From contig QCKG01000002.1 in assembly GCA_003215535.1 (NCBI GenBank), forward strand, positions 1-64,000: DNA of 64,000 nt. The letters are read 5' to 3'. This document shows, in pieces, positions 1-64,000 of the stretch. Position 1 is the stretch's first letter. The number at the start of each line of letters is the position of its first letter. The DNA comes from Prochlorococcus sp. AG-409-L18. GTDB lineage: Bacteria; Cyanobacteriota; Cyanobacteriia; PCC-6307; Cyanobiaceae. The position numbers and the translations under genes are program-made. The notes under the pieces are model-generated. The model searched no databases. It was not told where the DNA came from and saw nothing but the letters and a program-made list of their open reading frames with translations.

Positions 1-259
1 CTCTACGAGGTGCACTACCTCGAGGCTCTGCTTTGTTGATTCTCAATGGACGACCCATCATTTCAGCCCCTTGAAGAGCCTCAATGGCAGCCGCTTCAGC
101 AGCTTCGTCTGCCATCTCTATAAATGCAAAACCCCTTTTACGACCGGTGTCGCGTTCTAGAGGGAGAGAACAATTTGCAACCTCACCAAAGGATGCAAAC
201 AACTCAATGACGTCTTCCTGCTCAGCGCGGAAGGGCAAATTGCCAACAAAAATACTCAC
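1..259 (-). CDS. RNA-binding protein, RRM domain (partial, C-terminus outside window)
   Basis: The visible 86 residues form one RNA recognition motif. RNP2 is seen as SIFVGNLP at the very start and RNP1 as KRGFAFIEM around residues 47-55, with the expected spacing. Small single-RRM proteins of this type are common in cyanobacteria, where they bind single-stranded RNA and often respond to cold; the role of this one is inferred from the family only. The start is GTG at 257-259, because the family begins exactly there and no ATG lies in frame upstream. The gene runs off the left edge, so the usual low-complexity C-terminal tail cannot be judged. It lies 119 bases downstream of argH in the same direction. 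Confidence 0.9.
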   Translation of the reverse strand, partial: MSIFVGNLPFRAEQEDVIELFASFGEVANCSLPLERDTGRKRGFAFIEMADEAAEAAAIEALQGAEMMGRPLRINKAEPRGSAPRR

Positions 260-378
260 TTGACTGATGGACCGAAAATAAATGGGCTAATTGGATCTGA
301 AATTGCCATTAGTTCAGGACTCTGTGATGAATCCTTCACTTATGACTGCCATAGCGTAAACCCAGACATGCATTTCGC

Positions 379-1767
379 TCATTCTTTTCCAAAATTCAAA
401 CGAAGACGCCAATGATCCAATTGCTGTTCAACCCTCTCAAAAGCTGTACCACCTTCACTCATGCGAGAGGCTACAACCTGCTTTGGCACTAATTTCTCAA
501 AGATATCCTCAGAAAATTCATTAGAAATTTCACGCCATTGAACAATACTGAGATCCCTCAACAAAATTCCTTCCTCAAGACAATATTTGACGACTTTGCC
601 CACCATCTGATAAGCCTCACGAAAAGGAAGACCCTTCTGAACTAAATAATCAGCAACATCAGTTGCATTAGAAAAGTCAGATTCAACAGCTTCTAAAAGC
701 CGGTCAGGACAAAATTCAAGTCCCTCCTCTAAAAGAATAGACATCGCCAAAATGCAGTCCCTAATTGTTTTAACAGTATCAAAAATTGCTTCCTTATCTT
801 CTTGAAAGTCTTTGTTATAGGCAAGAGGAAGGCCTTTAATCATTGTCAATAAGCCTTGAAGATGTCCAAAAACACGTCCACACTTACCTCGTACTAATTC
901 TGGAACATCAGGATTCTTCTTTTGAGGCATCAAACTACTACCAGTAGCGCACCGATCACTTAATTTAACAAAAGAAAATTCATCACTAGCCCAAAAAATT
1001 ATTTCTTCTGCTAATCGGCTTAAATGAGCCATCAATAGTGAACTAGCTGCAGTAAATTCAACAGCAAAATCACGATCACTTACAGCATCTAAGCTATTCA
1101 TATATATTCCAGAAAAGCCAAGTCTAGAAGCAGTTTGTTGACGATCTATTGGAACAGAAGTTCCAGCTAAAGCAGCAGCTCCTAAAGGAGAAATATTGAC
1201 ACGTTTCCTAACATCCAAAAACCGCTCTCGATCTCTTTCAAGCATCTCAATATAAGCAAGCAAATGATGAGCTAAAGACAAAGGCTGAGCTCTTTGAAGA
1301 TGCGTATATCCTGGAATCAAAGTATAAAGATGCTTATCAGATTGTGAAAACAAGGCTTTCTGAAGACGCTTTATTTCAGATTCAACTTGATCCATTTGAC
1401 GTCTTAACCACAACCTCAAATCACAACCAACCTGATCATTACGGCTCCTCCCGGTATGCAACTTTTTTCCCAAAGGGCCCAATAACGCAATTAACCGCCT
1501 TTCAACAGCGAAATGAACATCCTCATCAGCCAAAGATGGTTGAAAAGCTCCAGACTCAGCCTCATGACGAATCTTTTGAAGCCCATCCTCAAGTTGTAAA
1601 GCTTCTTCGGCTGTAAGCACTCCACAATCCCCAAGCATCTGAGCATGCGCTATTGAGCAATCCAAATCTTCCTGGAGGAGATTGATGTCAAAACCAATTG
1701 AGGCATTAAACCTTTCAATAAAAGGATTTAATCCCTCATCAAATCTTTGGCTCCAAGCTTCTGCCAA
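379..1767 (-). CDS. argH: Argininosuccinate lyase
   Basis: Catalyses the last step of arginine synthesis, splitting argininosuccinate into arginine and fumarate in the cytoplasm. The 462-residue length is normal for the family. The fumarase/aspartase superfamily signature [12 protein letters not shown] is at residues 276-287, HTGRSRNDQ at 104-112 and [11 protein letters not shown] at 152-162, so the three conserved active-site regions are complete. It is the fifth gene of a leftward run that starts at the DUF502 gene, 57 bases after the PP2C phosphatase gene. argG, which makes its substrate, is about 30 kb away in this window, so the pair is not an operon. Confidence 0.98.
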
Positions 1768-1824
1768 ATACTTGTTCCCTAACTGCTTCTAATAAAGCAG
1801 CTTAAGAACTAATTGTCAGGGCAA

Positions 1825-3225
1825 CTAGCTCCTTAAAGAAGGAAGCATTAATGAATCATCAACCTTTAAAACCACCATCGAAGCGTCATCTTCTAAGTGG
1901 TGATCTAAACCTACAAAACGATCTAAGCGAACAAATAACTGATCAAGTATTTCTTTTGCTGTTGCACTACTGCGACAAGCTTCTTCAAAAGTACGACTTA
2001 AGCGAGCCTCATCAAAACGATCTCCAGCTATCCCAACAGCTTCAGTTACACCATCAGTGTAATAAAGCAAAACATCTCCAGGTTCAAGAATCACTTCACC
2101 ACAACCATATTCAGCCTCTGTTTGAAGACCTATCAACAACCCAGGAGCATCTAATCTAGAAATTGATCGTTGTTCTGAACGCCAAAGCAAAGGAGGGTTA
2201 TGAGCAGCATTCGCAAACCTCAACCTATAAGAACGAGGGTCAAAATCCGAATAAAAAAGAGTAACGAAACGATGAGATTGAGCCAAATCCTCCTGCGCTA
2301 ACTGATTTAAATCATGCAAAATCCGATCTGGAGGCAGGCCACTCAAAACTTCAGCACGAAGCATCCCCCTAAGCATGGTCATTAACAAACAAGCAGGAAC
2401 ACCTTTACCCATCACATCACCTATAACAAAAGCCCAGCGACCTCTTTCTCTTCTTCTGCCAATTAATTCTGGACGAGTAGGGATAAAATCATAATAATCA
2501 CCCCCAACTTCAAATGCTGATCTACATCTAGCTGCCAATTCAATCCCTTCAATAACTGGGCAAGAATCTGGTAGTAATTGAGATTGAATTTGACCTCCAC
2601 TACTCAATTGACGATCAACCCGTTCATGGCGACGAGCCTTTTGAATAATCAAGTCATTTTCAATTGCAACTCCACTTAAATCAGCAATCAATTGCACATT
2701 ACGACGATGAACATCACTCCAAACGAGAGGACCTCTAGGATCAAAAACATATAAACGTCCTCTTTGCTGTCCTCTTGCAATTAAGGAGGTTGCAAAAATA
2801 CCAGCACTTGCCAAATGGCGCTGAACCAATCGATCCATAACAGCTATCTGACTTTCATCACTAGCAAATCCAACTTTCATTCCTGCTTCAAAAGAAGCCA
2901 AATGCCTAATCAGTTCTTGCCATTTATCTAATGGAACCATTTGTAATTGCTCTCGCCAAAGACGACCATCTTCTTGAAAAGGCACAAGCAAAGAACCTTC
3001 AACACCAACCAAGCGAGCAGCTACAACAGGAACCAACTCAAGAAATCTATGCAAGTTGGTAAAACTACGCAATGCAAATCCCAATGAAGCCAATAATTCC
3101 TGGTTTCGACGCTGCTCTTTTGACAAACTATCTAACAATTCCCTGAAAGAAGAAGACGCTGCAATGCTCTGCTGCGAACCATATAGCGCAGCAGAAGGAT
3201 GCCTACTAGGTGGTTTAGTCGTCAC
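1825..3225 (-). CDS. PP2C-family serine phosphatase (RsbU/SpoIIE type) with GAF-like sensor region
   Basis: A 466-residue protein with a GAF-like sensory region over about residues 60-195 and a PPM/SpoIIE phosphatase domain in the C-terminal half. Metal-binding motifs are visible: GGDYYDF near residue 240, IGDVMGKGVPACL near 268, NAAHNPPLL near 338, YYTDGVTEA near 389 and LEDDASMVVL near the end. Such proteins dephosphorylate anti-anti-sigma or other regulatory proteins. The partner here is unknown, because no anti-sigma or STAS gene lies beside it. It sits between ftsY and argH in a run of housekeeping genes, an order I recognise from other Prochlorococcus. The phosphatase call is firm; the signal it senses is not visible. 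Confidence 0.9.
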   Translation of the reverse strand: MTTKPPSRHPSAALYGSQQSIAASSSFRELLDSLSKEQRRNQELLASLGFALRSFTNLHRFLELVPVVAARLVGVEGSLLVPFQEDGRLWREQLQMVPLDKWQELIRHLASFEAGMKVGFASDESQIAVMDRLVQRHLASAGIFATSLIARGQQRGRLYVFDPRGPLVWSDVHRRNVQLIADLSGVAIENDLIIQKARRHERVDRQLSSGGQIQSQLLPDSCPVIEGIELAARCRSAFEVGGDYYDFIPTRPELIGRRRERGRWAFVIGDVMGKGVPACLLMTMLRGMLRAEVLSGLPPDRILHDLNQLAQEDLAQSHRFVTLFYSDFDPRSYRLRFANAAHNPPLLWRSEQRSISRLDAPGLLIGLQTEAEYGCGEVILEPGDVLLYYTDGVTEAVGIAGDRFDEARLSRTFEEACRSSATAKEILDQLFVRLDRFVGLDHHLEDDASMVVLKVDDSLMLPSLRS

Positions 3226-3281
3226 CGCATCACCTTTAAAGAGCTAAAAAGTAGCAATGTGGCATCAGACAAGCAGAAGAC

Positions 3282-4676
3282 TCAACGATTTGCCAAAAGA
3301 GCTTCAACAAATTCAAAACTATTAAAAGGCCTTAAATCTCTAACACCTTCACCAGCTCCTATGAACCTAATAGGCAAATTTACTTCTGATGAAACAGCCA
3401 AAGCGACGCCACCTCGAGAAGAACCGTCGAGCTTAGTAATAACAACACCTGTCAACCCCGCAGCCTTACCAAAGGCCATTGCCTGTCGCAAACCATTCTG
3501 TCCTTGACTTGCATCAAGTACTAACAAAGATTCCACAGAAGCTTCAGGTGCCAATTTATCTATAATTCGTCGTACTTTCTCCAATTCCTCCATCAGATTA
3601 TGTTTTGTTTGCAACCGTCCTGCTGTATCAACCAATAATAAATCCACATCTTTAGCTTTAGCTGCTCCAATTGCATCAAAAACAACTGCAGCAGGATCTG
3701 CATTTGCAGAGGAATTTGCAATTACCGAAACGCCACTTCTATCACCCCAAATCTGAACTTGTTCAACAGCAGCAGCACGAAATGTATCAGCCGCTGCTAT
3801 TAACGCCGAATAACCACTTCTAACTGCCAAATTTGCCAATTTGCCCAAGGTTGTAGTTTTACCAACTCCATTTACGCCAACCAGCAACCAAATATTCAAT
3901 CGACCTTGTTCAGGAATCAAAGGATCTATTCCACTTTCTTTAATAGGTGCATTTATAACTTGACAAAGTTGATCCTTAAGAAAGCGGAGACCATCTTCTG
4001 AACCTAAGACTTCTTCATTTAAACGACGGCGCAAAGCATTTAAGACCTCATCCGTTGCCTTAACTCCTGCATCAGCTCGCAACAATAACATTTCTAAATC
4101 ATCTACAACCTCTGGTGTTAAAGGATCATCTCCTAGCTTATCCAAAAGCCCACTTACAAATCCTTTACGGGTTTTCTCTAATCCTTTTCTTAAGCGACCT
4201 AACCAATCAATTTCTTCTATTGAAATTTGATCAGCAGCTCGTCCTTGAGCTGCAAGAACTTCTGCTGACCACGTGAATTGATCATCAAAATCACCAAGTA
4301 TTACCTCATTAGAGTCTTCTATAGAAGCAGTATTCTTTTCTTCTTTATTATTCTCAGAATCTATCAATGAAGTTATAGAGTTAAGTTCAATATTTTCAGA
4401 AGAAGAAAGCTTCTTCTCAATCTCATATGAATTGTCAATAGATGAATCTTTTATATTTGAATTATTGTCTAATGATGAAACTAACTCCACAGGATTTTGA
4501 ATAGCCTTTTCGATTTCCTGTTTTTGTTTTAACCTTGCATATGCCTCCTTCGCCCATTCCAGAGAATCATTTTGAGACAATGAATCATTAACTTGTTTTG
4601 ATTGACCATTATTCTGATCTCGATTGGAATCAGAATAATTTTCTCTTTCTTGTCGTTTAAATTCGTCGTAACTCAT
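3282..4676 (-). CDS. ftsY: Signal recognition particle receptor FtsY
   Basis: The membrane-associated GTPase receives SRP-ribosome complexes for co-translational protein insertion. The first 130 or so residues are highly charged and rich in Glu, Asp, Asn and Ser, the poorly conserved A domain that helps membrane association. The NG domain follows, with the P-loop GVNGVGKTTTLGKLA near residue 267, DTAGRLQTK near 348, TKLDGSSRGG near 411 and GAGEGVRDLRPF near the C-terminus. The length of 464 residues is typical. The start lies only 2 bases after the nusB stop codon, so the two are probably translationally coupled. Confidence 0.97.
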   Translation of the reverse strand: MSYDEFKRQERENYSDSNRDQNNGQSKQVNDSLSQNDSLEWAKEAYARLKQKQEIEKAIQNPVELVSSLDNNSNIKDSSIDNSYEIEKKLSSSENIELNSITSLIDSENNKEEKNTASIEDSNEVILGDFDDQFTWSAEVLAAQGRAADQISIEEIDWLGRLRKGLEKTRKGFVSGLLDKLGDDPLTPEVVDDLEMLLLRADAGVKATDEVLNALRRRLNEEVLGSEDGLRFLKDQLCQVINAPIKESGIDPLIPEQGRLNIWLLVGVNGVGKTTTLGKLANLAVRSGYSALIAAADTFRAAAVEQVQIWGDRSGVSVIANSSANADPAAVVFDAIGAAKAKDVDLLLVDTAGRLQTKHNLMEELEKVRRIIDKLAPEASVESLLVLDASQGQNGLRQAMAFGKAAGLTGVVITKLDGSSRGGVALAVSSEVNLPIRFIGAGEGVRDLRPFNSFEFVEALLANR

Positions 4677-4678
4677 AA

Positions 4679-5317
4679 CTAAATAGCCGTTAAATGAGCG
4701 TTTTGTAATCTTCGTAAAACACCATTTATCATTCTTCTACCCTGTTCATCGCTATAGCGGTTCGCAAGATCAACCGCTTCATTACAAGCAACAGCTGGTG
4801 GAGTGTGAAGATCATTTAAATCAATTACAGCTAATCTCAAAATATCTCTATCTATTCTAGGCAAACGCCTTAAACGCCAACCCTCCATTACTCCATCGAG
4901 ACGTGCATCAATAATCTGTCGTTGCTCCACAACTAAAGAAACTCGATTCATCGCTCCCTCCCTAATCTCCTTTTGATCACTTAAAGCCAATAAACGTGGT
5001 AAATCTAAACTTGTAGATAATCCGTTTAATAAATTTTCAGCCTGAACAAGCGAATCACGTAAATGGCCACGAACTCGAGTAATAGAATTTTTATCTGATT
5101 CATGCAATTCACTATCCAATAAATGTTGTTGAGCTCTATCTAATTCAGATGCACATTTATCTAAGCTTTCTCTCCAGTACTGTACAAGACTATCTAAAGC
5201 TCGTTGCAATAAAACCTCAAAAGATAATAACGGAAAATCTTTTACATCATCATCTGGAATTTGGCCCAACACCAACAAAGCCAGTTCCCTCGCAATAGAT
5301 CTCGATTGCATCATCAA
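4679..5317 (-). CDS. nusB: Transcription antitermination factor NusB
   Basis: NusB binds boxA RNA with ribosomal protein S10 and supports antitermination of rRNA transcription. The recognisable core is in the C-terminal part: RDILRLAVIDL, then ACNEAVDLANRYSDEQGRRMINGVLRRL, the usual NusB ending. At 212 residues it is longer than the roughly 140-residue E. coli protein, because of a middle insertion rich in charged residues (about residues 40-110); cyanobacterial NusB proteins are known to be extended. It is preceded by the DUF502 gene (30 bases) and followed by ftsY (2 bases). The start could be either of two adjacent ATG codons. Confidence 0.93.
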   Translation of the reverse strand: MMMQSRSIARELALLVLGQIPDDDVKDFPLLSFEVLLQRALDSLVQYWRESLDKCASELDRAQQHLLDSELHESDKNSITRVRGHLRDSLVQAENLLNGLSTSLDLPRLLALSDQKEIREGAMNRVSLVVEQRQIIDARLDGVMEGWRLRRLPRIDRDILRLAVIDLNDLHTPPAVACNEAVDLANRYSDEQGRRMINGVLRRLQNAHLTAI

Positions 5318-5347
5318 AAAAATAGACGAAATAGCTTTAAATTAAAC

Positions 5348-6094
5348 TTACGTTGAACTAGATGAAGAAGCAGTAGTACTAGCTCTCAACTGAGCAAACA
5401 AACTGGAAAAGCTTCGATTCACTGGGACCTCTCTCTCATCAGGATTAACTATTCCTGCTGATATAATCGTACGGAAGGCATCTTCCACAGAAATATTTAG
5501 ATCCCGAACTGAAGACTCAGGAACCAATGTGTACCATCCTGTAGTCGGATTGGGTGCAGTTGGAATAAATACACTCAGCAAGGTTTCGTCTAATTCAGGT
5601 TGAAGGCTAGGGCCAACCAAACCAGTTACAAAACCCACACTAAATAAACCTTCTCTAGGATATTCAACCAAAACCACCCGTCGAAATCTCTTTGAATTAT
5701 CCCTTAGAAAAGTTTCCAACAATTGTTTAAGTGTTTTATAAACAGAACCAGCCAAAGGAATTTTAGACAAAGTTCCTTCCCCAAATTCCAAAAGCCATCG
5801 ACCAAAGATATTCCTAGCCATTAACCCAATCAACAAAATAGCTAACAAAGGAACAGTCACACCAAGCGCAAGATTGATCAAATCCTGAAGCAAGGGGTTA
5901 AGGGTTATAAAAGGGTTTAATTGCTTTGGGATCGAAGTCAAGAAAGCCAAGACAAAGCGGCTAACAATCGTAGAAAGCCATATTGTCGTGGCCAATGGAA
6001 TAACCACTAACAACCCAGCTATCAGGTCATTCTTTAGATCCTGCTGAAGCCTTGAAGCAAGCGGAACGTCTGGTCTAGGAGTTGACTGCACCAA
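5348..6094 (-). CDS. DUF502 family membrane protein
   Basis: A 248-residue protein of the DUF502 family, which is widespread in cyanobacteria and plants but has no established biochemical role. Two long hydrophobic segments are visible, at about residues 24-56 and 72-92, followed by the family core with GSVYKTLKQL, VVLVEYPREG, GFVTG and VFIPTAPNPTTGWYTLVP. The C-terminus is a Ser/Thr-rich tail. Plant relatives (LIKE COV) are linked to vascular patterning and vesicle traffic, which says little about the bacterial role. It opens the leftward run to nusB and ftsY, and is divergent from queG across 191 bases. Confidence 0.88.
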   Translation of the reverse strand: MVQSTPRPDVPLASRLQQDLKNDLIAGLLVVIPLATTIWLSTIVSRFVLAFLTSIPKQLNPFITLNPLLQDLINLALGVTVPLLAILLIGLMARNIFGRWLLEFGEGTLSKIPLAGSVYKTLKQLLETFLRDNSKRFRRVVLVEYPREGLFSVGFVTGLVGPSLQPELDETLLSVFIPTAPNPTTGWYTLVPESSVRDLNISVEDAFRTIISAGIVNPDEREVPVNRSFSSLFAQLRASTTASSSSST

Positions 6095-6285
6095 GAAGGT
6101 TTAGATGCCTTTGGCTGGAGGTATTCATCCAAGCTAACAATTTTTAAATTAATAAACTAGATCAAAAGAAAAAATGAAAAAACAAAAAACAAAACAAATA
6201 AAAATGAGAACAATCCAAAGCTGTCTCCAGCTATCCCATTTCGCAAGCTGTAAGTTCACAAGGACCTCAAACCTTTGAGCTATCG

Positions 6286-7251
6286 ATGGTGGAAGTCTTA
6301 GAAAAGCAAAATGAACTCAGTAAAAGCTTGAAGTCAGAAGCAAAGCGTCAAGGGTTTAATCCAGTAGGAATTGCCAAGCTTCCAGGTAGTGAACGAATTC
6401 AAATGCGAACTAGTGCTCTTCAACGATGGCTATCAGCGGAATATCACGGAAACATGAAATGGATGGAAGCGCCCAGACGACAAAACGTCGAAAGCCTGCT
6501 TGAAGGCGCCAAAAGCATTCTTGCTGTTGGCTTGAACTATTACGTGGATATAAATAGAGCTCCTGGAAGTCTTTCTATAGCTCGATATGCCTGGGGAGTT
6601 GATTACCACAAAATCCTAGAAAAAAGGCTTAAACGTATAGGACTTTGGCTGCAAAAACAGAGACCTAATTGTCGATGGAAAATTTGCGTAGATACAGCAC
6701 CATTACTAGAAAAAGCTTGGGCAGAAGAAGCTGGACTGGGGTGGATAGGAAAAAACGCGAACCTAATTAATTTAAAAACTGGATCATGGATGGTTTTAGG
6801 TTATCTGCTGTGTACTGAACCCTTAACTGCAGATAAACCATCTACTCCTAGCTGTGGACAATGCCAAGCTTGTATTGATGCATGCCCCACACAAGCAATA
6901 ACAGAGCCTTTCGTTGTAGATGCACGGAGATGCTTGGCATATCACACAATCGAAAATCGACAAAAAGAATTACCCAACGCAATCAAATCTTCAATAGGTT
7001 CATGGGTCGCAGGGTGTGACATATGTCAAGAAGTTTGTCCATGGAATCACAAATCAATCCCTAGCAGTAAGGACCAAGACATAGTCCCTAAACAATGGAT
7101 TCTGCAATTAACAAAAGATCAAGTACTATCCTGGAATGACAAAGAATGGAAAAACAAATTACAAGGGTCTGCATTAAAGCGTATTAAACCTTGGATGTGG
7201 CGCCGCAATGCTCTTGCAACTCAAGGACAAATTAACACAAAAAATAAATAG
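6286..7251 (+). CDS. queG: Epoxyqueuosine reductase
   Basis: QueG catalyses the last step of queuosine synthesis in tRNA, reducing epoxyqueuosine with cobalamin and iron-sulfur clusters. The 321 residues include two 4Fe-4S motifs, CGQCQACIDACP near residue 189 and CDICQEVCPW near 246, and the family segments VGLNYY, WIGKNANLI and DACPTQAI. The length is a little shorter than E. coli QueG (379), which has extra C-terminal HEAT-like repeats, as is common in cyanobacteria. The TPR gene follows after 9 bases. Two other queuosine genes, queE and queC, lie near position 58000 of this window, not in the same operon. Confidence 0.95.
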   Translation: MVEVLEKQNELSKSLKSEAKRQGFNPVGIAKLPGSERIQMRTSALQRWLSAEYHGNMKWMEAPRRQNVESLLEGAKSILAVGLNYYVDINRAPGSLSIARYAWGVDYHKILEKRLKRIGLWLQKQRPNCRWKICVDTAPLLEKAWAEEAGLGWIGKNANLINLKTGSWMVLGYLLCTEPLTADKPSTPSCGQCQACIDACPTQAITEPFVVDARRCLAYHTIENRQKELPNAIKSSIGSWVAGCDICQEVCPWNHKSIPSSKDQDIVPKQWILQLTKDQVLSWNDKEWKNKLQGSALKRIKPWMWRRNALATQGQINTKNK

Positions 7252-7260
7252 GGACTTAAA

Positions 7261-8169
7261 ATGAATGCTTCTAATAACAAATTAAACTCACACAAACAAA
7301 CTTTTTTAAAAGGAGCAATATTCATTGGATTAGCTATTTTTTGCCTAGAACAACCTTCTAAAGCTTTTATTCCTTACATATATGAACCAAGCAGAAAGGA
7401 ATTAGAAAAAACTGCCAGTAGTATCGGAAAAACCGCAGCACAATTATTACAAATGGGCCAGCCAAAGGAAGCCGAACGCCTAGCAGCATTATCTATTAGC
7501 CTTCAACCGAATGATTATAGATTATGGTCAATTCTTGCTGAAGCACAACGTGCAAATAATCGATTACATGATGCAAGTCAATCAATCGCCAAAGCAAAAA
7601 AGTTAAAGCCTGAAAAAGCAAGTCTATGGTTTGCAGAAGCATCTATTGCATTGCAGCAGAAAAAACCCGAAAAGGCGATTGTATTACTGAAAGAAGGGCT
7701 GAAATTAGATCCTAAAAATGCAATTGCCTACTTTCAATTAGGTAATGCTAGAATCATGAAAGTGCAACCAATTTTAGCGCTAAAAGAGTTCAAAGAAGCA
7801 ACAAAAATCGAACCTAAGTTTTGGGAGGCAATCAACAATCAAGGCCTAATATTATTTGAAATAGGTAAACATAAAAAAGCCATCAAAATTTGGCGTCAAG
7901 TTTTGACAATTGAACGTAATTCAGAACCAATGCTTGCCCTAGCAGCAGCTCTGAATGCAGTGGAGTCTGGGAACCCAGAATCCATTCGTCTAGCAACTGA
8001 AGCTCTAGCAAAAAACCCAAATTATGTTTCCTCAAAACACCAAGAAGATCAGCTTTGGGGAGAAATGCTTCGAAAAGCTACTAAAGCACTTTTAGAGGAG
8101 CCTGCCTTAGTAGGTGCAGTAGAAAAAGCTATTGCCAACTCTGAAATATCGATGGCTGAAGATAAATAA
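7261..8169 (+). CDS. TPR-repeat protein with N-terminal signal or anchor
   Basis: A 302-residue protein with a hydrophobic N-terminal segment at about residues 16-30 that ends in an Ala-Phe boundary, so it is probably exported or membrane-anchored. At least four tetratricopeptide repeats follow, between about residues 58 and 225, recognisable by the W-L-G-Y-A-F-A-P pattern, for example IAYFQLGNARI and FWEAINNQGLILFE. TPR arrays mediate protein-protein contacts; some cyanobacterial ones act in photosystem assembly, but nothing here points to a partner. It is probably co-transcribed with queG (9-base gap) and possibly with the topoisomerase gene 64 bases downstream. Confidence 0.88.
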   Translation: MNASNNKLNSHKQTFLKGAIFIGLAIFCLEQPSKAFIPYIYEPSRKELEKTASSIGKTAAQLLQMGQPKEAERLAALSISLQPNDYRLWSILAEAQRANNRLHDASQSIAKAKKLKPEKASLWFAEASIALQQKKPEKAIVLLKEGLKLDPKNAIAYFQLGNARIMKVQPILALKEFKEATKIEPKFWEAINNQGLILFEIGKHKKAIKIWRQVLTIERNSEPMLALAAALNAVESGNPESIRLATEALAKNPNYVSSKHQEDQLWGEMLRKATKALLEEPALVGAVEKAIANSEISMAEDK

Positions 8170-8233
8170 TCTTGGTAAATATGGAATAGATATGTAGGCT
8201 GTGCGCTTTATTGCCCACTAATCCCTAATCAGG

Positions 8234-10723
8234 ATGGTTAAAGAGCGGCTGGAACCAATTTCCCTGCACCAAGAGATGCAGCGCTCTTATCTTGAATATG
8301 CTATGAGCGTAATCGTGGGAAGGGCACTGCCTGACGCACGGGATGGATTAAAGCCAGTTCAAAGACGGATACTTTATGCGATGCATGAACTGGGGCTTAG
8401 TCCCGATAGACCTTATAGAAAATGTGCTCGTGTTGTTGGAGATGTGCTGGGTAAATATCACCCTCACGGAGATCAAGCTGTATATGACGCTCTAGTTCGA
8501 TTAGTTCAAAGTTTTGCCAGCCGATATCCAGTCTTAGATGGGCACGGAAACTTTGGTTCAGTTGACGACGATCCTCCAGCAGCAATGAGATATACCGAAA
8601 CTCGCTTGGCACCAATTGCTCACCAAGCAATGTTAGAAGAAATTGGGTCAGAAACAGTTGATTTTACTGGTAATTTTGATGGATCTCAGCAAGAACCAAA
8701 CGTTTTACCCGCTCAACTCCCCTTTCTTCTATTGAATGGATGTTCAGGGATAGCGGTAGGAATGGCTACAAGCATTCCACCACATAATTTAAATGAAGTT
8801 GTAGATGGACTTATCGCATTAATTAAAAAGCCAGAATTAACAGATGAGCAATTAATGAAGATTATTCCAGGTCCAGATTTTCCTACAGGAGGAGAAATTT
8901 TATTAGGTAGTGGTATTGAAGAAACATATAGAAAAGGAAGAGGAAGCATACCAATGAAAGGTATAGCCCATATTGAGGAAATACAACCTGGTAAAGGGAA
9001 GCACCGTCGAAGTGCAATTATTATTACTGAATTACCATATCAACTCAGTAAAGCGGGTTGGATTGAAAAGTTAGCTGACCAAGTTAATGAAGGAAAAATT
9101 AGTGGAGTAGCAGATATTAGAGATGAAAGTGACAGAGATGGAATGAGAGTTGTTGTAGAGCTTAGAAGAGATACAAATCCAGATAAAGTTGTATCGGAAT
9201 TACAAAGAAAAACATCATTACTAAACAATTACGGAGCAATTCTATTAGCAATCGTTGATGGAAAGCCAAAACAACTTTCTCTTAAACAATTACTTTTAAC
9301 ATTCTTAAAATATAGAGAACAGACGGTAGCTAGACGTACAAAATATGGATTAAAAAAAACCAAAGAACGTTTAGAGTTAGTACAAGGGCTAATCAAAGCG
9401 ATTAATAATTTAAAATCAGTAATTGAAATGATACAAGAAGCAAATGATACTATGGATGCAAAGACAAAATTAATTGTAAGGCTTGAAATAAATGACAAAC
9501 AAGCAGAAGCTGTTTTAGCTATGCCTTTACGTCGCCTAACAAATTTAGAACAAACAAGTCTTCATAATGAGTCAAAAGATCTCGCTATCAAAAAAGAAGC
9601 CTTAGAAGAACTTTTAAACAATAGAGAGAAGTTACTAGACACAATAATCAAAGAGTTAAAAGCACTAAAGAAAAAATTTGGAAATCCAAGAAAAACAAGA
9701 TTAGTTGAAGGAGGAGATGCTTTATTAGCAGAAAGAAATTCTAATCAGAGACCAACAGCTGAATTGCAAAGAAAACAAGCCTTTGAGGCACTACCAATTG
9801 ATTCTAAAATCTTAATTCAAGATGATAATCAAGTCAAAATTATCAGTCCTCAAGTTCTCGGTAGACTGCATTTAAATGAAACGTGCAAGCTTGGAGAGGA
9901 GCCTTCTCCAGCAAGGCTAATCTGGCCAGTTGAAAATAATCCAAAACTTCTTGCTGTAACGGAAAATGGTCGGGTTGGTTTAATAAGATGGGAATTCGCT
10001 GGACAACAACCAGGATTATTAGAAAGGTTTTTACCTGGAGGTCTTGAAGGAGAGAATATAGTCACATTATTGCCCCTACCTACAGAAAAAAATATAAGCC
10101 TTGGGATGCTAACTAGTGATGGAAGATTTAAAAGATTATCAATTGAAGAAGTCTTAGATTTGTCAGGTAGAGCTGCTACCGTTCTGAAACTGAAAGAAAG
10201 AATAATATTAAAATCAGCAATTATCTGTAAAGAAGAATGCCCAATATATATTATTAGCAATATAGGACGCATTATGAAAATAATGATAAATGAAAAATCT
10301 GTTCCTATTTTGGGAAAACTAGCTCAAGGCCCACAAACAATGAAATTACTTCCAGGAGAAAAAATATTGAAAGCAATTACATTTGAAAATATAGACAATC
10401 AAAGGAATAGATTAATAATTGGTACAAGGCATGGTTTATTTAAAGAGCTAGAAATAAATAAATTGAGAATGTGTCAAAGGGGATACTTTGGAGATATGGC
10501 TATTGATCTTAAGCACACAAAAAACAAGCAAGATACAGTAGTTGATGTATGTACCACAGAAGACCTTATAGGAGTTGTTACTAATATGGGTAGATATGCA
10601 CGAATCAGTTCCAAAGATATAGAAGAAAATAGTTTTCTTACTTTAAAAGAAAATTTAATCAAATTGAAAGAAAATGAATACATAACAAAATTGATTAATC
10701 TAACAATTCTCAACAATAAATAA
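8234..10723 (+). CDS. gyrA: Type IIA topoisomerase subunit A (DNA gyrase A / ParC-like)
   Basis: The DNA-cleaving subunit of a type IIA topoisomerase, 829 residues. The winged-helix and tower region is intact: [18 protein letters not shown] near residue 31, [14 protein letters not shown] near 74 and the catalytic tyrosine Y120 in [11 protein letters not shown]. The C-terminal third looks like a beta-pinwheel with six diverged blades. A canonical GyrA-box (QRRGGKG type) is not found at the start of the pinwheel; the nearest similar stretch is [10 protein letters not shown] at residues 747-756, in the last blade. The protein could therefore be the second, ParC-like paralogue known in cyanobacteria instead of the supercoiling gyrase A. 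Many annotations call the gene at this locus gyrA, and I keep that symbol with this reservation. Confidence 0.85.
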
Positions 10724-10734
10724 ACAATTTGAAT

Positions 10735-12192
10735 TCAAGAAGAGCAATTGGTTTCAACCCATTTTAAATATTCCTGAGTAATGTTACCAGTAATATATTT
10801 TCCAGTAAAACATGAAAGATCAAGATCTTCAACCATAGAGTTAGATATAATAGCTTGCGTTAAATCTTCAACTTTTTGATAAACCAAATTATCAATCATC
10901 AATTCAGCAGCTATTTCAGAAATTGATTTATTATAAGCAATTAACTCTTTCGAAGATGGCATATTTATACCATAAACATGCGGAAACCTCACGGGTGGAG
11001 CTGCAGAGGTAAATGTAACCTGATTTGCACCAGCGGCTTTAGCCATTTGAATGATTTCTTTTGAAGTAGTACCTCTAACAACAGAATCATCAACAATCAG
11101 TATATTTTTACCTTTAAATTCTGTACCCATCGCATTGAGTTTTTGACGGACTGATTTTTTCCTCTTCCCTTGACCTGGCATTATAAAAGTCCTTCCTACA
11201 AAGCGATTCTTAAAAAAACCTTCCCTGTATTCAAGCCCCAATTGACGAGCAACCTGCAATGCTGCAGGCCGGGAAGAATCAGGAATAGGCATCACTACAT
11301 CAACATCTCCTGTAGGGATACTGCTCTTAATTGTTTCCGCCAAGTAATCCCCCATACGCAATCTAGCTTCATACACAGAAATTCCATTCATTACAGAATC
11401 TGGTCGAGCCAAATAAACATATTCGAAAGAGCAAGGATAAAGTTGTGGATTGGCTGAGCATTGTTGTGAATATATTTCTCCATTTAACGAAACAAAAACA
11501 GCTTCACCTGGTTCTATATCTCGTATGATTTCAAAGTCATTATTTTCCAAAACAAGTGATTCACTTGCAACAATCCAAGTAGGGTTAGAATCTTTAAATT
11601 TACTTTTGCCAAGAACTAAAGGCCTTATTCCAAATGGATCGCGGAAAGCCAAAAGTCCATGACCAGCTATCAAAGCAATAGAAGCATAGGAACCTTCTAC
11701 TCTTTTATGTAAAGATTCTACAGCTTTAAAAATATGGTTAGGACTCAATTCTTCTGCACCTATTTGCTCTTGTAATTCTGTAGCCAAAACATTTAATAAC
11801 ATCTCAGTATCACTACTTGAATTTGTATGACGTCGATCAATACTAAATAATTCTTTCTCTAATGATCTTGTATTAGTTAAATTTCCATTATGAACTAAAA
11901 CTATTCCATAAGGCGCATTGACATAAAAGGGTTGTGCTTCCTCTTCTCTATCTGCCGCTCCTGTTGTTGCATATCGAACATGTCCTAATCCAAGGGTTCC
12001 TTTCAAATTTCTCATATTACGTGTCCGATATGCATCCCTTACTTCTCCCCTTGCTTTATGAATATGAAAAACCCTTCTATCCATTGTTGCTATTCCAGTA
12101 GAGTCTTGACCTCGATGTTGAAGTAACAATAAACTATCGTAAATCTGTTGGTTAACTTGTTCTTCAGATACAATTCCAACTATTCCGCACAT
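10735..12192 (-). CDS. purF: Amidophosphoribosyltransferase
   Basis: Catalyses the first committed step of purine synthesis, making phosphoribosylamine from PRPP and glutamine. The 485-residue protein begins Met-Cys-Gly-Ile-Val-Gly, so the catalytic cysteine is residue 2 and no propeptide is present. The Ntn-hydrolase half has LLLQHRGQDSTGI; the phosphoribosyltransferase half has the PRPP loop VDDSVVRGTTS near residue 366 and the flexible loop region KNRFVGRTFI. It lies 16 bases after purL in the same direction, giving a dnaN-PRC-purL-purF run. It converges with the topoisomerase gene, 11 bases apart. Confidence 0.98.
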   Translation of the reverse strand: MCGIVGIVSEEQVNQQIYDSLLLLQHRGQDSTGIATMDRRVFHIHKARGEVRDAYRTRNMRNLKGTLGLGHVRYATTGAADREEEAQPFYVNAPYGIVLVHNGNLTNTRSLEKELFSIDRRHTNSSSDTEMLLNVLATELQEQIGAEELSPNHIFKAVESLHKRVEGSYASIALIAGHGLLAFRDPFGIRPLVLGKSKFKDSNPTWIVASESLVLENNDFEIIRDIEPGEAVFVSLNGEIYSQQCSANPQLYPCSFEYVYLARPDSVMNGISVYEARLRMGDYLAETIKSSIPTGDVDVVMPIPDSSRPAALQVARQLGLEYREGFFKNRFVGRTFIMPGQGKRKKSVRQKLNAMGTEFKGKNILIVDDSVVRGTTSKEIIQMAKAAGANQVTFTSAAPPVRFPHVYGINMPSSKELIAYNKSISEIAAELMIDNLVYQKVEDLTQAIISNSMVEDLDLSCFTGKYITGNITQEYLKWVETNCSS

Positions 12193-12208
12193 ATTTAATC
12201 ACCTATAT

Positions 12209-14629
12209 TTAGTTAATTGTTCCTTGAAAATCATCTACAAGTTGATCCTTATCTATTCTCCTAGATAATGCATAGTTAAATTTCTCATCAAGTTCTGAAA
12301 TTGACAGGTTAATGAATATCGATTCAGCTTGTTTGATCATAAGCTTAGATGTTGAATTAACATGGCCAATACTAATAGTAGATATAGGATCAGTAAGCTC
12401 CGAGTTAAATTCATTTAATAAAGAATAAAACATAGCATGCTTTTCTGGTGAAATACTAATGATAATACGAGCTCCACCCTCAGCAAACAACAATCTGTCT
12501 ACGCGAAGATCATTGACAGGCAAATCAATGTTGACTCCCATAGAAGAGGATATACAAGATTCAGCTAATGAAACAGCTAAACCACCATCACTTACATCAT
12601 GTGCTGAAGAAACTAATCCCTGTCTTATTGCCTTTCGTAAAAAAGTTTGTATTTTTACTTCCAAAGCCAAGTCAACTTCTGGAGGCCTACCAGTAATAAG
12701 ATCATGAATGTATTCTAAATAACTACTAGCTGATAATGAGACACGAGAATCAAGGTTTAATTCATTATCAAAAGGAACTCCTAATAGAAGCACCTGATCT
12801 CCTTCTGATAACCAAGCTTGAGAACAAATCTTATTTAAATCTTCTATTAAACCAACCATTCCAATAACAGGGGTTGGATGAATTGGTTGAATACTACCAT
12901 CTAATAAACGAGTTTCATTATATAAGGATACATTTCCACCAGTGACTGGCGTTTCTAATGTGGTACAAGCTTTTGAAATTCCTCTACATGCCAAAGCTAA
13001 TTTCCAATAACCAATTGGATCTTCTGGTGATGAAAAGTTGAGATTATCTGTAACAGCCAAAGGTTTAGCACCAACACAAGAAAGATTACGTGCAGCCTCT
13101 GCAACTGCTGCAAGACCACCACGTTCAGGATCTAAGTAAACCCATCGATTAGGACAGTCAACAACTGCTGCAATTCCTCTATTATTTAAAGAAGTAGAAA
13201 TATATTCTTGTTGTGGTCTTAATCTAATAATTGCTGCATCAGCAAGTCCAGGTGAAATGATTGTATTGCCCTGAACTTGATAATCATATTGTCTATATAC
13301 CCAAGCTTTGGAAGCAATTGTAGGATTATCTAGCATTTTTAAAAGAATCTTATTCCAAGATATTTGTTTATCAGATAATTCACCATTTATAGGAACAATT
13401 CCTTCCGTACTAGCTTTGGGTAATTGAGATTCATCCCAGTCCCAATGATCTTTAATATTATCTGGAATATCTTGCATTAACTCGTGAAAATTAACAGGTG
13501 TATCTTCTGCCAAAGCAGAAGCAGGCAAATTAGCGACAATTTTTCCTTTATGTAACACTCTCACTACATTATCTTTTAAAACACGTCCAACAACTGCTGC
13601 ATTAAGTCCCCAACGAGTAAACCTATCCATTACCTTTTTTTCATGATTAGGTTTAACAATAAAAAGCATTCTTTCTTGAGATTCTGATAATAAAAACTCA
13701 TAAGGAGTCATTCCAGATTCCCGAGCCGGTACTAAGTCAAGATCTAATTCAATTCCTAACCCTCCTTTAGCTGCCATTTCAGAACAACTACAAGTAAGGC
13801 CAGCAGCGCCCATATCCTGTGCAGCTATAACATCACCACTTTTAAAAGCTTCAAGACAAGCTTCTATTAAGCCTTTTTCTAAAAATGGATCACCAACTTG
13901 AACAGCAGGACGATCATCTAAAGAAGATTTTGTAAGTTCTGCACTAGCAAAACTTGCACCTCCCATACCATCACGACCAGTAGTACTTCCTACATAAATG
14001 ACTGGATAACCAACACCTTTAGCACCAGAACAAACAATTTCATCAGTTTCCATCAAACCTAATGACATTGCATTTACTAAAGGGTTACCTGAATAACTTT
14101 TATCAAAAGAAACTTCTCCTCCAACAGTAGGAACTCCTACACAGTTTCCATAATGAGCAATACCTGCAACTACACCTTGAATTAGACCAATATTACTCTC
14201 TATTTCAAGTGGACCAAATCTTAAGGCATTTAACAAGGCAATTGGACGAGCACCCATGGTGAAAATATCTCTTAATATTCCTCCAACACCTGTAGCGGCT
14301 CCTTGAAAAGGTTCTAAAGCAGATGGATGATTATGACTTTCTATTTTAAAAGCAAGACGCTGACCATTACCTAAATCAACAACTCCAGCATTTTCTCCTG
14401 GTCCTACCAAAATTCTAGGGCCAGAAGTAGGAAATCCCTTTAAAAGAGAACGTGAATTTCTATAACAGCAATGCTCAGACCACATAACTCCAAACATTCC
14501 TAATTCGGTACGATTAGGTGCTCTATTGAGTCGGCGACAAATTTCTGAGTAATCAGTTTCCTTTAACCCCTCTTCAGAGAGAGCTAAGGGGACATCATAA
14601 TCAACGGCAAAGAGAGGGGATTCGATCAC
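12209..14629 (-). CDS. purL: Phosphoribosylformylglycinamidine synthase, subunit PurL
   Basis: Converts FGAR to FGAM in purine synthesis, working with separate PurQ (glutaminase) and PurS subunits. At 806 residues it is the small, three-protein form, without the fused glutaminase domain of E. coli PurL. Visible family segments are [16 protein letters not shown] near residue 45, [10 protein letters not shown] near 95, [16 protein letters not shown] near 113, and a second ATP-binding-like half with [11 protein letters not shown] and [10 protein letters not shown]. The start is ATG at 14629. purF follows after 16 bases; purQ and purS are not in this window. Confidence 0.97.
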
Positions 14630-14667
14630 GAATAAAAATCACCTATTTATAGTATTAAACACTGCGG

Positions 14668-15447
14668 TCAAATCCAAGGATCTTCTTTATCATATGAAGA
14701 ATTATTTTTATACTTTGATTCATTCAAATATTCAAGATCATTATCTAAATATTCATCATCAGCATCAATTTCCCAATTATTTAATATATCATTTTGGTTA
14801 AAGTTAGATTTTTTCTTATAGATTTTTTCTGAGGTATCCCATGGAGGATCCTCTAACCATCCTTCTAAACGAACAGTTGCTTGATTGCTAAAGTCGTGCA
14901 ATTGCTCACGAAGATTTCTAGAAGTACGCAAAATATCCTGACGAATACTCGATTTAATTAAAGGTAAGTCATCAATTGAATGCAAATCAGTCGATATCAT
15001 TCCTGGTTGTTGATCTCTAATTCTATCAATAGTTAACCTCCATCTACTAGTACCAGGAATTCTAGGATCAGTACGCGATACTAAATAATATAAAATCAAT
15101 CCTGTTCTTGGTTGAAATACTAAATCTGCTATAACTCCAATAGAGTCTCCATCTTTATTGATTAAATCTGCATCAAGTAACGTTGGGAGACGATCTAGTG
15201 TTGCTACATCAGATAAAGAAGGCTGGCCTTTTACATAAAGATATTGCTTACCAATACCTCTTAACTGATTTAATTTCCAGACTTCTCTAGACACTTTCAA
15301 AGATGAAGGTTTCGTCACCCAACCTAATAATCTATGAACTGGAGGGTGCATCCAAGCAGATAAACCATGCCCATGATCAATACCACGATCACATTGAACG
15401 CGATGCTTCAAAAGATCACTTAAAACAAACTGATCTGGTAGGTTCAA
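14668..15447 (-). CDS. PRC-barrel domain protein next to dnaN
   Basis: A 259-residue protein with two PRC-barrel-like beta units: one over about residues 60-120 (LLDADLINKDGDSIGVIADLVF), and part of a second within the first 60 residues. The C-terminal 60 residues are strongly acidic and rich in Asn, Tyr and Asp and look disordered. PRC-barrel domains occur in ribosome-maturation and photosynthetic reaction-centre proteins, but this cyanobacterial family has no assigned function. The start lies 3 bases after the dnaN stop, so it is probably coupled to it. The same order is known to me from other Prochlorococcus genomes. Confidence 0.85.
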   Translation of the reverse strand: MNLPDQFVLSDLLKHRVQCDRGIDHGHGLSAWMHPPVHRLLGWVTKPSSLKVSREVWKLNQLRGIGKQYLYVKGQPSLSDVATLDRLPTLLDADLINKDGDSIGVIADLVFQPRTGLILYYLVSRTDPRIPGTSRWRLTIDRIRDQQPGMISTDLHSIDDLPLIKSSIRQDILRTSRNLREQLHDFSNQATVRLEGWLEDPPWDTSEKIYKKKSNFNQNDILNNWEIDADDEYLDNDLEYLNESKYKNNSSYDKEDPWI

Positions 15448-15450
15448 TTG

Positions 15451-16605
15451 TTAAGAGCGAATTTGAACTGGCATAACCAAATAAGTAAAACAAGATTTAT
15501 CTTTTAAAGGAGAAATTATAGCTGGTGTTGTGGGAGCATTACATTTTAAAAGAATACGATCAGAATCAATCGCTTTAATGCCATCTAAAACATATCTAAC
15601 ATTAAAAGCTATTGTAATATTTTCACCCTGTATTATTGCTGGTAAAGATTCATATCCACTTCCAACATCCTGAGCATCCGCTGAAACTTTGATCTCTTCA
15701 CTAGATGAGTTAGTAGTCAATTTAAAAACATTATTATGTTGATCAGCAAGAACAGCAACTCTTTCTAATGCAGAAACCAATGATCTACGATCTATCTCTA
15801 TAGATTTAGAAAATTCATCAGGTATTAATTGTGAATAATTAGGATATGTTCCTTCTAATGTCCTACTAGTTAATACTTGATCTTCAGCAATAAAAACAAC
15901 TTGGCCACGATCACAAAATAAACTTACATGTTCCTCTGGTTTTAAATTTGATAATAATTTCTGTACTTCACTTAAAGATCGGGAAGGTAATGTAACGGAT
16001 ATATCGTCATGATTGTCAGCATTAATACCATCTAATTTTAATGCATCCTCAATATTTAAGACAGCTAATCTATGACCATCAGTAGCTGCAGCCTCAATGG
16101 ATTTGCCATTAAACATTAAATGAACTCCTGTTAATAATTGCTTAGCTTCATCAGAGCTTGTTGAAAAAATAGTAGCTTTTAAAGCCTGAACTAAATAAGA
16201 AGCAGTAATTTTTAAAGACATGCCGCTTTCCACTAAAGGTAAATCTGGAAAATCATCAGCGGGCATTCCTCTCATTTGATAACTACTACTGTTACTAGTT
16301 AATTGAACTTGTTGACCTGCTTCATCGAGATCTAAAGTTATCGGTGAATCATTAGACAATCTTGAAACAATTTCTCCTAATAACCTTGCAGGAAGAGTAA
16401 CTGCCCCACTTTTTTCAACAGAAGCAGAAAAGGTAGTTTGTATACCAAGATTCAAATCAAATCCAGTCAAGCTCAAACGGCTTGTCACTTCATCAGCAGT
16501 CAACAGTACATTTGCTAATACAGGATGCGTCGGGCGCGAAGCGACCGCTCTGCTTACCAGCTGGAGAGCGGAGTTGAGTTCAAGTTGTGAGCAAACAAGT
16601 TTCAT
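15451..16605 (-). CDS. dnaN: DNA polymerase III beta subunit (sliding clamp)
   Basis: The ring-shaped clamp that holds DNA polymerase III on its template. The 384-residue protein shows the usual three-domain clamp fold by sequence: the N-terminal MKLVCSQLELNSALQLVSRAVASRPTLP-like region (here ending RPTHPVLANVLL), the middle TDGHRLAVL segment near residue 173, and the C-terminal YLVMPVQIR, the canonical end of DnaN. The start ATG is unambiguous. The gene reads away from the putative origin at 16606-16980, the known arrangement in cyanobacteria, where dnaN and not dnaA sits beside oriC. PRC-barrel, purL and purF follow in the same direction. Confidence 0.98.
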   Translation of the reverse strand: MKLVCSQLELNSALQLVSRAVASRPTHPVLANVLLTADEVTSRLSLTGFDLNLGIQTTFSASVEKSGAVTLPARLLGEIVSRLSNDSPITLDLDEAGQQVQLTSNSSSYQMRGMPADDFPDLPLVESGMSLKITASYLVQALKATIFSTSSDEAKQLLTGVHLMFNGKSIEAAATDGHRLAVLNIEDALKLDGINADNHDDISVTLPSRSLSEVQKLLSNLKPEEHVSLFCDRGQVVFIAEDQVLTSRTLEGTYPNYSQLIPDEFSKSIEIDRRSLVSALERVAVLADQHNNVFKLTTNSSSEEIKVSADAQDVGSGYESLPAIIQGENITIAFNVRYVLDGIKAIDSDRILLKCNAPTTPAIISPLKDKSCFTYLVMPVQIRS

Positions 16606-16980
16606 CGAGTCAACTTAACGACGAAATCACAAAAATGGAATCCCAAGTTTTCAAAATGGCGCAATAAAATAAATAAATCCATTTCAAGCTGTTTTTTTCT
16701 TTTAATTAAAAGGAATAAAGAAAATCGTAGTAGTAGGTCTTGAGGAAAAGGTGGAAATCCATAAAAACCTTTGGTAGAACAGGAGTTTCAGATTTTATCC
16801 CTGTGGAAATATTTTTCCCAAAAGAGGAAAACGTTTCGTATTCCACAATTTCTTTCGTTGTGGAAATCTTAAAAAAAAAACCTTGACATTTTTTCTGATT
16901 TTTTCCCCTAGATACAGGACCCTTTTAAAGGTTTTCCTCTGGTCAGATCGTCAACTGTCCATTAAGGTTTTGTTGTGATT
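16606..16980. other. Probable chromosomal replication origin region (oriC)
   Basis: A 375-base non-coding stretch between dnaN and thrC. It is AT-rich, with a run of ten A at about 16871-16880 and a following T-rich block, and holds several DnaA-box-like 9-mers. The position beside dnaN matches the experimentally studied origin of Synechococcus elongatus and the point where Prochlorococcus chromosomes are conventionally numbered. No open frame of note was found on either strand. Origin function is inferred from position and boxes, not shown. Confidence 0.7.
16750..16867. promoter_or_regulatory. Cluster of four DnaA-box-like 9-mers
   Basis: The sites are GGTGGAAAT at 16750-16758, TGTGGAAAT at 16802-16810, TATTCCACA at 16839-16847 and TGTGGAAAT at 16859-16867. 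They match the cyanobacterial TTTTCCACA-type box, or its complement, with one or two mismatches. Sites two to four lie within 66 bases and flank the AT-rich tract that could serve as the unwinding element. Confidence 0.6.
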
Positions 16981-18087
16981 TTAAAAGCCCATAGTTTTTG
17001 CGACTGTTTGTATATCTGCTTCTAAACCTGTATGAAATACAGCATCGTTGTTTTTAATTGCACAATCTGGATCTTTTAGCCCATTGCCAGTTAATACACA
17101 AACAATCGTTGCATTGTTTGGAACTTCGTTTTTACGCTTTAATAATCCTGCAATAGATGCTGCACTAGCAGGTTCACAAAAAATTCCTTCATTTTGACCA
17201 AGTATTTTATAAGCTTCAATTATTTCTTCATCTGTAACATCTAAAAAATCACCATTACTACTTTCTTTTACTAAAATTGCTTTTTCTTTATTTACTGGAT
17301 TTCCAATTCTAATTGCTGTAGCTATCGTTTCAGGGTTTTCGATTTTTTTATTAAAAACTAAAGGCGCAGATCCAGCAGCTTGAAAACCCATCATTCTTGG
17401 TAATTTTTTTGATTTATTTGCTTTTTTATATTCAAGAAATCCCATCCAATATGCTGTTATATTACCAGCATTACCCATTGGAATACATAACCAATCAGGT
17501 GCTTCACCTAGCGTATCGATAATTTCAAAAGCCGCTGTTTTTTGACCTTCTAATCTAAATGGATTGACAGAGTTTACAAGAGTAATTGGATATTTATTAG
17601 ATAATTCTCTGACTATATCTAAAGCATTGTCAAAATTACCTTTAATAGCTAATACTTCTGCTCCATAAACTAACGCTTGTGCAAGTTTTCCTTGAGCCAC
17701 ATATCCATCTGGTATTAATACAAACGCTTTCATGCCAGCTCGTTTTGCATAAGCAGCAGCAGATGCAGATGTATTTCCAGTGCTAGCGCAGATTACAGCT
17801 TCACATCCAGATTCTTTTGCTTTACTAATAGCCATAGTCATCCCTCGGTCTTTAAATGAACCTGTGGGATTTAGGCCATCATACTTTGCATATACTTTTA
17901 CGTTACGTCCTATTCGCTCTGATATTGAATGAATAGGGATCAAAGGTGTCGAGCCTTCTTGCAGGGTTATAACAGGTGTCGACTCAGTGACTGGGAGCCA
18001 AGGTCTATAAGCTTCTATTAACCCAGGCCAGCCTTGTATTCTTTTTTTTTGATTTAGACGTTGTTGGATGCTTTTGATTAGTGACAC
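16981..18087 (-). CDS. thrC: Threonine synthase
   Basis: Converts O-phosphohomoserine to threonine with pyridoxal phosphate. The 368-residue protein is the shorter form of the enzyme. The PLP lysine is K79 in the motif [29 protein letters not shown] near residue 100 and the phosphate-binding [12 protein letters not shown] near 203 are also present. It is the last gene of a leftward run, after the UbiB-like kinase and the DUF1400 protein (26-base gap), and borders the putative origin. There is no sign of damage. Confidence 0.96.
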
Positions 18088-18113
18088 CTGTAATTTGCCG
18101 CTTTCAATTAAAT

Positions 18114-18704
18114 CTAAGCGTTCGGAGCTCCTTCTTTGAGTCGATCTAGTGGTGATCCGGAGAAAAATTCTACTAATTCGGAAATAGACTCTACTTTTTT
18201 GACAACTCTCATTAAAGCTGGGCCATTGATTGCAACAATTTTATTTGGATAGCTCTTAAGAAATAACAGGAGGTTGATTTTTCCTTTTCCTTTGACTAAT
18301 CCATTTATGACGGCTGATCTGATTGCAGGAACACTGACTGAATCTTTTTGAACTCTTAAAGGATATATTATTTTCCCTACTCTTTTTATAATTACCTCAC
18401 CAATTCGACTGTTCATTAAATTGCTTGTTAGCTCAATAGGTAGTTCAAATTCTTGAGTTAATAAACTTGTTGCTTGTTCGGGATTGTCTGTGTTATTAGG
18501 AAAAATATCTTTTAGAATCCCTTCTGCCTTGCCTGTTGAAATATAATTTTCAATATCTTTAATTGGTATTGTTCTTTGAAAGGCACCATTTATAAAAGAA
18601 ATTCTTTCTGCTGATTTGATTGGTGTATGCAGTTCAAAAAAACTTGTACATATGAGGAGAAAGAATATTCCAAAATGACCTTTTAATTGCTTCATTTTAT
18701 TCAT
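18114..18704 (-). CDS. Free-standing DUF1400 protein with signal peptide
   Basis: A 196-residue protein. Residues 1-32 look like a Sec signal peptide (basic start, [13 protein letters not shown] core, cleavage probable after KSA). The rest matches the DUF1400 domain, which in most cyanobacteria is fused N-terminally to an alpha/beta hydrolase; visible are [16 protein letters not shown], the L-T-Q-E-F and [12 protein letters not shown] segments, and [15 protein letters not shown]. No catalytic serine-hydrolase part follows, so the domain stands alone. The gene overlaps the end of the UbiB-like gene by 8 bases, implying coupled translation, and precedes thrC. Its function is unknown. Confidence 0.82.
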
Positions 18705-20565
18705 TTACTCCAGCTGCCACTCTCACAAATCGAATTATACCTTTTTCTGCAACCCCTTTTGCCACTTCAACTCCCATTTTTCGTGTATTAGGCTCAACTA
18801 ATAATCTTGGAAGACGCTTAATTATTAGTGTAATTTTAAAATCAGGTAATTTTTTGACAATATTGACTACTTCTTTAATTGGTTTTAATTCTATTAAACT
18901 CTCATTTATTTGTATACTCTTTTCATATTGTTTTTTTATTCCATTAGATTGCAATCCTTTGGGCAATGTTTTGTTGAGTTTTTGCATTGTATTTAATCCT
19001 ACTTGATCTAATTTCTTGACTATTGCTTCTACAAGTTGTTTTCTTAGCATTGCTCCATTTGGAGAGAATAGGAAATTAATGACTTGATCTATGATGTTTT
19101 CTAGATCTAGATTTTTTTGGGTAGAAGCATTACTAATGAGATCTTCAAGCATCGTCCAGCGAAATATACTTCCCTCAAAAAGCATCTCTTTTAAGCTTTC
19201 GCGTAATTGGGGGTTGGGATCTTCCATTAATCTTCGAGCAAAATATGGATAAGCTGCACCTAGGATTTTGAAGTTTGGATCGACACTTAATGCTATCCCT
19301 TCTAATGTAATTAATGATCTAATAATCAATGCAAAATAAGGCGGTACTTGGAAGGGAAATTTATACATAACACCAGACAGATCATCAGTCACACTTTTAA
19401 AATCCATTCTTTCTACACCCATATCTAAAGCTTGAGTGAATACAACTTCAAAAGCAGGAATTATTGGATCTAGATTCACTTCTTCTTTTAAGAAGCCAAG
19501 TTCTACGAAATCTTCAGAGAGTCTATTGAAATTTCGATTGACTAGGTGAACAACTGCTTGAATTAATCCTGTTCTAGATTCTTTATTAACCTCGCTCATC
19601 ATTCCAAAATCTAAATAGCATAAGCGACCATCTTTTAATGCTAATAAGTTTCCAGGGTGAGGGTCAGCATGGAAAAAACCATGCTCAAGTAATTGTTCAA
19701 GACTGCAATTTACGCCAATATTAATCATTTCATCTGGGTTGATTCCTAAATTCTTAACTGCTGCCATATTTGTTAATTTTACTCCATCTATCCATTCCAT
19801 AGTTAGTACTCTTCTACTTGTGGCTTCTTTAAAGATAACTGGAACACAGATGTTTTTATTGTGTTTATGTAATTCTCTAAATCTCTCTGCATTAGATGCT
19901 TCATTTAGATAATCCATTTCTTCAAAAATCCTTTTTCCAAGCTCATCAACAAGAGCCACAAGATCACTTCTTACAAGATTAAGATTTTGTTTGATCCAGA
20001 TCGCAATATTACGGACAATATATAAGTCAAGTGTAATTTGCTCTCTTAAACCAGGTCGTTGTACTTTAACCGCAACTTTTTCTCCTGTCTTTAATTTACC
20101 TTTATGAACTTGTCCTAGAGAAGCAGCAGATATTGGCTCCTTTTCTAATTCTGCAAAGATAGTTTTTATAGGCATTCCTAGATCTTCTTCAATGCATGCA
20201 AGTGCTAATTCTCCTTCAAATCCAGGCAATTGGTCTTGTAGCTGGCTTAATTCCTCCAATACAATTGGAGGAATAATATCTGGCCTTGTGGACAGGGCTT
20301 GCCCTGCTTTTATAAAGGCAGGCCCTAGCTTTACTAGAAGTTCTGTAAATTCTTTTGCTCTTTTCTTTTTACGATTAATATCTTTTAAAATTCCAAATAT
20401 ATTTTCCATAAGTATTACTATCAAAAATTGACCTATTGGGATTAATGTTTGCCATAATCTTTTTATTAGTCGTAGTGGATTTCCTTTATATATTTTGCTT
20501 ATAGCTGCTGGGTCATATTGAAGAAGCCCAGCGGCTTCAATGAAATCACCCAGCTCTTTGGTCAT
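18697..20565 (-). CDS. ABC1/UbiB/AarF family atypical kinase
   Basis: A 622-residue member of the UbiB/ABC1 family, ancient kinase-like proteins linked to isoprenoid-quinone metabolism and, in chloroplasts, to plastoglobules. Family motifs are complete: KAGQALSTRPDIIPP (KxGQ motif) near residue 92, AVKVQRPGL near 169, EEMDYLNEASNAERF near 215, HADPHPGNLL near 299 and the metal-binding DFGMMSEV near 321. The C-terminal 150 residues contain hydrophobic, possibly membrane-associated helices. Cyanobacteria have several paralogues and the substrate of this one cannot be told from sequence. It is divergent from recN across 73 bases and heads a UbiB-DUF1400-thrC run. Confidence 0.92.
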   Translation of the reverse strand: MTKELGDFIEAAGLLQYDPAAISKIYKGNPLRLIKRLWQTLIPIGQFLIVILMENIFGILKDINRKKKRAKEFTELLVKLGPAFIKAGQALSTRPDIIPPIVLEELSQLQDQLPGFEGELALACIEEDLGMPIKTIFAELEKEPISAASLGQVHKGKLKTGEKVAVKVQRPGLREQITLDLYIVRNIAIWIKQNLNLVRSDLVALVDELGKRIFEEMDYLNEASNAERFRELHKHNKNICVPVIFKEATSRRVLTMEWIDGVKLTNMAAVKNLGINPDEMINIGVNCSLEQLLEHGFFHADPHPGNLLALKDGRLCYLDFGMMSEVNKESRTGLIQAVVHLVNRNFNRLSEDFVELGFLKEEVNLDPIIPAFEVVFTQALDMGVERMDFKSVTDDLSGVMYKFPFQVPPYFALIIRSLITLEGIALSVDPNFKILGAAYPYFARRLMEDPNPQLRESLKEMLFEGSIFRWTMLEDLISNASTQKNLDLENIIDQVINFLFSPNGAMLRKQLVEAIVKKLDQVGLNTMQKLNKTLPKGLQSNGIKKQYEKSIQINESLIELKPIKEVVNIVKKLPDFKITLIIKRLPRLLVEPNTRKMGVEVAKGVAEKGIIRFVRVAAGVNE

Positions 20566-20638
20566 ATTCCTTATGCAGGTCTATTGCTTACCCCTTCTAA
20601 TCCACTACAGGTCCCGCTAGCGTCCATTTGGTTACTTA

Positions 20639-22333
20639 ATGAAGCTTGTGCTGCTTTGTTTGAAACTTCGGAACCTAGCCCTTATCGAAAGTCTGGATTT
20701 GTCTTTTGACTCCGGACTAACTGTTTTGACTGGAGAAACGGGAGCAGGTAAATCACTTGTGATAGATGCTCTTGATACTTTATTGGGATCAGAACAATTT
20801 TCATCCACTTCCAGGTTAATTCGATCTGGATCCAAGTTTTGTCTTATTGAGGGTACGTTTTCAATTAATTCTTCTATTCAGAGTTGGATCGATCAAAATG
20901 ATTTTATTATTGATAATAACGAACTTATAATTAGTAGAGAATGGACTCTCAAAAAAAATCGTTTCTGTAGTCGAACAAGATTAAATGGAGTGGTCATTAA
21001 TAAACAACAGTTAATGGAAGTACGTCCATTATTGATAGATGTAACCGCACAGGGGCAAAGTCAAGAAATTTCTTCTCCAATTGCACAATTACGATGTTTA
21101 GATTGTTTTGGTTCTGATGAGTTGAAATTCGCAGCGAAAAGGGTTAAAAAGGCTTGGCAGAATTGGCAAACAGTTTCAACGGAATTACAAAAAGCTCGTA
21201 TTAGTTCTGAGCAATTACAAGAGAATCTAATTTATTTACAAAGTTGCCTAGAAGAACTTGAATCGGCTGATTTAATTGATCCTCATGAAGATAAGAAACT
21301 CCAGCAAGAACAAGATCGACTTGTTTATGGTGTTAAATTGCAAGAAGGTGTTTGCACACTACTTTCTTATTTTCAGGATAGAGTCGACTCGTTTCCATCA
21401 ATTCTTGATCAGTTGGGAGAATGTATTAATCAATTACATTCAATGAGTCAATTAGATCCTTCTTTGAGCATTTATTTAGAAAAGGCCTATTCGTTTCAGT
21501 CTGGTCTTCAAGACTTAAGCCAAGAACTGGAAAAATATGGATATTTATTAGAAAGTGACCCTCATGGGTTAGTTCATCTACAAGAGAGATTGTCGGTATT
21601 AAAGAGATTGCAACGCCGTTACAATCTTGATTTGCCTAATTTATTGATTCGTAGAGATGAACTTCGAAATAATATACTTGACAAAGCTGAAAATAAACTT
21701 TTGGAGAGATTAGAAATTAAAGAAAAGTTGGCTCGTGAAGAACGAGATAAATCCAATATAGAATTAAGTGTTTTAAGAAAAAAATTTTCTGTAAAGCTAC
21801 GAGATCAGCTTTTGGAACATTTACGTCCTTTAGGGCTTTCAAATGTACGATTTGATGTCAATATTGAATCAGCAAAGCCTACCGAAAGAGGAAAGGACTT
21901 TGTTCAATTTTTATTTTCAGCTAATCCTGGACAACCTTTATGTCCAATGACTCAAATAGCATCTGGAGGTGAGATGTCTAGATTTTTATTGGCATTAAAA
22001 ACAATTCTTGCTCAGGAACATTCCAGTACTTTGCTTTTTGATGAGATTGATTCAGGAGTAAGTGGACGAGTCAGTAGTGCAATTGCCAATTCTTTAAAGA
22101 AATTGGCTTTGAATAGGCAGGTATTTTGTGTTACGCATCAACCATTAGTGGCAGCTCAGGCTGATCATCATTTTTCGGTTACGAAGTCTGTAGTGAATGG
22201 AAAGAGTACTTCAAAAGTTACTTATTTGTCCGATTTTAAGGCTAGACAATATGAGTTAGCGGAGTTGGCAGGGGGTGATCTGCAGGAAGCTCGAGCTTAT
22301 GCAGCTAGTTTGCTGGACAGCAAAGTTGCCTAA
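20639..22333 (+). CDS. recN: DNA repair protein RecN
   Basis: An SMC-like ATPase that acts early in recombinational repair of double-strand breaks. Within 564 residues the Walker A motif GETGAGKS is near residue 32, a long coiled-coil region fills about 160-380, and the ABC signature ASGGEMSRFLLALK and Walker B LLFDEIDSGVSGR follow near 440 and 472. The end, AELAGG followed by ARAYAASLL, is typical. The chosen ATG gives a seven-residue leader before the conserved LRNLALIESL. uvrA follows after 47 bases, so two repair genes may share a transcript. Confidence 0.96.
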   Translation: MKLVLLCLKLRNLALIESLDLSFDSGLTVLTGETGAGKSLVIDALDTLLGSEQFSSTSRLIRSGSKFCLIEGTFSINSSIQSWIDQNDFIIDNNELIISREWTLKKNRFCSRTRLNGVVINKQQLMEVRPLLIDVTAQGQSQEISSPIAQLRCLDCFGSDELKFAAKRVKKAWQNWQTVSTELQKARISSEQLQENLIYLQSCLEELESADLIDPHEDKKLQQEQDRLVYGVKLQEGVCTLLSYFQDRVDSFPSILDQLGECINQLHSMSQLDPSLSIYLEKAYSFQSGLQDLSQELEKYGYLLESDPHGLVHLQERLSVLKRLQRRYNLDLPNLLIRRDELRNNILDKAENKLLERLEIKEKLAREERDKSNIELSVLRKKFSVKLRDQLLEHLRPLGLSNVRFDVNIESAKPTERGKDFVQFLFSANPGQPLCPMTQIASGGEMSRFLLALKTILAQEHSSTLLFDEIDSGVSGRVSSAIANSLKKLALNRQVFCVTHQPLVAAQADHHFSVTKSVVNGKSTSKVTYLSDFKARQYELAELAGGDLQEARAYAASLLDSKVA

Positions 22334-22380
22334 ATGGGTGCTTATCTTCGTAGACTTCTAAGCTTCTTCTCTAATCCCTT

Positions 22381-25332
22381 ATGGGGCGCTCTGGTGCTAA
22401 GGCTATAGATGATTTACTCAACGGAGGCTCATTGGAGGAGGTCATAAGAATTAGGGGTGCCCGGCAACATAATTTGAAAAATATCGATCTAGCACTTCCT
22501 CGTAATCAGTTCATCGTTTTTACGGGAGTTAGTGGGAGTGGTAAGAGCTCTTTGGCTTTTGACACAATTTTTGCGGAGGGCCAGAGACGCTATGTAGAAA
22601 GTTTATCTGCCTATGCTCGTCAGTTTTTAGGGCAAGTTGATAAGCCTGATGTCGATGCCATTGAAGGGTTATCTCCGGCTATTTCTATTGATCAGAAATC
22701 AACAAGTCATAACCCTCGGTCAACCGTTGGAACTGTCACTGAAATTCAGGATTATTTACGCCTTTTGTTTGGTCGGGCAGGGGAACCACATTGCCCGCAA
22801 TGTGATCGTTCGATTAGGCCACAAACCATTGATGAGATGGTTGATCAGATTTTGACTCTTCCTGAAGGCACTCGATATCAGTTGCTGGCACCTGTTGTTA
22901 GAGGAAAGAAAGGAACGCATTCCAAATTGTTGAGTGGTCTTGCCTCAGAAGGTTTTGTGCGTGTTCGAATTAATAAGGAGGTACGCGAGTTGTCTGACAA
23001 TATTGAATTGGATAAAAATCATTCTCATACAATTGAGGTTGTTGTAGATCGCCTAGTTGCTAGAGAAGGAATTCAGGAACGATTAACAGATTCTTTGCGT
23101 ACTGCTTTGAAAAGGGGGGATGGTTTGGCTTCTGTAGAAGTAGTACCTAAAGCAAAAGAATCTTTACCTGAGGGTATAGACCGAGAAAGGCTTTATTCAG
23201 AAAATTTTGCCTGTCCAGTACACGGCGCAGTGATTGAAGAGTTGTCTCCGCGTTTATTTTCTTTCAATAGTCCTTATGGCGCTTGTCCTGAGTGTCATGG
23301 GATTGGGCATTTACGTAAATTTACTTTGGAACGAGTTATTCCAGACCCTTCTTTGCCTGTATATGCTGCTGTAGCTCCTTGGAGTGAAAAAGATAACTCT
23401 TATTATTTTTCTTTGCTTTATTCAGTTGGCGAGGCTTTTGGATTTGAAATAAAGACACCTTGGAATCAATTAACTGAACATCAACAAGATATTTTGCTTA
23501 ATGGTAGTTCTGAGCCAATACTTATGCAAGCAGATAGTCGCTATAAAAAAACAACAGGCTATTCAAGACCTTTTGAAGGTATTCTTCCAACATTAGAGAG
23601 ACAATTAAATGATGCTAGTGGTGAAAGTGTACGGCAGAAATTAGAAAAATTCCTTGACTTAGTTCCTTGTACAACTTGCTTAGGGAAAAGATTACGCCCT
23701 GAGTCTTTGGCAGTTAAGTTAGGCCCATATGGAATAACTGAACTTACCTCGATAAGTGTTGCAGAAACCTTGGAACATATTGAAAAGCTCATGGGTCTTG
23801 GAAACTTAAAGGATCCTCCTTTATTGACATCTAGGCAAATGCAGATAGGTGACTTAGTTCTTAAAGAAATACGCTTGAGACTGCGCTTTTTGTTAGATGT
23901 TGGCTTGGATTATCTCAGTTTAGATCGGCCTGCGATGACTTTGTCAGGTGGGGAGGCACAGAGGATTCGCCTTGCTACGCAAATTGGAGCTGGCTTGACT
24001 GGTGTGTTGTATGTATTAGATGAACCTAGTATTGGCTTGCATCAAAGAGATAATGATCGATTGTTAACCACACTTAAACGCCTTAGAGATTTAGGGAATA
24101 CTTTGGTTGTTGTAGAGCATGACGAAGAAACAATAAGGGCAGCAGATTATTTGGTAGATATTGGCCCAGGAGCGGGTGTTCATGGGGGCAATATTGTGGC
24201 GAAAGGTTCTTTGAAGAATTTATTATCTGCAAAAGATTCCTTAACGGGTGATTATTTAAGTGGAAGACGCTCTATTCCCACACCTTTGAAGCGTCGACAA
24301 ACTTCCAATAGAAACTTGAAATTGATTGGCTGTAATCGAAATAATCTAAAAAATCTTGATATTAACTTTCCCCTTGGCAAATTGGTAGCAGTAACTGGTG
24401 TAAGTGGGAGTGGAAAAAGTACTCTTGTTAATGAGTTATTACTTCCAGCTTTGAATAATAGCTTAGGATTAAAGGTTCCTTTCCCAAAAGGACTGAAGGA
24501 GCTGCGTGGAATTCAATCCGTTGATAAAGTCATTGTCATTGATCAATCACCAATAGGACGTACTCCTAGATCTAACCCTGCTACATATACTGGTGCTTTT
24601 GATCCCATAAGACAGGTTTTTGCAGCTTCTATAGAAGCTCGAGCTCGAGGTTATCAAGTTGGTCAGTTTAGTTTTAATGTTAAAGGTGGTCGTTGTGAAG
24701 CTTGTAGAGGACAGGGAGTAAATGTTATTGAAATGAATTTTTTACCTGATGTATATGTTCAATGTGATGTTTGTAAAGGAGCTCGTTTTAATCGTGAGAC
24801 TTTGCAGGTTCGATACAAAGGTCATACGATTGCAGATGTACTTGAGATGACTGTGGAGCAGGCTTCTGAAGTTTTTTCTGCTATTCCTCAAGCGGCTGAT
24901 CGCCTAAGAACTTTGGTAGATGTGGGACTTGGTTATATCAAGCTTGGACAACCTGCTCCTACTCTTTCTGGAGGAGAAGCCCAGAGGGTAAAGCTTGCCA
25001 CTGAATTGTCTAAACGTGCCACTGGAAAAACGCTTTACCTAATTGATGAACCAACAACTGGTCTAAGTTTCTTTGATGTTCATAAGTTGATGGATGTGAT
25101 CCAGCGATTAGTAGATAAAGGGAATTCGATAATTGTTATTGAGCACAATTTGGATGTTATTCGTTGTTCTGATTGGATTATTGATTTGGGGCCTGAAGGC
25201 GGGGATCGTGGAGGTGAGGTGATGGTTGTTGGCACACCAGAGGAAGTTGCAACTCATCCAAAAAGTTACACAGCTCGTTATCTCAAAAAAGTTTTGGCTT
25301 CTCAGAAGGCCAATCAATCCATAGCGGCTTAG
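22381..25332 (+). CDS. uvrA: Excinuclease ABC subunit A
   Basis: The damage-sensing ATPase of nucleotide excision repair. The 983 residues hold two ABC modules: Walker A GVSGSGKSS near residue 49 and GVSGSGKST near 672, with signatures LSGGEAQRIRLATQIG and LSGGEAQRVKLATEL. Zinc motifs are visible as CPQC...(first insert), CPVHG with CPEC, and the C-terminal CEACRGQG...CDVCKGARF. DEPSIGLHQRD and DEPTTGLSFFDV are the Walker B/D-loops. The length is slightly above the usual 940-970 because of a short N-terminal extension. It follows recN directly. Confidence 0.98.
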   Translation: MGRSGAKAIDDLLNGGSLEEVIRIRGARQHNLKNIDLALPRNQFIVFTGVSGSGKSSLAFDTIFAEGQRRYVESLSAYARQFLGQVDKPDVDAIEGLSPAISIDQKSTSHNPRSTVGTVTEIQDYLRLLFGRAGEPHCPQCDRSIRPQTIDEMVDQILTLPEGTRYQLLAPVVRGKKGTHSKLLSGLASEGFVRVRINKEVRELSDNIELDKNHSHTIEVVVDRLVAREGIQERLTDSLRTALKRGDGLASVEVVPKAKESLPEGIDRERLYSENFACPVHGAVIEELSPRLFSFNSPYGACPECHGIGHLRKFTLERVIPDPSLPVYAAVAPWSEKDNSYYFSLLYSVGEAFGFEIKTPWNQLTEHQQDILLNGSSEPILMQADSRYKKTTGYSRPFEGILPTLERQLNDASGESVRQKLEKFLDLVPCTTCLGKRLRPESLAVKLGPYGITELTSISVAETLEHIEKLMGLGNLKDPPLLTSRQMQIGDLVLKEIRLRLRFLLDVGLDYLSLDRPAMTLSGGEAQRIRLATQIGAGLTGVLYVLDEPSIGLHQRDNDRLLTTLKRLRDLGNTLVVVEHDEETIRAADYLVDIGPGAGVHGGNIVAKGSLKNLLSAKDSLTGDYLSGRRSIPTPLKRRQTSNRNLKLIGCNRNNLKNLDINFPLGKLVAVTGVSGSGKSTLVNELLLPALNNSLGLKVPFPKGLKELRGIQSVDKVIVIDQSPIGRTPRSNPATYTGAFDPIRQVFAASIEARARGYQVGQFSFNVKGGRCEACRGQGVNVIEMNFLPDVYVQCDVCKGARFNRETLQVRYKGHTIADVLEMTVEQASEVFSAIPQAADRLRTLVDVGLGYIKLGQPAPTLSGGEAQRVKLATELSKRATGKTLYLIDEPTTGLSFFDVHKLMDVIQRLVDKGNSIIVIEHNLDVIRCSDWIIDLGPEGGDRGGEVMVVGTPEEVATHPKSYTARYLKKVLASQKANQSIAA

Positions 25333-25562
25333 GTTATTACCTGATCCAGTAGATTTTCTATATATTTTTTTGGTTTTGAGAAATTTTCTTTGCATTTCGC
25401 CATGATTTTTTTTAATTTGTGAACTTCTCAAATCTTTGATTCGTCAGTTTTTGCAATTGTTTTCAAGCTTTTGCATTGATTTCTTGAGTTTTTATTATCC
25501 TTTCTTTAGGTTTGTTAGGTCAAAAATCTCTTAAACCTCTTTAACTCCATAGGGAGGTTTTG

Positions 25563-27695
25563 GTGGGTTTGCAGCTTCTTCATATAAGTCTTCACGGTTT
25601 GATTCGTGGACATGACCTTGAATTGGGTCGTGATGCAGATACTGGTGGGCAGATTCTTTATGTATTAGAGCTAGTCAAGGGATTGGCTTCTCGTCCTGAA
25701 GTTGATCAGGTTGATTTGCTTACTAGGTTGATTCAAGATCGCCGGGTTTCTTCTGATTATTCACAGCCAAAGGAAGTTATTTCTCCAGGGTTGTCAATTC
25801 TTAGACTGCCATTTGGCCCCAAGCGTTATTTACGTAAAGAACTTTTGTGGCCTTATTTAGATGATCTTGCTGATCATTTAGTATCGCAATTGCGTCAGAA
25901 ACAAAGACTGCCTGATTGGATTCATGCACATTATGCTGATGCAGGTTATGTAGGGGCTTTGGTTAGTAGACGATTAGGAATACCTTTTGTTTTTACTGGG
26001 CATTCCTTAGGCAGAGAGAAACAACGACGCTTACTTGAAGCAGGTGTTGATCATGAACAAATAGAACAGACTTATTCGATTAGTCGCCGTATTGATGCTG
26101 AGGAGCTTGCCTTGGCCCATTCAAATTTGGTTATTACAAGTACTAAACAAGAATCTGATTCCCAATATTCTCGTTATGGTTCTTTCGACTCTAAAAAAGC
26201 TGAAGTAGTTCCACCTGGCGTTGATTCGACTCGCTTTCACTCATCTTATTCAGATGCTGATAACGTGATGGTTGATAATTTGTTAGAACCTTTTCTTAGA
26301 AAACCTTACTTATCGCCATTATTAACTATTTCTCGAGCTGTACGTAGAAAGAATATACCTGCCTTGGTTGAAGTGTATGGACGTTCACATTTATTACGCC
26401 AACGTCATAATCTTGTTTTAGTTCTTGGTTGTAGAAAGGATTCACGACAATTAGAAAAACAACAAAGAGATGTTTTTCAGCAAATATTTGAGTTGGTTGA
26501 TAGATACAATCTTTATGGACATGTTGCATATCCAAAGCAACACCGAAGGGATCAGATTCCTGCAATTTATAGATGGGCAGCTTTTCGAAAAGGATTATTT
26601 GTTAATCCAGCACTGACTGAACCATTTGGATTGACTTTGTTGGAAGCTGCTGCTTCTGGTTTGCCAATGGTAGCTACGGATGATGGTGGACCCAGAGATA
26701 TTTTGTCCCGTTGTGAAAATGGCCTTTTAGCAGATGTAACTGATTTGGATTCCTTGCAGGATTCTTTAGAGCAAGCGACTTCTGATGAAGTGCAATGGTG
26801 TCGGTGGAGTGACAATGGAATAGAAGCTGTAAGTCGACATTTCAGTTGGGATGCTCATGTTTGTAATTACCTTGCATTAATGCAAAAGAGGTTGAAATTT
26901 GTTGAACCACGTAGTTGGTCTATTGGTCAAGAGCAATCCGCCAGTCCTTTAGGTAAGAGTTTGTTATTGCTTGATTTGGATAGTAATTTGGATCAAGCTG
27001 AAGGCGAAAGTCTCTCTGTATTGCGTCAGACTTTGGGCTCTTTAGGAGGCTCTTCTCATGTAAATGGCTTGGGTATTTTGTCTGGACGCTCTGTTAAAGC
27101 GGCCCGTCAGCGTTATTCAGAGCTGCATTTACCATCTCCTGGTGTATGGATTTGTCGTGCCGGTACAGAAATTTATTATGGAGATGAATTACAGGCCGAT
27201 CGATTTTGGGAATCATCTATAGGTGTTGGTTGGGATCGTAATGGAGTAGAGAATGCTCTTGTTGATCTAAAAAATCATCTTGAGCTTCAAGCTCAAGATG
27301 ATCAAGGTCCTTTTAAAGTCAGTTATTTATTAAAGCAACCTGGCGATGGAATTTTACCTTTAGTTAGAAAAAGGTTGAGGCAACAATCTCAGCTAGCTTT
27401 ACCTTATTTGCGTTGTCATTGGTACTTAGATGTTATACCTTTGCGTGCTTCTAGAGTAGAAGCTATTCGTCATTTGGTATTACGTTGGGGTTTGAATTTT
27501 AATCAGGTTGTTGTTGTAGCTAGTCAACAAGGTGATGCAGAGTTAATCCGTGGCTTAACGACAGCTGTTGTGCCTGCTGAACATGACCCTTGTTTGGAAG
27601 GATTTCGATCACATCAGAGAGTATTTTTTGCATCAAACACCACAAATGCAGTTATTGATGGTATGAAGCATTATCGCTTCTTTTTGAATCGATAG
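25563..27695 (+). CDS. sps: Sucrose-phosphate synthase with C-terminal HAD-like domain
   Basis: Makes sucrose-6-phosphate from UDP-glucose (or another NDP-glucose) and fructose-6-phosphate; sucrose is a minor compatible solute and precursor in marine picocyanobacteria. The GT-B glycosyltransferase spans about residues 1-450, with GRDADTGGQ near residue 22 and the nucleotide-binding PALTEPFGLTLLEAAASG near 352. The C-terminal 240 residues resemble the HAD-type sucrose-phosphatase domain, but key motifs look degenerate (see findings). GTG at 25563 is preferred over TTG at 25560, because an AGGGAGG Shine-Dalgarno sequence at 25551-25557 lies 5 bases before it. The gene ends exactly where the convergent purT begins its stop codon. 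Confidence 0.93.
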   Translation: MGLQLLHISLHGLIRGHDLELGRDADTGGQILYVLELVKGLASRPEVDQVDLLTRLIQDRRVSSDYSQPKEVISPGLSILRLPFGPKRYLRKELLWPYLDDLADHLVSQLRQKQRLPDWIHAHYADAGYVGALVSRRLGIPFVFTGHSLGREKQRRLLEAGVDHEQIEQTYSISRRIDAEELALAHSNLVITSTKQESDSQYSRYGSFDSKKAEVVPPGVDSTRFHSSYSDADNVMVDNLLEPFLRKPYLSPLLTISRAVRRKNIPALVEVYGRSHLLRQRHNLVLVLGCRKDSRQLEKQQRDVFQQIFELVDRYNLYGHVAYPKQHRRDQIPAIYRWAAFRKGLFVNPALTEPFGLTLLEAAASGLPMVATDDGGPRDILSRCENGLLADVTDLDSLQDSLEQATSDEVQWCRWSDNGIEAVSRHFSWDAHVCNYLALMQKRLKFVEPRSWSIGQEQSASPLGKSLLLLDLDSNLDQAEGESLSVLRQTLGSLGGSSHVNGLGILSGRSVKAARQRYSELHLPSPGVWICRAGTEIYYGDELQADRFWESSIGVGWDRNGVENALVDLKNHLELQAQDDQGPFKVSYLLKQPGDGILPLVRKRLRQQSQLALPYLRCHWYLDVIPLRASRVEAIRHLVLRWGLNFNQVVVVASQQGDAELIRGLTTAVVPAEHDPCLEGFRSHQRVFFASNTTNAVIDGMKHYRFFLNR

Positions 27696-28886
27696 TTATT
27701 TTGCTTCCAGTATTTGAATAGATGAAGCTACTTTGTCTGCCTTTTCTAGTGCCTTTTCAATCGTCAAGTCACTAGCTAGGGCAACCCCTAATCGTCTACC
27801 TTTCTTTGCGTTAGGTTTTCCAAAGATTAAAAGCCTAGTATTTTTTTCTGATAATGCTTTTTCAAGACCTGTGTAATTTGGGCTATCGAAATCGTCTGTT
27901 GATAAAATTACTCTACTTGCTGAGGCAGAAATCCCAATTATTTCTGGTATGGGAATTCCAAGTATTGCCCTTAAATGTAGCTCGAATTCATTAAGATTTT
28001 GACTGATGATTGTTACGAGGCCAGTATCATGAGGTCTTGGTGAAAGCTCAGAAAAAATGACCTCTTCGCCACGTATAAAGAATTCTACTCCAAATAATCC
28101 AACTCCACCAAGGTTTTCTGTAATCGTTAGAGCCATGGATTGAGCTTCCTTAAGTAGATGATCAGATAATTTTGCTGGTTGCCAGCTGCATTGATAATCG
28201 CCTCCTGATTGTTCATGTCCAATTGGATTGCAGAATAGGGTTGAACCGTCCTCTTGACGAATTGTCAGTAGAGTAATCTCAAGATCAAATTCAAGAAACT
28301 CCTCCACAATTACTTGTTTTGATGTTCCTCTTGCGCCTTCCATTGCGTTTTCCCATGCGGATATGAGGTCTTCTTTTTTTCGTACTAAAGTTTGTCCTTT
28401 GCCTGATGAACTCATTATTGGTTTGATTACAACTGGGCAACCTAATGATTCAGTTGCTTCTATTAATTCTTCAGTATTTGAGGCATAGCTAAATTTTGCT
28501 GTTTTTAGACCGAGTTCTTTTGATGCTAGATCTCTGATCTTATCTCGATTCATAGTGAATGCAGTTGCCCTAGCATTTGGAATTATTTTGATACCTTCGG
28601 CTTCTAATTCTTGAAGTGTCGAAACGGCAAGTGCTTCGATTTCTGGGATAACAATATCGGGTTGATGCTTTTTGATTATGGCTTTTAATCTTTCAGGATC
28701 TGTCATTTCGAGTACTTCTGATATGTCTGCGATTTGCATGGCTGGCGCATTTGAATATCTATCACATGCAATTACAGTGTTACCTAGCCTTTTTGCTGCA
28801 ATGCCTACTTCTTTCCCTAGTTCTCCAGAACCAAGAAGCATCAATGTTTTAGGATAAATTTTCATTTTTAATTTTGACCCATACAA
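27696..28886 (-). CDS. purT: Formate-dependent phosphoribosylglycinamide formyltransferase 2
   Basis: An ATP-grasp enzyme that formylates GAR directly with formate in purine synthesis, an alternative to folate-dependent PurN. The 396 residues show LMLLGSGELGKEV near 14, VIKPIMSSSGKGQ near 155 (ATP-binding loop), GVEFFIRGEEVIFSELSPRPHDTG near 283 (metal and ATP site; the glutamate is kept) and KPNAKKGRRLGVALA near 359. The first ATG gives an N-terminus of the same length as E. coli PurT; a second at 28863-28865 is possible. It is convergent with sps with no base between the stop codons. purU, which can supply formate, is also in this window. Confidence 0.96.
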   Translation of the reverse strand: MYGSKLKMKIYPKTLMLLGSGELGKEVGIAAKRLGNTVIACDRYSNAPAMQIADISEVLEMTDPERLKAIIKKHQPDIVIPEIEALAVSTLQELEAEGIKIIPNARATAFTMNRDKIRDLASKELGLKTAKFSYASNTEELIEATESLGCPVVIKPIMSSSGKGQTLVRKKEDLISAWENAMEGARGTSKQVIVEEFLEFDLEITLLTIRQEDGSTLFCNPIGHEQSGGDYQCSWQPAKLSDHLLKEAQSMALTITENLGGVGLFGVEFFIRGEEVIFSELSPRPHDTGLVTIISQNLNEFELHLRAILGIPIPEIIGISASASRVILSTDDFDSPNYTGLEKALSEKNTRLLIFGKPNAKKGRRLGVALASDLTIEKALEKADKVASSIQILEAK

Positions 28887-28933
28887 TAATTTAAATTTAA
28901 AAAATTATTTTTCTATTTTTTTAATATCTTGTT

Positions 28934-29194
28934 TTAATTTTTGCTTGATTCTGGATTGTCTTCTATCAATCTTAATTGTCGAAATGGGGGCTCTTCATTA
29001 ATGAATCCCCAGGATTCAAAAGTTTGTGGATTTTTATGCGTAATTAGTTGTTTATCAATTCTTTTTTCTAGCATGAATCCTTCTTTGGCCATTTTTCGCA
29101 TCAACTTTGCTGATTCTTCAAAACGTGAAGCCATAGATTCTAAGCTAGTGCAATCACTGGTTAGCCCAGCTTCTTTCCATGTGAAGTAACTCAT
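28934..29194 (-). CDS. Conserved hypothetical protein, translationally coupled to mraY
   Basis: An 86-residue soluble protein beginning MSYFTWKEAGLTSDC, with a predicted helical region (about residues 15-50, SMASRFEESAKLMRKMAKEGF) and a C-terminal EEPPFRQLRLIEDN segment. I know similar short proteins from picocyanobacterial genomes but no function. A longer frame exists upstream, but it would overlap the end of mraY; the ATG at 29192-29194, 2 bases after the mraY stop, is the more natural start and implies coupling. Possible links to peptidoglycan synthesis are only contextual. Confidence 0.65.
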   Translation of the reverse strand: MSYFTWKEAGLTSDCTSLESMASRFEESAKLMRKMAKEGFMLEKRIDKQLITHKNPQTFESWGFINEEPPFRQLRLIEDNPESSKN

Positions 29195-29196
29195 GA

Positions 29197-30273
29197 TTAA
29201 TGAGGAGATAGAAGTATGCCCAGAAGGACGAGTATTGTTGTTATAACCCAAAAGCATTGCACTATGCTTTCTTCTTTTATGCCAGCAAGTTCATAGTGGT
29301 GGTGCAAGGGTGCCATTAGGAATAAACGTTGACCTTCTCCATTAATTTTTTTTGTGATTTTAAAGTACCAGACTTGAAAAATCACGGATAAAGATTCAAT
29401 TAGGAATATTCCTCCCATAATTAATAATGTCCAAAGTTGATTTGTTAAAAGAGCAACTCCACTTAATGAGGCTCCCATAGCTAATGATCCTGTATCACCC
29501 ATGAATAACCTGGCTGGTTTTTTGTTGTTGATCAGGAAACCAAGCCACGTTCCTGCCATAGCAATACAAAAGCTCGCAAAAATTGGGTCAGTTTCATTCT
29601 TGCCGTTAAGGATTAGCTCAATTGCCATTCCTGTAAAGACAATTGCACCAATACCACTTGCTAGTCCATCTAGTCCATCCGTAAGATTAGTTGCATTACT
29701 TTCAGCTAGAAATACAAATAGGGCAAGAGGCCAGATCATTACCCCTATATCTATAGAATTATTTAAAGGCATATTAATTGAAGTATTTATTCCGCCATTT
29801 ATATAAGCCCATAAAAGAAATATAATTCCTGCAAATGATTGCAAAATTAATTTTGACTGAGCGGATAGACCCTTATTGGTTTGGTTCTTTAGACTTTGCC
29901 AGTCATCTAAGCTGCCAATAAGCATGTATGCCAATGTTATGCAGCTAATGGCAAGAATAAATTTATAATTTTCATCACTAATATTGATTATATTCGCAAG
30001 AAATAGCCCTGCTGGAACTATGAATATTCCTCCCATTGTAGGTGTTCCTGCTTTTAAATAGTGTGCTTTAGGTCCCTCGTCTCTAATGATTTGTCGGAAT
30101 TTTAGCTTGTTTAGTTTATTAACTCCCCAGTTTCCAATTACATATGAAATTACAGTTGAACCAAACAATATAATGCTGAAATAATTTTGGTTGATTGATA
30201 AATCGAAAGCAAGGCTTACACAAAAAATGATTCCAATGAGAAGTGTTGTAGCAAGATTGCTATTGAGTATCAA
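29197..30273 (-). CDS. mraY: Phospho-N-acetylmuramoyl-pentapeptide-transferase
   Basis: An integral membrane enzyme that transfers phospho-MurNAc-pentapeptide to undecaprenyl phosphate, making lipid I for peptidoglycan. The 358 residues contain about ten hydrophobic segments and the MraY signatures: AGTPTMGGI near residue 76, the aspartate motif NATNLTDGLDGLASG near 193, and FMGDTGSLAMG near 257, ending with MAPLHHHYELAG, the histidine loop typical of MraY and not of WecA. It is not in a dcw cluster here, unlike in E. coli. A short hypothetical gene follows at 2 bases. Confidence 0.97.
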   Translation of the reverse strand: MILNSNLATTLLIGIIFCVSLAFDLSINQNYFSIILFGSTVISYVIGNWGVNKLNKLKFRQIIRDEGPKAHYLKAGTPTMGGIFIVPAGLFLANIINISDENYKFILAISCITLAYMLIGSLDDWQSLKNQTNKGLSAQSKLILQSFAGIIFLLWAYINGGINTSINMPLNNSIDIGVMIWPLALFVFLAESNATNLTDGLDGLASGIGAIVFTGMAIELILNGKNETDPIFASFCIAMAGTWLGFLINNKKPARLFMGDTGSLAMGASLSGVALLTNQLWTLLIMGGIFLIESLSVIFQVWYFKITKKINGEGQRLFLMAPLHHHYELAGIKEESIVQCFWVITTILVLLGILLSPH

Positions 30274-30372
30274 TTGTCGAGTTAAATTAATTTAGCCTAG
30301 CTAGTTTTTAGGCTTATAGGTTCTTAATTTAAAAGTTAGATGTAAAAAATTATTTTAAGAATATATGTTTAG

Positions 30373-30648
30373 TTAATCTTCCCAATCTTCTTCACTCTGT
30401 TCATCGTCTGACTTGTAATCCTCTTTCTCTCCCATTAAAGCGGAGAGCTCTTCTTCTTCTACTGTGCTGACTTCTTCTGAGGCTGATTCTTCGTCTGCGA
30501 CTAGTCTTCCACTGGCTTCTAGCCATGTCAACAGATCTGGCTCTTCCCTTAAGGGCAAGACTGGAGCGGGATCTTCTCTACCGTAACGGGTGAGGGCAGG
30601 GTTAATGCCATCGAGTGCAGTCAGATTTATTTTGTCGATAGCGCTCAT
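30373..30648 (-). CDS. DUF3134 family protein
   Basis: A 91-residue protein. The first half carries the cyanobacterial DUF3134 core NPALTRYGREDPAPVLPL followed by EEPDLLTWLEASGRL. The second half is an acidic tail of Glu, Asp and Ser. No function is established for the family. ATG at 30646-30648 is preferred; a longer version reaching 30678 would add ten hydrophobic residues not typical of the family. It lies 99 bases upstream of mraY in the same direction and is divergent from the small membrane protein gene. Confidence 0.8.
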   Translation of the reverse strand: MSAIDKINLTALDGINPALTRYGREDPAPVLPLREEPDLLTWLEASGRLVADEESASEEVSTVEEEELSALMGEKEDYKSDDEQSEEDWED

Positions 30649-30695
30649 TAATCCATTAATAATCCAATGAACCAACATAATTCATTTAGTCCTTT

Positions 30696-30911
30696 TTGGT
30701 TGCTTCTGTGGGATTTAAGCTCGTTTTAATGGCCATTACCTGGCTGCTTGCTCTAATTTTTAGTATGGGTTTGCGTATTTGGGGTGTACAGCACCCAGAA
30801 CCCTTCTTAATTCGGCCGGTGTTGGTTATGGCTTTGCTTTTTCTGCCTTCGCTTTCTTTAGGTGCTTGGGTTTTATTGTTTGGCTTTAGACAGACTCAAT
30901 TGGAAAATTGA
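30696..30911 (+). CDS. Small two-helix membrane protein, conserved hypothetical
   Basis: Up to 71 residues with two clear hydrophobic helices (about 9-27 and 40-64) joined by a loop RIWGVQHPEPFLIRP, and a short polar C-terminus. Codon use and position between a divergent gene and a strong terminator support a real gene. The start is uncertain: TTG at 30696, or ATG at 30729 giving 60 residues (MAITWLLALIF). I do not recognise the family with certainty and assign no function. Confidence 0.6.
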   Translation: MVASVGFKLVLMAITWLLALIFSMGLRIWGVQHPEPFLIRPVLVMALLFLPSLSLGAWVLLFGFRQTQLEN

Positions 30912-30941
30912 AACAAGGTCTAGTTTTTTATGTGCTCATTA

Positions 30942-30977
30942 AAAAACCGACCTCTTATTTATGAGAGGTCGGTTTTT
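30942..30977. terminator. Strong bidirectional intrinsic terminator
   Basis: A perfect 14-base inverted repeat, AAAAACCGACCTCT at 30942-30955 and its complement at 30964-30977, with an 8-base loop. The GC core is CCGACCTCT, and the A/T ends give a U-run on both strands. It is the clearest rho-independent terminator in the window. It closes the small membrane protein gene on the plus strand, and any transcript coming leftwards through 31000-31721 on the minus strand. Confidence 0.9.
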
Positions 30978-31027
30978 AGAGGTGATTGTTGTGAAGCTTT
31001 TGATTGTTGGCGCCTGGGGCCAAGGTT

Positions 31028-31211
31028 TCAGGTGTTTGGCTTTTCTCCTATAAGGGCACCTATAACGATGCAAAGGAGTGTCGACTAAATTGACGCACCT
31101 ACGTAGTCGCTTTAGACGAATAGCCCACAATTAGGTGAAGACTGTTGGAGCAGGAGCCTGTATCAGATTGCTTCTATGAATTCTCAGGTGGCGTGTTGTC
31201 CAAGGACACCT
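31028..31211. repeat. GC-richer segment with six paired AGGTG/CACCT words
   Basis: AGGTG occurs at 31030-31034, 31133-31137 and 31186-31190, and CACCT at 31057-31061, 31096-31100 and 31207-31211. The words alternate so that three hairpins could close with the same 5-bp stem. The first and third units share a longer frame, TCAGGTG at the left and AAGG(G/A)CACCT at the right. The segment looks visibly richer in G and C than its surroundings. It may be a structured RNA or the decayed end of the phage-type gene to its right; I cannot decide which. Confidence 0.45.
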
Positions 31212-31721
31212 CCGAGTTCGATGTAAATACAATCGCGCTTTTTCCTGCATTATGCAATCAGCTTTTACACGCATTGCCGTGGTGAGGTATTTCGTGCAGA
31301 GTAGAAGTGGCGTGCTTTCATCAAGCGCTGATACCTTTGTTATTTCAGTCTCTTGGGGATTGTTTTTGCTTTCGCATTCCAGACAGCCTTTGTTGATGCG
31401 ATATGGAGATAGATGATCGTTTAGGCATTTTTTACCTCGAAAGAATTTCTTTTTTCCAAGCTCTCTAGCGTGCGCATCAGTTAAAGGTATATCTATCTAC
31501 TCTTGAGCTACGTACCCAATCAGTGTTGCTCGGGTCTGACTTGCCATCAATTCTTTTCTTGATTCATGAGAGAGGGAGTCACTAGGAACCTCCCTCTCAT
31601 TACCGCACGTGCAAAGACACCACCAGAAAGCATTTCCAGCTGCTGATCTTCGCTTTGAGTGTCTAACCACTGTTAGAGCTCCATATACTTCTCTTGTTAG
31701 GTCTTTAGGCGGTCGTGGCAT
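31131..31721 (-). pseudogene. Phage-type zinc-motif gene interrupted by an in-frame TAG
   Basis: Read leftwards from ATG at 31719-31721, one frame of 197 codons is open except for TAG at 31497-31499 (codon 75). Before the TAG is DLTREVYGALTVV, then WWCLCTCGNEREV, matching the DLTGxxFGxLTV...WxCxCDCG module common in phage HNH-associated proteins, but the usual final SCGC pair is missing. After the TAG, in the same frame, comes KKFFRGKKCLNDHLSPYR followed by INKGCLEC, which matches the FxxGKxCxxGH...CxEC module of phage proteins, with a Cx3H...Cx2C zinc pattern. No ATG, GTG or TTG occurs for over 60 codons after the TAG, so the second part has no start of its own. The C-terminal 60 residues are very basic. 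The simplest reading is a decaying mobile gene; readthrough is possible. The frame stays open a further 63 codons past TAA at 31131-31133, down to the terminator. Confidence 0.6.
31570..31598. other. Perfect hairpin inside the interrupted phage-type gene
   Basis: GAGAGGGAG at 31570-31578 and CTCCCTCTC at 31590-31598 form a 9-bp stem with an 11-base loop. It lies upstream of the in-frame TAG in the sense of the minus-strand gene, where the homologous module would be expected to lead into its final cysteine pair. No T-run follows, so it is not a typical terminator. Confidence 0.5.
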
Positions 31722-31994
31722 TCCTTAGATATCTGGTTGGGGTTGTTTTGGTTTCAAAGAGGAAACAAAGAAACTTGTTGCCAAATGGGATGTATGCCCA
31801 ATTAACTATGTTCTTCTTTGGGTTTGTCGAATAAGTCTCTTGGACTTTTTTAGATACCTCTTATATGTCTATGCTCACTTAAATTAGATTCCTTCCAAGC
31901 CAATCAGTCTTTTGCTGCTGGATTGTAGATTTTAAAATCGCTTTAAAAATCAAGCAATGACAGCCCCTAATCCTTGTTATATGGAGTTCATCTA

Positions 31995-33200
31995 ATGGAG
32001 TCAGCCAAAAAGGTTGTTCTTGCTTATTCGGGGGGGGTCGACACTAGTGTTTGTATCCCTTATCTCAAAGAGGAATGGGGTGTAGATGAGGTCATAGCAT
32101 TTGCTGCAGATCTTGGCCAAGGAGATGAATTAGAACCAATTCGTAAAAAGGCTATAGAGGCAGGGGCTAATGATTCTTTGGTTGATGACTTGATTCAGCC
32201 CTTTGTAAATGATTTTGCGTTTCCTGCAATTCGTGTAAACGCCCTGTATGAAGGGCGTTATCCCTTGTCAACTGCCTTGGCTAGACCTTTGATTGCGCGT
32301 CGTTTGGTTGAAGTAGCTAGGGAAGTTGGTGCTGATGCAGTGGCGCATGGTTGTACTGGAAAAGGCAACGATCAGGTTCGGTTTGATGTCGCGATTGCGG
32401 CTCTTGCTCCAGATCTGAAGGTTTTAACGCCAGCAAGAGAGTGGGGTATGAGTAGAGAGGAGACGATTGCTTACGGAGAGAGATTTGGTATCCCTGCTCC
32501 AGTAAGTAAGAAATCCCCTTATTCAATTGATTTGAATTTGCTAGGGAGAAGCATTGAGGCCGGTCTTTTAGAAGATCCGATGGTTGCTCCACCTGAAGAA
32601 GTTTTTGCTTGTACTGCTTCTATTGCAGAAGCTCCTGATGAAGCACAAGATATCGAAATCCGATTTGAATGCGGTAATCCTGTTGCAATTAATGGAGACA
32701 GATTAGACCCTGTGATGTTAATTAAGCAAGCAAATTTATTAGCTGGAAGGCATGGTTTTGGTAGAATTGATATGATTGAAAATAGGGTAGTAGGAATAAA
32801 GAGTCGTGAAATCTATGAAACTCCAGGCTTATTACTTTTAATACGTGCACATCAAGAGCTTGAGAGCCTGACTTTGTCAGCTGAAGTTCTTCGTACTAAG
32901 CTTCTATTAGAGCAAAAGTGGTCAGAATTGGTATATCAAGGACTTTGGTTTAGTCCTTTGAAAGATGCTTTAGATGGTTTTATGGATCGCACTCAGATTG
33001 ATGTGAATGGTGTAGTTCGGATAAGATTGCATAAGGGGAATGCAACCATAATAGGTCGAGGATCAAGTCAAAATAGTCTTTATATTTCTGATATGGCTAC
33101 CTATGGGAAAGATGATAATTTTGACCATATGGCTGCCAAGGGATTTATTTATGTTTGGGGTTTGCCCAGCCGACTTTGGTCGGCAGCGCGCCGAAGATGA
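31995..33200 (+). CDS. argG: Argininosuccinate synthase
   Basis: Joins citrulline and aspartate with ATP in arginine synthesis. ATG at 31995 gives 401 residues beginning [19 protein letters not shown], with the ATP-binding SGGVDTS loop near residue 12; a frame opening 21 bases earlier adds residues foreign to the family. Other signatures are [13 protein letters not shown] near 119 and [15 protein letters not shown] near 178. A GGAG lies 9 bases before the start. The upstream region 31722-31994 holds no gene; a small hairpin GTTTC-6-GAAAC at 31751-31766 is the only structure I see there. rpsF converges 44 bases downstream. Confidence 0.98.
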
Positions 33201-33244
33201 TTAATTTAAGTTAGAACTATTCAATTTAATTATTTTAATAAACC

Positions 33245-33640
33245 TTAGGCTTTTTCCGTTTTTTCCGTTTTTTCCGTTTTTTCTTTTACTTCTTCTTTTT
33301 CAGGAGTAGCTTCGTTACTTTGTACTGCCCTTGGTGCAGGTAATGGGCCTTCTTGTTTAACAGTAAGGTATCTGATTACATCCTCACTAAGGCGCATTGC
33401 TTTTTCCAGTATGGCAACATGCTGCCCATCTCCATTGTGACTTAATTGCACATAGATTCCTTCCTTGTGTTTTGAAATGGGATAAGCGAGTCTTCTTTTA
33501 CCCCGCATTTGGTTGTCTAGGACTTCTGCGCCTGTTGCAACAAGCATTTCGCTGTATTTGGTGAGATGGCTCTCTACTTCCTCTTCCGGAATATCCGGAC
33601 GAAGGATGTACATGGTTTCGTAGTACGGCTTGTCAGTCAT
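33245..33640 (-). CDS. rpsF: 30S ribosomal protein S6
   Basis: An S6-type protein of the 30S platform that pairs with S18. The 131 residues begin [17 protein letters not shown] and contain [19 protein letters not shown] and the basic core of S6. The C-terminus extends about 35 residues beyond the E. coli core as a Glu/Lys-rich tail ending in tandem Glu-Lys-Thr triplets, encoded by a 9-base repeat. It lies 81 bases after the Tic20-like gene in the same direction; rpsR is not in the window. Confidence 0.96.
33251..33283. repeat. Tandem 9-base repeat encoding Glu-Lys-Thr at the end of rpsF
   Basis: The unit CCGTTTTTT on the plus strand recurs three times almost exactly, and part of a fourth copy is present. 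On the coding strand it gives [12 protein letters not shown]. The unit length is a multiple of three, so copy-number change would lengthen or shorten the tail without a frameshift. Confidence 0.85.
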
Positions 33641-33721
33641 TAGTTTTTTCCGACAGGGACAATTGGCTCAGTAAAACGAGCGACGGAACTACCACAATAT
33701 CCTCTAATGGTTTCCTTCTGT

Positions 33722-34183
33722 CTAAAGTTGGATTCTGACGGCTTCGCTAATTCCTGGAAGATCAGGCTCTTTCCCTTGGATGCACTCGCTGATTGCAAAA
33801 ATCATTATCGTAAGGATTCCAACAAATGCTGTGCTGGATAGAGTTCTTGTAAAAAGACCTCCACCAATAGGCTGAAGCAGAATTTGGAAGGCATAGCTGA
33901 TTAGAACGACAGCAATATCAATTAGAAGTCCTTGCAAAGTGTTGAATCGTAGAAAATAAGGAACTTTTGGATTTCTGATAACAGCCAGGAATAATATTAA
34001 AAATAATATTAAGCTGCCAAAAGGAATTGCTTGTTGAAGAATCATTAGTGGTAATGCAGGAATAGCTAGCCATTGAAGGAAAGGAAATTGTTGAAATAGA
34101 TTTCTGCCAAATGGAATCGCATCACTCCAGGGCAACATATAGATAAAAAGACCAACTATCCTTTGCCAAAATGGGATGCTCAT
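33722..34183 (-). CDS. Tic20-family membrane protein
   Basis: A 153-residue protein with four hydrophobic helices, matching the Tic20 family whose plant member is part of the chloroplast protein import channel. The family segments PWSDAIPFGRNLF (about 19-31) and FLRFNTLQGLLIDI (about 77-90) are clear. The cyanobacterial role is unknown; a function in transport has been suggested only by homology. It sits between aroE (25 bases upstream) and rpsF, all read leftwards. Confidence 0.88.
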   Translation of the reverse strand: MSIPFWQRIVGLFIYMLPWSDAIPFGRNLFQQFPFLQWLAIPALPLMILQQAIPFGSLILFLILFLAVIRNPKVPYFLRFNTLQGLLIDIAVVLISYAFQILLQPIGGGLFTRTLSSTAFVGILTIMIFAISECIQGKEPDLPGISEAVRIQL

Positions 34184-34208
34184 TTCACTTGGCTTAGCTA
34201 AACCTAAT

Positions 34209-35120
34209 TCAAATTTTAAGGCAATTTTTTGCTTTTTCCCTCATGACATCTATAGGGATCTCATGTTTCCCTGTCCAGAGCCTTAAAGAAGCAGCACCTT
34301 GTTGAATTAGCATCTCTAAACCATCTATTGTTTTCATTCCTTGATTTCTTCCCCAGTTGAGCCAAGGAGTTGGCCTAGGGGTATAGATCAAGTCGTAGAG
34401 AAGTGTATTTGAGTGGAGATTGCTCCAAATCTCTTGACCTAATGGCATTGCTAATTCAGGAGAGGATCTTTTATCTCCACTTGACTGCATCCCTATTGGA
34501 GTTGTATTGACTACTAGATTTGTAGTTTTTAACCTTTCGATTAGAGCTAAATCCTCATCTTGTAATAACCCAGTTATGGATCTTTTTGAAGTGAGGAAGG
34601 AGTCTGAAAAAATCTCTAAATCTGTTAAGAACTGATTAATAGAGCTTTCTTTTCTCCCAACTATTGTGATTTTGGAGAGTTTTAACTTTTCTAACCCTGC
34701 AAATACAGCTCTAGCGCTGCCTCCGCATCCAATAATCACTGCTTCCTTGTCCTCCCAATCTGTTGTTTTTAGGGGCGCTAAGAATCCTTCAATATCAGTA
34801 TTTAACCCTTTCCATCCACCATTTTGATGAGGTATTAGGGTATTAACTGCTCCTATCCTTTTGGCTATTAGATTAACTTCTGCGCATAGTGGGACAATGC
34901 TATTTTTGTGAGGTATTGTGATATTTAGACCCTTACAATCGAAGTCTCGTAGTGTTTTTAGAGCTGGCTGTAAATTCTCTTTTTTACATGGCAAAGCTAC
35001 ATAGCACCAGTTTATGCCCATTTCCTGAAGGGCTGCGTTATGTATCGCAGGAGAAAGAGAATGATTTACTGGTTGGCCTAATAAGCCGACCAACTTGGTT
35101 TTGCCGTTAATCATTCCCAT
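34209..35120 (-). CDS. aroE: Shikimate dehydrogenase
   Basis: Reduces 3-dehydroshikimate to shikimate with NADPH in aromatic amino acid synthesis. The 303 residues show GLLGQPVNHSLSPAIHNAAL near residue 12 (shikimate-binding Ser pair), GLNITIPHKN near 65 with the catalytic lysine, GCGGSARAVFAGL near 131 for NADP binding, and NTTPIGM near 209. A second ATG 6 bases later could also start the protein. Tic20 and rpsF genes follow. It is divergent from dnaK across 123 bases. Confidence 0.96.
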   Translation of the reverse strand: MGMINGKTKLVGLLGQPVNHSLSPAIHNAALQEMGINWCYVALPCKKENLQPALKTLRDFDCKGLNITIPHKNSIVPLCAEVNLIAKRIGAVNTLIPHQNGGWKGLNTDIEGFLAPLKTTDWEDKEAVIIGCGGSARAVFAGLEKLKLSKITIVGRKESSINQFLTDLEIFSDSFLTSKRSITGLLQDEDLALIERLKTTNLVVNTTPIGMQSSGDKRSSPELAMPLGQEIWSNLHSNTLLYDLIYTPRPTPWLNWGRNQGMKTIDGLEMLIQQGAASLRLWTGKHEIPIDVMREKAKNCLKI

Positions 35121-35243
35121 GTTTTTTCTGTTATTTGACTAGCCTGCCTGGTCAGCTGTTCGGGAACCACACCTCGCCTCTAAGTGGTCTAACTACCGAG
35201 GATACCTTTATAAAAGAACGCCACATTTAGGAGTTGGTTACCC

Positions 35244-37151
35244 ATGGGGAAGGTTGTTGGAATTGACCTTGGAACTACAAACAGCTGTGTGGCAGTTATG
35301 GAGGGGGGTAAGCCCACCGTAATAGCTAATGCTGAAGGATTTAGAACAACACCTTCTGTGGTTGCTTACACCAAGAATCAGGATCAATTGGTTGGTCAGA
35401 TTGCCAAGCGACAGGCAGTGATGAATCCAGAAAATACCTTTTATTCTGCTAAGAGGTTTGTTGGTCGTCGCGTTGATGAAGTTAATGAAGAGTCTAAGGA
35501 AGTTAGTTATGGCGTTGAGAAATCAGGTGCGAATGTCAAATTGAAATGTCCGATTCTTGACAAGCAGTTTTCTCCAGAAGAGGTCAGTGCACAAGTCTTG
35601 CGGAAGCTTTCCGAGGATGCTGGTAAATATTTGGGTGAAAATGTCACGCAGGCTGTTATTACTGTTCCTGCTTATTTCAATGATTCTCAACGCCAAGCGA
35701 CAAAAGATGCGGGGAAGATTGCAGGTCTTGAGGTTCTCAGGATTATTAATGAGCCAACAGCTGCGGCACTTGCATACGGTTTAGATAAGAAGAGTAATGA
35801 GAGAATTCTTGTTTTTGATTTAGGAGGAGGGACGTTCGATGTTTCTGTTTTAGAAGTAGGAGATGGTGTTTTTGAAGTTTTATCTACTTCTGGTGATACA
35901 CATTTGGGAGGGGATGACTTTGATAAGGTAATTGTTGATCATTTGGCGGCAACTTTTAAGAGCAATGAAGGTATTGATTTGCGTCAAGATAAGCAAGCTT
36001 TGCAACGTTTGACTGAGGCAGCTGAAAAAGCAAAGATCGAACTGTCAAATGCTACTCAAAGTGAGATTAATCTACCTTTTATTACTGCGACACCTGAAGG
36101 ACCTAAGCATCTTGATTTAACTCTTACACGTGCAAAGTTTGAAGAACTTGCATCAAATTTGATCGATCGTTGCCGAGTTCCTGTTGAACAAGCTTTAAAA
36201 GATGCCAAGCTTTCTTCTGGGGAATTAGATGAAATTGTCATGGTAGGTGGCTCTACCAGAATGCCTTCCGTACAGGAATTAGTTAAACGCGTAACTGGTA
36301 AAGATCCAAATCAAACTGTTAATCCTGATGAAGTTGTTGCTGTAGGTGCGGCAATTCAGGGTGGTGTTCTTGCTGGCGAAGTTAAGGATATTCTTTTACT
36401 GGATGTCACACCTCTTTCTTTGGGTGTTGAGACGCTCGGTGGTGTTATGACGAAGATGATTTCTCGAAATACCACAGTCCCCACTAAAAAAGCGGAGACT
36501 TATTCAACTGCTGTTGATGGTCAAACAAATGTAGAAATACATGTTCTGCAGGGTGAGCGTGAAATGGCATCAGATAATAAAAGTCTTGGTACTTTCCGTC
36601 TTGATGGGATCCCACCAGCTCCTCGAGGAGTTCCTCAGATCGAAGTTACTTTTGATATTGATGCCAATGGCATCCTTAGCGTTACTGCCAAAGATAAAGG
36701 TAGTGGTAAAGAGCAGAGTATTTCTATAACTGGAGCATCAACTCTTTCAGATAATGAAGTAGAGAAGATGGTTAAAGATGCTGAGTCAAATGCTTCTGTC
36801 GATAAAGAGAAGCGCGAACGAATTGATGTTAAAAACCAAGCAGAAACCCTTGTTTATCAAACTGAAAAGCAGCTTGGTGAATTGGGTGATAAGGTTGATG
36901 CGGATGCAAAAGCAAAAGTTGAGGAAAAACGTATCAAATTAAAAGAAGCAACAGAGCAAGATGACTTTGAGACTATGAAAAAGTTACTTGAAGAGCTACA
37001 GCAGGAGCTCTATTCATTAGGTGCTTCTGTTTATCAGCAGCCAGCAGGTGCTGCTCCTAATACAGCTGGACAGGATTCTCCTGAATCCGGATCGAGTAAC
37101 GTGGATGGAGATGATGTTATTGATGCTGAATTTACAGAATCTAAGCAATAA
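35244..37151 (+). CDS. dnaK: Molecular chaperone DnaK (Hsp70)
   Basis: An ATP-dependent protein-folding chaperone. The 635-residue protein is full length: ATPase domain with [13 protein letters not shown] at residues 5-17, [12 protein letters not shown] near 193 and [11 protein letters not shown] near 334, then the linker [19 protein letters not shown], the substrate domain and a C-terminal lid ending [12 protein letters not shown]. By length and C-terminus it resembles the main heat-shock form of cyanobacteria (DnaK2). The upstream gap has no CIRCE operator; a weak inverted repeat TGACTAG-5-CTGGTCA lies at 35136-35154. SD AGGAG is near 35230. No grpE or dnaJ is adjacent. Confidence 0.98.
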
Positions 37152-37208
37152 GTTCAATCCTTTTAGTAAAAAATATTTATTCAATTCAAATATTGATTTG
37201 GATAAGAT

Positions 37209-38294
37209 TTAATTTCCTTGTTCAATTTTTTGACCAACCCATTTTGCTGTAGCTGGTGCTAATAAAACTCCATTTCTGTAGTGGCCTGTTGCCAGAATCA
37301 GCCCTGGTTCGAGCTCTTCAAGTAAAGGTGCAGGCCTGCCAAGAGGCCTAGCTCTGAGACCATGCCATTTTCTCTTTATATTTGCATTTTTTATCCATTT
37401 TGGGGCTCCACCATTCATATTCTTCATTTCTTCAAAGCAAGCTTGACTGGGATAACTTCCTGGTTCCAAAGTTGCACCCATAAGCATTGAATTATTGCTT
37501 TTTGGAATTATATTAATACCATTATCTGACAGTACTGCAGGCCACTTAGGAAAATGGTTTATTGTTGTCTCAATTTCCAACTCTAGTGCTTGCCCAAGAA
37601 TTGCTTCCATTGGATAATGATGATCTAAAGGCTTTAACAATGCTTCGCTAGCTAAACCACAGCATATGATAATAAAGTCTTGATTAATGATACTTCCATG
37701 TTCCAAATAAATTGACCACCTATGCTTATTCGCCGTAAGATTTCTTCCTAAATAAGCAGCGGATTGATTGATTATTCCTACATTCAATCTTTTTAATTCT
37801 TTATATAGACATTCTAAAAGTTTGATCGGATTTATTCTGCCATCTTTGCTAGACACGAGTCCTCCAAACTTGATATTTCGCGAATATTCTTTTAGTGATT
37901 GTTTGGCTTCATTAGATAAAACTTTAAGGCCTAAATGTGATCGAGTCTCAATTAGCTTTTCCATGTAAATCCTTTCTTTTTCTGATCTCGCAAGTTGGAC
38001 TAATGGTGTATGTAGAGTTAATGAATTATCGTGACCACTTAGGGTTTGTATCCACTTGGGCCAGAGCTCCATGCTTTGTTCTCTTAGCCTCCAACCTCTA
38101 CCGCTCGTCTTGCTGAATAGACATCCCATGAGCACTCCAAGAGATGCTTGAGTCCCATTGAGTTGAGTTGATTGGGCTTTTTTTGAATTAATTCTTGGAT
38201 CAATGAGCTGAACTTGGTGACCAAGCTTTGCCAAATGCCAAGCAGTACTAGCTCCAATAACACCAGCACCGATAATGGAGATTTTTTGTGTCAG
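37209..38294 (-). CDS. FAD-dependent amine oxidoreductase (DAO/ThiO type), probable CTG start
   Basis: A D-amino-acid-oxidase-like flavoprotein; relatives include glycine oxidase ThiO of thiamine synthesis, which is a possible but unproved role. The dinucleotide motif SIIGAGVIGASTAWHLAKLG lies at the start, and the C-terminus has GHYRNGVLLAPATAKW with HGLRARPLGRPAPLLEELEP, both typical. The first conventional start (ATG at 38234) falls after the GxGxxG motif and would remove it. The frame stays open upstream with no ATG, GTG or TTG, and CTG at 38292-38294, 7 bases after AAAGG, gives MTQKISIIGAGV, a normal N-terminus of 361 residues. It is divergent from purU. Confidence 0.85.
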   Translation of the reverse strand: MTQKISIIGAGVIGASTAWHLAKLGHQVQLIDPRINSKKAQSTQLNGTQASLGVLMGCLFSKTSGRGWRLREQSMELWPKWIQTLSGHDNSLTLHTPLVQLARSEKERIYMEKLIETRSHLGLKVLSNEAKQSLKEYSRNIKFGGLVSSKDGRINPIKLLECLYKELKRLNVGIINQSAAYLGRNLTANKHRWSIYLEHGSIINQDFIIICCGLASEALLKPLDHHYPMEAILGQALELEIETTINHFPKWPAVLSDNGINIIPKSNNSMLMGATLEPGSYPSQACFEEMKNMNGGAPKWIKNANIKRKWHGLRARPLGRPAPLLEELEPGLILATGHYRNGVLLAPATAKWVGQKIEQGN

Positions 38295-38403
38295 TTGTGT
38301 ACCTTTCGAATTACAGGCTGTTTTACAGAAACATTCTCAATATCACTTATTACATCTTATTTGCACGACATAGCGACAGAATGGATTTTTCTTGTCAACT
38401 TGT

Positions 38404-39258
38404 GTGACTACCTCGACAGCTATCTTGCAGCTTATCTGTCCAGATCGGCCTGGACTGGTTAGTCAGTTGTCAGGATGGGTAGCAGACCATGGAGGAAATA
38501 TTCTGCATGCAGATCACCATACTGATGCTGGAGCAGGTCTTTTCCTGAGCAGAATTGAATGGGATCTGAAAGGTTTTAGATTAACAAGAGAGGCTATTCT
38601 CTTATCAGTTGACTCTTTGGCTAATAAATTAGGGGGAAAAGTTCAGGTTAGCTTTTCTGACCAACTATCAAGAGTGGCTATTTTTGCTAGTCAGCAAAGT
38701 CATTGCTTACTAGATCTTTTATGGCGTGCTGACAATGGGGAATTACCTATGAAAGTTCCATTAGTGGTTTCAAATCATATGGATTTAAAGTCTTTATGTG
38801 AAAACTTTGGAGTCGCATTTGAATTTGTTCCAATTGAATCTGATAGAAAAGAGGATGCAGAAATAATTATTTTGGATTTGTTAAAAAAATATCAAATTGA
38901 TTTAGTTGTTCTTGCAAAATATATGCAGATTTTAACTGGTAAGTTTCTTGAGGAGTTTTCTCAGGTAATTAATATACATCACTCATTTTTACCTGCTTTT
39001 AAAGGAGCACAGCCATATCATAGAGCATGGGAACGAGGAGTTAAATTAATCGGAGCAACTGCACATTATGTGACAGAGGATTTGGATGATGGTCCAATTA
39101 TTGAACAGCTTATAGCTAATGTTAGTCATCGTGATGAAGTCAATGATTTAATCCGAAAGGGACGTGATACTGAGCGGATTGCGCTAGCAAGAGCGGTTAG
39201 ATTGCATTTAAGATGTCAAGTCATGGTTTATAGCGGTAAGACCGCTATTTTTGCATGA
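38404..39258 (+). CDS. purU: Formyltetrahydrofolate deformylase
   Basis: Hydrolyses 10-formyl-tetrahydrofolate to formate and THF. An N-terminal ACT-like regulatory domain (AILQLICPDRPGLVSQLSGW to about residue 80) precedes a formyltransferase-fold catalytic domain with VVLAKYMQILTG near 180, NIHHSFLPAFKGAQPYH near 198 and GATAHYVTEDLDDGPIIEQ near 223, which keeps the Asn-His-Asp catalytic set. GTG at 38404 (284 residues) fits the family better than TTG at 38392. The downstream gene overlaps by ATGA. The formate produced can feed PurT, encoded about 10 kb away. Confidence 0.94.
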   Translation: MTTSTAILQLICPDRPGLVSQLSGWVADHGGNILHADHHTDAGAGLFLSRIEWDLKGFRLTREAILLSVDSLANKLGGKVQVSFSDQLSRVAIFASQQSHCLLDLLWRADNGELPMKVPLVVSNHMDLKSLCENFGVAFEFVPIESDRKEDAEIIILDLLKKYQIDLVVLAKYMQILTGKFLEEFSQVINIHHSFLPAFKGAQPYHRAWERGVKLIGATAHYVTEDLDDGPIIEQLIANVSHRDEVNDLIRKGRDTERIALARAVRLHLRCQVMVYSGKTAIFA

Positions 39259-40601
39259 AGCTATTAATATTGTTAGCGGAAAAATGGCCACCTTTTTCAT
39301 CTTTAAATGGTTGGTTGGCTTTTCAAGTTGGTGTCTTTTTATTGCCTTCAAGTGCATTTTTGTCTGGTTTATTTCTGATTTTTTCTTTGATATATAGAAC
39401 TACTGGTAGATCTAGATCGTATTTAGCAGATAAATGGAATTGGCCTTGGGTTGTCTCAGGCTTCTTAATGTTATTAGGTTGTTTCGGGGCTTATTCAGGT
39501 TGGTTGGCATGGGTAGGACTTGCAAATTGGATTCCATTCTTTTGGGCTTTTTGGGGTTTTCAACGATATTTATGTACGGCTGAAGCTCGAAGGCGGATTG
39601 CTTTGTTGTTCGTTGCAGGGTCTGTGCCAGTTGTATTGACTGGATTTGGTCAGCTATGGCTTGGTTGGCATGGTCCTTGGGAGTTATTTAATGGCTTGAT
39701 TATTTGGTTTGTTGCCCCCGGTGGTCAGCCTTTAGGCCGCCTGTCTGGTTTATTTGATTATGCAAATATTGCCGGTGCTTGGTTGGCGTTGGTTTGGCCA
39801 TTCAGCTTGGCAGCATTGCTTCAACCTTCTTTGAGTCTTCACAAGCGAAGTTTGGCTTTGATTGTGGCTTCGTCAATTGTGGCTGCTTTGGTGTTGACCG
39901 ACTCAAGAAATGCTTGGGGCGGCTTGATTGTGGCAATTCCTTTTGTGTTTGGGCCTACGAATTGGAGATGGCTGTTGCCTTTGCTTGTGTTGGTTTTGGC
40001 TCCTGTTGCACTTGCGGTTTTACCAGGCATTGGATTTGAGGTACAAGCATGGTCGCGGAGAATAGTTCCAGAAGGTGTTTGGGCTCGTTTGACTGATATT
40101 CGATATTTTCATCAAAGGTCCTTGGCTTCTACACGACTTAGTCAATGGGGAATGGCGTTGAACTTTTTAGGAGAGAGACCTTTGCTCGGTTGGGGTGCAG
40201 CTGCATTCTCTGTACTTTATCCTTTACGTACAGGTCAATGGCATGGTCATTCGCATAATCTTCCGCTTGAGTTAGGAGTGAGTCATGGTATTGCTGTTTC
40301 TTTTTTAATCACTTCTACAGTTATTGCCCTATTGATTACAGCATTACGCCGTGGAGTATTAGGCGATAGATTGTTAAGTGGTGGGCATTTAAGTACCCAA
40401 ATTTTTGATAGAGCTTGGTGGACTGCAAGTTTTATCCTTGTTGCATTACATGGATCCGATTTACCTTTTTTTGATAGCCGATTGAATATTGCTGGATGGA
40501 TACTTTTAGCAGGATTACGTTGCTTGATTTTGCCAGTTAATTTAACTCCAGATTTTGATTTAGAGCCTGATAGTGATGTTCGATCAATTTCTCAGGCTTG
40601 A
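39255..40601 (+). CDS. Wzy/O-antigen-ligase-like membrane protein
   Basis: A 448-residue protein with about ten or eleven hydrophobic helices and a central periplasmic-type loop containing STRLSQWGMALNFL and RPLLGWG, the hallmark of the Wzy_C/O-antigen ligase superfamily. Relatives include O-antigen ligases, polysaccharide polymerases and the cyanobacterial protein IctB; the sequence alone does not separate these. The start overlaps the end of purU by 4 bases (ATGA), so the two are coupled. The last 65 bases overlap the convergent radical SAM gene. Confidence 0.8.
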   Translation: MKLLILLAEKWPPFSSLNGWLAFQVGVFLLPSSAFLSGLFLIFSLIYRTTGRSRSYLADKWNWPWVVSGFLMLLGCFGAYSGWLAWVGLANWIPFFWAFWGFQRYLCTAEARRRIALLFVAGSVPVVLTGFGQLWLGWHGPWELFNGLIIWFVAPGGQPLGRLSGLFDYANIAGAWLALVWPFSLAALLQPSLSLHKRSLALIVASSIVAALVLTDSRNAWGGLIVAIPFVFGPTNWRWLLPLLVLVLAPVALAVLPGIGFEVQAWSRRIVPEGVWARLTDIRYFHQRSLASTRLSQWGMALNFLGERPLLGWGAAAFSVLYPLRTGQWHGHSHNLPLELGVSHGIAVSFLITSTVIALLITALRRGVLGDRLLSGGHLSTQIFDRAWWTASFILVALHGSDLPFFDSRLNIAGWILLAGLRCLILPVNLTPDFDLEPDSDVRSISQA

Positions 40602-42180
40602 TTGGCCCTTCTAGATGGGTCCATGGGAGTATTCTTGAGGTGCTCCACTGTTCATGTATCACTTCTTCCCAAGAAGGTAAGTTCCCCATTGGTGTGGGTA
40701 TATTTCTTAAGTAAGGATTTGCGCCTTCAACAGTTGCTTTGTATGCTTTTTTCCAACCACCAAGTGTGTTTTGTTCAACACGCACAGCGGCTATAACAGG
40801 TGCCAAACGTCGATCGCTACGAGAGATTAATCCTTGGATAATGCTCCAGCCGTAACTTTCTGGACGCAGCTCAATACCCTTCGGCCTCAATCTCTTGGCA
40901 AGTATTTTTAGGCGTTTTTGTGCAACTGGTTGTATTCCATGCCATTGAAAAGGTGTATGAGCTTTGGGTACGAAAGTGCTAACGCCCAAACTGAATCGAA
41001 GACTTCTTGTTTTTTCTTTTAAGCGAAGGAGTAGTTCTGCTGTTGCTTCGACATCATCATCTTCTTCTGTGGGGAGTCCAACCATTCCATAGAGTTTAAG
41101 TCGCTTTAAGCCACCTTCACTCGCATAATTAGCTGCTGCGAAGATTTCCTCTTCACATAGCTTTTTATTAATTATTTTTCGCATTCTTTCGCTTCCACTT
41201 TCAATTGCAATTGTTATCGATTTGCATCCACGACTTTTAAGAACTTTTGTCATTTTTGAGGAAACAGTTGATGCTCTTACTGAACTAATACTTAAACGAA
41301 TCTCATTAAACCGATCTTGACTTAGCCAAGTTAAAAGTTCGTTGAATTGAGGATGTTGTGAGACAGATGCGCCAAGAAGTCCAATTCTGTTTGTTGCGGT
41401 GACTCCTTTCTCAACTGCTGGAATTAATCCATCTTCAAGGGAAGAGCTGCGAAAAGGAAGGGTTAAGTAACTTGCCATACAGAATCGGCAAAGCTCGGGG
41501 CAACTCCGAACGACTTCCACCATGTGAATTTCAGGCCATGCTGACTCTGGAGTGATCACTGTTGAATGACTGAGAGTATTGCCTTTCCAAGTTTGCTTTG
41601 CGATTGAGGTAGGAATATTTGAGTGGATTGGCTTGATATCTTTTAAGGCTCCTTCAGGAGTATATTCTGGGACATACAGCTTTGGTATATAAATACCAGG
41701 TACTTGTGCTAAAGCTTGTAGTTTTTCTGATCTAGGAAGTGGTTTTATTTTGTTTACTAAATCAATGAAAGTAGGAAGTAGATCTTCTCCATCACCTAAT
41801 AAAATTACATCGAAAAAGGGAGCAAGTGGTTCTGGATTTGCAGTAAGAACTGGCCCTCCTCCGAAAACGAGCGGGTCGTTTTCTTTTCTTTCATTGCTCC
41901 ATAGAGGTATTTTCTGTTGTTCTAAAAGATCCAGTAAAACAGGACTATCTAGTTCCCAGCTCAAGGAAAGTCCAAATAAATCTGATTTTCGATGACTATC
42001 TCCTTGATCTGTGAATAATCTTTTTACATCAACATCTTGTCTTCGTGCAAGTGTTGCCCAGATAATTTGATAGCCCAGGCTGGTTATTCCAACTTTATAG
42101 GTATTTGGAAAAGCGAGAACTACTTTTAGCGCTCCGGGTTCCGGAACGGAAGGAGTGAAAAGTAGGGTTTCTTTGTTCAG
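40537..42180 (-). CDS. B12-binding-domain radical SAM protein, probable CTG start coupled to ClC stop
   Basis: A radical SAM enzyme of the family with an N-terminal B12-binding-like domain (about residues 15-150: VVLAFPNTYKVGITSLGYQ, GLSLSWELDSP, VFGGGPVLTANPEP) and a radical SAM core with the cluster motif VVRSCPELCRFCMASY near residue 245. The substrate is unknown. The first conventional start, TTG at 41964, would delete 72 residues of conserved domain. The frame is open back to a TAA inside the ClC gene, with no ATG, GTG or TTG; CTG at 42178-42180 lies one base after the ClC stop and gives 547 residues. The 3' end overlaps the convergent Wzy-like gene by 65 bases. Confidence 0.85.
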   Translation of the reverse strand: MNKETLLFTPSVPEPGALKVVLAFPNTYKVGITSLGYQIIWATLARRQDVDVKRLFTDQGDSHRKSDLFGLSLSWELDSPVLLDLLEQQKIPLWSNERKENDPLVFGGGPVLTANPEPLAPFFDVILLGDGEDLLPTFIDLVNKIKPLPRSEKLQALAQVPGIYIPKLYVPEYTPEGALKDIKPIHSNIPTSIAKQTWKGNTLSHSTVITPESAWPEIHMVEVVRSCPELCRFCMASYLTLPFRSSSLEDGLIPAVEKGVTATNRIGLLGASVSQHPQFNELLTWLSQDRFNEIRLSISSVRASTVSSKMTKVLKSRGCKSITIAIESGSERMRKIINKKLCEEEIFAAANYASEGGLKRLKLYGMVGLPTEEDDDVEATAELLLRLKEKTRSLRFSLGVSTFVPKAHTPFQWHGIQPVAQKRLKILAKRLRPKGIELRPESYGWSIIQGLISRSDRRLAPVIAAVRVEQNTLGGWKKAYKATVEGANPYLRNIPTPMGNLPSWEEVIHEQWSTSRILPWTHLEGPIKPEKLIEHHYQALNQNLELN

Positions 42181-42181
42181 T

Positions 42182-43582
42182 TTAAGTTGTTTTATGTATG
42201 GAGCTTAGTTTCTCTTTGTTCTTGACTAGATGTTCTTCCATATCAAGTTGTCGTTCATAGATTGAAGATTCATTCATAAGACGAGCAACAAGGAAACTGC
42301 TAATACAAGTAATTAAGATTGGTTTTAGGATTAAAAGATCTTTTGTGAGTGCAAAGGCAAGAAACATAGCAGTTATAGGTGTGCGGGAACAAGCTGCGAC
42401 AAAAGCTCCCATTCCTGCGAAAATGTATGTACTAGGTACGTGACCTGTTAGAACTTCAATCCAGTTTCCACAGGCCAATCCAATTGCTCCTCCTAAAGTA
42501 AGCATTGGATAAAATAAACCGCCAGGTGCACCTGATGCGGCAGCTAAACCTGTGGTTATAAATAAAACAATAAAAGTCCCTAGAGCAATTGAGCTGTTTC
42601 CTTCACCTATAGCGATTACTTTTTGAAGTTCGCCTAGATGATGAAATGTTTCTGGAAGACAGGCATAAATACTTCCAAGCATTATTCCACTAAGGACCAT
42701 TCTCAAAATGTTTTTATCACCAAACCATCGGTTTCCATGCCGTTGCATTATCAGAATATATCTGCAATAAAATTCAGCCAGAATTCCTATTAAGATTCCC
42801 AGAGCAATTAGGTAGCCAAAATCAATTGGTAGAAAGCTAATTTCTGGGTTGTAAGCTCTTTCTAATTGAAAACCTGCTGTTTTATCAAATCCCCCTGCGC
42901 TTGGGTCAAGACCTATTCCTTGTAGGACATCAGCCCATGTGTCTGCCCAGAATGTTGTTATGACTACTAGTAAAAGAACAACTGGTCTCGCAGAGTTAAG
43001 TAGTTCTTCAATGGTGTAGATAAACCCCCCTATAGGGGCACTAAAGATTGCGGCGATTCCAGCTCCACCACCTGCCGCCACAATGACTCTGCGAAAGGCA
43101 ATGGGTGCTTTAAGCCAATTGGCCATTTTCCAGGCAACTGAACCACCCATTTGTACCGCGGGCCCTTCTGGCCCAAGAGGGAATCCACTTCCTATGGCTA
43201 CTATTCCTGAGAAAAGCTTTATTACACCTACGCGTAAACCCATAGGTACTTTTCGATGCCGGAGATAACCCATTATGTGAGTTACTCCTGAGCCGTTCGC
43301 TGCAGGGGCTATTTTCGCTATTAATGATCCAGCGATTAGTCCACCAATTCCTCCTAGCCCTGGCAACACTAACCAAGCAGGAAAAATGCCGAGCAGTATT
43401 AAACGCCAGTCTTCTAGGGCGTGAATTCCTACTTTAAAAAGGACACCAGTTAGAGCAGCGCCTAGTCCTGTGAGAATCAGAACAAAAACGACTATGAACC
43501 ATTGCTGTTCTATTATTTTCCTAATACTTTTGCTTGTATTTAGAGGATATTTTTTCCTCTTTAATTTAGAGATAATAGACAT
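42182..43582 (-). CDS. ClC-family chloride channel or H+/Cl- antiporter
   Basis: A 466-residue membrane protein with the three ClC ion-pathway motifs: GSGFPLGPEGPAVQMGG near residue 132 (the gating glutamate is present in GPEGP), GGAGIAAIFSAPIGG near 172, and GAPGGLFYPMLTLGG near 354. Retention of the glutamate suits an exchanger, but ion selectivity is not proved by sequence. No C-terminal CBS domains are present. It is the middle gene of an acnB-ClC-radical SAM run: 9 bases after acnB and one base before the CTG of the next gene. Confidence 0.92.
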   Translation of the reverse strand: MSIISKLKRKKYPLNTSKSIRKIIEQQWFIVVFVLILTGLGAALTGVLFKVGIHALEDWRLILLGIFPAWLVLPGLGGIGGLIAGSLIAKIAPAANGSGVTHIMGYLRHRKVPMGLRVGVIKLFSGIVAIGSGFPLGPEGPAVQMGGSVAWKMANWLKAPIAFRRVIVAAGGGAGIAAIFSAPIGGFIYTIEELLNSARPVVLLLVVITTFWADTWADVLQGIGLDPSAGGFDKTAGFQLERAYNPEISFLPIDFGYLIALGILIGILAEFYCRYILIMQRHGNRWFGDKNILRMVLSGIMLGSIYACLPETFHHLGELQKVIAIGEGNSSIALGTFIVLFITTGLAAASGAPGGLFYPMLTLGGAIGLACGNWIEVLTGHVPSTYIFAGMGAFVAACSRTPITAMFLAFALTKDLLILKPILITCISSFLVARLMNESSIYERQLDMEEHLVKNKEKLSSIHKTT

Positions 43583-43591
43583 TGCTTTTGT

Positions 43592-46192
43592 TTAGATGGC
43601 ATTTAAAATCTTTTCTTTTTCCTCATTGCTTATTACTCTGCCTTCATTTTCAAAGTTTTCGATTTGGTCAAAGTTGAGATAACGATACAGCGCTGCTGAA
43701 AAAGGTGAGATTTTTTGAGCAGCAATAGATTGATATTCGCTAGGTGTTGGAATGTATCCCAAAAGGGCACAAACTGCTGCTAATTCGGCACTTCCTAGGT
43801 ATACCTGTGCACCTTTCCCAAGTCGATTGTTGAAATTTCTTGTGCTAGTAGAAAAAACATTGGCGTTGTCTTTTACTCTTGCTTGATTCCCCATGCATAG
43901 AGAGCAACCTGGCATTTCCATTTGACTGCCAGCGTCTTCAAAAATTTTGTAATAGCCTTCTTCTTTTAACATTTTTTCATCCATTCGTGTAGGAGGGCAG
44001 ATCCAAAGTTTTGCTTGAGTTTTACCTGCTCCTTCAAGAATCTTTGCTGCTGCTCGATAATGGCCGATATTTGTCATACATGAACCAATGAATACTTCTT
44101 GTATAGGATTACCTGACACTTCTGATAATTGTTTAACATTGTCAGGATCATTGGGACAGGCAAGAACGGGCTGGGTTAATTCATTTAAGTTAATTTCGAT
44201 TATTTCTGCATAACTTGCGTTTGAATCGCTCCGTATTAAATCGGGTTTAGATAACCAACATTCCATTGCTCGTATACGTCTTCCTAAGGTGCGAGCATCT
44301 TGATAGCCACGTGCAATCATATTTTTTAGTAATGCAATATTACTGCGAAGATATTCCGAAACCGTTTTTTCAGATAGTTGAATTGTGCATCCTGCGCAGG
44401 AGCGCTCTGCACTTGCATCAGTCAGTTCAAAGGCTTGTTCTAGTTTTAGATCAGGTAAGCCTTCTAGCTCCATAATTCTTCCATTAAATATGTTGATTTT
44501 GTTGGATTTTTCAACTGTGAGAAGACCTTTTTGGATGGCAATCCAGGGAATTGCATTGACTACATCTCTAAGTGTTATCCCTACTTGAAGGTCACCTTTG
44601 AAGCGAACCAGAACGGATTCGGGCATGTCCAAGGGCATTGCACCTATTGCGGCGGCAAAGGCAACAATGCCTGAGCCCCCAGGGAAAGAAATGCCTAAAG
44701 GGAAACGTGTGTGGCTGTCTCCTCCTGTCCCAACAGTATCTGGTAACAACATGCGATTGAGCCAGCTATGAATAATTCCATCCCCAGGTCGAAGTGCTAC
44801 TCCTCCTCGTTCTGCCATGAAATCTGGTAATTCTTCTTGTGTTTGTATGTCTACGGGTTTTGGGTACGCAGCGGTATGGCAGAAACTTTGCATTACTAAA
44901 TCTGCAGAAAAACCTAAGCAAGCGAGTTCTTTCATCTCGTCTCGGGTCATTGGTCCAGTAGTGTCCTGGCTTCCTACGGTTGTCATTAAAGGTTCACAAC
45001 TTGTCCCAGGGAGAACCCCAGTGAGACCACAGGCTCGCCCAACTATTTTTTGTGCTTGTGTAAAGCCATCTTTAGCTTGTTTTGGCTGGTTTGGTCTAAT
45101 AAAGGCGTCAGATGGATCTAACCCAAGAGTTCCTCGTACTTTGTCTGTTAAAGCTCTGCCTATCATTAAAGGTATTCGCCCACCTGCTTGGACCTCATCA
45201 GTAATAGTGATTGGCTTTAGTTCAAAATGAGCAAGAATTTCTCTAGAATTTTTATCTGTAGAAGTTTTTTCAATAATTCCTTGATAGGGGCGAATAGTTA
45301 TTACATCACCACTTTTCAATTGAGTTACATTGCACTCAATTGGTAGAGCTCCTGAATCTTCTGCAGTATTAAAGAAGATGGGAGCAATTTTCCCTCCAAT
45401 AATTACTCCACCTGTTCTTTTATTTGGTACATAAGGAATATCATTTCCAATATGCCAGAGTACAGAATTTATAGCTGATTTTCTAGAACTACCTGTCCCA
45501 ACTACATCTCCTACAAAAGCAATTGGATGACCTTTTGACTTTAATAATTTAATTGTTTCTAGCGCGTTAGGGTCTCTTGTTTCTAACATTGTCTGTGCAT
45601 GTAATGGAATATCTGGCCGAGTTGTGGCATGGGTAGCTGGAGAGAGGTCATCAGTATTAGTTTCTCCATCTACTTTGAAGACTGTGAGAGTTATTTCCTT
45701 GGGAATAGCTGGTTTTGAAAGAAACCATTCCGCTTCGGTCCAACTAGTGACGATTTGTTTTGCGAAAGGATTAGTTTCAGCTAACTCAATTACATCATTG
45801 ACTGAGTCGTATACCAAAAGTGTTTGGCTTAGGCTGATAGCTGCGCAATTAGCAATTGCTTCATTTTTATTTTCTAGAAGTTTAATTAAAGCTGCAACGT
45901 TGTAGCCACCTATCATTGTTCCTAACAATGATGTTGCTTTTAGAGGATTGATTAGAGGACTTTCGGTACTTCCTTGGGCTACGCCACTTAACCAGGTTGC
46001 TTTCACATAGGCTGCTTCATCAACGCCTGGGGGGATGCGTTCAGTCAGCAGGTGAACTAGTTCTTGGTTATTTTCTTGTATAGGAGCTTCTAATTGTTTT
46101 GTGAGGGCCTGGGTTTGCTCGGCATTTAGTGGAAGCGCTGGAATACCAATAGCTTCTCTTTCTGCGGCAAGGGTGTGATAGGTATTCAGCAT
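43592..46192 (-). CDS. acnB: Aconitate hydratase B
   Basis: Interconverts citrate and isocitrate with a 4Fe-4S cluster. At 866 residues it is the B type, recognised by the N-terminal HEAT-like domain (residues 1-160), then the swivel domain ([19 protein letters not shown] near 226), and the catalytic part. The cluster ligands are visible as GSCMTNIGH near residue 700 and [14 protein letters not shown] near 765. [22 protein letters not shown] and [19 protein letters not shown] are further signatures. It starts a run with ClC and the radical SAM gene and is divergent from DAHP synthase. Confidence 0.98.
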
Positions 46193-46336
46193 TTAGATGA
46201 TTCCTCCACAGGTTGGATAATCTCTTATGTCATATTTCTAGATTGCCATGTTGCGTGTAGATCCATGCTGAAATCCAAGTCAGTCATGTTCTGACCCTTT
46301 TATTTCTTTAGCCTAGAACTTAGTAATAAGGGCGAA

Positions 46337-47404
46337 ATGACGACCACCTCAGATCTACATGTGGTGGAGACCCGGCCTTTGCTTCCGCCTGCTCTCCTGC
46401 ACAAGGAATTGCCTATAGATGTTCAATCGGCCAATACAGTTGCTTCGACTCGGAAGAATATCCAAGCAATTCTTAAGGGAGAGGATTTAAGGGTTCTTGT
46501 GATTGTTGGTCCTTGTTCGGTGCATGATGTGGATGCAGCTAAGGATTACGCACGCCAGTTGCAACTCTTACGGCAACGACATGCTGCTTATTTGGAAATA
46601 GTAATGCGAGTTTATTTTGAGAAGCCTCGGACAACTGTCGGATGGAAAGGGTTGATTAATGATCCTCACCTTGACGGCTCATATGACATCAACACCGGAT
46701 TGAGAAGAGCACGTTCATTGTTATTGGAATTGGCTCGTGAGGGAATGCCTGCCGCAACAGAATTGCTTGATCCTGTAGTTCCACAATATATAGCTGATTT
46801 AATAAGTTGGACTGCTATTGGTGCAAGAACAACAGAGAGTCAGACTCATAGGGAAATGGCTTCTGGTTTATCTATGCCAATTGGTTATAAAAATGGAACA
46901 GATGGCACAGCAGCTATTGCCATAAATGCGATGCAGGCCGCATCACGTCCACATCATTTTCTTGGCATTAATGGTGATGGACAGGCATCAATAGTAAGTA
47001 CAACTGGTAATCCTGATGGTCATCTTGTATTAAGAGGTGGGAAGCAGGGGACTAATTTTCATTTAGAAGCAGTCAAGGAAGTTGCTCGAGAACTGTCGAG
47101 TGTTGGTTTAAGTGATCGTGTGATGGTTGATTGTAGTCATGGAAATTCCCAAAAGGATTTTAGAAAACAGTCTGAGGTTTTGTCTGTAGTAGCTAATCAA
47201 GTACGTCAAGGTTCAATGAACGTGATGGGTGTGATGCTTGAAAGTCATCTGGTTGAGGGGAGTCAGAGGCTTACAAAAGACTTATCAGAACTGGTTTATG
47301 GGCAGAGTATTACGGATGCTTGTATTAGCATGAGTACAACAGAAAGGCTTTTAGATGAGTTGTCTGATTCTGTGGCTCAGCTTCGTTTGATACAAAATGT
47401 TTAG
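46337..47404 (+). CDS. 3-deoxy-7-phosphoheptulonate synthase, class I
   Basis: DAHP synthase condenses PEP and erythrose-4-phosphate, the first shikimate-pathway step. The 355-residue sequence is of the AroFGH type: LVIVGPCSVHD near residue 55, VMRVYFEKPRTTVGWKGLINDP near 95, GARTTESQTHREMASGL near 157 and MVDCSHGNSQKD near 262. Which of aroF, aroG or aroH it corresponds to in feedback specificity cannot be read from sequence. It stands alone between divergent acnB and the convergent phytol-kinase-like gene. Confidence 0.96.
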   Translation: MTTTSDLHVVETRPLLPPALLHKELPIDVQSANTVASTRKNIQAILKGEDLRVLVIVGPCSVHDVDAAKDYARQLQLLRQRHAAYLEIVMRVYFEKPRTTVGWKGLINDPHLDGSYDINTGLRRARSLLLELAREGMPAATELLDPVVPQYIADLISWTAIGARTTESQTHREMASGLSMPIGYKNGTDGTAAIAINAMQAASRPHHFLGINGDGQASIVSTTGNPDGHLVLRGGKQGTNFHLEAVKEVARELSSVGLSDRVMVDCSHGNSQKDFRKQSEVLSVVANQVRQGSMNVMGVMLESHLVEGSQRLTKDLSELVYGQSITDACISMSTTERLLDELSDSVAQLRLIQNV

Positions 47405-47424
47405 GTTGACTGAACTAGTTCTAT

Positions 47425-48078
47425 TTAGAGATTTGTCATCCATTGCCATGCATATGCAACCCCAATTGGCACAGTTAAGTTGTCAATGCCTAGTAGGCTA
47501 ATTTGCTCAAGAGATACTGCTAATGCAGTTATAACTATGATTTTTAGTGGATGAAAGGGAGTTCCACTAATTGAGGATAGTGTGAGGAGAACTAATGCTG
47601 TTATTAAAGTCATTGTTATGGTTCCAGCGATTGATTTACGTTGATTCCATATTTCCCAGCTAGGAGAGTGGATATAAGGTCCTACTAAGCCCGCAAATCC
47701 ATCACCAAAAGCCATCACGAGCACACCTGCGCTAACAGCAGCGGCGTTAACAGGCCAGAATAATATCAGTAATATTGTGATACTTAATCCATATGCAACT
47801 GTTCCATAGCTTTCTCTTTTTATATCTTCAACTGCTGGTAGTAATTGAAAATATTTATTGATTAGCAATGAGATAGTAATGATGCTAGCTATTGGTATTG
47901 CTAGCTCTCTCGAAATTCCCAACCACCAAGCAAAAGGAACAATTGGGCCTATTCCTATATGTACTATTTTACGGCTTAATTCTTTTGCTTTTGGGAATAA
48001 GCTTCTGCAAATAATTGCTAAGGATAACATTGTTGTTATCCATCCTCCTATCACTATCAAAGGTGAGATGTTGATCAA
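47425..48078 (-). CDS. Phytol/dolichol kinase-like membrane protein (VTE5/SEC59 family)
   Basis: A 217-residue polytopic protein with about six or seven hydrophobic helices. The family motif SRKIVHIGIG near residue 35 and AFGDGFAGLVG near 122, followed by KSIAGT, match the CTP-dependent phytol, dolichol or diacylglycerol kinase family. In cyanobacteria a phytol kinase would recycle phytol from chlorophyll into tocopherol, which is the likely but unproved role. It starts 6 bases after the sigma factor gene in the same direction, perhaps on one transcript. Confidence 0.85.
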   Translation of the reverse strand: MINISPLIVIGGWITTMLSLAIICRSLFPKAKELSRKIVHIGIGPIVPFAWWLGISRELAIPIASIITISLLINKYFQLLPAVEDIKRESYGTVAYGLSITILLILFWPVNAAAVSAGVLVMAFGDGFAGLVGPYIHSPSWEIWNQRKSIAGTITMTLITALVLLTLSSISGTPFHPLKIIVITALAVSLEQISLLGIDNLTVPIGVAYAWQWMTNL

Positions 48079-48084
48079 ATTTAT

Positions 48085-49113
48085 CTATGCTGCTTTTTGA
48101 TGTGTTGTCATTACTCGTAGCTTCAGGATTGCCTTTGCTTCTAGTTGCCTTACACGCTCTCTTGAGACATTAATTTGCCTACCGATCTCAGCCAATGTGA
48201 GAGGTTCTTCCCCATCTAGACCAAAACGTAACTTAAGTATTTTTTGTTCTCTTTCATTTAACTGAGAGAGCCATCCACCTAAATGTTCTTTTTGAATGCT
48301 GCGATCCATTCCTTCCATAGGTTCATCACCATTGGGGTCAGGGATTAGTTCTCCAAGTGTGCTTCTGTCTTCTTCGCCTCGTGCATGTGCATCAAGAGAT
48401 GCACATGGTGCGCTTTGGGATACTAATTCTTCTAGGTCTTTAGGCTCAATTCCCATTGCATGAGCGAGTTCAAGACGATTTGGTTGACGTCCGAAACGAT
48501 GAGAAAGTTCTCTAGAGATACGTCGCATCTTAGATAACTTTTCACTTATGTGAATTGGAAGGCGAATTGTTCGAGCACTGTTGTCAATGGCTCGTGTCAT
48601 CCCTTGTCGAATCCACCAATATGCATATGTTGAGAATTTGTAGCCCATTGCTGGGTCAAATTTATCTACAGCACGTTCAAGTCCAATAGCTCCTTCCTGA
48701 ACTAAATCAAGTAGTTCAAGTCCTTGATTTTGATACTTTTTGGCGACACTTACTACTAGTCGCAAATTTGCCGCCATCATGCGATCTCGTGCTCGTTTCC
48801 CCATTCGAATTTGATGACGCTGTCTGGGGGTATGCTCCTTCTCTGAGCTTTTGAGCAATTCTTTCATTGCCTGAACATGATGTGCTAGTTCGATTTCTTC
48901 TGCAGCGGTTAATAGTGGAATTCTGCCAATACTGCTGAGATAGAAACCTATAGCATCAGTTCCTAGACGACCGCTTGAACGTTGTTGGCCACGAGAGGTG
49001 TTTCTTCTGCGATTATTTTTTTCGGCATGTCGTTCTGAAGTTGACGATACTGCCAGCTGATCTGAAGGTGCATCAAAAGCATCCTTTGCAGATTCCAGAG
49101 GGATCCCCATCAC
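48085..49113 (-). CDS. Group 2 (RpoD-like) RNA polymerase sigma factor
   Basis: A 342-residue sigma-70 factor lacking the long region 1.1 of the principal sigma. Visible are region 1.2 TDAIGFYLSSIGRIPLLTAAEE near residue 50, region 2 MMAANLRLVVSVAKKY and the promoter-recognition YAYWWIRQGMTRAIDN near 160, region 3, and the region 4.2 helix-turn-helix TLAEIGRQINVSRERVRQLE near the end. The C-terminus is short. Cyanobacteria have several group 2 sigma factors for stress or light acclimation; which one this is cannot be told here. A 195-base upstream gap separates it from ppk; a two-codon choice (two adjacent ATG) exists for the start. Confidence 0.94.
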   Translation of the reverse strand: MMGIPLESAKDAFDAPSDQLAVSSTSERHAEKNNRRRNTSRGQQRSSGRLGTDAIGFYLSSIGRIPLLTAAEEIELAHHVQAMKELLKSSEKEHTPRQRHQIRMGKRARDRMMAANLRLVVSVAKKYQNQGLELLDLVQEGAIGLERAVDKFDPAMGYKFSTYAYWWIRQGMTRAIDNSARTIRLPIHISEKLSKMRRISRELSHRFGRQPNRLELAHAMGIEPKDLEELVSQSAPCASLDAHARGEEDRSTLGELIPDPNGDEPMEGMDRSIQKEHLGGWLSQLNEREQKILKLRFGLDGEEPLTLAEIGRQINVSRERVRQLEAKAILKLRVMTTHQKAA

Positions 49114-49308
49114 CCTGGCCTCCTAAAATTAGATTTGGCCGGAATTTAGCACTTATGAAGCCATCTAGCCGTTTCGAATCGGAAATCTTTCAGTAGCCCA
49201 TAAAGATGGTGACATGAACTGAGCCTATTCAGAGAAAAGTAAGTTGTAAATTAGACTGCTGATGAAACGTTCAGAGCTTTAACAAAGGGGAAATAACTTA
49301 ATATATTA

Positions 49309-51441
49309 CTAGGTATTTGTGGCGCCTGCTTGCCAATTTTCGACTAACTTGTGCTGAGAGTTGTATTCTTTACCTTCTGGCTGGCGTTTGATAAAGCTTC
49401 CATCTTTTTGCATTTCCCATGCATTGCAGTTGTCTTTTAGATATAGCTCTAGAAGTTCTCCAAGTTGTTTGCACAGAACAGGATCTTCTATTGGTGTGAC
49501 TGCTTCTACCCTTCTGTCTAAATTGCGACGCATCCAATCTGCACTACCAATGAACACTTCTGGATCTCCATTATTGCCGAACCAGAAGATTCGTGAGTGT
49601 TCAAGAAAGGTTCCAATAATGCTAATTACACTTATGTTTTCACTAAGCCCTTCACAGTTTGGATATAGACAGCACATGCCTCTAATGATTAATTCAATTT
49701 TAACTCCTTCTTTAGAAGCCTGATAAAGTAGTTTGATAATTGATGGATCCACTAGTGAATTCATTTTGGCGCGAATGTGCCCAATCTTGCCATTTTTGGC
49801 ATGCTTGATTTCTCGCAAGATGAGAGCTTCTAGACCCTTTCTTAGGGTGATTGGGGCTACTAATAACTTCTTGAAGTCCTGTTGCTTTGCAAACCCTGTT
49901 AGGTAGTTAAAAAGAGTGATAAGGTCTTGTGCGAGTTCTGGTTGAGCAGACAATAAGCCGAGATCGGTATAAAGTTTTGATGTCTTCGAGTTGTAATTTC
50001 CTGTTCCAATGTGAAAGTAACTGCGAAGATGTTCTTTCTCTTTGCGTATTACTAAGGTGATTTTTGTATGTGTTTTTAGTCCCAGTACACCATAAACGAC
50101 GTGAACTCCTGATTGTTCTAAATGTCGAGCCCATTGTATATTTTTGTCTTCATCAAAACGTGCTTTCAGCTCAACAAGTGCCATCACTTGCTTTCCTTTT
50201 TCTGCTGCACGTATTAGGGCCTCTATAATTGGTGAGTTCTTGGCAATGCGATATAGAGTCATTTTTATGCCCATCACTAAGGGGTCATCTGCTGCTTGAT
50301 TAATGAACTCTTCAACAGATGTAGCGAAGAGATCATACGGATGATGTAAAAGAATGTCTTGGCGTCTAATTATGGAGAATATGCTGGGTAATTCATCTGT
50401 ATTTATAGTATTCTCTTCTATTAGATTTCTTTGACTAGTTAAGAGCAGTTTTGAAGTTTTCCCTTGATGTTGCTCTTCTTTTAGGTTCTCTCCATTGAGC
50501 TTGGTTAATTCGACAAGTTCGTCAAGACCGAGCAGTCCATCAATCTTGTAAAGGTCTTCTTCTTCCACTTTCATTCCTTCCATTAACAATTCTAAAAGCT
50601 TATTAGTGATATTTATTGACACTTCTAGGCGGACTACTTCTCCCCCCATTCGACGTTTCCGTAAACCTTCTTCGAGAGCACTCATTAGATCATCTGCTTC
50701 TAAATCTCGTAGTTCAAGATCAGCATCACGAGTTACTCTGAAGAAACAATGGTCTTCAATTAGCATTCCTGGAAATAGGAGATTTAAATTGAATACGACG
50801 ACTTGTTCAATGGGAATTGCTGTATGCAAAAGATTAGGTTTGTTTTCATTTAATTCAGATGGAATATGGATGAATCTTTGTATAGTCTTTTTTGGTATTT
50901 TCACACGAACAAATTGCTTTTGCTCTGTATCAGGATCTTGAATAATGGCGGCTATGTTGAGGCTCAGGTTGCTAATAAAGGGAAAGGGATGTGCTGGATC
51001 AACTGCTAAAGGTGTTAATACAGGGAAAATAGCAGTCTTAAAATAATTATCAATCCAATTAGTTTGTCGATCATTAAGCTCCTTATAATTAAGTAAACAA
51101 ATCTGATTTTTTTTCAGGCCATTCTTTAGTTGATTTAGGTAATGCTCTTGTTGCTTCTTGATGATAGGAATGATGTGCTTTCGTATTTCAGCAAGTTGCT
51201 CTTGGGGAGTTTTACCATCTTCGCTTTTCTTTGTGATCCCAGCCTCAACTTGAGATTTGAGTGATGCCACTCGAACCATAAAGAATTCGTCGAGGTTATT
51301 ACTGAAAATCGCACTAAATTTTGCCTGATCTAGTAGGAGTGTGTCTTTATTAAGTGCTTGGGAAAGTACTCTTTGATTGAAGCTAATCCAACTCAGCTCT
51401 CTGTTGAGATATTGCTTCATCAACTTCTCAGCTTTTGTCAT
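49309..51441 (-). CDS. ppk: Polyphosphate kinase 1
   Basis: Reversibly polymerises phosphate from ATP into polyphosphate, relevant to phosphorus storage in phosphate-poor ocean water. The 710-residue PPK1 has the N-terminal YLNRELSWISFNQRVL, the autophosphorylated histidine in HIGTGNYNSKTSKLYTD near residue 476, a second phospholipase-D-like site LEHSRIFWFGN near 613 and IGSADWMRRNLDRR near 633. It is full length. It lies 75 bases after the MFS gene in the same direction; no exopolyphosphatase gene is adjacent. Confidence 0.97.
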   Translation of the reverse strand: MTKAEKLMKQYLNRELSWISFNQRVLSQALNKDTLLLDQAKFSAIFSNNLDEFFMVRVASLKSQVEAGITKKSEDGKTPQEQLAEIRKHIIPIIKKQQEHYLNQLKNGLKKNQICLLNYKELNDRQTNWIDNYFKTAIFPVLTPLAVDPAHPFPFISNLSLNIAAIIQDPDTEQKQFVRVKIPKKTIQRFIHIPSELNENKPNLLHTAIPIEQVVVFNLNLLFPGMLIEDHCFFRVTRDADLELRDLEADDLMSALEEGLRKRRMGGEVVRLEVSINITNKLLELLMEGMKVEEEDLYKIDGLLGLDELVELTKLNGENLKEEQHQGKTSKLLLTSQRNLIEENTINTDELPSIFSIIRRQDILLHHPYDLFATSVEEFINQAADDPLVMGIKMTLYRIAKNSPIIEALIRAAEKGKQVMALVELKARFDEDKNIQWARHLEQSGVHVVYGVLGLKTHTKITLVIRKEKEHLRSYFHIGTGNYNSKTSKLYTDLGLLSAQPELAQDLITLFNYLTGFAKQQDFKKLLVAPITLRKGLEALILREIKHAKNGKIGHIRAKMNSLVDPSIIKLLYQASKEGVKIELIIRGMCCLYPNCEGLSENISVISIIGTFLEHSRIFWFGNNGDPEVFIGSADWMRRNLDRRVEAVTPIEDPVLCKQLGELLELYLKDNCNAWEMQKDGSFIKRQPEGKEYNSQHKLVENWQAGATNT

Positions 51442-51516
51442 CTTTTTGAAATCCGTTGAACGAATTAGAAGGTGCTTTCTGATGTTGCTCTAGGTAATTT
51501 TATTCTCTTTGAACTT

Positions 51517-52797
51517 TTAAGCGTTCGCATTCATCTTGAATTTAGGCCCTGAGCTGCCAGAAACCAAGCTGATTACAATTAATAGTAGAAATGTTGCACC
51601 AAAGAAAGGACTTCGTTGACCTAATAGGTCGTATGAAAAACCCGCCATAGATGCTCCTAGAAATGTACCCAAGCTTTGCAGCCCTTGCAGACTTCCCAGA
51701 ATTGTCCCTTGACCAGCATTATTTAGTCTTCTTGATACTAGGGCTCTGAGACATGGGGTAACTAGGCCTGTTCCTACAGCTAGTACCGCTACAGCGGTAA
51801 AGACAATATAAGTTGCAGTTTCTTCTTGAGCCATTGGCAGGAGGAGGCAGCCTGCAATCACAAAGCCAATTCCTGCCAACGTTAGCCGCCTTTCTCCAAA
51901 TTGTTTAACGAGTGGTCCTATTAGTGCTCCTTGTACGAGCATTGCAACTAATCCAACCACTACAAACGTTAAGCTTGCCATTTCTGGGCTCCAATCAAAT
52001 GCTTGTTTAAGGTATAAAACTAGTACTGCCGTGAACCCATTAAAGGCCATAAAGAAAATAAAAAAAGCAAAGCATAGTCTGCGTACGTAAGGGTTAATTA
52101 ATACACGTTTTAATTGAGTAAAAGGATTTAGTTCACGTTTGCGGGGAAGGGAGCTTCTTGCTTGCACAGAGTGAGTTTCTGGCAAAACCCAAATTACTAA
52201 AATTAGATTTGCAATAGCAAATCCAGATGCTGCCCAAACTGGCAAAGTCACGCTGAATTTTGCAAGAGCCGTTCCTACGCCTGGGCCAAGTAAAAAGCCT
52301 AAACCAAATGCCACACCTATTAAACCAAAGGTTTTTGCTCGGTTTTCAGGAGTCGATATGTCAGCTAATACTGCAGTAGCTGTAGCCGCTGTTCCTCCAC
52401 TAATTCCATCGATGATTCGCGCTGTGAACAGCAGAACGAGAGGTAAACTGATTGCCCAGTTGGGTAGGAAATTGTTCCAGTTTATGCTTACGGTTAGAGC
52501 AAATAAACAAAGTCCTAGGACCGAACCAGATACACAAGTAATTATTACTGGTTTGCGGCCATAGCGATCACTTAATGCGCCGATTAATGGAGCTACTGCA
52601 AATTGGGAAATTGCATAAGTGCCTGCTAGTAGACCTAGTGTGCTTCCACTATTGGTGAAGCGGTCTAGAAGAAATGGGAGTAAAGGGAAGACGATGGTTT
52701 CGCCAAGCCTGTCGTTTAAGAGGGTGATGAAAGCGCTTAGAAGAGTGGGAATCTTGGGCCTTTGCAAAATATCAAACGTAATGATGGCACTCACCAT
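51517..52797 (-). CDS. Major facilitator superfamily transporter
   Basis: A 12-helix MFS protein, 426 residues from ATG at 52797. The loop 2-3 motif GALSDRYGRKPVI is intact near residue 71, and ISGGTAATATAVLADIS with FGLIGVAFGLGFLLGPGVG matches the tetracycline/multidrug-exporter subgroup (TCR/TetA-like). Substrate is not predictable; drug or metabolite efflux is the family norm. A longer frame upstream is possible but would run into the divergent GNAT gene, and it begins with polar residues not typical of MFS proteins. Confidence 0.87.
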   Translation of the reverse strand: MVSAIITFDILQRPKIPTLLSAFITLLNDRLGETIVFPLLPFLLDRFTNSGSTLGLLAGTYAISQFAVAPLIGALSDRYGRKPVIITCVSGSVLGLCLFALTVSINWNNFLPNWAISLPLVLLFTARIIDGISGGTAATATAVLADISTPENRAKTFGLIGVAFGLGFLLGPGVGTALAKFSVTLPVWAASGFAIANLILVIWVLPETHSVQARSSLPRKRELNPFTQLKRVLINPYVRRLCFAFFIFFMAFNGFTAVLVLYLKQAFDWSPEMASLTFVVVGLVAMLVQGALIGPLVKQFGERRLTLAGIGFVIAGCLLLPMAQEETATYIVFTAVAVLAVGTGLVTPCLRALVSRRLNNAGQGTILGSLQGLQSLGTFLGASMAGFSYDLLGQRSPFFGATFLLLIVISLVSGSSGPKFKMNANA

Positions 52798-52823
52798 CCC
52801 ATAAAAGTTGCATAATTGATCTG

Positions 52824-53324
52824 ATGATTCGTATTTATATGGGCAATGTTCGTAGCTGCAGACCAATTGCGAAAGTAGATTTTCCTTCTGTTCGAGAAGT
52901 TTATTCAGATGCTATTTACACTCAATGCTTTTCTTTGTATACCAATATCCAAGTGCAGACCTGGGCTTCATTAGCTTGGTTGCCAGATTTGTTTCAGGTT
53001 CCACTGAATGAAGGAAGGGGATGGTTAATTCAGGAGGAAGATGAAGTCGCAGCTTTTGCTTTGAGATATCCTTGTCATCGACTGGCAATGTTGTATTGCC
53101 GTGGCCAGTCTTCCCGTAAAGGCTATGCAACTGCTTTGCTAGAACGAATCGAAAATGAAGCAGTTCAAGAGGGACTCCTATCCCTGGCTACTGAAGCCAG
53201 TTTATTAAGTTATCCTTTGCTATTGAGATGTGGATGGATTCTCAACAGTTTGGATAAAATAGAAATAGGTGGTGTAGGGTTTGATCGCTATCGAATGATT
53301 AAAAGTTTCAATATTAATTTTTAG
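52824..53324 (+). CDS. GNAT-family N-acetyltransferase
   Basis: A 166-residue protein of the Gcn5-related acetyltransferase fold. The acetyl-CoA-binding motif A is visible as LYCRGQSSRKGYATALLERIENEA around residues 91-114, with the usual Q/R-x-x-G-x-A pattern. The substrate is unknown. Starts are possible at 52824 or at 52839 (MGNVRSCRPI). It is divergent from the MFS gene with only 26 bases between the start codons, so the promoter of each probably lies inside the other gene. Confidence 0.78.
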   Translation: MIRIYMGNVRSCRPIAKVDFPSVREVYSDAIYTQCFSLYTNIQVQTWASLAWLPDLFQVPLNEGRGWLIQEEDEVAAFALRYPCHRLAMLYCRGQSSRKGYATALLERIENEAVQEGLLSLATEASLLSYPLLLRCGWILNSLDKIEIGGVGFDRYRMIKSFNINF

Positions 53325-53353
53325 ATATTAATTTTGCTCTTATTAATGTTGTT

Positions 53354-54415
53354 TTAATCAGTTAATGATCCAGATCTTCTCCATTCAATCAATTTTTTTA
53401 GTGTTGCCTTGGCTGAACCTGAAATAAGGAGGTGTTGAGCGAGTTGGATTCCTTCCTGAAGATTTTTTGTGGTGCCAGTTAGCCATAAGTAGGTTCCAGC
53501 ATTCCAATGAATAGCTTGCATTAAAGGCCCCGAATTATCCAAACCTTGGAATGCCAGAGATTTCCACTCTTTTAGATTCACCCATTGAACTTCCTTTGCA
53601 AAGCATTGATACTTTTGTGGATGAAGGATTAGTCGTTCTGCTTGATTGCTGCGAACTCGTGCGGTTATGCAAGCCCTACTAACTGGTAGATCTGTACTTC
53701 CTTCTAGCCCTTTAACTGTAATTAGCTCTTTTTCGCCTAATAGCTCCATGGTTTTCCATGCACGTAGTTCTGTTGAAGGATGGACAAAGCCACTGATTAG
53801 AAGATGGTTTCCTTCATGTGGGGTCCACAGAAGCTCCATGCTCGCCAATGGAGGTCGCTTGCCTAGTTCATCTCGATAACCAATCATGGTATCGGCTAAG
53901 GGGAAGTGATCTGGTTGATGAATCAGTGCGAAATCATTATCTTCGAAGCTTTTTTGCACTTGTGCTAGTTCTAAATTTTCTAGATCTAGTCCAAGGGTTT
54001 GAAAGAGTTCTAGTGATGTCACTCCATATTTCACTGGCATTCTTTTCCCCCCGTGCAGTACCACTGGTTGCCCGGCACTTAGAAGAATTAAAGTTGTGAT
54101 TGGATAAATTGGAGCACTTCTTTCCCGACCATCGAAAGGCATGCCAAAACAAACTGGTCTTCGTTGATTTTGGCCAGATTCAAGCTTTGGACCAAGGTTC
54201 AAATATGTGTCCAGCATTCCAGCAAGTTCTTGTGGTTCTGGACGACGAATTCTGTGAGCAATCATGAAAGCTCCAATTTGTGCAGGTGTTGCGCTGCCAT
54301 TGAGTATTAGGTTTAGGGCTTCTGCCGACTCCTCCCGGCTCAGTCCATGACTGGTGTTGGTGCCACTACCTACTTTTTTTAAAAGGCTTTTGAACCGATC
54401 TTTATTAGCAGTCAC
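53354..54415 (-). CDS. TrpD2-like glycosyl transferase family a/b protein
   Basis: A 353-residue protein with the two-part fold of anthranilate phosphoribosyltransferase and nucleoside phosphorylases: an N-terminal helical domain with LSREESAEALNLILNGSATPAQIGAF (about 24-49), then an a/b domain. The glycine-rich GTGGD-type PRPP loop of genuine TrpD is replaced by FGMPFDGRERSAPIYP and VLHGGKRMPVKYG, as in the TrpD2/YbiB group, which binds nucleic acid in E. coli. It is therefore unlikely to serve tryptophan synthesis. It is divergent from cobA across about 400 bases and is the only gene in its run. Confidence 0.8.
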   Translation of the reverse strand: MTANKDRFKSLLKKVGSGTNTSHGLSREESAEALNLILNGSATPAQIGAFMIAHRIRRPEPQELAGMLDTYLNLGPKLESGQNQRRPVCFGMPFDGRERSAPIYPITTLILLSAGQPVVLHGGKRMPVKYGVTSLELFQTLGLDLENLELAQVQKSFEDNDFALIHQPDHFPLADTMIGYRDELGKRPPLASMELLWTPHEGNHLLISGFVHPSTELRAWKTMELLGEKELITVKGLEGSTDLPVSRACITARVRSNQAERLILHPQKYQCFAKEVQWVNLKEWKSLAFQGLDNSGPLMQAIHWNAGTYLWLTGTTKNLQEGIQLAQHLLISGSAKATLKKLIEWRRSGSLTD

Positions 54416-54819
54416 TTTGGATTTTGTTGGTCAGGTGAAATCGTTGTTCATTGATACTTGCTTGTGAAGTATCTGTTGTTACTGATATTGCTTTAGATGG
54501 GATTATGAACCTTGAGTAAGACAAAATTCAAAATCATTTTTACAAGAAGGCTTAGAAGATAATTTGGAATCATATTAATGGCTTTATGTCGAAGATTTTT
54601 TAGCTCGGTATAGGAATTTAATTTGTGTGTTTGTATGCTAAAAATATTAACTCAAAAAGGGCTTTATTGGGAATTTTAACTCACAATTTACCATCATCTG
54701 TAATGATGGAGTTAGAAATGCCTTTAGTCATTTCTAATGGTTGTTGCTCAGACTGAATTTATCCATGCTTTAATTCAACTCACTGGTAATGGGTTGATTG
54801 AATTCTTTGTTCTCCGTTG
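54416..54819. other. 404-base intergenic region upstream of cobA
   Basis: Non-coding on both strands apart from short chance frames. It separates the divergent TrpD2-like gene and cobA. The left 270 bases are AT-rich and show no recognisable element; the right part holds the hairpins described at 54691-54804. No tRNA and no cobalamin-riboswitch core was recognised. Confidence 0.6.
54691..54804 (+). promoter_or_regulatory. Three tandem hairpins in the cobA leader
   Basis: CCATCAT (54691-54697) pairs with ATGATGG (54703-54709) over a 5-base loop. TTAGAAATG (54712-54720) pairs with CATTTCTAA (54729-54737) over an 8-base loop. AATTCAA (54772-54778) pairs with TTGAATT (54798-54804). The first two are perfect and only two bases apart. 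A 17-codon frame starting ATG-ATG at 54703 and ending TGA at 54756 runs through the second hairpin. Together these look like a structured 5-prime leader for cobA, but no known riboswitch class was recognised. Confidence 0.5.
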
Positions 54820-55605
54820 ATGACCGAACCCACTCTTGGCACTGTTTATCTAGTAGGTGCTGGCCCTGGTGATCCAGATCTATTGACAGTTAAAGCAAAG
54901 CGTTTGCTTTCAAAATGTGATGCTCTTGTATATGACTCTTTAGTTCCTCAAGAATTACTTGATTTGGTTACTGATAGATGCGAACTCCATTTTGTTGGCA
55001 AAAGGAGAGGGCATCATTCGATTCCTCAAACTAAAACCAATACTATTTTGTTTCAGATGGCTCAGTGCCATTCTTGTGTTGTTCGCCTAAAAGGTGGAGA
55101 CCCATTTTTGTTTGGTAGGGGTGTAGAAGAGGCTTCTTATTTAGATAGTCGCGGAGTAGTTGTAGAGGTTGTCCCAGGAATTACAGCTGGTATTGCAGTC
55201 CCAGCATATGTTGGGATTCCATTAACACATAGACTTGCAGGCTCATCAGTTACTTTTGTCACTGGACATGAGGGGGTGGATAAAAGACGGCCTGCTGTTA
55301 ATTGGAAGGCATTAGCACAGGCCAGTGATGGTTTAGTGATTTATATGGGGGTGCATAATCTTCATTACATTGTTGCCCAGTTGATTTCTGGTGGATTGAA
55401 TCCTGCTACTTCTTGCGCAGTGATACAACAAGGAACTGTAGTGGGGCAACGTATGTTGAAGGCGCCTTTAGATCAGCTGGTAGATGAGGTCAAAAGATTG
55501 CAATTTTGTCCTCCTTCCATTGTTGTTATTGGAGCTATGGTTGATTATCAAGTTGAATCATGTTCGGCGAAACTTGCCAATGTCACAATGCCAATTTTGT
55601 TTTGA
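54820..55605 (+). CDS. cobA: Uroporphyrinogen-III C-methyltransferase
   Basis: Methylates uroporphyrinogen III twice with SAM to precorrin-2, the branch point to siroheme and cobalamin. From ATG at 54820 the 261 residues contain GTVYLVGAGPGDPDLLTVKA near residue 7, VYDSLVP near 36, VVRLKGGDPFLFGRG near 86, VPGITAGIAVPAYVGIPLTHR near 119 and VIYMGV near 173, the full SUMT set. No CysG oxidase/chelatase domain is fused. The preceding TTG at 54817 is a less likely start. Convergent pabC-like gene is 10 bases downstream. Confidence 0.96.
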   Translation: MTEPTLGTVYLVGAGPGDPDLLTVKAKRLLSKCDALVYDSLVPQELLDLVTDRCELHFVGKRRGHHSIPQTKTNTILFQMAQCHSCVVRLKGGDPFLFGRGVEEASYLDSRGVVVEVVPGITAGIAVPAYVGIPLTHRLAGSSVTFVTGHEGVDKRRPAVNWKALAQASDGLVIYMGVHNLHYIVAQLISGGLNPATSCAVIQQGTVVGQRMLKAPLDQLVDEVKRLQFCPPSIVVIGAMVDYQVESCSAKLANVTMPILF

Positions 55606-55615
55606 TGTTGAATGA

Positions 55616-56515
55616 TCATTCATTAAGTGCCATATCAATCTTTTGTCCAATAAGTGACAACCAAAGATCTTGAGGAGATAAAAATTCTTTTAGAGTTTTA
55701 TTGTTTAAAGATTTTATTGGCTTACAGCTAAGACTATTGATTAGTAGCCATTGATCGTTTTTTTGTGGGTCGGGTTTGATTGAGGCTTCTTTTATGATCC
55801 CAGCCTTTAATCCTTGTTCTCGCATTATTCCTGGCAGGCAACCACTTGTTAGCGGTGGAGTTATCCATTCACCATTGCGATTCACCAGGAGATTTGCTGT
55901 TGTGCTGCAGCAAATCTCCCCTGTTGTACTAAGTAATAAGGCATCATCAAAGCCAGCCAGAACTGCTTCTTTTCTAGCTTGTATGGATTGACTATATCCG
56001 AATGTTTTGCATTTGCTTACGCGACTTTCGGCATTTCGTTTTTCATATCGACTAATTATTGTCGATATTGGCTTAAAAGTCGGATTTCCGGAGGAGATTT
56101 CTAACCAGAAATGATGGTTTAATGAGCTAAATTCATCATGAGGTACATCTATTCCCCTTCCCAAGGACTCTCCTCTACTCCAATTTAAGCGCAGAATACC
56201 ATTTCCGCTCTCTAACTTACAGCGTTTAATGGCCTCTTTGATTAGGGGTTGCAACCATTCTTGAGTTGGCGGCGATGCCATGTTTAGGATAGATGCAGAA
56301 TGCTTCCAACGAGACAAATGTTGTTGAAGAAGCTTTGGCTCCCCATTAAAAATCAAAATTGTTTCAAAGATTCCATCTCCAAGATTTAAGCTACGATCAC
56401 TTATAGGAATAGATATCTTATTCTTAGATGAACTCCAATTATCATTATTCCAAAAAATCCTATTTTTTCTCACTTTAGTTATTGTAAAGCCTTCAATAGT
56501 GGCAATAATTTCCAC
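55616..56515 (-). CDS. pabC: Class IV aminotransferase-fold protein, probable aminodeoxychorismate lyase
   Basis: PabC releases pyruvate from 4-amino-4-deoxychorismate to give p-aminobenzoate for folate. The 299-residue protein has the class IV PLP fold: SDRSLNLGDGIFETI near residue 41, the PLP lysine region in SKCKTFGYSQSIQARKEA near 172, and TTGEICCSTTANLLV near 198. Branched-chain and D-amino-acid aminotransferases share this fold, but its overlap with pabB (37 bases) strongly favours the PabC role. The start was chosen as the first ATG after the nearest stop; a later start would reduce the overlap. Confidence 0.85.
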   Translation of the reverse strand: MEIIATIEGFTITKVRKNRIFWNNDNWSSSKNKISIPISDRSLNLGDGIFETILIFNGEPKLLQQHLSRWKHSASILNMASPPTQEWLQPLIKEAIKRCKLESGNGILRLNWSRGESLGRGIDVPHDEFSSLNHHFWLEISSGNPTFKPISTIISRYEKRNAESRVSKCKTFGYSQSIQARKEAVLAGFDDALLLSTTGEICCSTTANLLVNRNGEWITPPLTSGCLPGIMREQGLKAGIIKEASIKPDPQKNDQWLLINSLSCKPIKSLNNKTLKEFLSPQDLWLSLIGQKIDMALNE

Positions 56516-57819
56516 TTTAATTCTTGAACTTCATTTGTGGGGTCTGAGTCGGCAACAATTCCGCAACCAGCATTGGCACGAATAGTGGAGTTTTTAAGCA
56601 TAAGTGATCGAATTAGTATGTTGCTATCGAATGTCCCGTTCCAATCAAGATGTATGAAGGATCCACAATATGGCCCTCTTGCAGTTGGTTCTAGTTCGTG
56701 TAGACGTTGACAAGCTCGAAGTTTAGGGGCACCACTAATTGATCCCCCTGGCCAACAAGCTTTTAAGAGGTCTACCCATGTTTTGTCTGCTTTTAAGGTT
56801 CCATTGACTACAGAAGTGAGATGATGGACTTGTTGATAGCTTTCTAATCCAATTAATTGGGGGACATTGATCGAGCCTGATTCGCATACTTTCCCGAGAT
56901 CGTTACGTAAAAGGTCAACGATCATTATGTTTTCAGCTCTGTCTTTTGGACTACATACAAGATCAGCTGCAAATTCAGCATCTTTTTGAGAATCAGGATG
57001 TCTCGGCCTTGTCCCTTTAATAGGTCTGGTTTCAACTTTCCCTATAGGTAGAACTTTGAGAAACCGTTCTGGTGATGTTGAAATCACAGCTTCCCCAGCG
57101 GTAGGACCTGCTCCTACGATAATTCCTGCAAAGGGAGCAGGGCAAACCCTTCTCAGCTTTTGAAAAAGATCACTTGCAAGAGTTCCTTGAGGCAAAGAGC
57201 TGATACAGCAAGCGCTCAAATTTGCTTGAAAAATATCACCCGCTTTAATCCACTCTTTAATTTGGTTGACATTTTGAAAATAGTCAGCATCTGTCGTGAG
57301 CCACTTCCATGCACTCATAGGGATACCAGTTATTTTTTTCATTGGGGAACAACTTTCATGGACATATTCACTTTTCTCGTGAATGTGTAGCTTCTCTATC
57401 CAATTTGCAATTTTTGCTAAACGATTTGAATCACAGCCTTCTAACCAAAGTTGGTGTTTCTGAAGGTCGAATTTTAAAACGGGATCATGAGAAACCATCC
57501 AGAGAGTAGCTATTTCGTCAGCTTTCCATCGAGTCGATGGCTCTATCCAGGCTCCTGCTTCATAGCTGAGCCATCCACTCCAATGTCCTGGTGTTAGCCG
57601 ATTTAAGGCTTCGAATGGGTTGGTTGATCCAGATTCTTCGGGTAGACCTCTACAACAGATTTGCTCGATTGGATCTATTGCAATCGTCATCCAGCGCCCT
57701 AACTGGCTGCCATCCCCATCCAACCAAACTAGACCCTCTTCTCCCCAGGTTTTGACGAGTTCTCTAACTAATTCAGATGGTTCATGCCAATTACAAAGTT
57801 GTCGTTTTGGAGTTATCAC
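56479..57819 (-). CDS. pabB: Aminodeoxychorismate synthase component I
   Basis: A chorismate-binding enzyme that aminates chorismate, with a glutaminase partner (PabA/TrpG) encoded elsewhere. The 446 residues have the C-terminal catalytic domain with VETRPIKGTRPRHPD near residue 252, ENIMIVDLLRNDLGKVC near 284, and PGGSISGAPKLRACQ near 348. The lysine in PIKGT, as opposed to alanine in PIAGT, marks aminodeoxychorismate synthase and not anthranilate synthase. It starts 5 bases after the queC stop and overlaps pabC by 37 bases. Confidence 0.92.
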   Translation of the reverse strand: MITPKRQLCNWHEPSELVRELVKTWGEEGLVWLDGDGSQLGRWMTIAIDPIEQICCRGLPEESGSTNPFEALNRLTPGHWSGWLSYEAGAWIEPSTRWKADEIATLWMVSHDPVLKFDLQKHQLWLEGCDSNRLAKIANWIEKLHIHEKSEYVHESCSPMKKITGIPMSAWKWLTTDADYFQNVNQIKEWIKAGDIFQANLSACCISSLPQGTLASDLFQKLRRVCPAPFAGIIVGAGPTAGEAVISTSPERFLKVLPIGKVETRPIKGTRPRHPDSQKDAEFAADLVCSPKDRAENIMIVDLLRNDLGKVCESGSINVPQLIGLESYQQVHHLTSVVNGTLKADKTWVDLLKACWPGGSISGAPKLRACQRLHELEPTARGPYCGSFIHLDWNGTFDSNILIRSLMLKNSTIRANAGCGIVADSDPTNEVQELKWKLLPLLKALQ

Positions 57820-57824
57820 AACAC

Positions 57825-58496
57825 TTAATTACTACATAGGTCGGAACGGCCAGACTCTCTGAGTGCAGCATCACGAATTCGACAACTATCGCATATCCCG
57901 CAGGGCTGATCTTTATCGCTGTAGCAACTCCAAGTCTTTTCAATTGGTACGCCTAGACGTAGTGCTTCTTGAATTATTTCTCGTTTATGCCAATGTAAGA
58001 GTGGAGCCCAGAGTTGAGTTCCGTGTCCTTCCCTGCCAGACTTAGTTGCAAGATCGGCTAAGTCTTGATAGGCGGAGAGATAGTCAGGCCTGCAATCCGG
58101 ATATCCTGAGTAGTCCATTGCATTGATTCCTAGCACTAAACGATCCGCTTTTCTTGCTTCTGCAAGGCTCAGTCCAATTGCAATGAAAACCGTATTTCTG
58201 CCAGGTACATAGGTGTTTGGAATGACATCTTTGATTACGCCTTGATTAGGTAGAGATTGTGTGAGATCGGTTAATGATGATCCTCCCCAAGTAGCTAGAT
58301 TGACCTCGATTATGTGATGTTCAGAAAGATTCAGGGTTGTTGCAAGTTCACTCGCGGCTTCTAGTTCCCTTCGATGTCTTTGCCCATAATCAAATGATAG
58401 GCCAATAACTGTTTGGTCTAATTCTTTAGCCATTGCAACGGCAGTCGTAGAATCCAGTCCTCCAGAGAGCAAAGCAATTGTTGTGCAATTTGTCAT
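57825..58496 (-). CDS. queC: 7-cyano-7-deazaguanine synthase
   Basis: Converts 7-carboxy-7-deazaguanine to preQ0 with ATP and ammonia, part of queuosine synthesis. From ATG at 58496 the 223 residues begin [18 protein letters not shown], with the ATP-pyrophosphatase SGGLDST loop near residue 11. The zinc site [18 protein letters not shown] is near the C-terminus. A longer frame upstream adds a dozen residues not typical of the family. queE lies 72 bases upstream in the same direction, and pabB starts 5 bases downstream. Confidence 0.96.
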
Positions 58497-58568
58497 GGTT
58501 AGTACAACTCTTAATCTGAGTTGGTTTTGCAAGCTATGGCCGTTGGGTGAATGGACTGTGCTTTGTGT

Positions 58569-60925
<2,357 letters not shown>

Positions 60926-61233
60926 TTATTTCAAGTGACTCTTTACGGTACCTCGTCACTTCATGTGGCCAAGCCAAATCTAAATACTTAGCCCTTCTGA
61001 TGAGGCTTGCAGGGTTCATAAGCTAAGTGCTGCTAGTTCAATTTCTAGATATGACACTTTGTTGATCAATCATTTGGATTAGGGTTGTTGATTTTCAATC
61101 AACTTAAGCGATCGGGCTAATTGATGATGTGTTCTGACTTAACGCTTCGAATAAGCCTTGCTTATATCTCAAGGCATGGAAGCATCCAAAGTATTTATAT
61201 GGACGTTGCTTGATCCTAATCAAAACAGTCTTA
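60926..61233. other. 308-base intergenic region between aspS and pyrG
   Basis: No convincing frame or tRNA on either strand. Two small inverted repeats are visible: GTTGATT (61087-61093) with AATCAAC (61097-61103), and GCCTTG (61155-61160) with CAAGGC (61170-61175). Neither has a T-run on the minus strand, so termination of aspS or a pyrG leader role is only a possibility. Confidence 0.5.
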
Positions 61234-63057
61234 CTACTCTTCGTCTTCGTTCCAGGTGCTAGTTACATATAGCTCTTGCATTTGATGAGGCGAGACAACA
61301 GCAGGTGCGTTAGTCATAAGGCAACGAGCTTGTTGTGTTTTAGGAAAGGCGATTGTGTCTCGGATTGACTCTTCGCCTAAAAGAAGCATCACTATTCTGT
61401 CTAAACCAAAGGCAAGCCCGCCATGAGGGGGGGCTCCCATATCAAGAGCATCTAGTAGAAACCCAAATTGTTTCTTGGCTTCTTCGGATGAGAGTCCAAT
61501 TGTTTCTAAGACTTGTTTTTGAAGGGAAGAGTTGTGGATACGTAGGGATCCTCCTCCGAGTTCCAGTCCATTTAAAACAAGATCAAAAGCTTTCGCGCGT
61601 GCTTTGGGGAGATTTTGTTTCCACGCAGTTTCATCCTGGCCTAAATCGATTTCATTTGGTGCACAAAAGGGATGATGTAAGGCTTCTAAACGATTTTCTT
61701 CACTATTGACTTGGAACATAGGGAAATCAATGACCCATAGGAAGTTCCATTGATCATTGTCTTTTTCGGTCGAGATTAGTTTTAAATCTTTTGCAATGAA
61801 TTGTCTTACTCTATCAAGAGCTCTATTGACTATTTCGGTTGCTCCAGCCCCGAAAAGGATGAGATCACCAGATTTGGCATTTGTTGTTTTTAATAGTTGA
61901 ATTTTTTGCGCGTCATTAAGGTTATCTTTGATTGCACCAATTGTATCTATTGCATCGTCTTCTCGAACTCTTATAAACGCTAAACCTCCTGCACCTGCTT
62001 TCTGTGCCTCATTAAATATATCGCCACCAGGTTTGATACGGACATTACTTATAGAGTCATTTCCTCCTTTTATAGTGATGCATTTAACGGCACCACCTGT
62101 CGCTATTGAGTTAGAGAAAACTTTAAAACCCATGTCTTTTACAATTTCACTTACATCAATGAGCGTCATTTCATAACGGGTATCTGGTCTATCTGTTCCA
62201 TAACGGCTCATTGCTTCGTTCCATGTCAGCCTTGGGAATGGGGTTGGCAGATCGAGACCTTTAATTGCTTTCCAAATAGTCGCGATGAGTTTTTCACTTA
62301 TTTCAAGGATTTGAGCTTGGTCCATGAAGCTCATTTCTATGTCTAGTTGAGTGAATTCTGGTTGTCTGTCTGAACGCAAATCTTCATCACGGAAGCACCG
62401 TGCTACTTGGTAATAACGCTCTAAACCTCCAATCATTAGGAGTTGTTTGAATAACTGTGGAGATTGAGGCAGGGCAAACCAGTCCCCTCCACAAACTCTT
62501 GAGGGGACTAAGTAGTCACGAGCACCTTCTGGTGTAGACCGAGTTAAAACAGGGGTTTCTATTTCGACAAACCCTTCTTCGTCAAGGAAGCGACGAGCAG
62601 TTTGGATCGTTTTGTGTCGTAAGCGTAGGTTTTGATTCATTCGTTCTCGACGGAGATCGAGATAACGATGCCTGAGTCTTAACTCTTCTTTGACCGGTTC
62701 ATCATCATGGATTGAGACATTGAAGGGTAAGTTCCCTCGAACTGGATTGAGAACTTTCAACGCCTTTGCAAGGACTTCTATTTCTCCAGTTGAGATTTTT
62801 TTATTAACAGCTTCGTTGGGTCTTGGTCGCACAAGTCCACTAACGTGCAAAACACTTTCATTACGAAGCTCTTCTGCAATTGCAAAAAGCTCTGCTCCCT
62901 GATCTGGGTCAACAGTGATTTGTACTGTTCCACTTCTATCTCTGAGATCGATGAATATCACGCCACCGTGGTCACGACATCTGTCGACCCAGCCGCACAA
63001 CTCAGCATTTGTAGAAATATCCTTGCTGCGTAGTTCACCGCAACCTTTGCTACGCAT
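61234..63057 (-). CDS. aspS: Aspartyl-tRNA synthetase
   Basis: Charges tRNA-Asp (and perhaps tRNA-Asn in organisms lacking direct Asn charging). The 607 residues are the bacterial type: anticodon-binding OB fold at 1-110 ([20 protein letters not shown] near 22), class II motif 2 in [18 protein letters not shown] near 219, the GAD insertion domain at about 290-420, and motif 3 [13 protein letters not shown] near 554. The length matches full bacterial AspRS. It follows gcvT by 76 bases, and pyrG lies 308 bases downstream. Confidence 0.97.
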
Positions 63058-63133
63058 TAGGAAAAGCCCACTTCAAAATGTGAGTGTCCCACAGCAGCAT
63101 CTGTTGAGGTGAGCAAATATTGATCATTTTTTC

Positions 63134-64000
63134 TCAAGCCTTCTGATAAAAAGGCTTCCGAACTATTTTAGCTTTGTATATTTTGTCGCGAATTTCTACA
63201 TTCAGGAGGGTTCCTAGTTCGCTCAATTCAGCTGGCACATAAGCAAGAGCAATTGCTTCGCGCAAAGTTGGTGACCAAGTTCCGCTAGTTACTTCCCCTA
63301 CTTTCATATTTCCCTTTAATACTGGATATCCATGACGAGCAATGGCACGATCTTCCAGTTTTAGGCCTACTAGACGCTTTTTGATGCCATCTTTGGCTTG
63401 CTGCTCCAGAGCATTTCGACCAATAAATTGCGAAGGCATTTCTAGATGAATTAACCATCCAAGTCCGGCTTCAAATGGAGTTGTCTTTGTGGTCAAATCA
63501 TTTCCATAAAGGTGCATGCATGCTTCTAATCGCAATGTGTCTCGTGCACCTAAACCACAGGGAATAACTCCCTCTTTGATAAGTCGCAGCCAAAGTTGTT
63601 TTCCTTCTTCGGCTTCCAGTAATAATTCAAACCCCTCTTCACCGGTATACCCTGTCCTTGAAAGAAAGATAGAGTTTCCATTATGGCTTGTATTTTTGGG
63701 TAGGGTTTTGTGACCAAAGCGGGGAATGCCTTCAAGTGATTGATCTAAAACAGTTTCTAAGGTTTTCTTGGCAAATGGCCCTTGTATGGCTAGAAAAACC
63801 TTGTTTTCCTTTGCATTAGTGAATGTGAGATTTTTGTTTTCTAGATGTTTGTTTAGCCAATTAAGATCATTAATTGTTCGACTTGCATTTATGACCAATA
63901 ACACACTTTCATGCTTTTGATTTTGTGATCCTAAATCATAGATAATTAAGTCGTCTATGATCCCTCCATCACTATTTAGAAGAACTGTATAACAAGCTTC
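63134..64000 (-). CDS. gcvT: Aminomethyltransferase, glycine cleavage T protein (partial, N-terminus outside window)
   Basis: The T protein releases ammonia from the lipoyl-bound aminomethyl group and passes the one-carbon unit to THF. The 288 visible residues begin in the middle of the domain (EACYTVLLNSDGGIIDDLI, which reads through to the right edge at 64000), with SRTGYTGEEGFELLLE near 63630 and GLGARDTLRLEACMHLYG near 63540, and end with the family C-terminal domain. About 80-90 N-terminal residues are missing. An internal ATG at 63904 is not the true start. Confidence 0.93.
   Translation of the reverse strand, partial: EACYTVLLNSDGGIIDDLIIYDLGSQNQKHESVLLVINASRTINDLNWLNKHLENKNLTFTNAKENKVFLAIQGPFAKKTLETVLDQSLEGIPRFGHKTLPKNTSHNGNSIFLSRTGYTGEEGFELLLEAEEGKQLWLRLIKEGVIPCGLGARDTLRLEACMHLYGNDLTTKTTPFEAGLGWLIHLEMPSQFIGRNALEQQAKDGIKKRLVGLKLEDRAIARHGYPVLKGNMKVGEVTSGTWSPTLREAIALAYVPAELSELGTLLNVEIRDKIYKAKIVRKPFYQKA

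Follow-up and report, generated by a model that had tools for sequence, protein, structure and literature searches.

The reading frame studied here lies on the minus strand, upstream of argG, in a stretch of 64,000 nucleotides from Prochlorococcus sp. AG-409-L18 (hereafter the window), and it raises the question of whether one gene, broken or recoded, occupies this position. A preliminary description had counted 261 codons with only two internal stops and had read the whole as a decaying or recoded mobile gene of phage type. The frame was reproduced exactly, from the ATG at 31721 to 30939, with a TAG at codon 75, a TAA at codon 197 and the final stop. To place it among its relatives, we searched the DNA of 31950-30939 against 400 Cyanobiaceae genomes and obtained matches in 196 of them, spread over 46 genera and often more than one per genome. 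Conservation of the matched DNA was highest in its 3' part, past the zinc modules. In the relatives, the protein ORF ended some 336-425 nt short of the end of the match; a conserved non-protein element with a terminator at its end followed. The syntenic order was argG, the zinc-protein gene (if present), the RNA gene, a small membrane-type ORF, DUF3134 and mraY. Judged by sequence comparison, the broken frame is a dying protein gene run into an RNA gene (Table 1). The 261-codon frame therefore exists but is not one unit, and its length overstates the gene, since homologous protein sequence reaches only to near 31340, and about 31280-30941 belongs to a separate RNA gene; the latter makes up the last 40% of the frame and had been missed. 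Convergent with the RNA gene, a hydrophobic ORF of 71 aa (30696-30911, plus strand) had no Pfam match and was found at the site in most relatives with about 42-65% identity.

Table 1. Features of the locus, in positions of the window.
Feature	Position	Strand	Basis or remark
Degenerate zinc-protein (ZNP) gene, two zinc modules	31340..31721	-	Deletion and in-frame stop; intact syntenic homologues
TAG in place of Trp105	31497..31499	-	TGG>TAG; Trp in 27/27 intact homologues
Imperfect palindrome GGCAATGCGTGTAAAAGCTGATTGC upstream of the RNA	31254..31278	-	Matches the -58..-29 element in the published passages on Yfr103
RNA gene, apparently Yfr103, ~280 nt	30941..31222	-	5' end inferred from palindrome distance
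Shine-Dalgarno (SD) GGAGG of the micro-ORF	31209..31213	-	Predicted paired with the Thr-Pro-Pro codons of the micro-ORF
Micro-ORF LDNTPPENS, TTG start, stop TAG 31176-31174	31174..31203	-	Conserved
GAAGC, closing-helix 5' arm of the RNA body	31170..31174	-	Covariation/structure analysis
GCTTC, closing-helix 3' arm	30993..30997	-	Covariation/structure analysis
Intrinsic terminator of the RNA, ACCGACCTCT...AGAGGTCGGT then T run	30941..30977	-	

We named the protein ZNP: in relatives it is intact, about 155 residues long, and has two zinc modules joined. Both modules had been noticed before and proved real in a profile search of the two halves: module 1 (window residues 1-52) matched phrog_374, an HNH endonuclease family (E 3.8e-13), and the part after the TAG matched phrog_1081 (E 9.5e-7). 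A Pfam search gave a match for neither part of the broken frame. At the argG-mraY site of relatives, ZNP was intact with both modules in one gene, which confirms the earlier suggestion that they had once been joined. Module 1 lost its second zinc pair through an in-frame deletion of 90 nt near 31560, which removed C63 and C66. Moreover, 6 of the 52 invariant residues were changed and 4 more deleted in the window copy, compared with changes at no more than two in intact homologues; with the stop at an invariant Trp, these lesions bear out that the gene is decaying. In other lineages ZNP at the argG site was truncated, frameshifted or lost, and it decayed independently at three loci (L009, L066 and L067). 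As far as such lesions can tell, 31721-31340 is a ZNP pseudogene, and ordinary in kind.

Marine Synechococcus genera often carried an intact, single-copy ZNP elsewhere in the genome, at sites that are partly syntenic, and several Prochlorococcus also kept it intact. Among 242 genomes of the class, the gene was confined to the family Cyanobiaceae, bar one weak partial hit, and the scan used found none in IMG/VR viral contigs. Phage matches did not exceed about 52% identity and covered one module. Of the two modules, only the N-terminal one resembles phage endonuclease modules. Because ZNP is intact and single-copy in Synechococcus, restricted to the family and absent from the IMG/VR scan, it is, by its distribution, an ancestral family gene in decay here and no recent phage import, and the view of the locus as a mobile, foreign trace is not supported. 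For an HNH catalytic motif, neither Pfam nor NCBIfam gave a match in ZNP, and the PHROG match spans the zinc module only. The AlphaFold2 model of ZNP had a mean pLDDT of 89.6. Sequence and fold searches of the PDB returned nothing significant, and a fold search against viral structure models matched phage endonuclease-type proteins. DNA binding is the likely, putative role of ZNP. The second module was also matched within open frames of about 580-606 aa (G364:C1:1440394-1440618, G045:C1:95904-96083 and G330:C5:79278-79472).

Turning to the RNA gene, we compared it with Yfr103, which has been reported as the most abundant ncRNA of marine picocyanobacteria (PMC5069720). In the passages on Yfr103 of that marine metatranscriptome study (2016; PMC5069720), the RNA measures 290-328 nt, its structure is conserved, an imperfect palindrome spans -58 to -29, and seven paralogues in Synechococcus CC9605 account for 55.2% of its mdRNA-Seq reads. 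The homologues listed there belong to marine Synechococcus and to Prochlorococcus SS120, NATL1A/2A and MIT9303/9313, and these passages name no high-light strain (PMC5069720). The window RNA, at about 280 nt, is slightly under the CC9605 range, and its palindrome stands at the published distance from the inferred RNA start. All 25 genomes tested singly contained RNA matches, from 1 to 11 per genome, and none was present in the listed genomes of genus g17 (putative high-light Prochlorococcus). On the strength of size, copy number, phyletic range and the upstream palindrome at its published distance, the RNA appears to be Yfr103, an identity based on the part of the published description cited above and on phyletic match, not on sequence comparison.

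The structure of the RNA was examined by covariation: compensatory changes occurred in several helices, with two-sided changes at 8 of the 9 base pairs in one helix and at 5 of the 7 in a second. An Rfam scan of the site and five further loci gave no family that fits the RNA, and a search in phage sequences and IMG/VR found none. When a palindrome regulon was sought in the organism's own genome, only the Yfr103 site matched well. A second conserved block, AAGCACGCCATTT-like, lies at 31317-31305 (minus strand) in argG-linked copies, some 90 nt ahead of the putative Yfr103 start, and is a possible regulator site. The same genome holds a diverged second Yfr103 copy (L002 1494-1805, G000:C23) with the micro-ORF MIDAPPEY. 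In another genome, three Yfr103 matches at 450-bp spacing form an apparent tandem array (G074:C1:2267988-2268977).

A micro-ORF was present in 127 of 127 copies covering the site, three fragments being left out of this count; each had GGAGG or a near variant, a spacing of 4-9 nt, an ATG or TTG, and at least 7 codons. It usually reads M(T)xDTPPE... and stops by codon 15; most copies have 7-14 codons and four have 21-47. The window copy starts with the weaker TTG. Held-out loci gave the micro-ORF in 39/39 cases, including a single GTG start and a single SD spacing of 11 nt; core sequences from the first set recur in two of these loci, and five, which the motif filter had missed, were recognized by visual reading. 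In one subfamily (L118, L120, L121 and L139), the core is MRDD(G/D)PTEQ...EA, with SD, start and frame kept.

To tell coding from mere conservation, we analyzed the changes around the start codon and in the conserved codons. In the unique copies, every ATG located 3-10 nt past the SD (106/106) was in frame with the Asp codon, over SD-to-Asp distances of 10-15 nt. The length from SD to start changed 25 times on the tree, 23 of them not by multiples of 3, as against four changes between start and Asp, each of 3 nt (Fisher p 6e-4). No change affected the TG of the start codon, compared with 30 and 22 for the two preceding bases, and where the start did change, it became TTG (4 events) or GTG (one held-out copy) and never a non-start codon. 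Asp-Thr-Pro-Pro was the strongest period-3 window across the whole RNA alignment, with changes at the three codon positions in the ratio 7:4:42 and 40 synonymous against 10 non-synonymous changes. At the Asp codon, which is in the loop, 11 of 14 changes were synonymous; the E codon showed only non-synonymous changes, and the C-terminal residues were variable. In the predicted hairpin, positions 1 and 2 of each Pro codon are paired with the SD; pairing of the SD with the Thr-Pro-Pro codons exceeds 50% in 98 of 113 copies by prediction, and the pair formed by the Thr third base covaries (C-G, A-U, U-G, G-C and G-U). As the period-3 pattern may thus derive in part from SD pairing, the coding case rests on the ATG frame, the indels, the start TG and the Asp codon. 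Furthermore, start codons were picked with the in-frame pattern, so that the indel and start-TG tests lean on the 106/106 ATG count, which is itself independent of that choice. Overall, the SD, the start codon and the reading frame of the micro-ORF are preserved across the family at the level of sequence. Since complete copies carry a conserved frame with a ribosome-binding site, Yfr103 is probably a dual-function RNA that also yields a very short peptide.

The contrary reading, that Yfr103 is purely non-coding, with GGAGG, ATG and CCACC kept as a hairpin for 30S binding or RNA-RNA pairing and the ORF as a by-product, draws on the same hairpin: most copies have the SD paired with the Pro codons, one of the hairpin's pairs covaries, and the RNA body is strongly structured. 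We consider it unlikely, because the loop indels hold the start in frame with Asp-Thr-Pro-Pro even though every SD-to-Asp distance between 10 and 15 nt is represented, the changes of the loop Asp codon are mostly synonymous, and start codons are replaced only by other start codons.

Two further readings concern ZNP. About ten Prochlorococcus loci have ZNP and Yfr103 adjacent and co-oriented at the argG site, as would be expected of one mobile unit or of a protein-RNA partner pair, yet the Synechococcus ZNP loci are without Yfr103 within the flank of up to 4 kb examined, and many genomes have Yfr103 without ZNP; such a unit or pair is very improbable. ZNP as an obligate partner of Yfr103 was rejected on the same Synechococcus flanks. 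Still less credible is continued expression of the window ZNP, as two pieces or joined by readthrough of the TAG. The frame is indeed continuous and the deletion a multiple of 3, but the stop stands at an invariant Trp, the zinc pair C63 and C66 is gone, more invariant residues are changed than in any intact homologue, and other lineages at the site have frameshifts or have lost the gene. Recoding or readthrough, as put forward in the preliminary description, is thus unsupported, given a TAG in place of a Trp found in all 27 homologues together with the deletion and the other lesions.

The explanation we favor as a whole, and regard as likely, combines a ZNP pseudogene with a Yfr103 RNA in which a micro-ORF would be translated, an SD hairpin would govern initiation, and translation would be coupled to folding. 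The RNA has its own promoter region and terminator, and the micro-ORF near its 5' end would be translated. The SD hairpin, formed with the micro-ORF's own codons, would limit initiation, and a ribosome reaching the 3' end of the micro-ORF would invade the helix GAAGC/GCUUC, by which the RNA body is closed. Translation and RNA folding would be coupled in one RNA because the ribosome would open this closing helix. A self-limiting translation switch of this kind is suggested by the anatomy, namely an SD hairpin on the codons of the ORF and the 5' arm of the closing helix at the micro-ORF end. Pairs of prolines (PP) slow ribosomes, and the conserved PP pair may, more speculatively, do so there. 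The more specific proposal, a peptide some 7-14 residues long around a conserved Thr-Pro-Pro core, made under SD-hairpin control, and a ribosome on the ORF that switches the fold of the RNA body, is plausible but falls slightly short of an even chance.

In the literature searched, we found no description of a micro-ORF in Yfr103; the MIT9313 transcriptome paper (doi 10.1038/ismej.2014.57) was outside that search. In one marine metatranscriptome, 55% of a Synechococcus's reads enriched for start sites came from Yfr103 paralogues, in an account that gives their function as unknown in the passages concerned (PMC5069720). If the coding reading is true, the most abundant "non-coding" RNA of marine picocyanobacteria also codes for a peptide. 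The conserved micro-ORF would provide a concrete handle on the role of Yfr103: whether it is translated, whether the peptide or the act of translation is important, and whether the RNA is refolded. It also serves as a warning that annotation and "ncRNA" labels miss very short conserved ORFs.

Compared with known systems, the RNA shares with the published Yfr103 a size of about 280-330 nt, its own terminator, several paralogues, a conserved structure and the upstream palindrome, as well as the lack of a high-light strain in the published list; it differs in that the passages describing Yfr103 call it non-coding and mention no SD-led micro-ORF (PMC5069720). ZNP has the WxCxCxCG zinc module of phrog_374 in residues 1-70, but no HNH catalytic domain is recognised in it. 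With phrog_1081, a family of unknown function, it shares the CxxGHxSPYRxxxGGCxxC module, which in ZNP is joined to the other module in one protein, encoded by a cellular gene of Cyanobiaceae. Dual-function sRNAs with a short ORF include Spot 42/SpfP (15 aa) and SgrS/SgrT. Like these, Yfr103 is structured and reportedly abundant, has a terminator, and bears near its 5' end a short ORF preceded by an SD, whereas its ORF is mostly of 7-14 codons, its SD is predicted to pair with the ORF's own codons, and it occurs as many paralogues.
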